Below are positions 1 to 32,146 of a stretch of 32,146 bases of DNA, piece by piece (within the stretch, counting starts at the first letter, position 1; every line of letters starts with the position of its first letter). The DNA comes from Rickettsiales bacterium (GTDB taxonomy: Bacteria > Bacteroidota > Bacteroidia > Cytophagales > Cyclobacteriaceae), in assembly GCA_002729235.1 (NCBI GenBank), contig PBTY01000046.1:1-32146 (forward strand), written 5' to 3'. A model generated the notes under the pieces. That model saw only the letters and a list, made by a program, of their open reading frames with translations. It had not been told where the DNA came from and searched no databases. A program made the translations under genes and the position numbers.

Positions 1-1
1 T

Positions 2-94
2 CGACACCCCTTGATCCTGATTACAGGACAGAATCCTGGAGGGATGTGGCAGGGGGAGGCTTTGGCCTCAACCCTAATTAATTACAACATCTAA
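2..94 (+). CDS. C-terminal end of a DJ-1/PfpI-type (type 1 glutamine amidotransferase-like) protein, partial
   Basis: The left edge of the window cuts this gene; 30 codons remain in frame 2 before TAA at 92-94. The peptide contains LITGQNPGG followed by an amphipathic stretch ending in LINYNI. A TGQNP segment followed by a short helix is the usual C-terminus of DJ-1/PfpI domains, and the complete relative at 15837-16955 has the matching VTGQNPFST. Frame 1 is also open for 28 codons but shows nothing familiar. The family call rests on this one short motif. The next gene (mscS-like) converges on it, so it is the last gene of its transcript. Confidence 0.5.
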   Translation, partial: RHPLILITGQNPGGMWQGEALASTLINYNI

Positions 95-96
95 GT

Positions 97-220
97 CGTA
101 ATTAGGCTGCCATGGCGTAATTAGATTCGCCAATTATAGTTTAAGTGAATTGATCACAGGTGTACACTTTCCACCTGACATGCAAGTACATCATTTACAC
201 TTCCTGTCGATTCCTGTCGA
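97..220. repeat. Short direct repeats in the convergent gap 95-317
   Basis: The gap between the two converging genes holds CGTAATTAG twice (97-105 and 116-124) and a perfect tandem TTCCTGTCGA x2 (201-210, 211-220). A 6-bp inverted repeat, CAGGTG/CACCTG, lies at 157-162 and 172-177. There is no T-tract terminator and no ORF of note. These may be decayed intergenic repeats; no function is evident. Confidence 0.35.
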
Positions 221-317
221 CCCCATTTAAGTGTTCGTCACTGCCTTCTGCAATAACGGGTTGCAAAGATAATAACATTGATTACTCTACAAATGATTCC
301 TGAGAATCGTAATGTAT

Positions 318-1274
318 TTACGTAGCAGCGTTACCAGAGTTGATATTCATTTCAGATAATGTCATTCCTCCTTTGATTCCAAAATCCAAAGTGCGGATTG
401 GATATGGAATGGTAATATCATTGTCATCAAATGCCTTCTTGATGGATTTGATGGCTTTTGAACGCATATTGAGGAAACCAGGATTGTCTGGATACTCTAT
501 CCAAAACTTGATTTCAAAGTTGATCGAACTGTCTCCGAATTCTGTATAGGTGAAGATCATGTCTTCATGACGAATTACTCCATCCAATTCTTTTAAAGTC
601 TTGATGACAAGGTCTTCTACTTTTTGCAAGTCATCACCATAGGATACACCTACAGCCAGATCAATTCTTCTTTGGCCCAAAATGGTAAAGTTTTGAATTG
701 GACTCTGCAGTACGTCCTTGTTTGGAATGTAAACTTCCTGTCCTTGGAAGGTTTTAATCACGGTTACGCGAAGATTGGTTCTGGTCACCGTACCCATGAA
801 ATCACTGATTTTTACAATGTTACCTATGTGGAATGGAGTTCGAAATGCCAAGATAATTCCAGAGACGAAATTTGCCGCAATATCCTGAAAAGCAAAACCT
901 AGGGCCAAACCAACAACCCCAACCCCAGCTAACAATGAGGTGACCGCTTTGTCAAGTTGGAGAACTTCTAAAATGATAAACAGTCCGGTCCCAAGAACTA
1001 CGTAATAGACAATGGTGCCAAAGAGGTTTTCAAGCGCCTTGTTAGCGGACGACCGCCTAAATAGCCGGAGAAATACTTTTTGAATGGCCTTAGCTGATAC
1101 CAGGAAAATGATGAAAAGCACCACAGCCACGGCCATATTTGGAAGCATGGAAAGAAAAGTGTCCCACCACGTTTCTACTTTGCCAGTGATCTTTTCGATT
1201 GGCTCTTTCATTTCGGTGGTCAGAGAGTCAGCGGCCTGCTTGATCTTTTCACCGGTTTTTTGCGGATCATTCAT
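318..1274 (-). CDS. MscS-family small-conductance mechanosensitive channel
   Basis: This inner-membrane channel would open under membrane tension and release osmolytes on hypo-osmotic shock. Of 318 residues (E. coli MscS has 286), about 45-65 and 85-105 form two membrane segments. Residues about 107-140 form the Gly/Ala-rich pore helix (LLAGVGVVGLALGFAFQD) that continues into the family-typical FVSGIILAFRTPFHIGN. The rest is the cytoplasmic beta and alpha/beta vestibule (e.g. VYIPNKDVLQSPIQNFT). The N-terminal 40 residues are charged and cytoplasmic. It starts at ATG 1274, 41 bp downstream of the methyltransferase gene on the same strand, so co-transcription is possible. The family call is secure; gating properties are not visible. 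Confidence 0.95.
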   Translation of the reverse strand: MNDPQKTGEKIKQAADSLTTEMKEPIEKITGKVETWWDTFLSMLPNMAVAVVLFIIFLVSAKAIQKVFLRLFRRSSANKALENLFGTIVYYVVLGTGLFIILEVLQLDKAVTSLLAGVGVVGLALGFAFQDIAANFVSGIILAFRTPFHIGNIVKISDFMGTVTRTNLRVTVIKTFQGQEVYIPNKDVLQSPIQNFTILGQRRIDLAVGVSYGDDLQKVEDLVIKTLKELDGVIRHEDMIFTYTEFGDSSINFEIKFWIEYPDNPGFLNMRSKAIKSIKKAFDDNDITIPYPIRTLDFGIKGGMTLSEMNINSGNAAT

Positions 1275-1315
1275 ACTAGGAATAACCCAAAAAGGCCTGT
1301 ACTGTTTAGCGAAAG

Positions 1316-2449
1316 TTAATTTTCCCGACTACCCTTATACATCTCGTATTTCTGGAATTTACATTCCAGCGATCCATTGAACAAGACTAGCTTCTTAGAA
1401 GCACGAAGTTTTAAATGTTTGAAAGCTTCCATATTGCTGCTGAGAATCCAGGCATCAAAGCCATCAAAGTTGTTTTTCAGGACATCACTAATGGTCTTGT
1501 AAAACTCATTGGTGTTGGTTCTACCGATACGTTCTCCATAAGGAGGGTTGCATACGATCATGCCGTTCGGGGTCTTCGGACGGTGGTCCTCAAATGCGAT
1601 TTTTTGAATATTGACCACATCCTTCAATCTGAACTTGCGCAAGCTTTTGTTGGCTGCGAGTACAGTATTGCCATCGATATCGCCTCCTGAAATATTAAGT
1701 GCTGTTTTTCTAACTCCTGCTCTACCTTCTGCCACTACTCGGTTCCAAACGGTCGGTTGGTAGTTGCTCCAGTTTTTAAAAGCAAAATCTTGCCTGTTGA
1801 TTTGCGGAGGGATGTTTTGACCCATCATGGCTGCCTCTATCAGAATGGTTCCAGTGCCACACATAGGGTCAATCAGTGGAATGTTCTTATTCCATCCTGC
1901 TAACTTCAAAAGTCCAGCTCCCAGAACTTCATTAAGTGGAGCTTCATGGCCTGGCTCTCTGTAACCTCTTCTGTTGAGGGTATCACCTGAGCTATCAAGG
2001 GAGATCGTAAATTGATCTTTGAAAGCATACAGATCAAACTGAATGTCAGGGTTTTTAATATCCACTGAGGGTCGTCTTCCGAACTTATTCCGGAACTGAT
2101 CAACAATGGCATCTTTGGTTTTGAGTGCAGCATATTTGGAGTGCTTGAAAAACTCAGAGAAAACAGTATTGTCGATGGCGAAGGTCTGTTCCATTTTCAG
2201 ATACTTGGACCAATCATGCTTCATTACCTGGTCATAAAGCTGCTGCTCATTTCTTGCTTGAAAACTGTATACTGGTACCAGTACTTTAAGCGCGAGTCTA
2301 AGGTTGTAGTTTGCTTTATACAAGAACTCCAGATCTCCTTCACAAGCCACTGAGCGTTTGTGGATCTGCACGTTTTGTCCCCCAAGACTTCTTACTTCTT
2401 CTGCAAGTAAATCTTCTAAACCAAAAAATGTCTTAATGTGTATTTTCAA
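1316..2449 (-). CDS. THUMP-domain class I SAM-dependent RNA methyltransferase (RlmL N-half type)
   Basis: Predicted N2-guanine methyltransferase acting on 23S rRNA, corresponding to the N-terminal half of E. coli RlmL (m2G2445). A ferredoxin-like/THUMP RNA-binding region covers about residues 1-160. The Rossmann methyltransferase domain has the SAM motif DPMCGTGT at 194-201 and the catalytic NPPYGER at 301-307. At 377 residues it matches the stand-alone Bacteroidota form without the RlmK half. It starts 5 bp after the DUF1684 gene's stop, implying one transcript. The target position is inferred from the family; confidence in an rRNA methyltransferase is high. Confidence 0.92.
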   Translation of the reverse strand: MKIHIKTFFGLEDLLAEEVRSLGGQNVQIHKRSVACEGDLEFLYKANYNLRLALKVLVPVYSFQARNEQQLYDQVMKHDWSKYLKMEQTFAIDNTVFSEFFKHSKYAALKTKDAIVDQFRNKFGRRPSVDIKNPDIQFDLYAFKDQFTISLDSSGDTLNRRGYREPGHEAPLNEVLGAGLLKLAGWNKNIPLIDPMCGTGTILIEAAMMGQNIPPQINRQDFAFKNWSNYQPTVWNRVVAEGRAGVRKTALNISGGDIDGNTVLAANKSLRKFRLKDVVNIQKIAFEDHRPKTPNGMIVCNPPYGERIGRTNTNEFYKTISDVLKNNFDGFDAWILSSNMEAFKHLKLRASKKLVLFNGSLECKFQKYEMYKGSREN

Positions 2450-2454
2450 TGTCT

Positions 2455-3060
2455 CTAGTCTTTATCCCAGGCCTTTACTCCAGCTTCAATTCGCAAAGCT
2501 AAGTCATTCTCAGCAGGTGGAATAGGACATGAGTATCTTCCGCTATATGCGCAGTAGGGGTTGTACGCTTTATTGAAGTCTAATATGATACTATCACCTT
2601 CCGGAATTCTCAGGTCTATATAGCGGCCGCCACCGTAGGTCTCAAAGTCATTCGTGTGATCTGTAAACGGTGCGAACAAATAATCTTTGTATTCTTCTTG
2701 CTCCCGCAATTCTAGGTTTTGATAAATAGGGAATTCGAATGATTGTCCATCTATATCAAACCTCGCGATTCCATACTGCACATAAACAGGTAATCGGTCA
2801 GTTGTGGTAGGAATGGTAAATGGCTTTTGAAATGGAGTAAACTCAAATGAAGCTTCTATTCTCCAATTCTCATTTATTGGAAAGAAATCATGCGATTTAA
2901 ACTTTTTGAGGTCCTTCTTTTCAAGAGGTGATTCCTCTGGGTTTGCAAACTCTTCATTCAACTCTGTTTGCCATTTTTTAATTTCCTCTTCATGTGATTG
3001 TTGAGCACATATAAAAGTACTAAGTGATAACGTTATTATTGATAGAGATGCCTTGAGCAT
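2455..3060 (-). CDS. Exported DUF1684 protein
   Basis: A 201-residue protein with a signal peptide (LKASLSIITLSLSTFICAQ) followed by a DUF1684 fold. Family hallmarks in the C-terminal half are GRYIDLRIPEGD and the Cys/Tyr-rich YNPYCAYSGRYSCPIP. No enzymatic role is established for the family. I chose ATG 3060, because the longer reading starts at a TTG (3090) and would put ten residues ahead of the signal peptide. It is the first gene of a minus-strand run with the methyltransferase 5 bp downstream, and it is divergent from the thioredoxin-like gene. Confidence 0.85.
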   Translation of the reverse strand: MLKASLSIITLSLSTFICAQQSHEEEIKKWQTELNEEFANPEESPLEKKDLKKFKSHDFFPINENWRIEASFEFTPFQKPFTIPTTTDRLPVYVQYGIARFDIDGQSFEFPIYQNLELREQEEYKDYLFAPFTDHTNDFETYGGGRYIDLRIPEGDSIILDFNKAYNPYCAYSGRYSCPIPPAENDLALRIEAGVKAWDKD

Positions 3061-3147
3061 AATTGTAAAAATTGATAGAGTGATCTTCAAAAATCAATTA
3101 GATTTACCCTAATCCACCTTGGATTGTCGACCAAAGAAAGTATAAAC

Positions 3148-4338
3148 ATGAGCAAACTCACCTCATTTCTAATATTAGTTCTGTTATTATCTCTCCATTC
3201 GTATACTCAGGCCCAGTCAAACGGAATCCAATTTGTAGAAATGCAATGGGAAGAGGTACTCGAAAAATCAAAGGCAGAAAATAAGCTAATCTTCATAGAG
3301 GGTTACGTAGAATGGAGTGAACCTTGTGCAGTATTGGAAGAGTACACATTAACCGATAAAGAAGTTGGAGAGTTTTATAATGCCAACTTTATTAATGTTC
3401 AGATAGATATGGAGGACTATCTTGGTTTACAGCTTACAGAAATGTATGAGGTAGCGTCTTATCCTGTGTTCCTATTTATTGATGCGGCAGGCACTATGAT
3501 TCATAGAGGTTGTGGTGCAGTAGATGCTGCAGACTTTATCGCTATGGGCGAAGCAGCTATTGGTGACAGTCCTCTTTCGGTAATGCAGCAGAAGTTTGAG
3601 ACAGGAGAACGTTCGCTTGATTTTCTAACAGATTACTCCTATGCATTGGACTATGCCTGTGTAGATAAGACGGAATTTGTGACCACTTACTTTGAGAATA
3701 CGGATCAGCGAGAATGGATGAGTGAGGAATCCTGGGCTATGATTAACCTGAATGTGTCTGATCCTTACAGCAAACAAATTCAGTATTTGATTGCCTATCA
3801 CGACATGTTTTCTATGAAGTATGGAAAGGATACTGTTGATGCCAAGATCTTTAATGTGATGCTCGATCAATTGATAGCCATTTACGAAGGAGGAGACTTG
3901 ACTTTGTTTGCTACTCAAGCCCTCAAGAGATTGATGTCAGAAGTAGAATTTGCAGATAAAAGTAAGCTGGTGAGCCTGGCAGATCTTAAAGTCAATGACC
4001 TGAAAGAGAATTGGCCTGAATATGCTAAAAATGCAATTACCGTAGTGGAGGAACAGGAAGTAGCTGATCCAGATCAGCTAAATGAATTTGCCTGGAAGTT
4101 TTACCTATTCATAGAGGAGGCAAGTCAACTCGAGATGGCAGCAAAATGGATGAAGGGCGTTATTCAAGACTATCCGGATGCGACCTATTATGATACCTAT
4201 GCTTCTTTGAAGCACAAATTGGGAGAGCAAAAGGAAGCGGTAAAATATGGTCAGTTAGCTTTACAGGCTGCAGAAATGGAGGGAGAAGATATCCTTCACT
4301 ACAAGACTCAATTAGACCTATTTAAGGCTGGTAAATAA
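3148..4338 (+). CDS. Exported thioredoxin-fold protein with degenerate redox motif and C-terminal helical region
   Basis: Residues 1-23 form a signal peptide (LTSFLILVLLLSLHSYTQAQ). Residues about 28-140 are thioredoxin-like, with the usual context of a lone Trx domain (LIFIEGYVEW, VQIDMEDYLGL, YPVFLFIDAAG with the cis-Pro). The active site reads WSEPC at residues 56-60, where family members normally have WCGPC, so the attacking Cys is Ser57 and only Cys60 remains. Another Cys lies in HRGCGA. Residues about 150-396 are all-helical, TPR-like (KWMKGVIQDYPDATYYDTYA). Disulfide exchange is therefore doubtful; a chaperone or adaptor role is possible. ATG 3148 is preferred over the TTG at 3124. Confidence 0.85.
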   Translation: MSKLTSFLILVLLLSLHSYTQAQSNGIQFVEMQWEEVLEKSKAENKLIFIEGYVEWSEPCAVLEEYTLTDKEVGEFYNANFINVQIDMEDYLGLQLTEMYEVASYPVFLFIDAAGTMIHRGCGAVDAADFIAMGEAAIGDSPLSVMQQKFETGERSLDFLTDYSYALDYACVDKTEFVTTYFENTDQREWMSEESWAMINLNVSDPYSKQIQYLIAYHDMFSMKYGKDTVDAKIFNVMLDQLIAIYEGGDLTLFATQALKRLMSEVEFADKSKLVSLADLKVNDLKENWPEYAKNAITVVEEQEVADPDQLNEFAWKFYLFIEEASQLEMAAKWMKGVIQDYPDATYYDTYASLKHKLGEQKEAVKYGQLALQAAEMEGEDILHYKTQLDLFKAGK

Positions 4339-4339
4339 C

Positions 4340-4849
4340 TTAGATAGTCAGTTTCATTATCAAATCAGTTTGGGCATCCTTGCCAAGCTGAAAGACGTGT
4401 TTATCTATTGGCTGAAAGCCCATTTTTTCATAGAATGCGATCGCTTTCGGGTTTTGTTCCCAAACACCTAGCCAAATAAAATCTAGGTTATTTGTGATTG
4501 CCAAATTCTTTACCTTTTCAATCATTTCCCGACCAATACCTTGTCCTTTTAGGTTTTTGGAAACGTATATTCTCTCAATCTCAAGTGAGTTAGGGTAAAT
4601 TTCTTCCGTTTGTGCCGATGCGAAATTGATTTTGAAATAACCAACGATCTCACTATTCTCAATGATAATATGAAACTCAGATTCTGGATGATCAAACTCT
4701 CTTTCAAATGCCTCTTTAGAAAAAGACTCTTGAAGATAATCACGCATATTTTCCTCTGTATTCAAGTGAGCATAGGTCAGCATAAAATTCTCTCTAGCGA
4801 ATTGGTGGAGTTCCTCTAGATGACTTGTTGTTGCTTTAATGATTTCCAT
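4340..4849 (-). CDS. GNAT-family N-acetyltransferase
   Basis: Cytoplasmic acetyl-CoA-dependent acetyltransferase of unknown substrate, about 169 residues from ATG 4849. Motif A is clear (IERIYVSKNLKGQGIGREM, the Q/RxxGxG/A pyrophosphate loop), followed by motif B (WLGVWEQNPKAIAFYEKMGF). ATG 4849 gives the normal family N-terminus (MEIIKATTSHLEEL) and is preceded by a GGGAAAG-like ribosome site, so nine extra upstream codons are probably untranslated. It overlaps the end of the pseudouridine synthase gene by 14 bp and is probably the last gene of that transcript. Confidence 0.9.
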   Translation of the reverse strand: MEIIKATTSHLEELHQFARENFMLTYAHLNTEENMRDYLQESFSKEAFEREFDHPESEFHIIIENSEIVGYFKINFASAQTEEIYPNSLEIERIYVSKNLKGQGIGREMIEKVKNLAITNNLDFIWLGVWEQNPKAIAFYEKMGFQPIDKHVFQLGKDAQTDLIMKLTI

Positions 4850-5720
4850 TTTTTCTTTCCCAGCGTTTTTGTTCATTGTTCATGCGGTTATGGAATTTTG
4901 AAGGAAGCTCTATTTGAATCTCCAATGGTTCTAAAGTAACAGGATGAGTGAATTCTAACCTTACTGAAGAAAGAAAAAGTCCTTTATGCTTGATGGTGTT
5001 ATCAGCATATAATGGATCCCCATAGATCGGAAAACCAGCCTCGCTGCAATGGATCCGCAGCTGGTGAGTTCTTCCAGTTTTAGGAGACAATTCCAGTAGG
5101 GTCAACTCATCATTTTTCAAAGACCGGACAGTGCTTAGTTTCCTGAATGACGTTTTAGCAACTTTTCCATCAATAATAGATTCCCAGTTACCCGATTCTG
5201 GAGTCTGTCCCATCACCAGAGCCTGATAAGTTTTTTGGATGCCCCCTTGCTCAAAGAGTTTGTTGATAAGAAGAAGAGCTTCATTGGATTTGGCCGCAAT
5301 CAACAGACCTGAGGTGAGGCTATCCAAACGATGAGCAGGTCTTGGGGAGGAAAGTTTGTTCGAATCTGTAGTTTGAAAATGGGTATGAGCAAGTGCAGCC
5401 TCTAAAGTTCTGAATAAGTTGCCACTAGTGGGAAGACCAGCAGGTTTGTTGACAATCACATAGTATTCATCTTCATATATGACTGGCACTTCTAAAGGGT
5501 AAGGCTTGATTTTAGATACTTGATTAAAGTAAGATATCACATCACCTTTTGATGGAATAGTGGCGGTTGCTGCAATTTGATGGTTAATGGTTATTCGTTT
5601 GGCTTTGATGGCTTTCCTGATACTGCTTTTGGATGGAAGCTGATGGAAGACTCCAATGAGGTAGTCTGCTATTCTTTGGGAGCTGGATTCAGTGACAATA
5701 TGTTCAGAGACTTTATCCAA
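4836..5720 (-). CDS. RluA-family RNA pseudouridine synthase
   Basis: Isomerises uridine to pseudouridine in rRNA or tRNA. Residues about 12-65 resemble an S4 RNA-binding domain (SIRKAIKAKRITINHQ). The catalytic domain carries the family signature HRLDSLTSGLL at 130-140 with catalytic Asp133, then KTYQALVMG and the GRTHQLRIH motif. It is full length at 294 residues. The only plausible start is TTG at 5720: an in-frame TAA lies 24 bp upstream and the next Met is far inside the domain. That TAA (5742-5744) is also the stop codon of the preceding DUF1572 gene, so both genes share a frame with a 21-bp gap. Confidence 0.92.
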   Translation of the reverse strand: MDKVSEHIVTESSSQRIADYLIGVFHQLPSKSSIRKAIKAKRITINHQIAATATIPSKGDVISYFNQVSKIKPYPLEVPVIYEDEYYVIVNKPAGLPTSGNLFRTLEAALAHTHFQTTDSNKLSSPRPAHRLDSLTSGLLIAAKSNEALLLINKLFEQGGIQKTYQALVMGQTPESGNWESIIDGKVAKTSFRKLSTVRSLKNDELTLLELSPKTGRTHQLRIHCSEAGFPIYGDPLYADNTIKHKGLFLSSVRLEFTHPVTLEPLEIQIELPSKFHNRMNNEQKRWERKNGNH

Positions 5721-5741
5721 AAACGTTCTTTTGAAGCAAAG

Positions 5742-6296
5742 TTAAATCCTCTCCGTAAAATGGCCAGAGTCCTTCTTTTCCTGATCAAACTTGTTTTGAT
5801 TGTATTGGGCAGACTGACCTTTTGGAATGGATAGTGACTGCCATTCTTCTCCTTTTTGTATTTTTCCAAGTAGTATGATCTGACCAATGTGAGAAGAATA
5901 ATGGGCCAATTGTCTTTGGATAGCATCAACTACAGAATGTGCCTCATTTCTAATGTAAATCTTCTTGTCAAGATCAGATTCTGACAATGATTCTAGTGCA
6001 CCCAAAAAACAATCCCAGCCTTCATTCCAACGATCAAGTAGTTCTTTTCGGGTCTTTATTTCATCTTCGAATTCTGCATCCCGATTTCGCCAATCTTTTT
6101 CACCATCTTCCGTTAGGAAATTAGTCCAGCGAGAAAGCATATTGCCAGATAAATGATTCACAATGATCGCGATACTATTTGAATTGGGTTCCGGGTTCCA
6201 AAATAGCTGATCCTCTGAAAGCTGATCGAATGTTCGTTCCCCATTGAGTTTGGAGTGCTTTAAAAGCTTGATCGTATTTGGTAGGTAATCTTTCAA
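5742..6296 (-). CDS. DUF1572 (DinB-like four-helix) protein
   Basis: A 184-residue cytoplasmic protein of the DinB/YfiT-like metal-binding superfamily, DUF1572 branch. It keeps the family blocks SNSIAIIVNHLSGNMLSRW, WRNRDAEFED and the late HYSSHIGQIILLGK. The conserved His residues (NHLSGN, HYSSH) are the likely metal ligands. Function is unproven; relatives are suspected thiol-dependent or detoxifying enzymes. The start is TTG at 6296, which gives the normal family N-terminus and overlaps the preceding gene's TGA as TTGA. That implies translational coupling. Confidence 0.85.
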   Translation of the reverse strand: MKDYLPNTIKLLKHSKLNGERTFDQLSEDQLFWNPEPNSNSIAIIVNHLSGNMLSRWTNFLTEDGEKDWRNRDAEFEDEIKTRKELLDRWNEGWDCFLGALESLSESDLDKKIYIRNEAHSVVDAIQRQLAHYSSHIGQIILLGKIQKGEEWQSLSIPKGQSAQYNQNKFDQEKKDSGHFTERI

Positions 6297-6601
6297 TGAT
6301 CTACAGTTTCATAAAAGCCAAGAAATTCCTCTTTTGAATAGAGTGATTTACATTGTTCGTTGAGTTGATCGTATTCTGCCTTATTGATACTCAAAAAGCT
6401 TTCATATGAATCTTTACAAACCCAACTATCGATAACCAGATAGTCATTTTTGTCAACCTTTTTGATCAACTCTTGCCCAAGATAGTCATCACTTTTTTCA
6501 TAAAAATGGAACCAGGTACCATTTCTTCTATAAGCTTCTTCGAATTGATCTTTTTGGTCAGGTGAACATTCGTAATGCCACACAAGCTGATACATCTTCA
6601 T
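6293..6601 (-). CDS. Small antibiotic-biosynthesis-monooxygenase (ABM)-like protein
   Basis: A 102-residue cytoplasmic protein with the dimeric alpha/beta-barrel pattern of ABM-like proteins: YQLVWHYECSPDQKDQFEEA at the start, LIKKVDKNDYLVIDSWVC in the middle, and a C-terminal FLGFYETV strand. It begins the minus-strand run that continues through DUF1572, RluA and GNAT genes. Substrate and enzymatic activity cannot be judged; some family members are only structural. ATG 6601 is clear, with a second Met two codons later. Confidence 0.65.
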   Translation of the reverse strand: MKMYQLVWHYECSPDQKDQFEEAYRRNGTWFHFYEKSDDYLGQELIKKVDKNDYLVIDSWVCKDSYESFLSINKAEYDQLNEQCKSLYSKEEFLGFYETVDH

Positions 6602-6670
6602 GGGGTAGTTGGGGTTTGTTCTTCCTTATAATTTAGTCAGAATTAGAACAAACTTCAACCGTAATACTAG

Positions 6671-7675
6671 CTATTTATACTCTTCTTTGCCATCAGCATG
6701 TTTGGCAAATCGACCACTCTCTTTTGGATGGACGTGATCATTTTTTGGCCATGGCCAACCACCAAATTGAGTTCTTTGATATTCCTGAAATGCCTGTTGG
6801 ATCTCAGCTTGAGTGTTCATGACGAAAGGTCCGTATTGTGCCACAGGCTCATTGATTGGTTTGCCTTGCAATACCAGAAATTTGGCTTCTTGATCTCCGT
6901 TTTTGATCGTTACGGCCTGGCTTGCATCTAACTCCGCCGCTTTCTCCAATGGGAAATTTTGATTGTTCAGTTGAACCGATCCGCCAGAGTAGTAATATAG
7001 GGATCTGTTAGCCTCAGCACTAGCCAATGGTAGAGTCCATTCAGCACCTGGAGCCATAGTAAAAGTCCAGATGGCAACTTCATGTGCTGGATCAGCTGCC
7101 CATGAATCTGGTGCTGGAGTTAATGCTTTTACATCAGCAATGGAACCAGCAATTACTTTTACCTTGGTTTTACCATCTTCAGAAGTGTAATAAGGTATGT
7201 CTTCGGACCAAAGCATTTTAAAATGCGGTTCCACAAACTTACTTTTCGCAGGAAGATTAAGCCAGATTTGGAATAAGACTAGTGGGTTGTCTTCGTCTTC
7301 CTTCAAAAGAGGAAACATTTCAGAATGGTTGACACCTTTACCAGCGGTCATCCATTGCACATCTCCGTTCCCAAAACGACCAGCTGCACCAAGTGAATCT
7401 GAATGATCAATAAGACCTCTTTCACCTACTGTCACTGTCTCAAATCCTCTATGTGGGTGCTGTGGGAAACCAGGTACAGTTGATCCATGGTACATTCTCC
7501 ATTTGTTGGATGGATCAAAATCCTGGCCAATGTTTCTACCAGCAATGGATTCTGCAGGACCCATTTCTTTGTTTCCTTTTGGGTAATCGTCCTTGTGATA
7601 CACACAGAATAGAAAAGGATCTTGTGTTACCCATGGGAAGCCAAGAGGCTTTATATGTTTGATAGCTGAACTCAT
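6671..7675 (-). CDS. Pirin-family cupin protein
   Basis: Bicupin of the pirin family; characterised members are Fe-dependent quercetinases or regulatory proteins. The N-terminal cupin has the metal-binding set: [10 protein letters not shown] at 73-82 (His73, His75) and NHSEM (His117, Glu119). The C-terminal cupin domain follows (VIAGSIADV...[10 protein letters not shown]). With 334 residues it is somewhat longer than E. coli YhhW (231) and carries an extended N-terminus and a charged C-terminal tail ([16 protein letters not shown]). No signal peptide, so it is cytoplasmic. It is a single gene, divergent from the fucosidase. Confidence 0.93.
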
Positions 7676-7805
7676 TGTTATATCATGTTAATTTAAATGT
7701 ACCAACATGTAATTAGAATAATTTGTTTCATTTATTCATCATTAAATTGGTCATTCAATTTCAAGATGACCTAGATGTCTAGATTGTCAATATAGCATTT
7801 TTTAT

Positions 7806-9194
7806 ATGAAGTACTTGATCTCCATTTTTATACTGTTTTTGAGTTTCCATGTTCTCTATTCGCAAGAAGATAATATACATGAACAATCCTCGGGTTATGA
7901 ATGGCCGGAGGATCCTTTAGTTCTAGATAAGCTGGAGCAATGGAGAGATTTAAAATTTGGAATAATTATTCACTGGGGGTTGTATGCTCAGGCAGGGATA
8001 GTGGAGTCCTGGGAGTTGACTTCAGAAGACTGGATCAACCGAAAGGATAGTATGACGCATCATGAATATAAGCAGTGGTACAGAAGTCTAAAAGATGATT
8101 TTAATCCTGTGAATTTTAATCCTGATGCATGGGCGGAAACTGCTAAACGTGCAGGAATGAAATATGTGGTTTTCACCACTAAACACCATGATGGCTTCAA
8201 CATGTTTGATACCCAATTTTCGGATTTTAAGATCACCAATGGACCGTTTGCTGATGATCCAAAAGCGGATGTTGCTCAATATGTATTCGACGCCTTTCGA
8301 AAACAAGATATGATGATTGGAGCTTATTTTTCCAAGCCAGATTGGAGTTCGCAGTACTTCTGGTGGGAAAAGTATGCCACCGATGACCGTAACGTCAATT
8401 ATAACTTGAGTGTTCATCCCGATCGATGGCAGAAATACCAGCAGTTCGTGTTTAATCAGGTAGAGGAACTTACCACAGGTTACGGCGATTTGGATATCCT
8501 GTGGTTTGATGGTGGTTGGGTACGCGAAGGTCGCATGGTTCATGGAGGTGAGCAAAGTGTCAATATGCCTGCTTTGGCAGACATGGCACGTACGAATCAA
8601 CCTGGAATCCTTATAGTGGATCGTACGGTGCCCGGTAAATATGAGAACTATCAAACACCCGAACGTACCATTCCTGAAGAGCAATTGACGCATCCCTGGG
8701 AAAGCTGTATTCCTTTGAATAACAATTGGGGATATGTGCCAAAAGATGAATCCAAATCGTCGGAACAGATTATTCATTCACTAGTAGAAATAGTTGCTAA
8801 GGGCGGAAGTTTACTGCTAGGGATCGGACCAAAACCAGATGGCACGATTCGAGAATCTGATGTAGTGAAAATGAACGAAATAGGAGACTGGTTACAGGTA
8901 AATGGTGAGGCCATTTACGGTACGCGGACATTGGATGCCTACCAATCAGGTAATGTGTTCTTTACCAGGAAAGAATCTAAAGTCTTTGCTATTCATCTGT
9001 TTACGGAGAATGGCGCTAGTCAAGGTAAATGTGAATGGATGGGAAATCTGCCAAAGCGAAAAGCGAAAATGAGACTGCTTGAGACTGGAGAAGAAGTATC
9101 TTATACAGTAAAAGGGAATCAGGTTTTGGTTAATCTACCAAGAGGCTTCGTTCCTTCAGTTGCCTGTGTATTGACATACGAAATTCAGGATTAG
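7806..9194 (+). CDS. Exported GH29 alpha-L-fucosidase
   Basis: Retaining glycoside hydrolase that would release alpha-L-fucose from glycans in the periplasm or outside. Residues 1-19 form a signal peptide (YLISIFILFLSFHVLYS). The barrel has the GH29 motifs FGIIIHWGLYA (about 51-61), FTTKHHDGFNMFDT (123-136) and DLDILWFDGGW (228-238), with Asp235 as the expected nucleophile. A small beta-sandwich closes the protein. It has 462 residues and no T9SS sorting domain or lipobox. The next gene starts 34 bp on, so it may be co-transcribed, although no SusC/SusD genes are near. This is a stand-alone fucosidase rather than part of a visible polysaccharide locus. Confidence 0.95.
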   Translation: MKYLISIFILFLSFHVLYSQEDNIHEQSSGYEWPEDPLVLDKLEQWRDLKFGIIIHWGLYAQAGIVESWELTSEDWINRKDSMTHHEYKQWYRSLKDDFNPVNFNPDAWAETAKRAGMKYVVFTTKHHDGFNMFDTQFSDFKITNGPFADDPKADVAQYVFDAFRKQDMMIGAYFSKPDWSSQYFWWEKYATDDRNVNYNLSVHPDRWQKYQQFVFNQVEELTTGYGDLDILWFDGGWVREGRMVHGGEQSVNMPALADMARTNQPGILIVDRTVPGKYENYQTPERTIPEEQLTHPWESCIPLNNNWGYVPKDESKSSEQIIHSLVEIVAKGGSLLLGIGPKPDGTIRESDVVKMNEIGDWLQVNGEAIYGTRTLDAYQSGNVFFTRKESKVFAIHLFTENGASQGKCEWMGNLPKRKAKMRLLETGEEVSYTVKGNQVLVNLPRGFVPSVACVLTYEIQD

Positions 9195-9228
9195 ATATCT
9201 AGCGATTCATTATTTCGTATATTGAAAT

Positions 9229-9591
9229 ATGCCTTACAACGAAAATCTTGCTGATCGCCTTAGAGAATACCTTGCTGAAGTACCCAATATCGAAGTAGAA
9301 GAAAAGAAAATGTTTCGTGGACTCGCTTTTTTGGTCAATGATAAAATGTGTGTCAACGTCAGTGGTGACAACCTCATGTGTCGGTTTGATCCTGATATGG
9401 AGGAGGAGATGAAAGAAAAGCCTGGATTTGAGTCAGTGAAAATGGCAGGCAGATACATGAAGGGATATGGTTATATCAATGAAGATGGGTACCGTTCCCC
9501 AGACGATTTTAAATTTTGGGTAGATCTGGCATTAGACTTTAATCCCCGGGCCAAATCCTCCAAGAAAACTAAAACCAAGAAGAGCCGTTAG
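9229..9591 (+). CDS. TfoX N-terminal domain protein
   Basis: A 120-residue cytoplasmic protein consisting of a TfoX-N domain: KKMFRGLAFLVNDKMCVNVS, LMCRFDP and the C-terminal YRSPDDFKFWVDLALDF. The TfoX-C (helix-hairpin-helix) half found in proteobacterial competence regulators is absent, and it ends in a Lys-rich tail. Stand-alone TfoX-N proteins are common and have no proven competence role. It lies 34 bp after the fucosidase gene and 7 bp before the next small gene, so it probably belongs to a small operon. Confidence 0.88.
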   Translation: MPYNENLADRLREYLAEVPNIEVEEKKMFRGLAFLVNDKMCVNVSGDNLMCRFDPDMEEEMKEKPGFESVKMAGRYMKGYGYINEDGYRSPDDFKFWVDLALDFNPRAKSSKKTKTKKSR

Positions 9592-9598
9592 AATCCTC

Positions 9599-9982
9599 AT
9601 GCTGAAATCTCTTACAAATAGTGCTGTATCTAAGAACCATCTATCTATATGGTTGTTAGTTTTACTATCTGCACTGTTTCAGTTGCCTGTTTCAGCATCT
9701 TCCTCAGAGTTCATAAGTCATGAGAGGGTTGAGTTGGTGGAGTCTTCCACTTTCAATCAAGTGGAGCTTGTTCACATATTAGCAGGATCCTTTATTCGGC
9801 AGGTTGACCGAAATCTTCCCATTGTATCCAACATACAAGACTATCATAATCGGCAGACTGTTAAGGCTGAAGAAGTAGCCGAATTTATTAGAGCTGAGAT
9901 TGCTAGCAAAGAGCTGCTGAAATTGCTTCCTGCTCCCACTAATTATGATGATGAAACGAATAGATCCTACTCCATAGGTTAA
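9599..9982 (+). CDS. Unrecognised exported small protein
   Basis: I do not recognise this 127-residue protein. Residues about 14-34 form a hydrophobic segment followed by ASSSE, read as a long signal peptide or N-terminal anchor. The remainder is hydrophilic and probably helical (VKAEEVAEFIRAEIASKELL). It begins 7 bp after the TfoX gene, so it is probably in that transcript. It is a real gene judging by spacing, but the family is unknown. Confidence 0.6.
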   Translation: MLKSLTNSAVSKNHLSIWLLVLLSALFQLPVSASSSEFISHERVELVESSTFNQVELVHILAGSFIRQVDRNLPIVSNIQDYHNRQTVKAEEVAEFIRAEIASKELLKLLPAPTNYDDETNRSYSIG

Positions 9983-10024
9983 TCATTGTTTCATTGAGTC
10001 AGTGGACTCGCATCAAAATCATTT

Positions 10025-10216
10025 ATGAAAAATTTCAAAAAGGTCCTACGCCTTGTAGTGATGACCTTGTTTCTGGTATTCGCCGCTTTCGGGGCAGGCA
10101 TGGGTGGTGTGTTTATGCCAAAATTTTATCGAGACGATTCCATTCTACCAAAAATTGAATTGGTGGAAGAAAGAGAGGAGGAAGACTTTGAAAAAGAGGA
10201 GGATGAAAAGACTTAA
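10025..10216 (+). CDS. Unrecognised 63-residue membrane protein with acidic tail
   Basis: Residues 1-9 are basic, about 10-32 form one membrane helix (LVVMTLFLVFAAFGAGMGGV), and the tail is strongly acidic (EEREEEDFEKEEDE). Such a single-pass, charged-tail protein could be a membrane adaptor; no family is recognised. It is 42 bp after the preceding small gene. Its TAA overlaps the stop of the convergent hydrolase gene (10213-10216). Confidence 0.6.
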   Translation: MKNFKKVLRLVVMTLFLVFAAFGAGMGGVFMPKFYRDDSILPKIELVEEREEEDFEKEEDEKT

Positions 10217-11016
10217 TTTTTATGTATGAATTGAGTAATTTCTTTGGCGAATTCTGGTGTTTTGTGGGCATTGTTGTGACCTCCTGTAATAATGACTAAT
10301 TGGCTGTTTAGAAATACTTCGGCTAGAAGTCCAGGGTCTCCATTATCCGTGTCTTCATCACCTGCTATGATCAGAATTGGGGTTTTAATTTTCTGTAACT
10401 CCTCAATTGATGTTACTGGTTGATAGGTTTGTAAATAACTCAGAATTTTGAGGTTAGCATTTATAGATCTGGCATAGTTAACAGCTCCTTTTGTGGTTTC
10501 ATTGAGAGGAGCTGTTCCTGCAAATGCTTCAGCAAACATTATACGACGATCCCACTCAGGATTAGTGAAATCAATGCCCATACCTCCCATTACGGCTTTG
10601 GTTATCCTTTGATCTTGGGTTAAAAGTTGGGCTAATACAATAGACCCTCGCGAATATCCAATGGCCATGTAACTATCCAGTTTCAAATGATTGGCAAGAG
10701 CAATAAGGTCCTTGGTTTCTGCATCATTGGCATATTTCAACGGGTCAGAAGGTTTGTCAGAATCTCCATTTCCTCTAAGGTCAGGAATGATCACCCGATA
10801 ACCTGCATCAATCAATTCTCGCTTAAGTATACCGTTATTCCAAGAGCTTCCACTAGAAATAAAGCCATGAATCAATATGATAGGCATTCCTTTGCCCGAG
10901 TCTTCAAAGGCAATTTGGGTTTGGTCAAATGACTGAAAATAATTTTTCCCCTGTCCAAAAAGACTAATACTTAAGCCAATACATATGAACACAATACAAA
11001 ATTTAGGAGTCATCAT
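10213..11016 (-). CDS. Exported alpha/beta hydrolase
   Basis: About 267 residues from ATG 11016, with a signal peptide (KFCIVFICIGLSISLFGQ). The catalytic elements are present: oxyanion HGF in IILIHGFISSG, the nucleophile elbow GYSRGS (Ser), the acid in IAGDEDTDNGD and His in GGHNNAHKTPEF. It resembles lipase, esterase or haloperoxidase-like hydrolases; the substrate is unknown. The open frame extends to 11130, but the 38 extra residues are polar and would bury the signal peptide, so the twin ATG at 11016/11013 is preferred. It converges with the small membrane protein gene and overlaps its stop by 4 bp. Confidence 0.85.
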   Translation of the reverse strand: MMTPKFCIVFICIGLSISLFGQGKNYFQSFDQTQIAFEDSGKGMPIILIHGFISSGSSWNNGILKRELIDAGYRVIIPDLRGNGDSDKPSDPLKYANDAETKDLIALANHLKLDSYMAIGYSRGSIVLAQLLTQDQRITKAVMGGMGIDFTNPEWDRRIMFAEAFAGTAPLNETTKGAVNYARSINANLKILSYLQTYQPVTSIEELQKIKTPILIIAGDEDTDNGDPGLLAEVFLNSQLVIITGGHNNAHKTPEFAKEITQFIHKN

Positions 11017-11235
11017 TTGGGAGTTTGAATTAGGTAAATATACTTTTCTTATATCTGATTTGAGGTAATTGAATGTCATGATCAAGGTGTCAATTCTATT
11101 ATTTCCTGTTGAAGTCAGGTTAATTCTCATCAGTATGAATTTTTACCCTCTGACTGGAATACTGCATCTAATCGCCGGATGATACGTTAAGTTTGTTAAG
11201 AGATTTTAGCCTTTCTAAAACCCCACGAACACACC

Positions 11236-11856
11236 ATGAAGTCAGCTAAGTTATTTGCAGTTATTCTCTTCTTATTGACCAATTTTTCATTTCAAAGTAC
11301 AGCTCAGTTGAATGAGTCTTTGATTGCAGAATTGGATTCTATGGTCTCACTTGATCAGCGGTTTCGCGCTGCTTATAGGAATGTGACTAATTTTTCAACA
11401 GATTCAATTACTACTGTTCAGGTGGTGACCGCAATGGAAGCTATCGATAGTGTGCACTATTACCGATTGAATGAGATGTTTGAAGAATACGGTTTCCTTG
11501 ATTATGACCTTGTGGGTGAGAAGGGGAGTAGTCATTTCTGGTTGTTAGTTCAGCACCAGGACAAACATCCTGAGTTTCAGGAAGCCGTTTTAGCTGCTAT
11601 GAAAGAAGCTGTTGACCAAAAGAATGCTTCTGAATTGGATTATGCCTATTTACTTGATCGAGTTTTGGTGAACGGTGGACAATTACAGGTTTATGGCACT
11701 CAGATGTCGCTCAACGCTGATTCAACTTCTTACATTCCGAAACCAGTGGAGGATCCTGAAAAGCTAGATAAAAGACGAAAGAAAGTTGGGTTGCCTCCAA
11801 TATCTCTTTACATCAAATTAATGAATGAACGTCACATTGGTAATCTTCACCAATAG
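11236..11856 (+). CDS. Exported DUF6624 protein
   Basis: A 206-residue protein with a signal peptide (LFAVILFLLTNFSFQSTAQ). Hallmarks of the DUF6624 group are HFWLLVQHQDKHPEF, VLVNGGQLQVYGTQ and the C-terminal PVEDPEKLDKRRKKVGL. The conserved HxD/QVYGTQ positions look like a small active or binding site, but no reaction is known. It is a single gene on this strand, and the GT2 gene converges on it with a 5-bp gap. Confidence 0.8.
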   Translation: MKSAKLFAVILFLLTNFSFQSTAQLNESLIAELDSMVSLDQRFRAAYRNVTNFSTDSITTVQVVTAMEAIDSVHYYRLNEMFEEYGFLDYDLVGEKGSSHFWLLVQHQDKHPEFQEAVLAAMKEAVDQKNASELDYAYLLDRVLVNGGQLQVYGTQMSLNADSTSYIPKPVEDPEKLDKRRKKVGLPPISLYIKLMNERHIGNLHQ

Positions 11857-11861
11857 TTAAT

Positions 11862-13283
11862 TTAGGTCGATTTAAAGCCCTTGCGCTTTTGCTCACCCCA
11901 GGTTTTCTTTCTTCGGACAAACTTGTCAAAGTTGCCTCTGATGGCGGCCCAAACAGTGATAGGATGATAGAAAATAGGTTCTATCATAGCAGCAAACAAT
12001 AACTTCATGAGCGCTCTTCCTTGTATATACTCACGATAGGTTTTTTCTTCCAGAAGTAAGGCAATCCAAGAAATGAGTAGCGAAAAGGCATAGACCAGTG
12101 TAATTAGAATGAAGAAATGTTGCCAGTTAATCCATCCCAAGATGGCTAATACTGTAAAGTAAATCAATCCTGTGAATTCTATGATTGGAGCTAACCATTC
12201 AAAAAGCAGCCAAAATGGATAGGATAGCATTCCCATCAAACCATATTTAGGTCGGAAACAGATCTTTTTGTGTGCCAACAAGGTCTCGATGGTACCTCTG
12301 GTCCAACGATTTCGTTGCTTTTGGAATACCGACAACTCTTCTGGTGCTTCGGTCCAACATAACGGGTCTGGAACATAGGCTACCCGGTATGGTTGGTTTT
12401 TGTCCGCCATATATCGTCTCATACGCACTACCAGTTCCATATCCTCGCCAACTGTAGCAGTGTCATAGCCTCCGACATCCAGCACAGTTCTTCGATCAAA
12501 TAGGCCAAACGCTCCTGATATGATCAAAAGACCATTCATTTCTCCCCAAGCCATTCTTCCCAGTAGGAATGCTCTAATGTATTCCAAGGTTTGGAAAGTT
12601 GGAAGCCATTTTTTTGCAAGCTTGACCTGAAGAAGTCGACCATTTTTAATCACACAATCATTAGCAATGCGAACTACTCCTCCAACAGCAACTACTTTTC
12701 TGCGTGTTTCTTCCAGATAGGGTTTTACCATTCGTAACAGGGCATCATCTTCAATGATACAATCCACATCAATGCATGCAACCAATTCCGATTTGGCATA
12801 ACTAATTCCAGCATTCAAGGCGTCAGATTTGCCCCCGTTTTCTTTGTCTATCACTAGAAGTTTAGAGAAAGCTGGGTTTTTAGAATGATACACTTCTTTG
12901 ATTGCTTTATGATTCAAGTAAGCGCATTCCATTGAATGTGCTGGCTCCAAATCATAGGCTTCAATCATTCGCTGTACAGAGTCATCCTTACTTCCATCAT
13001 TCACTATAATGATTTCGTAGTTGTTATAATGAAGAGACAGTAATGATCTGATATTGTCCACAATGGATAATGATTCATTGTAGGCAGGAGCAATAATTGA
13101 TATACTGGGTGCTAATGGTGATCTAAGGATGTCATCAAAGTAGGTGTTTTTTTCATTTCGAGAGTAGCGCTGCAGTGCTCGGTAAGAAACAATAGCCAAT
13201 ACTACGTAGAATGACATAATAGTTAATGCATAGAAGAATATGCCGTAATTCAGAAACTCGGTAATCTCTCTGTATACATTCAT
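11862..13283 (-). CDS. Membrane GT2 processive glycosyltransferase (PgaC/cellulose-synthase-like)
   Basis: Predicted inner-membrane polysaccharide synthase using nucleotide sugars. One N-terminal TM helix lies at about 14-36. The catalytic domain at about 60-335 has IIAPAYNE, VNDGS (Asp96), the divalent-metal IDVD (172-174), GED (279-281) and QRNRW at 323-327, the QxxRW signature of processive synthases. Three or more C-terminal TM helices lie at about 350-412, and the tail is basic. At 473 residues it is close to PgaC, but there is no PilZ domain. It is the last gene of the four-gene operon, and its ATG overlaps the upstream TGA as ATGA. Product sugar and secretion are inferred from the family and neighbours. 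Confidence 0.92.
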   Translation of the reverse strand: MNVYREITEFLNYGIFFYALTIMSFYVVLAIVSYRALQRYSRNEKNTYFDDILRSPLAPSISIIAPAYNESLSIVDNIRSLLSLHYNNYEIIIVNDGSKDDSVQRMIEAYDLEPAHSMECAYLNHKAIKEVYHSKNPAFSKLLVIDKENGGKSDALNAGISYAKSELVACIDVDCIIEDDALLRMVKPYLEETRRKVVAVGGVVRIANDCVIKNGRLLQVKLAKKWLPTFQTLEYIRAFLLGRMAWGEMNGLLIISGAFGLFDRRTVLDVGGYDTATVGEDMELVVRMRRYMADKNQPYRVAYVPDPLCWTEAPEELSVFQKQRNRWTRGTIETLLAHKKICFRPKYGLMGMLSYPFWLLFEWLAPIIEFTGLIYFTVLAILGWINWQHFFILITLVYAFSLLISWIALLLEEKTYREYIQGRALMKLLFAAMIEPIFYHPITVWAAIRGNFDKFVRRKKTWGEQKRKGFKST

Positions 13284-14008
13284 TGATAAGTCACTGAATA
13301 TTTGTCTAAATAGTTAGTTAATCTGCGTGTTGCAGGATTTTTTGAGTTTTTGAGTTGCTCAAGCTGATGTTTGTTGAGCTTGAAGGGGCTCCTGTGTAGA
13401 ATGGAAAGGATGGAAAGAAAGGTCCACTTAGACATGATCCCTATTCTACTTTCCATTTCCATCAATCCTTTGATCTCACCAATTTCCACCATAGCAATTT
13501 TAGCTTGTTTTCTCACCTGGCTTTCATGATGATCCACCAATGGTAGGATGGAGGAATATGCTGATTTATTCCCAACTATAGACAATTCTATAATTCCTTC
13601 TACAATTCGGTAAGTGTATGCCGAACTGAGTTTTTTAATGGATATTTTGTCTAACTCAAAGTGATAGTAAAGCTCTTTGGAACGCTCTTCATAAACCCCA
13701 CTAAAAGAATAGGACATCTGAACCAGTTCATCCAAAAGCATTTCTTTTTGCCATTTGCTTTTAACGAGATGACTCAATTGCTTTTTGTATTTAACATTCT
13801 TTTCTGGATAATTAAGTGCTGCAGAAAGCAATGACAGCAACGTACTTCTAAATTTCTGCTGCTTGCGATCAAACAGCATATATCGAAATCTGTAAATAAA
13901 AATGGAAAGAAGGGTGATGACTAGTCCAACTATAATTGCTCCTATCAAATAGATGATCAATTGATCGACCAGAGGGAATTGATTGATATCAAGCATTTCC
14001 AGTAGCAT
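13280..14008 (-). CDS. Membrane-anchored helical-repeat (HEAT-like) protein
   Basis: Of 242 residues, about 17-39 form one TM helix (LIIYLIGAIIVGLVITLLSI). The cytoplasmic remainder is entirely helical. Residues about 145-205 look like HEAT-type repeats (YSSILPLVDHHESQVRKQAK, then IAMVEIGEIKGLMEME). It has no enzymatic motif, and a scaffold between the regulator and the glycosyltransferase encoded on either side is the natural reading. Both junctions overlap: 20 bp with the receiver gene and 4 bp with the GT2 gene. The HEAT assignment is by eye from helix periodicity; the anchor is clear. Confidence 0.75.
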   Translation of the reverse strand: MLLEMLDINQFPLVDQLIIYLIGAIIVGLVITLLSIFIYRFRYMLFDRKQQKFRSTLLSLLSAALNYPEKNVKYKKQLSHLVKSKWQKEMLLDELVQMSYSFSGVYEERSKELYYHFELDKISIKKLSSAYTYRIVEGIIELSIVGNKSAYSSILPLVDHHESQVRKQAKIAMVEIGEIKGLMEMESRIGIMSKWTFLSILSILHRSPFKLNKHQLEQLKNSKNPATRRLTNYLDKYSVTYQ

Positions 14009-14366
14009 TTATACGCATCAATATATTTTTAGCCCTTGCGACTACTTCGTTTGGACTGAATGGCTTATCAATAAAATCTGATGCCCCGAGACGGAATGCC
14101 TCAAGTATTTTAGCTTCAAGGTCTGCATCACTAATGATAATTACCGGTATTTTTTTCTGCCGGGCAATTTCCAATATCTCGAACCCACTTCTAAAAGGAA
14201 GCAATTCTTCGGTGATGATTAGATCAACTTGATCTTCCATTTCTTCAATAAGCTCTTGCCCATTCACCACAGCCTTAACCTCAAAACCATCTATTCTCAA
14301 CCGGTCAGTTAGAACTTTGCGAAGAAGTTCATTTGGTTCAGCTAAAAGGATTTTATGATTGCTCAT
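13989..14366 (-). CDS. Single-domain response regulator with Glu at the phospho-acceptor site
   Basis: A 125-residue CheY-like receiver without an output domain. Conserved features are Lys101 in DKPFSP, Ser79 in IIISDAD and the LGASDF block. The phosphorylation segment reads LIITEELLPFRSG; Glu53 sits where receivers have the phosphorylated Asp (e.g. LDLMLP). The acidic pair near the N-terminus is also reduced (AEPN, Glu10 then Pro). It is therefore unlikely to be phosphorylated normally and may be locked active-like or respond to another signal. It overlaps the YaiO-like gene by 4 bp (ATGA) and the helical-repeat gene by 20 bp. GAA GAA is read unambiguously at this site. Confidence 0.92.
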   Translation of the reverse strand: MSNHKILLAEPNELLRKVLTDRLRIDGFEVKAVVNGQELIEEMEDQVDLIITEELLPFRSGFEILEIARQKKIPVIIISDADLEAKILEAFRLGASDFIDKPFSPNEVVARAKNILMRINATGNA

Positions 14367-15163
14367 CGTTCATGAAGGGTTAAATACAGAGAAATGGCAT
14401 GCTGTTGACGCTTTGAAACTATAAAATCGTAGTGTGTCCATTGATAAGAGACCGTCCACTGTTTGTTCTTTTTTGTAGTTGAAACTAATGATGCACCGAT
14501 TGTCACTTGGTTGGGTTTACTATCTGTAACAAAAGACTGGTCACTGATGATTATTAGATTTGGATCGTACCCATAGGCACCTAATAATCCAATGTAACCA
14601 GAATCGCTGAAGTAGTATCTATGTGTAAGGATTACCGAATAGTTATTGAACTTGTCCTCTTTGAAACCATAGGCAAAATTGCCTCTAATGGATGTTAAAA
14701 AGGATCCGTAATACCTTGAAATGCTTCCAGTAAGTATTCCAAGACTTCCAGTGTTGTCGAAATTCATCCACCTAAGTCCAATGGAATGTTCCCATTTTCC
14801 AAATGGATTATAGTATTCAGCGGTCAGCTGGTTTTTCACGAAAATGCTCCCTGGAGATAGCCCAAAGCCAGCCATTACGTAATCCTTATTTTCAAAGGAT
14901 TTGTAAAAGTCACTTTCAAATAGAAAAGATGATTGATCAAATCGTTGCCCCAGAGTAATGCGAGGGAGAAAAGTAAATCCTTCCTTTTGGAATTTGGCTT
15001 CAGCTGTTAGGTTATGCCAGTCACTCAATTGCTCGAAGAAGAAATCGTACTCATAACCAATTTTAGTGTAGCTATAAAAAGTAGAGTCGACATGTTGGGC
15101 TTTAGATAGCCCACTCACCAGCATCAAAAGTATGATGCCTGTATAAGAATGAAGATTATTCAA
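14363..15163 (-). CDS. YaiO-family outer membrane beta-barrel protein
   Basis: A signal peptide (LHSYTGIILLMLVSGLSKAQ) is followed by about 240 residues of alternating beta-strands ending in an aromatic-rich strand (HAISLYLTL), as in outer membrane barrels. The arrangement matches YaiO proteins (KIGYEYDFFFEQLSDWH, GLRWMNFDNTG, LTHRYYFSDSGYIGL). YaiO proteins are linked to extracellular polysaccharide or biofilm but have no proven mechanism; here the downstream GT2 gene supports a role as export pore or anchor. The start is TTG 15163; the next ATG (15124) would truncate the signal peptide, and an in-frame TGA lies upstream. It is the first gene of the operon. Confidence 0.8.
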   Translation of the reverse strand: MNNLHSYTGIILLMLVSGLSKAQHVDSTFYSYTKIGYEYDFFFEQLSDWHNLTAEAKFQKEGFTFLPRITLGQRFDQSSFLFESDFYKSFENKDYVMAGFGLSPGSIFVKNQLTAEYYNPFGKWEHSIGLRWMNFDNTGSLGILTGSISRYYGSFLTSIRGNFAYGFKEDKFNNYSVILTHRYYFSDSGYIGLLGAYGYDPNLIIISDQSFVTDSKPNQVTIGASLVSTTKKNKQWTVSYQWTHYDFIVSKRQQHAISLYLTLHER

Positions 15164-15501
15164 ATAGTTTCTGATAGTTACTGATCACAATACTACAAAC
15201 TGGGGTCCAGGGTTTGGGAAAAGTTGATAATATTTTTTCAAATCCGTACCAGCTATAGATTATCATACTGATTATGCAGCTATGAGTTAGTCAATTTTTG
15301 TATAGTCATCATTGATTGAAGACCCCATATACATGGCAGCAACAGGACGACATATGTTGAGGTAGTAATAAGACGAAAGTATGTTATCCGTAGAGTGCAT
15401 TGGTAAGTAAATATTAATTGATCTTTTTTATCGCTTATGTACCAAATGTTACAGATAGTGATGGAAAGCTGCCATAGCTTAGCCTACAAATACGTAACGC
15501 T
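15164..15501. other. Divergent intergenic region, no gene seen
   Basis: This 338-bp stretch separates the YaiO operon (minus) from the 84-residue protein gene (plus), so it should carry both promoters. I see AT-rich tracts (around 15228-15240 and 15410-15430) but no convincing -33/-7 pair in either direction, no sizeable ORF, and no strong hairpin. Confidence 0.6.
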
Positions 15502-15756
15502 ATGTCCTTAGAATTTGAACAAGTTGAGCTAGGAGAGAAGGGAAAAGAGGCCAAACGCCTGGAAAAGATCAAACACTACAAGCGTACATTGATCTACATG
15601 GCGATTGGTGCGCTTCTAAGCCTTGCTTTTAGTTATCTAACCGAAGGAGCAACGATTACGGCTCTTAATGGAGAAGAAATAACTAACTCTTTATTACTCG
15701 GAGGGTTTATGGGATTCTTTATTACCAACAGTCCCTGCGCCAGAGGAAGATGTTGA
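15502..15756 (+). CDS. Unrecognised 84-residue membrane protein ending in a Cys motif
   Basis: Residues 1-28 are charged (EKGKEAKRLEKIKHYKR). Residues about 29-48 (TLIYMAIGALLSLAFSYL) and 63-75 (SLLLGGFMGFFI) form two membrane segments. The protein ends TNSPCARGRC, with two cysteines in the last six residues, which suggests metal binding or a redox role at the membrane surface. I know no named family. It starts at ATG 15502 and lies 80 bp upstream of the next gene. Confidence 0.7.
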   Translation: MSLEFEQVELGEKGKEAKRLEKIKHYKRTLIYMAIGALLSLAFSYLTEGATITALNGEEITNSLLLGGFMGFFITNSPCARGRC

Positions 15757-15796
15757 ATATCTAACAGTTCTTTTTATTTGATCTGTAACATATGAG

Positions 15797-15833
15797 GTTT
15801 TGAGTCGTCATCCTTCAAATCAAAACTCAAAAC
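15797..15833 (+). promoter_or_regulatory. Inverted repeat just before the start codon at 15837
   Basis: Perfect 9-bp arms GTTTTGAGT (15797-15805) and ACTCAAAAC (15825-15833) flank a 19-base spacer, ending 3 bases before the ATG. The right arm is also part of a direct repeat (CAAAACTCAAAACTCAA). It could be an operator for a dimeric repressor or an mRNA hairpin occluding the start codon. No regulator gene adjoins it, so this remains a guess. Confidence 0.4.
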
Positions 15834-15836
15834 TCA

Positions 15837-16955
15837 ATGAAACAATTTATTACAGCATTATTGATGGTGCTCACCCTGGCTGGTGTAGCACAGGAAGTAA
15901 CTCCTGCTAAGAAGGTTCTAATGGTCGTTAGTAGTTACGGCAAAGATCAAGGACAGACCAGGCCAGGTTACGAATTTGATGAGTTCTCGCAAGCATATCT
16001 TGTTTTTAAGAATAATGGACTTTCTGTAGATGTGGCTAGCCCGCGTGGTGGCAAAGTGGAGGCAGATCAGTACAACAAAGAAAAGGTTTATAACAGCCAG
16101 CTTCTGGCTGATGAACTCGCAGTAAGCTTGTTGAATCAAACCATCCCGACATCCAAGGTAAATCCAGATGACTATGATGCTATCTATATCGTGGGCGGTA
16201 AAGGAGCTATGTTTGATTTACCATATGACCCATCCTTGCAAGATATTATTTTGAGCATGTATCATCGTTCCAACACCGTGATTGCTTCGGTGTGTCATGG
16301 ACCTGCGGTATTTGCCAATGTAAAGGATGGCGATTCGTACATCGTGGAAAATGTGGAAATAACCGGCTTTACCAATGAAGAAGAGGCTTTGTTTGGAAAG
16401 AAATGGGTCACAGAATTTCCTTTTAGTCTGGAGGATCAACTTTTGGAACGTGGGGCTAAATTTTATAAAGCTAACTTTATGCTTCCAAAGGTATGTGTGT
16501 CTGGAAAATTCGTCACTGGGCAAAATCCATTCTCTACTTCGCAATCTGCTGAGGAAGTTGTTCAGGCATTAGGATTAAAGCCAATGAAGCGTGAACGCTA
16601 TGCTGATGAGCATACGGTATACACCGTTCAGTCTTTTTTAAATAATGAATTGAGTTTAAAGGAGTTTGGTAAGCTTTTGGAACAAGATACTTCACTGTTT
16701 GATATGCCACTTCTGGCGGTATATGGATATTACCATATTTTAGCTAATCCAGAGGAATATGATAGACTAAAACAGGGAACGCAGTTAGTAGAGCTAAGTG
16801 CTCCCTATTTTTTCAATGAGAATCTGCAGCTCGTAGTTGCTAAAACGTATATCACACTCGAAGAAAAGTCTAAAGCACGAAAAGTTTTGAAGGATTTGAT
16901 AGCCCAGGAAAAGCTTGTGGATCAGGCGGAAGAACTGTTAGTAGGGCTGGATTAA
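15837..16955 (+). CDS. Exported DJ-1/PfpI (type 1 glutamine amidotransferase-like) protein with helical C-terminal extension
   Basis: Residues 1-19 form a signal peptide (FITALLMVLTLAGVAQ). Residues about 24-235 are a DJ-1/PfpI domain with Glu in GYEFDEF (about 47), IYIVGGKGAMFDLP, the nucleophile elbow ASVCHGPAVFA (Cys153-His154) and VTGQNPFST. This set resembles Hsp31/HchA-like hydrolases. The last 130 residues, absent from ordinary members of about 230 residues, are helical and TPR-like (YGYYHILANPEEYDRL, VAKTYITLEEKSKARKVL). Periplasmic location is inferred from the signal peptide; substrate is unknown. Confidence 0.88.
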   Translation: MKQFITALLMVLTLAGVAQEVTPAKKVLMVVSSYGKDQGQTRPGYEFDEFSQAYLVFKNNGLSVDVASPRGGKVEADQYNKEKVYNSQLLADELAVSLLNQTIPTSKVNPDDYDAIYIVGGKGAMFDLPYDPSLQDIILSMYHRSNTVIASVCHGPAVFANVKDGDSYIVENVEITGFTNEEEALFGKKWVTEFPFSLEDQLLERGAKFYKANFMLPKVCVSGKFVTGQNPFSTSQSAEEVVQALGLKPMKRERYADEHTVYTVQSFLNNELSLKEFGKLLEQDTSLFDMPLLAVYGYYHILANPEEYDRLKQGTQLVELSAPYFFNENLQLVVAKTYITLEEKSKARKVLKDLIAQEKLVDQAEELLVGLD

Positions 16956-16957
16956 TT

Positions 16958-16988
16958 TAAAAAAAAGAGGACTACCGAAGGTAGTCCT
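16958..16988 (-). terminator. Rho-independent terminator of cysM
   Basis: Perfect 9-bp stem AGGACTACC (16968-16976) / GGTAGTCCT (16980-16988) with a 3-base loop. On the minus strand it is followed by a T-run (complement of A-rich 16958-16966), 7 bp after the cysM stop. On the plus strand it lacks a T-run, so it would serve the convergent gene weakly at best. Confidence 0.85.
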
Positions 16989-16995
16989 TAATGTA

Positions 16996-17874
16996 TTAAT
17001 CAAATAAACTCATGCTCAAATAGCGCTCGCCTGTATCACACACAATAAAGACGATCACACCCTCATCTAGTTCAGACGCAAGCTCTAAAGCGGCGGTTAA
17101 AGCTCCTCCGCTACTCATACCAGATAAAATTGCTTCTTCTTTAGCCAGCCTTCTAGCCATTAATCGGGCATTGTCTTCACTCACGTCAATTACCCGATCC
17201 ACACGACTTGGGTCAAATATTTTTGGTAAAAACTCTGGAGACCATCTGCGAATGCCTGGAATAGAAGATCCTTCAGTTGGTTGTGTTCCCACAATTTGAA
17301 TGTTGGAATTTTGCTCCTTGAGGTATTTAGATACACCCATAATTGTGCCGGTAGTACCCATTGCTGATACGAAGTGAGTAACCTGACCATTGGTGTCTTT
17401 CCATATTTCAGGGCCGGTGGTTTTATAGTGCATCCCGTAGTTATCTGGATTGGCAAATTGATTGAGCATAAAATAACCCTGGTTCGTTGCCATTTCCTCT
17501 GCCAACTCTCGCGAATATTCAATGGTTTTCTCCGCAGGGGTCAGGATCACTTCTGCACCATAGGCTCTCATAGCTTGTACTCTTTCCTTGGTGCTATTTT
17601 CCGGCATCAGTAAAGTCATTTTCAAGCCAGCCGATTGAGCAATCATAGCCAGGGCAATACCGGTGTTACCGCTTGTAGCTTCTACGAGCTTATCTCCGGT
17701 CTTTATATCTCCTCTTTTCAGAGCTTCGGTGATCATACCATAAGCTGCACGATCTTTTACACTTCCACCAGGATTTTGTCCTTCCAGTTTTCCAAATATT
17801 TTAACATTCGGGTTTTTGTTGATGCGGGTGATTTCAACAAGAGGTGTATTGCCAATAAGGTCGAATAATTTCAT
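16996..17874 (-). CDS. cysM: Cysteine synthase B (O-acetylserine sulfhydrylase)
   Basis: PLP enzyme that makes cysteine from O-acetylserine and sulfide (CysM types also use thiosulfate). The N-terminal IGNTPLVEI and NPGGSVKDRAA with PLP Lys40 are canonical, as are the ATSGNTGIALA substrate loop, MGTTGTIMGVSKYLKE (PLP phosphate loop) and the C-terminal GMSSGGAL and VCDTGERYLS. At 292 residues it has CysM rather than CysK length. It is 51 bp downstream of the serine acetyltransferase gene, giving a two-step cysteine operon with a terminator after it. Confidence 0.93.
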   Translation of the reverse strand: MKLFDLIGNTPLVEITRINKNPNVKIFGKLEGQNPGGSVKDRAAYGMITEALKRGDIKTGDKLVEATSGNTGIALAMIAQSAGLKMTLLMPENSTKERVQAMRAYGAEVILTPAEKTIEYSRELAEEMATNQGYFMLNQFANPDNYGMHYKTTGPEIWKDTNGQVTHFVSAMGTTGTIMGVSKYLKEQNSNIQIVGTQPTEGSSIPGIRRWSPEFLPKIFDPSRVDRVIDVSEDNARLMARRLAKEEAILSGMSSGGALTAALELASELDEGVIVFIVCDTGERYLSMSLFD

Positions 17875-17925
17875 GAGCTGATAGTTAAAGTGATGAGACC
17901 AAAAATTGATAAAACACAGATCAAT

Positions 17926-18759
17926 TTAGGCTTGTTTGACTACAATCATTTCTGACTTATCTTCTGATTCATCATGGAGTGAAGCTTTGTAATAGACCCT
18001 GGAGTCAGCAGGAATACTTTTTGTCAACCAGACATTACCACCAACTGTGGAGTTTTTACCGATCCGTGTCTTGCCACCCAAAATAGTCGCTCCAGCGTAG
18101 ATTACGACATGATCTTCAATAGTAGGATGTCTTTTGACCTTGGCATCTTTCTTATCCACACTAAGTGCACCTAATGTGACTCCCTGGTAGATTTTGACAT
18201 GTTTGCCAATAATAGTAGTTTCACCAATGACGATACCCGTCCCATGATCTATGCAAAAGTGCTCCCCGATGATCGCATTGGGGTGGATGTCTATTCCAGT
18301 CTTACTGTGGGCATGCTCTGTGATGATTCTAGGAATGTTCTTTACGCCAAGCAATGCCAACTCATGAGCTAGTCGATAGGAGGCAATCGCGTAGAAGCCT
18401 GGATAGGATCGGATAATCTCTGACTTATCGCAAGCTGCAGGGTCTCCAGCAAACATGGCATCAATGTCCTTTTCTAGTCTTTCGTACAGAGTAGGTAGGC
18501 TCTCAAAGAATGCCTCGATTACTTCTTCTTGTGTATCACCTTCAAGCGAAATATTCCTTAAAAGAACATCTCTCATCTTATGTTGGAGACTCGCCAGGAT
18601 TTGCTCTACCTGCTTTTCAGACTCTACTTTATGACTTGAGAAATCCGGAAAAAGCACTCCTAGCAACTCATTGAAAAAACTGATGATGGAAGCTTTACTT
18701 GGGATCTTGGTGTACTCTTGATGGGAGTCGTATATTTTCTTAATGAACGATTCTTTCAT
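17926..18759 (-). CDS. cysE: Serine O-acetyltransferase (CysE/EpsC type)
   Basis: Transfers acetyl from acetyl-CoA to L-serine, the first committed step of cysteine synthesis. Residues about 1-150 form the helical N-terminal domain (YPGFYAIASYRLAHEL). The left-handed beta-helix follows (GIDIHPNAIIGEHFCIDHG, VIGETTIIGKHVKIYQGVTL, GATILGGKTRIGKNSTVGG) with the catalytic His in IDHGTG. It has 277 residues. The C-terminus lacks the terminal Ile seen in many CysE that bind CysK, so a cysteine-synthase complex is uncertain. It is first in the cysE-cysM pair. Confidence 0.93.
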   Translation of the reverse strand: MKESFIKKIYDSHQEYTKIPSKASIISFFNELLGVLFPDFSSHKVESEKQVEQILASLQHKMRDVLLRNISLEGDTQEEVIEAFFESLPTLYERLEKDIDAMFAGDPAACDKSEIIRSYPGFYAIASYRLAHELALLGVKNIPRIITEHAHSKTGIDIHPNAIIGEHFCIDHGTGIVIGETTIIGKHVKIYQGVTLGALSVDKKDAKVKRHPTIEDHVVIYAGATILGGKTRIGKNSTVGGNVWLTKSIPADSRVYYKASLHDESEDKSEMIVVKQA

Positions 18760-18859
18760 AATCTATATCGAAGATAGACTTACCTAACGGTAAAAATATA
18801 GTGATGTTTAGGAAGAAAAGTCGTTATGAGTACATTTAGTTCAAGAACTATACGAAATA

Positions 18860-19777
18860 TTACTGGTTGTATTTTCTCAAAATCTCTGGATCAACTTCTG
18901 GTTCTGCCATCAACCATTCTTTAACCTTCCCTTCGTCCCAGCGGTATAACCAGCTAACACCCCATTTGCCAATGTGGTAATCAGTACGCTGATATGCTGG
19001 ATCTTTTAGAGCTTCCTCTAGATCAATGAATTCATAACCTTTGTCTTTCAGACCCTGGTAAATAGCTCCAAGATTATCAGCATTGAGTGGATTGACATGA
19101 CATAGATAAATGTGAGGAATCGGTCTGCCAATCGTTTGTTCTGAAACTTGTTCGTACCAGTCAAACATTTTTAGTGTGTGCTCTACATAAGCTTTTCCAA
19201 TGGCCATCATTTCACTGCTATCACCTTCAAGGACTGCATTGGCATATAGCTTATTGAAAATATAATCACCACTTTCAACTGTAACTGGTGCTACTTCATA
19301 ACCATTTTGAGTTAGAAACACCTCGAAAGAGGCTTTGGTCGCACTATCTGGTCCGGTATTCAAATAAGGATGTCTGAAATAACGCATCTCTTTTCCATAT
19401 TCCTGTAGCAATTCAGTGGTAAATTCTTGCCCTTTGATCACTTCTTGCTTGAATTCTTCCAAAGGAGTGTTGTAAAGTGAGGGATGGCTGTAAGTATGAT
19501 TTCCTAAGTCGAGCCCAGCATTCAACCAGTTTCTGAGTATTTGTTTTCTGGCTTCTTCTTCATTGTTTCTATAAAGCTTGCCTTCATTGACAAATCCAAT
19601 AGCAGGCACACCATAGGTTACAGCTGTGTCGATCACTTGTTGATTGACTAGTTGTATGTGCTGTAGGTCCTTAAACGGTCCATTACTGATCAAGTCGTCG
19701 ATGGTGATAACCACTTGTTTTTGGGCTTGCAGACTAAGTGCTGCAATTGTCAATATGATGCTTAGTTGTTTTTTCAT
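18860..19777 (-). CDS. Exported polysaccharide deacetylase (NodB/CE4-like)
   Basis: About 305 residues from ATG 19777 with a signal peptide (LSIILTIAALSLQAQ). The NodB motifs are VITIDDL (Asp27, Asp28), GNHTYSHPSL (metal His94 and His98) and FRHPYLNTG. The fold would hydrolyse N- or O-acetyl groups from cell-wall or exopolysaccharide in the periplasm using a metal. Fifteen further upstream codons are open but precede the signal peptide, so ATG 19777 is taken. It is separated from the permease gene by a terminator. It might act on the GT2 polymer, but the two are 5 kb apart. Confidence 0.88.
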   Translation of the reverse strand: MKKQLSIILTIAALSLQAQKQVVITIDDLISNGPFKDLQHIQLVNQQVIDTAVTYGVPAIGFVNEGKLYRNNEEEARKQILRNWLNAGLDLGNHTYSHPSLYNTPLEEFKQEVIKGQEFTTELLQEYGKEMRYFRHPYLNTGPDSATKASFEVFLTQNGYEVAPVTVESGDYIFNKLYANAVLEGDSSEMMAIGKAYVEHTLKMFDWYEQVSEQTIGRPIPHIYLCHVNPLNADNLGAIYQGLKDKGYEFIDLEEALKDPAYQRTDYHIGKWGVSWLYRWDEGKVKEWLMAEPEVDPEILRKYNQ

Positions 19778-19805
19778 TACTACAAATGTAGTAATACTTA
19801 TAGGG

Positions 19806-19835
19806 AAAAGGAAAACCACCATGCAATCATGGTGG
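19806..19835 (-). terminator. Rho-independent terminator of the ABC permease gene
   Basis: Perfect 8-bp stem CCACCATG (19816-19823) / CATGGTGG (19828-19835) with loop CAAT. On the minus strand it leads into TTTTCCTTTTCCC. It lies 11 bp after the permease stop and upstream of the deacetylase start, so the two genes are likely separate transcripts. Confidence 0.75.
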
Positions 19836-19846
19836 CGTTAACTAAT

Positions 19847-22222
19847 CTATTCATATTTCAAACTATCTGCAGGGTTGCTTGTCGCTGCCCGCAGGGCGTG
19901 ATATCCAGTTGTAAGAATGGTAATCCCTCCAATGACTATCAATACCAGTCCATAGAGTAGATAATTCATCTCCACATGATACTCGAACGTATTGAGCCAT
20001 TCATTCATGAAATAGTAGGCAATTCCAAAAGCAGGAACTGCACCAATGAAGACCAGGATCAAGAAGTCTTTTACAAGTAATGAAACTAGTCCTGATACTT
20101 CAGCTCCCAATACTTTTCTTATGCTAATTTCTTTGGTTCGCTGTTCTGCTATGAAGGAAGCTAAACCGAGTAATCCCAGGCATGAAATAAATATCATCAT
20201 TACTGAGAACCCAAGAAACAAACTACCTCGCAACTGATCAGCTTCATATTGTTCCATAAAATCCTGATCTAAGAAACTATATTCGAAAGGCTTATTCGGA
20301 AATACATCCGTCCAGGCCTGCTCTATAGATCTGATGCCTTCGTCCAGACCACCACTGATTTTGATCAAAGCATTGGAATTATTGAGTGAGGGAACGAACA
20401 ACAAGGCTTCAATAGGGTCATAGAGTGATCTTTGGTGAAAATCTTTCACAACCCCTATTACCTTATGGAATTTTGTGCTATCACGATCGAATTGGAAGCG
20501 CTTCCCAATAGGATTGTCCCACCCCATTCGGGCTACCATGGCTTCATTGACCATGACCGCTGATGCCGTATCAGTAGGGAATTTGGGATCAATATTTCTT
20601 CCTTCGGATAGCTTGATGCCTAATACTGGAACAAAGTCATAATCTATACCATAGGAATCTATACCATAAGTTTCCATGACTCCATCATTGGTTTCCACAG
20701 ACATTACATTTTTATCATACCCACGACCAGGTGTTGTGATTGCAGTAGCTGCATCCTTGATATTAGGGTCTTGAAGTAATTTGTTTTTCAAGACAGGCCA
20801 CTTATCACGTGCCGCACGATTGTCCAATACCACGCGAACTACCCGCTCTTTATCAAAACCAAGGTCTTTGTTTCTCAGGTATTGCATTTGATCATAAATG
20901 ATTAAAGTGCCTACCAGCATGAAGATTGAAATCGAGAATTGTACTCCGACAAGAACACTGCGCAAGATCTTGTTTCCTGATTTACTTCCCTTGCCTTTGA
21001 GAACTGATGCTGGTTTGAAAGCGGACAAGTAGAAGGCTGGGTAGCTACCACTCAGGATTCCTGTAATAAGTAGCATTACAGCAATTGCACCGAGCACCAT
21101 TGGATTCAACAGACTTCCAATGTTCATCGAAGTTTGCAATTGTGAATTGAATACTGGTACCAAAATGAGAACCAATAACAAACTGATCAAAAGTGCAACA
21201 ATGGTGAGGAGTATGGACTCAGACATGAACTGTCGGATCAACATTCCTCGCTGCGCACCCATCACCTTGCGAATTCCTACCTCCAAAGCTCGTTTCATCG
21301 ATCGAGCGGTTGATAAGTTCATGTAATTGATACTGGCGATTAGGATAAGGAAAATAGCTACTGCACCAAAAATGTAGATGTACTTGATGTTGCCAAGTGG
21401 CTCAGGTTCCCCCTGGAAAGTAGAGTATAGGTGGATGTCCTGAATATTGATCATTTCATACTTGATCTTAATATCAAACTGATCGAATATCGTTGCTACA
21501 TACTTGGTGATGATGGTTTCATTCAACTTGGTTTCTACTGCTTTTGGATCTGTACCTTCTTGAAGCATAATGTAGGTGTAGATACCAAAACCTCCCCAGC
21601 TCTGTGAGTTATTACGATCTACAGTACTGGCAGAGATCATTGCGTTTGGTCGTATATGGTTGTTAGGAGAAAGGTCCTTGTAAACACCGGTTACTTCCAG
21701 AGAGTTGTTGTCCGTTTTAAGGATCTCACCAATTGGATTCGCTCCTTTAAAAATCTTGTCAGCCATGGTTTGACTGATCACAATAGAGTTTGGGCCTTCT
21801 AATGCAGTTGCTGGATTTCCAGAAATGAATTCATAATCGAACACATTAAAAACCGTGGAGTCCACCATGAAGATTTTTTCTTCATAATAGTTGATATCAT
21901 TTCTTTCAAAGCGAGTTCTTCCATTTCCAATGAAACGAGTGTATTGCTCTACTTCGGAGAATTCATTTTTAACTGTTCTTCCAAGTGGAAGCTGAGTCGT
22001 CGTCCAGCGGAAGGAATTATCTGGTTCACTAATGTCAGAGGATATTCTATAAATTCTGTCTGCTTTGGAATGCTGTTGATCAAAGCTTACCTCATGATGG
22101 AGATAGAGGACGATGAGCAAACTGGAGACTATTCCTATGGTTAGTCCTAAGATGTTGAGTGTGGTGTATCCCGGCTGACGCAGTAGGTGCCTTACCGTGA
22201 TTTTGAGATAATTTTTGATCAT
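19847..22222 (-). CDS. ABC transporter permease, FtsX/MacB type (two FtsX domains)
   Basis: A 791-residue inner-membrane protein. TM1 is at about 22-42 (LNILGLTIGIVSSLLIVLYL). A periplasmic MacB-PCD domain spans about 45-275, then a first FtsX domain about 282-410 (IFGAVAIFLILIASINYMNL, KRALEVGIRKVMGAQR). A further TM lies at about 425-445, then a second periplasmic domain and a second FtsX domain from about 670 (EQRTKEISIRKVLGAEVSGL). These long permeases in Bacteroidota work with a separate ATPase; none is in the window. MacB-like proteins move lipoproteins, peptides or toxins, or act as mechanotransmitters. It is a single gene with its own terminator. Confidence 0.95.
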   Translation of the reverse strand: MIKNYLKITVRHLLRQPGYTTLNILGLTIGIVSSLLIVLYLHHEVSFDQQHSKADRIYRISSDISEPDNSFRWTTTQLPLGRTVKNEFSEVEQYTRFIGNGRTRFERNDINYYEEKIFMVDSTVFNVFDYEFISGNPATALEGPNSIVISQTMADKIFKGANPIGEILKTDNNSLEVTGVYKDLSPNNHIRPNAMISASTVDRNNSQSWGGFGIYTYIMLQEGTDPKAVETKLNETIITKYVATIFDQFDIKIKYEMINIQDIHLYSTFQGEPEPLGNIKYIYIFGAVAIFLILIASINYMNLSTARSMKRALEVGIRKVMGAQRGMLIRQFMSESILLTIVALLISLLLVLILVPVFNSQLQTSMNIGSLLNPMVLGAIAVMLLITGILSGSYPAFYLSAFKPASVLKGKGSKSGNKILRSVLVGVQFSISIFMLVGTLIIYDQMQYLRNKDLGFDKERVVRVVLDNRAARDKWPVLKNKLLQDPNIKDAATAITTPGRGYDKNVMSVETNDGVMETYGIDSYGIDYDFVPVLGIKLSEGRNIDPKFPTDTASAVMVNEAMVARMGWDNPIGKRFQFDRDSTKFHKVIGVVKDFHQRSLYDPIEALLFVPSLNNSNALIKISGGLDEGIRSIEQAWTDVFPNKPFEYSFLDQDFMEQYEADQLRGSLFLGFSVMMIFISCLGLLGLASFIAEQRTKEISIRKVLGAEVSGLVSLLVKDFLILVFIGAVPAFGIAYYFMNEWLNTFEYHVEMNYLLYGLVLIVIGGITILTTGYHALRAATSNPADSLKYE

Positions 22223-22394
22223 TGTTAGTTTGGAGATTGATTGTAAGAGTAGACTTGATCAATCCGCAAATGGTTACAGAAAAGTGATTAGCGGTAGGTG
22301 TTTTAAGGGATTTTAACAGTACATGTGGATAACTAGGTGCACAAATATGGTATAGCAAGGTGTAAAAGTTGTGGGAAACCAGACCCCTAATTTA
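22223..22394. other. 5' flank of the ABC permease gene
   Basis: Together with the RNA candidate downstream this makes a 494-bp gap between protein genes. This part should carry the permease promoter on the minus strand. I see no convincing promoter boxes, ORF or hairpin. One DnaA-box-like 9-mer at 22324-22332 is probably chance. Confidence 0.4.
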
Positions 22395-22425
22395 TTGCAA
22401 ACGCAAAGGAATAGGTCTACCTTAG
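22395..22425 (+). promoter_or_regulatory. Bacteroidota-type promoter candidate ahead of the RNA candidate
   Basis: TTG at 22395-22397 and TACCTTAG at 22418-22425, separated by 20 bases. The second box matches the Bacteroidota -7 consensus TAnnTTTG at all fixed positions but one. Transcription would start near 22432, just before the first structured element. A single pair of this quality can arise by chance; its position ahead of a hairpin cluster and a terminator is what makes it credible. Confidence 0.45.
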
Positions 22426-22431
22426 AATTAC

Positions 22432-22659
22432 CAAATGAGGGATAGAAGTCGAGACGAAAGTCTCCACTTAAGAAGCAAAAGTTATTAGAGGCTACGGCCG
22501 ATTTTAGCGTGGCTGAAGGAAGTGAGAACGAAGAAGAATCTGGTATCCAGAAGAGGGCTTCGTAAAGGCATCAAACAGTAATTTGGCATTGAATGAGGGG
22601 CTACGGCCCAGCATAAAGTGAAAAGGGTGGATGTCCTGCATTGGATATCCACCCTTTTT
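22432..22659 (+). ncRNA. Candidate structured non-coding RNA (about 230 nt), unassigned
   Basis: No protein gene fits here, but the plus strand folds into several stable elements. These are GAGAC-GAAA-GTCTC (22451-22464, GNRA loop); GGC-TACG-GCC (22490-22499, UNCG loop); and ACGAAG/CTTCGT (22528-22533, 22558-22563), enclosing TCTGG-TAT-CCAGA (22539-22551) with purine-only internal loops. Also present are CAAA/TTTG (22572-22585), GGGC-TACG-GCCC (22598-22609, UNCG loop) and a terminator. Loops are of stable RNA type only when read on the plus strand. A promoter-like pair lies upstream and an opposing minus-strand terminator just downstream. It does not match tmRNA, RNase P, SRP or tRNA motifs I can recognise. 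A 17-codon ORF from 22435 is possible. A dispersed intergenic repeat is the main alternative. Confidence 0.5.
22621..22659 (+). terminator. Strong plus-strand terminator
   Basis: A 16-bp stem with arms 22621-22636 and 22643-22658 (core GGGTGGAT/ATCCACCC), a 6-base loop and a T-run 22655-22659. One pair is G-T on the plus strand (22633/22646), which becomes an A-C mismatch on the minus strand. The element therefore favours plus-strand transcripts, although no plus-strand protein gene precedes it. Confidence 0.8.
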
Positions 22660-22665
22660 GTATAT

Positions 22666-22697
22666 AAAAAAAGCAGAAAGCATAAGCCATCTGCTTT
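22666..22697 (-). terminator. Terminator of the coiled-coil protein gene
   Basis: 8-bp arms AAAGCAGA (22670-22677) and TCTGCTTT (22690-22697) with a 12-base loop. On the minus strand it runs into seven T (complement of 22666-22672). It lies 19 bp after the stop of the gene at 22717-23019 and back to back with the plus-strand terminator. Confidence 0.8.
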
Positions 22698-22716
22698 CGT
22701 AGAGACTTTCCACAAC

Positions 22717-23019
22717 CTAACGAGCCTCTACCTTTTCTTTGATGTTTTCCTTAATCCCATTTAGTCGTTTACTCATGACATCAGACATCTGATTGAAGGC
22801 TGAGTTTAGATAGTCAAAGGATTCTTCGCGTTCTTCCAAAAGACTGTCATAAAGGAATTTTACTGTTTCTTTTGATTTTTCCAGATTGTTTAGATCATTT
22901 TTCCAAATCTCTTTCTGAGATTTGGAAAAGGACTTAGCTGAATGTTCTAACTCATTGATGCTTTCAAAAATCTGTTCTATTTTTTCTTTTGCTTCTAATC
23001 TAATTTTATCTCGATTCAT
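22717..23019 (-). CDS. Unrecognised 100-residue coiled-coil protein
   Basis: A highly charged, all-helical cytoplasmic protein (KIRLEAKEKIEQIFESINEL, KEIWKNDLNNLEKSKETV) with heptad-like hydrophobic spacing along most of its length, so probably a homo-oligomeric coiled coil. ATG 23019 is chosen; the open frame reaches 23238 but the added residues have a different, Cys/His-rich composition and would run into the divergent transporter gene. A terminator follows. No family recognised. Confidence 0.7.
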   Translation of the reverse strand: MNRDKIRLEAKEKIEQIFESINELEHSAKSFSKSQKEIWKNDLNNLEKSKETVKFLYDSLLEEREESFDYLNSAFNQMSDVMSKRLNGIKENIKEKVEAR

Positions 23020-23204
23020 AACATTAACATGTTGATAATCAAATATATAACATGAGTTGTTATTGAATTGTTTAAAATATTTCGAAATAATTGTTGTCAA
23101 ATCCGTTAACAATTTGAAATGTGACTGAAGTGCAAGGATGTAATCCACAATTTTACGATACTTGCATGTGAATGACTGACCTAAAATCTCAACTGTAGAA
23201 TTGC

Positions 23205-24287
23205 ATGAGTGAAATCGAAAATGATGTGGCCCGATCACTTAAAGTGATTAAGAATATTTTGGTGGTTTTTCTCGGAATTGTGATTCTCTACTTATTGAAA
23301 GAGCTAAGCAACTTGTTCTTGCCATTGGCATTTGCTTTGTTCTTTGCAATACTCCTTCAACCTCTGGTTGCTCTATTTAGGAGAAAGTTTTCATTGAATT
23401 TAAGTGTGGTATTTACCACTATCGTTTCTGTGATTGTATTCCTTGCATTGGGGTTTGTCTTTTACAATGCGGTGAGTAGTTTCATTGCCAATCGGGATCA
23501 AATTTTAATTGGGGTCACTGCTGAACTCAAACCTGTAATTGAAGAAGTGACCAGGCTGCTAGGATCGGAAATGAATGATGATGAGTTGAAATCCTATGTG
23601 TCACGGATCATCCCTACCGATAAAGTCTTGTCCCTGTCAGGCTCCTTTCTCAATACCATTAGTGGTTTCGCTACGGAATTGTTGATGACCATTTTATACT
23701 TCGCAGGATTGTTAAGTGCGATTGCCGAGTATGAGAAAGTAATCGACTACATCATGGGAAAAAATGGGGGCGAACACTCGGTTGCTTCCAACACCTTTAA
23801 AAGAGTCAAGGACTCTATCAGTATCTATATCAAGGTGAAGACCATCGTGAGTTTATTGACTGGTCTGGGTATTGGGTTGGTTAGTTGGTTCTTTGGTATT
23901 CAATATGCACTTCTTTGGGGAATCCTGGCATTCGTCTTAAACTACATTCCATACGTAGGATCGCTTATTGCGATTATTCCTCCTTTGCTCATTGGAGGTC
24001 TTACTGCAGACAGTATTTCTGAGTTTATTTTCCTCTTCATTTGCCTTGAAGGAATTCAACTAGTTATGGGCAGCATCGTAGAACCTAAAATGACCGGTGA
24101 ATCCCTGTCAATTAATACGGTGACTATTCTTTTCAGCCTGGTTTTCTGGTCTTTTATGTGGGGCACTGCGGGTATGCTGCTATCGGTGCCAATGACCTTC
24201 CTGATTAAAGTAATATTGGAGCATGTGTCAGATGCTGGATTCTTCGTTCGCTTAATGGATAAAAAGACCGGCAAGGAACTTGGTTAA
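23205..24287 (+). CDS. AI-2E family transporter (PerM/YdiK/YhhT-like)
   Basis: A 360-residue polytopic inner-membrane protein with 7-8 TM helices. Early TM pair: ILVVFLGIVILYLLKELSNL and LPLAFALFFAILLQPLV. A soluble segment at about 100-140 precedes the membrane-entering helices (TISGFATELLMTILYFAGLL). The family signature ALLWGILAFVLNYIPYVGSL lies in the C-terminal half, followed by GSIVEPKMTGESL. Members export the AI-2 signal or act as Na+/H+ antiporters; the substrate here is unknown. It is divergent from the coiled-coil gene with 185 bp between starts. Confidence 0.93.
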   Translation: MSEIENDVARSLKVIKNILVVFLGIVILYLLKELSNLFLPLAFALFFAILLQPLVALFRRKFSLNLSVVFTTIVSVIVFLALGFVFYNAVSSFIANRDQILIGVTAELKPVIEEVTRLLGSEMNDDELKSYVSRIIPTDKVLSLSGSFLNTISGFATELLMTILYFAGLLSAIAEYEKVIDYIMGKNGGEHSVASNTFKRVKDSISIYIKVKTIVSLLTGLGIGLVSWFFGIQYALLWGILAFVLNYIPYVGSLIAIIPPLLIGGLTADSISEFIFLFICLEGIQLVMGSIVEPKMTGESLSINTVTILFSLVFWSFMWGTAGMLLSVPMTFLIKVILEHVSDAGFFVRLMDKKTGKELG

Positions 24288-24393
24288 TTCATTACCACTT
24301 CAGTTTAGTTTTTCTGGAATTCTAAAGTTGTAACATTGGGTAAGTATAATTAAGAAATTACCCCTAGCTTTTGTGGTATTTATTAGAAAAATC

Positions 24394-24423
24394 TTGGCAA
24401 CTCACAAAATTTTTATATTTTCG
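24394..24423 (+). promoter_or_regulatory. Bacteroidota-type promoter candidate for the T9SS protein gene
   Basis: TTGG at 24394-24397 and TATTTTCG at 24416-24423 (one mismatch to TAnnTTTG), with 18 bases between. The start site would be near 24430, giving a leader of about 40 nt that contains a small GGCG-ATTT-CGCC hairpin (24436-24447) before ATG 24470. Confidence 0.5.
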
Positions 24424-24469
24424 AGGCCTTTGATTGGCGATTTCGCCGTTGTACTTAATTAAGCTATAT

Positions 24470-26401
24470 ATGAAACAACTCTTTACCGCAACCCTATTGT
24501 GTGCACTCATTTCTGTTTATGGTCAGAAACCGAAGGTGCAAAATAAAATTAAGAGACTTGAGCAGGACATTGAAGCATTAAGACATGCTCCCAGTGATTA
24601 CCGATTATTAAAGTGCGAATTGCAGAATGAATACTTAGAATTGGTTGAAGAGAACCAGTCAATTGTACGTGATAATTTATTTACTAATCAGAACTTGGAA
24701 GTTTCTAATGACTTATCCTTAATTTCTATAGATAGTATTTTAGTTGATAAATATGTTAAATCATCGGATTCATTCAAAGACTCCGTTAGGTCTATTATAT
24801 CCTTTGATAACTCAACTCTGGTAAAAACTGAAACTACTTACGAGCTCAGGGAAGGTGAGTGGGTTATTATTAATAAATACGAAAGTTTTTATAACGAGGA
24901 TGGAGTTAGCCTTGGGTGGGCCTATTATCTTCTGAATTCATTAGATGAGCTAGTTGGAGGTTCAAAAAATGTATTTGAAGTTGAAGATGGAAAGATTATT
25001 AGTAGCGAGTATTTGCGATGGGACTCTTCAATAAACGACTGGTACTTATACTCCAAGAATCTTTCTAATTATGAGGGGGATATTCTAGTCTACCAGGAGT
25101 CTTGGAACTGGGATTGGGATTTATCAGAATGTGTTCCAAATTATAGACATCATCTTACCCATGATACTGAAGGAAATTTACTTATTCAGGTGACTGATGA
25201 CTGGTCTAATGATCAGCAAGAATGGGTGCCAAACTATCAATACGAATATGAGTATGAAGACGGTAAGGAGTGGACTTATATATTAAGTTGGTGGAATAAT
25301 GCTACAGAGGAATTTGACTTGTCTTCAAGAAGGAATATTGCTTATAACACAAAAGGAGATATTCTCACTGAATATTACTACAGTTATATCCAAGATGAAT
25401 GGGTATATTCATTCAATACAGTACATTGGTACGAATATGACTCAAACGATCGGATTATTGAAGATTTAGTAGAGCAGTCATTCGATGATGGCGAAACCAC
25501 CCAAAAAGTGAGCAAATCGGAGGCAGAATATACTGATTCAGGTGTGAAAATAGTGGATGCTTATTTTACCTGGGAAAATGATGAATGGAGATTGCAATAC
25601 AAATTCATCTATTCTCTCAATGAGGAGGAAGAGACAATCGGTTATGAATACTATTACACCGATTGGTCTACAGGATTAGTTGTCGGAAGTTTCAAGTATT
25701 TGAATACATTTGGAGAGAATACAAAAACCGTCACATATTATAAGTGGGATGCTGATAATTCAGTGTTTCTGAAAGATTACAGTTGGGAGGCACATATCGT
25801 GAATGACATAGTTGAATACGAAGATTATTATGTGTTTACTAATGAGGTTTCCAGTTTAGATGCTAGAAAAACATATTTCAGATCAACACTTTTCTCTCAG
25901 ATTGAAGAAATTCCAACAATTTCTCTAATTGCAGGAACCTCGGCTCAGATAGATTTGGGTACTTATTTTGAGGTAAAGACTGAGCGTTCAGTGGAATTCA
26001 CTTTAGAGTCTTTGAAAAGTTTAGTGAATCCCTCTATTGATGGTAATACGGTGACTTTGGCGGCTGGTACTGATGAAGGTATAGATTCCATTCAATTGAC
26101 TATAAAGGTCGCTGGTTTGGCTGCTCAAGAAGCATACATTATAGTTGAGGTGAATAAGGTGCTTTCTGCTAAAGCCAATGGAGTAGAGGTATTCCCTAAT
26201 CCATCCGCGGATTTTGTATCGGTAAGAAATAAGGAATTTACTTCCGCAGCAAATTATCAATTAATTAGTCTCGGAGGACAATTGGTTGCTTTTGGTAAAG
26301 TTGCCAATGTGATCAGTCTGGAAGGTGTTGAAAAAGGAACGTATGTTCTTCGACTGGAAGAAGATGGTAAAACGGTCAGCTACCGGATCATCAAAAAATA
26401 A
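24470..26401 (+). CDS. T9SS-secreted repeat protein with Por-type C-terminal sorting domain
   Basis: From ATG 24470, 643 residues; residues 1-19 form a signal peptide (MKQLFTATLLCALISVYGQ). A short helical region follows, then about residues 100-465 hold roughly seven divergent 40-50-residue repeats rich in Trp and Tyr (DEWVYSFNTVHWYEYDSNDR, QEWVPNYQYEYEYEDGK), recalling YD-like repeats. A cadherin/Ig-like module (ISLIAGTSAQIDLGTYFEV) precedes the type A sorting domain (VEVFPNPSADFVSV ... GTYVLRL ... SYRIIKK). It should be exported and anchored on, or released from, the outer surface; ligand unknown. The ATG ahead of the signal peptide is preferred over 24434. It is a single gene with promoter and terminator. 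Confidence 0.93.
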   Translation: MKQLFTATLLCALISVYGQKPKVQNKIKRLEQDIEALRHAPSDYRLLKCELQNEYLELVEENQSIVRDNLFTNQNLEVSNDLSLISIDSILVDKYVKSSDSFKDSVRSIISFDNSTLVKTETTYELREGEWVIINKYESFYNEDGVSLGWAYYLLNSLDELVGGSKNVFEVEDGKIISSEYLRWDSSINDWYLYSKNLSNYEGDILVYQESWNWDWDLSECVPNYRHHLTHDTEGNLLIQVTDDWSNDQQEWVPNYQYEYEYEDGKEWTYILSWWNNATEEFDLSSRRNIAYNTKGDILTEYYYSYIQDEWVYSFNTVHWYEYDSNDRIIEDLVEQSFDDGETTQKVSKSEAEYTDSGVKIVDAYFTWENDEWRLQYKFIYSLNEEEETIGYEYYYTDWSTGLVVGSFKYLNTFGENTKTVTYYKWDADNSVFLKDYSWEAHIVNDIVEYEDYYVFTNEVSSLDARKTYFRSTLFSQIEEIPTISLIAGTSAQIDLGTYFEVKTERSVEFTLESLKSLVNPSIDGNTVTLAAGTDEGIDSIQLTIKVAGLAAQEAYIIVEVNKVLSAKANGVEVFPNPSADFVSVRNKEFTSAANYQLISLGGQLVAFGKVANVISLEGVEKGTYVLRLEEDGKTVSYRIIKK

Positions 26402-26412
26402 TTATTTAGAGA

Positions 26413-26439
26413 GGCTCACCGGTAGGTGAGCCTTTTTTT
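26413..26439 (+). terminator. Rho-independent terminator of the T9SS protein gene
   Basis: Perfect 8-bp stem GGCTCACC (26413-26420) / GGTGAGCC (26425-26432), loop GGTA, then seven T (26433-26439). It starts 11 bp after the stop codon and overlaps the 3' end of the convergent gene. Confidence 0.93.
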
Positions 26440-26902
26440 AAAGTGACATTTCTACATCCAACTGACGACCTTCTTTTTTAGCTTTCTCATCCATCTGTGC
26501 ACCAATGGCTATGCCAATAGACATACCAATGGGCATACCAACCCCAATGAAAGCATAGTTGTCTAAAGCTGCACTGAAAGCCACACCAAAGGGAACTCCA
26601 AACGCACCGATACCGATAGCCATGTAAAGGTTTCTATAGTAGCCTTTGGTTACGATTTTGACTGATTTTTCTACTTGTTTCAGAATGGATTTAACACTCG
26701 ATTTGATTGTTTTCATCAAGTCTTTTTCTGCTCCATTGAAGGAATTGATAACATCGATCTGTTGGTTAATGAATTCAATTTCGCTCGTAGGAAGCGATCT
26801 ACCTCTCAATTGTGTTAAAAGATTCTGAAACGATGTGATCTGAGTGCTCAGTTTGGAGTTGTTGGTTTTAGAAGGTTTAAGTGTTAGTTCTTTTATGTTC
26901 AT
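26438..26902 (-). CDS. Unrecognised protein with Gly-rich membrane hairpin
   Basis: About 154 residues from ATG 26902. The N-terminal half is helical and hydrophilic (SFQNLLTQLRGRSLPTSEIE, KTIKSSVKSILKQVEKSVKI). Residues about 93-138 form two Gly-spaced membrane helices (YMAIGIGAFGVPFGVAFSAA and FIGVGMPIGMSIGIAIGA), a glycine-zipper pattern, and the tail is charged (DEKAKKEGRQL). Similar architectures occur in small Bacteroidota inner-membrane proteins of unknown role. Two other in-frame ATGs at 26935 and 26947 are possible. It converges with the T9SS gene. Confidence 0.7.
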   Translation of the reverse strand: MNIKELTLKPSKTNNSKLSTQITSFQNLLTQLRGRSLPTSEIEFINQQIDVINSFNGAEKDLMKTIKSSVKSILKQVEKSVKIVTKGYYRNLYMAIGIGAFGVPFGVAFSAALDNYAFIGVGMPIGMSIGIAIGAQMDEKAKKEGRQLDVEMSL

Positions 26903-26984
26903 GGTGTTGTTGGTTAGAAGCAACTGTGTTTTCATTTGGTTAGTCAACCATTTGCGTCATTTATTACACTTTGAATTAAAAATA

Positions 26985-28157
26985 TTACGAAGTGACCACC
27001 TTTTTACGTTCGCTAGCCTTCCGCATTTGCACAATAATGAAAGTTAGAATAACACCTGAAAGTGCCATGGCCGCACCTACCCAATCTGCTGATGTAAATC
27101 CAAATCCTGCGGCAATTGGTAAGCCCGCAAAATAAGCTCCAGAGGCATTACCCATGTTAAACGCACTCTGGTTGAGTGACGAACCCAGCATCTCCGATCC
27201 TTTGGCTGAGTTGATCATAGCCATCTGGATAGGTGTGGAGACACAAAATGCAATCACTCCAATAGAAAAGGTCATTACCAATACCCAAATCTGTGAATGA
27301 GCTAAATAGGTGTTCAGTGCCAGCATAATAGCCATTCCCCCAAGCGCTACTGCCACTGCATAAATGGGCTGCATTTTCTCAGCAAGTTTGGCTCCAATAA
27401 AGTTACCACAGAACATGCCCGTTCCGGCCAGAATCATGGCATAGCTAACAACTGCGGGATCATGCCCTGCGACCTCTGTGATAAGAGGAGCGATATAGCT
27501 GTACCAGGCGAAGAAGCCTCCAGTGCCTATTGTGGTCAATAAAAAGACAATCCACAACTCCAGCTTTTTGAATATTTTGAAATCTGCTGCTAATGATCCA
27601 CTAGACGAAGGTGGCATGGCAGGCATCCAGAGCTTCACACTAAGGATGGTGATCAATCCTATCACTCCGACAATGAAAAAGGCAATGTTCCAATGAAATT
27701 CCTGGCCCAGATAGGTACCAATGGGTACACCAATTATGTTGGCCAATGTCAAACCAGAAAACATGGCTGCTATAGCTTGTGCTTCTTTACCTTTAGTGGC
27801 GATTCTACTCGCTACAACAGCTCCTATGCCAAAGAATGCGCCGTGAGGAAGTCCGGATAAGAAGCGCATAATTAATAAAGACCAATAGCTATTGGCAAAA
27901 CCAGAAAGCGAATTGAATACGGTGAACCAAATCATCAAACCAACCAACACTTTGTTGGGAGGCCATTTGCTGCCAATCGCTGTTAATAATGGCGCTCCAA
28001 CAACAACACCCAATGCATAAGCTGCTATGAAATGTCCTGCTTCAGGAATTGTAATGTCTAAAGCTTCGGCGATTTCTGGTAGGATACCCATAATCACAAA
28101 CTCCGTCATTCCAATTCCAAATCCCCCTGCTGCCAATGCTAATAGCGCCTTCTTCAT
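26985..28157 (-). CDS. MFS exporter (AraJ/YdhP-like, DHA1 type)
   Basis: A 390-residue major facilitator with 12 TM helices. TM1 reads GGFGIGMTEFVIMGILPEIA, the TM2-3 loop carries the MFS signature region (GSKWPPNKVL), and TM4-5 contain GLPHGAFFGIGAVVASRI, matching the DHA1 arabinose/chloramphenicol efflux branch. The second half starts after a hydrophilic loop at about 195. It should pump sugars or drugs out using the proton gradient; the substrate cannot be inferred. The downstream 37-bp gap leads to the Gly-rich protein gene on the same strand. Confidence 0.93.
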   Translation of the reverse strand: MKKALLALAAGGFGIGMTEFVIMGILPEIAEALDITIPEAGHFIAAYALGVVVGAPLLTAIGSKWPPNKVLVGLMIWFTVFNSLSGFANSYWSLLIMRFLSGLPHGAFFGIGAVVASRIATKGKEAQAIAAMFSGLTLANIIGVPIGTYLGQEFHWNIAFFIVGVIGLITILSVKLWMPAMPPSSSGSLAADFKIFKKLELWIVFLLTTIGTGGFFAWYSYIAPLITEVAGHDPAVVSYAMILAGTGMFCGNFIGAKLAEKMQPIYAVAVALGGMAIMLALNTYLAHSQIWVLVMTFSIGVIAFCVSTPIQMAMINSAKGSEMLGSSLNQSAFNMGNASGAYFAGLPIAAGFGFTSADWVGAAMALSGVILTFIIVQMRKASERKKVVTS

Positions 28158-28286
28158 GTGTTGCTTTTTGATTTTGCTGATCCGATGGATAAATCAACAT
28201 ATTTTCAGCGAAGTTCAGGAGAAAGTATGAATTATTGGAAGATCTTGATGTTCTTTTACAAATAATTGAATGATTTGTACAAATAG

Positions 28287-28976
28287 TTAAGCTTTTTGCT
28301 TTTTCTGGTCCCACCAGATGTAGAGCCCAAATCCTACTAAACAAACTGCTGAAGCCCAGATAAATCCTGTTTTTAATCGATCTGTGGAACCACCAAGATA
28401 AGCGATGAATCCAATTAATGGAGTGATGCCCAGGACTGTGGCCGCAACAAACTTCCAAAACCTCATGGTGGAAAGACCTGCTACAAAACTGATGGTGTCA
28501 TTAGATAAGAATGGAGCAAAACGAACTATGGCTACCAGCCAAAACCCATACTGCTCCAGGTAGGATTTCATTTTCTTTTCGGAGTCCTTGCCCAACAGTT
28601 TTTGTAGCGTGTATTCACTGAGATAATCACCAATACCATAAGCAAGAACCGAAGCTAACAATACACCAGCAAGAGCAAGAAGACTTCCTTTCCACGGACC
28701 ATATGCTAGTATACTGACGACCATTAAGAGCCATGATGGGATCACAAAAGCAAACATTTGAATAATGAATCCTGCAAGTATGATGATGGGTCCCCAAAAG
28801 GACAATTCTTTGACCCAGGCTTGAATCTTATCTTGATTTTCACTGGTGAGTACCTTCCATCCTTCATTGGCAAAATCATGAAATGAGGAGTTGAAAAAAT
28901 AGAATGCAGCAAGTGTACCTATCAAAACGATGGTTACTGCAGCAGGGATTAATTTGCTTGTACTGATTTTACTCAT
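28287..28976 (-). CDS. TVP38/TMEM64 (DedA/VTT superfamily) membrane protein
   Basis: A 229-residue inner-membrane protein with a VTT/SNARE-associated domain. TM1 is about 9-28. FWGPIIILAGFIIQMFAFVI, WKGSLLALAGVLLASVLAYG and FWLVAIVRFAPFLSNDTISF (the family signature with R-x-x-P) follow. The C-terminal TM is AVCLVGFGLYIWWD. VTT proteins are scramblase or transporter-like and some DedA members recycle undecaprenyl phosphate; the role of TVP38 members is not settled. It is separated from the MFS gene by 129 bp and may be a separate transcript. Confidence 0.92.
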   Translation of the reverse strand: MSKISTSKLIPAAVTIVLIGTLAAFYFFNSSFHDFANEGWKVLTSENQDKIQAWVKELSFWGPIIILAGFIIQMFAFVIPSWLLMVVSILAYGPWKGSLLALAGVLLASVLAYGIGDYLSEYTLQKLLGKDSEKKMKSYLEQYGFWLVAIVRFAPFLSNDTISFVAGLSTMRFWKFVAATVLGITPLIGFIAYLGGSTDRLKTGFIWASAVCLVGFGLYIWWDQKKQKA

Positions 28977-29035
28977 TACTATTAGTAACTATTGTACAAG
29001 GGGATAATGTTTTTAAATGCATTTATTTATGATCT

Positions 29036-29081
29036 CATCCTCGTTTGTAACGAGGATGTTTAATCAGAGCATTTGTAATGC
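29036..29081 (+). repeat. REP-like double hairpin, 5' flank of the transposase
   Basis: Two adjacent perfect hairpins: CATCCTCG (29036-29043) / CGAGGATG (29051-29058) with a 7-base loop, and GCATT-TGT-AATGC (29069-29081). Read on the minus strand, the first gives ATCC-CG-TT-CAAACG-GGA, the same consensus as the element after the transposase, so the two flanks are in opposite orientation. Confidence 0.7.
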
Positions 29082-29124
29082 GACTTATTCCAACATTATC
29101 ATCATTAATTAGATATATTGCTAA

Positions 29125-29669
29125 ATGTCTGGCGACCGTTATCTAATATCTGATCAAAATGCTTTGTATTTTCTAACATTCACGGTGGTAGGTTGGATCG
29201 ATGTATTCACTCGAAAAGAATATAGATTAGATGTTGTTAGCTCTCTCAATTATTGTATTCGATCTAAAGGACTTACGGTTTATTCATGGTGTGTTATGAG
29301 CAATCATCTTCATTTGATTGTTAGAGCAGAAGAAGGTTTTAGGTTGTCTGATATCATCCGTGATTTCAAGAAGTTCACTGCAAACAAATCCTTGATCGAA
29401 TTGAAAATGAACCAGAAAGTAGGAGAGATTGGATGTTGAATCAGTTCCGATTTGCAGGACGCAATCTAAAGCGCATTACAAATTTTAAATTCTGGAAAGA
29501 TGATAATCATGCTATCGAACTTTCAGGTGGGATGATAGCTGCGCGTTTGGATTACATCCATCAAAATCCAGTAAAGGCTATGATTGTTGAGGAGCCTGAA
29601 CATTATTTGTTTAGTTCTGCAAGAGACTATTCAGGAGTGAAGGGCTTGGTAAATATTGAATTTATTTAG
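29125..29669 (+). pseudogene. REP-associated tyrosine transposase (RAYT, Y1-Tnp), frameshifted
   Basis: Single-strand DNA transposase of the HUH/Y1 family that acts on REP hairpins. The first part (29125-29439) has YFLTFTVVGWIDVF and the HxH motif in SWCVMSNHLHLIVRAE. The second part (in another frame, to 29669) has SRRDWMLNQF, KFWKDDNH and LDYIHQNPVKAMIV with the catalytic Tyr. The frames join if one A is restored in the A-run at 29386-29388: the repaired reading FTANKILDRIENEPESRRDW matches the family. So a single-base deletion has split it, leaving otherwise intact motifs, which points to a recent loss or a sequencing error. No canonical slippery heptamer is present. Confidence 0.88.
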
Positions 29670-29670
29670 C

Positions 29671-29732
29671 CAAGTTTCAAACTTGTTAGTTTATGAATCC
29701 GCGTTGCAAACGCGGACTAGTTAAGGCTGTCA
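29671..29732 (+). repeat. REP-like element, 3' flank of the transposase
   Basis: Begins one base after the transposase stop. Hairpin 1 is CAAGTTT-C-AAACTTG (29671-29685); hairpin 2 is TCCGCG (29698-29703) / CGCGGA (29711-29716) with loop TTGCAAA; the conserved tail GGCTGTCA is at 29725-29732. This tandem hairpin pattern is typical of RAYT substrates. A decayed second copy lies at 32022-32076. Confidence 0.7.
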
Positions 29733-29767
29733 ATTTGTTTGCCCCATCCCTAAAGGGTGACAAATTG
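29731..29767. repeat. Nested inverted repeat before the MutS-like gene's 3' end
   Basis: Arms CAATTTGT (29731-29738) and ACAAATTG (29760-29767) enclose a second small hairpin CCC-TAAA-GGG (29748-29757). It has no T-run on either strand, so it is not a classical terminator. The CCC-TAAA-GGG core resembles intergenic elements seen in other Bacteroidota, but I cannot confirm that here. Confidence 0.4.
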
Positions 29768-29794
29768 AAGTTTTCTTAAATTGTTTGCCAATCA

Positions 29795-31435
29795 TTAGTT
29801 GCTCTGACTTAGTTGAAAAGCCTCATCAATTACAGACATAGGATATCCGGAAATCTTCAATAATTTGATGGCATTGCGAGTGGTTAATGGTCCTTCTTTT
29901 AGTTGATGATCAAATTGCAATTCATCATTACTGATGTCTTCCGTAAAGTGATACAGATCAAAACTGTCCTGAAGTAACTCCACTAACTCCAGATCGTGAG
30001 TGGCCACCATCACCAGGTTATTCCCTTTATTGAGATGGGAGAGGACTGCTTTGGCTGCAGCTACGCGCTCCAGAGTGTTGGTGCCACGGAATACTTCATC
30101 GAGAATAAAAAAGCCTGCCTCTGGCTCAGAAGATTGTTTTAGTAGATCTCCGATCACATTCACTTCTTGTAGGTAATAACTCTTTCCCTGGAAAAGATTG
30201 TCGTCAATTCGGATGGAGCTGGCTACCTTGAGAATTGGAGCTCTGAATGCTTCCGCAAAACAAATATGTAACGTCTGGGCAAGGATTGAATTGATGGTCA
30301 ATGTGCGCAAGAAGGTAGACTTACCAGACATATTAGATCCAGTAATTAGGATGCTTTTTCCATGAATGGTGATGGAATTTCGGACACAGTCCGGAATCAA
30401 CGGGTGGTAAATGTTGGTTGCGGATAACCTCTTTTCTTCATTGGACAATGTTGGATAGCAAACGTTAGCATCTCCTGCTTGAACTGAGCAGATAGAAATA
30501 GCCGTATCAATTTCTCCTACGTACTCGAATAAGGTCAGGATTGCTTTTTCTTTTTCTTTCAGCTCTTCCAGTAGTTCAAAAAGAGCAAATACTTCCACCA
30601 TGAAGAAGTTTTTGAACATCTCGAATAGACCAAAAACGAGAGCTGACAACTCATCCTGAACATTACCTCCAGGCCTAAAGCTAATCAGACTGTATTTTCG
30701 TTTGAAACCTTTCAATTTTCCTAAAGCATCAGTGACTTCCTCTCGGTACAATTCAGGATGTGATTGATTGATTTTATTGGCTACATTCAATAGTTGATTG
30801 AGCTGTGGAATGGACTGCATGTAAACGAGTGTGTTGTTCTTGTTCCAGAAGTGAACGATCAAACTAATGCTTATGGGAATCAGTAAAAACAGCAAACAAA
30901 CTGGGTATTTGAAAGACAGCACAATCAAGCAGATGATGGCTGTGAGATTCAAAAACAATAGGTTGTACCATTTGGGTTTAGCTATTTGCTCTTCTGAAAA
31001 TAGAGATTGCAGGTGGTATGCATCCCGGTCACTTAGTTTATGGAGCAAAACCTGAGTTTTTTCTTTGAGGGCAGTATTGCTAAAAAGCTCAGTCAACTTA
31101 TTCCATGGATTAGTCAATGAAGCAGAAGGTTCTGTCAATACTTTGAATAAATACTGCTGTCCTATGCGGCTGGTAGTCCGGTCAATAAATGTAAAAACTC
31201 CTCTCAGGTCCAGATCATTGAAGGTTTGTTCGCTGAGTTTGTGATATGGTTTGTTCTTCTGCTGTTCATAATTGGAATAGCGTTCGATGAGGTAATAATC
31301 TGAAGGAGAGTCTTTGAGTTGACCCCAGCTTTCGCGAATCGATTCAAGAGTTTTACGAGCAGTTCGTTTTCTCGAAATCATCATGCCTGTGATAGCAATG
31401 GCTAAAATGATTACTGCACCAAATAAATAGATCAT
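29795..31435 (-). CDS. Membrane-anchored MutS-like ATPase
   Basis: A 546-residue protein with a C-terminal MutS domain V ATPase. Walker A is GSNMSGKST (366-374), Walker B FFILDEVFRGT (442-452) and the His switch VATHD (477-481). The helical core/lever region precedes it. The mismatch-recognition domain I and connector II of MutS are missing; instead there is an N-terminal TM (about 2-20) and a TM pair at about 157-196 (LTAIICLIVLSFKYPVC, LLFLLIPISISLIVHFW). Ordinary mismatch repair is therefore unlikely; it could act on DNA or another partner at the membrane. This architecture is widespread in Bacteroidota but uncharacterised. It starts at ATG 31435, 45 bp downstream of the next gene. Confidence 0.9.
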   Translation of the reverse strand: MIYLFGAVIILAIAITGMMISRKRTARKTLESIRESWGQLKDSPSDYYLIERYSNYEQQKNKPYHKLSEQTFNDLDLRGVFTFIDRTTSRIGQQYLFKVLTEPSASLTNPWNKLTELFSNTALKEKTQVLLHKLSDRDAYHLQSLFSEEQIAKPKWYNLLFLNLTAIICLIVLSFKYPVCLLFLLIPISISLIVHFWNKNNTLVYMQSIPQLNQLLNVANKINQSHPELYREEVTDALGKLKGFKRKYSLISFRPGGNVQDELSALVFGLFEMFKNFFMVEVFALFELLEELKEKEKAILTLFEYVGEIDTAISICSVQAGDANVCYPTLSNEEKRLSATNIYHPLIPDCVRNSITIHGKSILITGSNMSGKSTFLRTLTINSILAQTLHICFAEAFRAPILKVASSIRIDDNLFQGKSYYLQEVNVIGDLLKQSSEPEAGFFILDEVFRGTNTLERVAAAKAVLSHLNKGNNLVMVATHDLELVELLQDSFDLYHFTEDISNDELQFDHQLKEGPLTTRNAIKLLKISGYPMSVIDEAFQLSQSN

Positions 31436-31480
31436 TGACGGTTGATTTTGGGAGGTTAGTAGCTGATTGGAGTGGGTTTA

Positions 31481-31996
31481 TTACAATATTTTGAATTTAC
31501 CATGTAAAAAGAAATACAATAGTGCTATTATAATAAGTGTGCCTCCAAAGATGTAATCCGAATTGGATTGACTACTGTCAATTTCATAATTGATTGTTTC
31601 CTGTTTGGACAGAAACTCGAGTGAATTTGCTGATAACGAGGTAATAACTACTGTTTCATCTGTTCCAATCAATTGTTTCTTATAATTAGGTACGGTTATT
31701 TTGATATGGTGGCCTTTTTGAACACTTTCCTCAAATAAGTATTTATTAAAAAACTGTAAGTAATCTGACTTAATTTGAAATTTATTTGGGTACTCATCGA
31801 GTGAAATAAAGTATTCATGTGACTGTTTTTTCAACCCGATATTGTCTCGAAAGGAATAATGATCAAGGGTGCCGACTATATCAGTCAGTTGATCCATTGA
31901 TGTAGGTCTCTCTCTAAAATTATGTTCAACTATAAAATAGATTCCCATTGATATGAGGAACAGTGTTTTAAAATTGCGATCGGTAAAGAAATTCAT
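31481..31996 (-). CDS. Unrecognised two-TM protein
   Basis: A 171-residue protein with an N-terminal hydrophobic segment (about 11-23), a mixed domain (about 28-145) with strands such as SHEYFISLDEYPNKFQIKSD and KGHHIKITVPNYKKQLIG, and a C-terminal TM (about 149-167, YIFGGTLIIIALLYFFLHG). The middle would sit on the periplasmic side. No family is recognised. It is upstream of the MutS-like gene on the same strand with a 45-bp gap, so possibly co-transcribed. Confidence 0.7.
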   Translation of the reverse strand: MNFFTDRNFKTLFLISMGIYFIVEHNFRERPTSMDQLTDIVGTLDHYSFRDNIGLKKQSHEYFISLDEYPNKFQIKSDYLQFFNKYLFEESVQKGHHIKITVPNYKKQLIGTDETVVITSLSANSLEFLSKQETINYEIDSSQSNSDYIFGGTLIIIALLYFFLHGKFKIL

Positions 31997-32021
31997 ATGA
32001 CCTTTTCTAGAAATGTTTAAC

Positions 32022-32076
32022 CGAGTAACAAACTTGTTGGTTTTGTGATCTGAATTACAAACGTAAAGCTGTCAGG
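32022..32076 (+). repeat. Decayed second copy of the REP-like element
   Basis: Shares AAACTTGTT (32030-32038), the TTTTGTGATC block, ATTACAAACG (32054-32063) and AGCTGTCA (32067-32074), in the same order as the copy at 29671-29732, but has lost the second hairpin's right arm. Same orientation as that copy. Confidence 0.55.
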
Positions 32077-32146
32077 TTTTTATAAAATGAATTTATGATT
32101 ATGATGGCAATAAAAGTATTGATCTACTACTTTTAAACAATAAATT

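Follow-up and report, generated by a model that had tools for sequence, protein, structure and literature searches.

A structured non-coding RNA class of Bacteroidia with a DnaA-box-like array upstream of its promoter

The present analysis identifies, in the 494-bp gap of the window, that is, of the whole 32,146-nucleotide stretch of DNA studied, a free-standing plus-strand gene that has a predicted promoter and terminator of its own; the structured non-coding RNA that it encodes measures about 230 nt. Comparison with relatives places this RNA as a short member of a wide class in Bacteroidia that spans a roughly threefold size range, and upstream of the promoter lies an array of repeats resembling the boxes bound by DnaA, the initiator protein of chromosome replication. 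The best reading, to which we assign a probability of about 60%, is that of a structured RNA that would act in trans and whose transcription would be controlled by DnaA.

The predicted transcript extends from about 22429 to 22660 on the plus strand and carries, in silico, a covarying fold (Table 1). Each sequence feature named in the original prediction was found in its place, including GAGAC-GAAA-GTCTC (22451-22464), GGC-TACG-GCC (22490-22499), the stem-loop at 22528-22563, GGGC-TACG-GCCC (22598-22609), the 16-bp terminator stem (22621-22636 with 22643-22658, one G-T pair, followed by a T run) and the promoter-like TTG/TACCTTAG pair, which homologues retain. Two of its details fared differently: the paired GGCTACGGCC hairpins, proposed as borders of a repeat core, were not shown to flank a repeat unit, and the 36-nt stem-loop, present in the sequence, is not supported as a conserved element, being either poorly aligned or not conserved. 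The original prediction mentioned neither the array nor the differences in size among members of the class.

Table 1. Features of the RNA locus and its flanks, in window coordinates; box starts are given relative to the -7 box
Feature	Position	Strand	Details and basis
DnaA-box-like 9-mer array	22324-22378	+	one orientation, 11-12 bp period; sequence; same spacing in homologues
Array box	22324	+	TGTGGATAA, exact; start -94; score 8/8
Array box	22336	+	GGTGCACAA; start -82; score 7/8
Array box	22348	+	TGGTATAGC, very weak; start -70
Array box	22359	+	GGTGTAAAA; start -59; score 7/8
Array box	22370	+	TGTGGGAAA; start -48; score 6/8
Predicted Bacteroidota-type promoter	22395-22425	+	TTG 22395-22397; -7 box TACCTTAG 22418-22425 (TAnnTTTG with one change)
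RNA core closed by helix P1	22431-22586	+	22431-22436 with 22581-22586; 96.3% of cells paired; both-side changes in 3/6 pairs
Hairpin P2	22451-22464	+	100% of cells paired; both-side changes in 3/5 pairs; GNRA loop
Branched arm P3	22465-22524	+	22465-22469/22520-22524, 22474-22476/22512-22514, 22481-22484/22505-22508, hairpin 22490-22499
Stem-loop P4	22528-22563	+	purine internal loops, variable interior; window fold; helices 6-7 paired in 46.6% and 58.7% of cells
Conserved AACAGTA	22574-22580	+	faces GAGGGATA (22437-22444), beside P1; homologue comparison
3' hairpin P5	22593-22614	+	C(UACG)G loop; 87.1% of cells paired over 40 sequences; both-side changes in 12/13 pairs
Intrinsic terminator of the RNA gene	22621-22660	+	16-bp stem and T run; terminators follow homologues too
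Terminator-like hairpin with T run, of the convergent ORF	22666-22697	-	sequence
MacB/FtsX-type permease	19847-22222	-	flanking gene
ORF ending at 22717		-	flanking; 173 aa from GTG, or about 100 aa from ATG at 23019
AI-2E family transporter		+	flanking gene

On the plus strand, the stretch 22424-22662 folds at -87.2 kcal/mol compared with -56.2 +- 4.6 for shuffled sequences (z -6.7, 0/200). The minus strand likewise folds better than its own shuffles (z -5.3), so the strand was not chosen by folding energy alone; the plus direction follows from the promoter and terminator together with loops that homologues conserve. Of 23 short forms, 14 retain a GNRA loop in P2, and the loop of P5 reads YNMG in 36 of 40 sequences, with a C-G closing pair in 31 of those. 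A combined sigma-70 and terminator scan missed both the Bacteroidota-type promoter and the terminator of the RNA gene, the latter, we suppose, owing to pairing of its T run within the stem. Downstream, a Pfam search of the minus-strand stretch 22717-23049, which holds the convergent ORF of about 100 aa (22717-23019), returned no match; a 97-aa counterpart occupies the same place in G002. Also on the minus strand, positions 22641-22720 gave a weak Rfam match to the Clostridioides SQ1002 RNA (22.1 bits against a gathering score of 128), probably caused by the back-to-back terminator hairpins.

A BLASTN search over 98 genomes, the window's own among them, recovered real homologues in two genomes of the same genus, G002 (75% identity) and G005 (69%), and one in another genus, G008; the window's own genome holds a single copy (E <= 0.001). 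All three homologues retain the promoter, P1, P2, the CUACGG hairpin and the terminator, and the permease adjoins the RNA in G002 and G005, the remaining neighbours being different. A covariance model built from these four sequences, R1, matched 93 of 245 family genomes at E <= 1 and, counted from the rows listed, 37 genomes at E < 0.001. Among named genomes, a pattern scan returned 29 loci, with Marinoscillum pacificum, Ekhidna lutea and several Roseivirga among the carriers. One chance match (L005), lying inside a sigma-factor-like reading frame, was set aside, and two from the named-genome scan (L066, L074) also look like chance, with no 3' end in the stretch read.

Medium-sized forms align well (alignment A4, n=22), and their model, R2, extended the class to other families; a still longer form occurs in Roseivirga. 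When the P1 5' strand was paired with the 3' motif, the hairpin and a T run, this yielded 75 rows of 216-715 nt, 25 of them 216-241, 36 of them 259-327 and 14 of them 453-715 nt, the lengths being approximate as the end was taken at the first T run found. What members have in common is the closing helix P1, the motifs GAGRGAUA and AACNGUA, the 3' hairpin and the terminator; the interior varies. In family f25, P1 resembles, by eye, GCAGUU/AACUGC rather than CCAAGU/ACUUGG, with GAGAGAUA and AACUGUA retained, which looks like compensation of the whole helix.

Some long forms are modular in appearance. Those of G124 and G198 show, by eye, a recurring AAAGG-stem-GAAACGG-GNAA-CCGCAGAAGUG module, and four others (L112, L139, L140, L111) carry a repeated three-way-junction-like module ending in CCGCAGAAGUG; at these loci, the two model matches found per locus look like opposite ends of a single RNA some 610 nt long. 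In four contigs (G115:C54, G127:C1, G211:C13, G172:C91), two or three RNA copies are spaced by about 0.7-9 kb.

The breadth of the class is best described by R3, a model of the 3' domain that includes the window and sequences of families f23, f31 and f67 first found by R2, with f44 and f82 outside it; like R1 and R2, it matches its own source sequences by construction. Within the family, R3 matched 146 of 295 genomes and 46 of 84 genera, with one to four matches each; across the class Bacteroidia it matched 33 of 395 genomes at E <= 0.01, seven of them from the window's family, and fell below E 1e-5 in five other families (f23, f31, f44, f67, f82). R3 found no match in half of the family genomes, among them two of the six genomes of the window's genus (G001 and G004), and such absences are soft, whole-genome searches over 40 genomes having used stricter filters.

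Covariation supports the fold across size forms. Among 23 short forms including the window (A5), 78.0% of 906 cells pair and 32 of 41 pairs change on both sides; double-change cells number 137 compared with 57.5 +- 7.2 after shuffling (0/500), and each slid register scores far lower. Helices 3-5 of the branched arm P3 pair in 76.8-87.9% of cells of this alignment, with both-side changes, and the consensus fold also backs its second segment. In the medium forms (A4), 95.3% of 988 cells pair, with 99 double-change cells against 27.5 +- 5.1, and in the 3' domain of 40 elements (A6), 87.1% of 518 cells pair, with 177 against 59.1 +- 9.1, the count of pairs with double change in A6 not being distinctive (reached by 107 of 500 shuffles). 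The controls were shuffles, whose statistics ignore phylogeny, and slid registers, in which all three alignments are favoured by the origin of their structures, RNAalifold on the same alignments for A4 and A6 and the window fold for A5. By these measures, covariation is strong in all three alignments. No conserved reading frame was seen in the window RNA, whose longest ORF has 19 aa, or in 74 homologue rows, and a coding gene was rejected: the median ORF over those rows is 30 aa compared with 32.6 in shuffles, and the short-form lengths spread over all three classes modulo 3.

None of the 4227 families of Rfam 15 matched the window above its curated threshold. At E values up to 10, there were 11 weak matches in the gap, five in 16 loci of short or medium form and five in 10 loci of long form, all below gathering scores. 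A literature search by title and start of abstract, which for the most part left subscription journals, and also bioRxiv preprints, outside its range, found no description of such a Bacteroidia RNA class; on this evidence we regard the class as new, allowing for a prior description. As such, the original prediction of a plus-strand gene for an undescribed structured RNA has been borne out by homologues within the genus, elsewhere in the family and in further families, by abundant compensatory changes in A4, A5 and A6, by the want of any Rfam match in the window and in the 26 further loci scanned, and by the lack of a conserved frame; the genome comparison it had proposed gave a single copy in the own genome and homologues in relatives. 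It had offered two sub-readings: an RNA gene is supported, and a dispersed RNA-like repeat, with one copy here and one to four in relatives, is not.

The promoters of the class agree with the TTTG/TAnnTTTG form described for the primary sigma factor of Bacteroidota (PMC7366714), and in 65 cases counted over 74 upstream stretches the TTG begins 22-24 bp upstream of the -7 box. The pattern that selected these stretches required P1 and both motifs in addition to the -7 box, and their sharing of these parts is therefore in part by construction; the stretches count L093 and L125 twice, with a 2-base shift, and thus represent 72 elements. The array played no part in their selection. A wider listing of 92 upstream stretches includes some spurious ones. 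In 12 of the 74, a palindrome TTACA-N8-13-TGTAA spans the -33 region within the last 45 bp before the -7 box (L037, L041, L065 and similar) and is possibly a second operator; the window carries TTGCAAACGCAA at 22395.

Upstream of these promoters, the DnaA-box-like repeats recur at a nearly fixed distance. TGTGGATAA is the complement of the DnaA box TTATCCACA. Boxes were scored at 7/8 letters with a relaxed motif, [TG]GT[GT]NATAA, and with a strict box, TGTGNATAA. With the relaxed motif, at least one box lies within 40-130 bp in 73 of 74 stretches (L108 having none) and at least two in 71, at a mean of 3.54 per stretch compared with 0.51 in dinucleotide shuffles. Box starts peak at -48, -59, -71, -82/83, -91 to -94, -105 and -107; the array most often closes with a box whose start is at -48 (46 stretches), and 53 stretches have one at -48 or -49. 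Successive spacings are 11 or 12 bp in 105 of 189 cases, and clustering the stretches to 59 groups leaves a mean of 3.42 boxes and 74 of 144 such spacings. A pair 11-12 bp apart occurs in 58 stretches with the relaxed motif and in 37 with the strict one, and a perfect TGTGNATAA is present in 49; a DnaA-regulated promoter would be expected to carry tandem boxes TTATNCACA with gaps of 2-3 bp, a form from which families f31 and f44 deviate. The exact TGTGGATAA occurs 41 times in array orientation versus once reversed. A triple-box pattern was run on 12 genomes picked for the regularity of their arrays and matched in 11 of them; judged by coordinates, each of its 20 matches falls at the RNA gene, and the reversed pattern has none.

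The window's own array is degenerate: one box is exact, the others are weaker, and the strict genome-wide pattern does not match it. In the window's genome that pattern matched at two places elsewhere, against three for the reversed control, and missed the window array itself. A likeness to rRNA promoters was considered and rejected: upstream of the 16S gene in L213, the sole SSU match in four genomes, no array is seen by eye.

These patterns suggest, without proving, a link between replication and the RNA. In E. coli cells, DnaA is reported to favour box pairs with a gap of 2 or 3 bp (PMC11317965), and the 11-12 bp periods of the array correspond to just such gaps. That DnaA is the protein that binds the array is, we infer, probable; it would bind as an oligomer on boxes 2-3 bp apart. 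With only about 16 bp between the end of the last box and the -33 element downstream of it, bound DnaA would control RNA polymerase at the promoter. Given such binding, activation is somewhat favoured, repression being equally conceivable. The RNA level would then track free DnaA, i.e., the replication state or growth rate. The RNA itself would act in trans, its fold serving as a scaffold or a platform for binding, and we lean towards the conserved terminal domain, formed by the P1 motif and P5, as the part that does so. As the interior differs freely between genera, a long antisense stretch is not expected to be its main mode.

The most serious rival retains the same RNA gene and assigns its array to an oligomeric activator other than DnaA that has a related direct-repeat site, making the RNA a growth-phase or housekeeping RNA unconnected to replication. 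In two families, f31 and f44, the repeat has drifted to TGTTNATAA in place of TGTGNATAA, which departs from the usual DnaA box, and f82 (L270) has a poor array, so that another protein may bind; the restriction of the triple array to the RNA in 11 of 12 genomes is also what a dedicated regulator would give. Against this stand the canonical boxes, of which the 74 stretches contain 41 exact copies, and gaps equal to those of E. coli DnaA, and we consider such an activator a credible minority explanation, at perhaps one chance in a handful.

An unlikely variant of the trans-acting role is that of a conventional antisense sRNA which pairs with mRNAs by an exposed loop. Lengths of 216-241 nt, those of the window's size group, are common for bacterial sRNAs, and the gene is intergenic and terminated; yet the best-conserved parts face each other beside P1 or form a hairpin loop, and the interior, where a seed site might lie, is poorly conserved.

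Less likely again, and by a clear step, is an array that serves to titrate or recharge DnaA, as datA and DARS do in E. coli, with the RNA as a passenger. Its box clusters do lie away from the GC-skew minimum, but their distance to the promoter is nearly fixed across three size groups and several families, and the RNA itself is under strong selection.

The skew data also bear on the idea that the locus is the chromosome origin, oriC, with the RNA participating in initiation. Skew was taken from twenty 20-kb samples on each of three long single contigs (about 250-kb sampling) and from one scaffold. The minimum of G234 lies at the contig ends and its RNA at 2.19 of 4.88 Mb, i.e., about 2.2 Mb away; in G127 the minimum is near 0.9-1.2 Mb and the RNA at 0.085 Mb, about 0.9 Mb away. 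G155 is less clear, with a minimum near 0.8-1.0 Mb and copies at 0.55, 0.56 and 4.87 of 5.04 Mb, two of the three being 0.2-0.45 Mb off the minimum, which is not decisive at this sampling. On the Roseivirga scaffold (G715), both flanks of the RNA have negative skew, with no minus-to-plus change at it and a plus-to-minus change, in the terminus sense, 50-100 kb away. An origin, for which the DnaA-box-like array would speak, was rejected on these skews, coarsely sampled over three chromosomes and a scaffold, and on the presence of up to four matches per genome, and its probability is minimal. No greater weight attaches to a dispersed repeat or part of a mobile element, in keeping with which genomes hold one to four matches, at times close together, but against which stand the single copy in the window's genome, varied and ordinary neighbours, and searches with no match in plasmids and phages (BLASTN, one query each) and no real one in viral contigs (two patterns), the sole viral match (L254) resembling coding sequence.

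What is unusual is a conserved RNA class with strong covariation and a threefold size range that has no entry among 4227 Rfam families. The boldest reading the data permit is one in which the replication cycle has an RNA output driven by DnaA: a Bacteroidia-wide class of 0.2 to 0.7 kb, with the chromosome's most regular DnaA-box array at its promoter, would be the RNA output of the replication initiator and would couple the initiation cycle to growth or feed back on DnaA via the folded terminal domain. This proposal is speculative, and we would sooner bet against it than for it. If DnaA does command the promoter, it would represent a new kind of link between replication and RNA regulation in a major phylum.

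Among known RNAs, 6S RNA is a single long rod or hairpin with a central bubble, unlike the multibranched consensus folds of the class described here. Its models RF00013 and RF01685 gave no match to the RNA and matched in 0 of 6 genomes, RF01685 being silent in every control genome and RF00013 in the Bacteroides control. It shares with the present class the nature of a structured RNA, one described as a housekeeping RNA and detected in Bacteroides (PMC7366714). The large, elaborately folded OLE, ROOL and GOLLD RNAs (PMC12286853) have a parallel in the long forms, which reach about 560-715 nt, but none of these families matched in the window, in the 16 short or medium loci or in the 10 long ones. 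ModT, the raiA motif RNA of Clostridioides and relatives, is likewise described as a widely conserved structured RNA that acts in trans and is tied to growth transition (PMC11706538); it belongs to Bacillota and Actinomycetota, and the Rfam scans here gave no match to its family. CcnA of Caulobacter, a non-coding RNA under a cell-cycle master regulator, offers a likeness to the proposed DnaA control, but by the available account it is alphaproteobacterial, located at the origin, presumably activated by CtrA, and directed at the ctrA and gcrA mRNAs (PMC8959179). Finally, the double DnaA boxes of E. coli at purH, polA and DARS2 are, in the available text, pairs rather than arrays of up to six and do not precede an RNA gene, and they share with the array described here the tandem arrangement at distances of 2 or 3 bp (PMC11317965).
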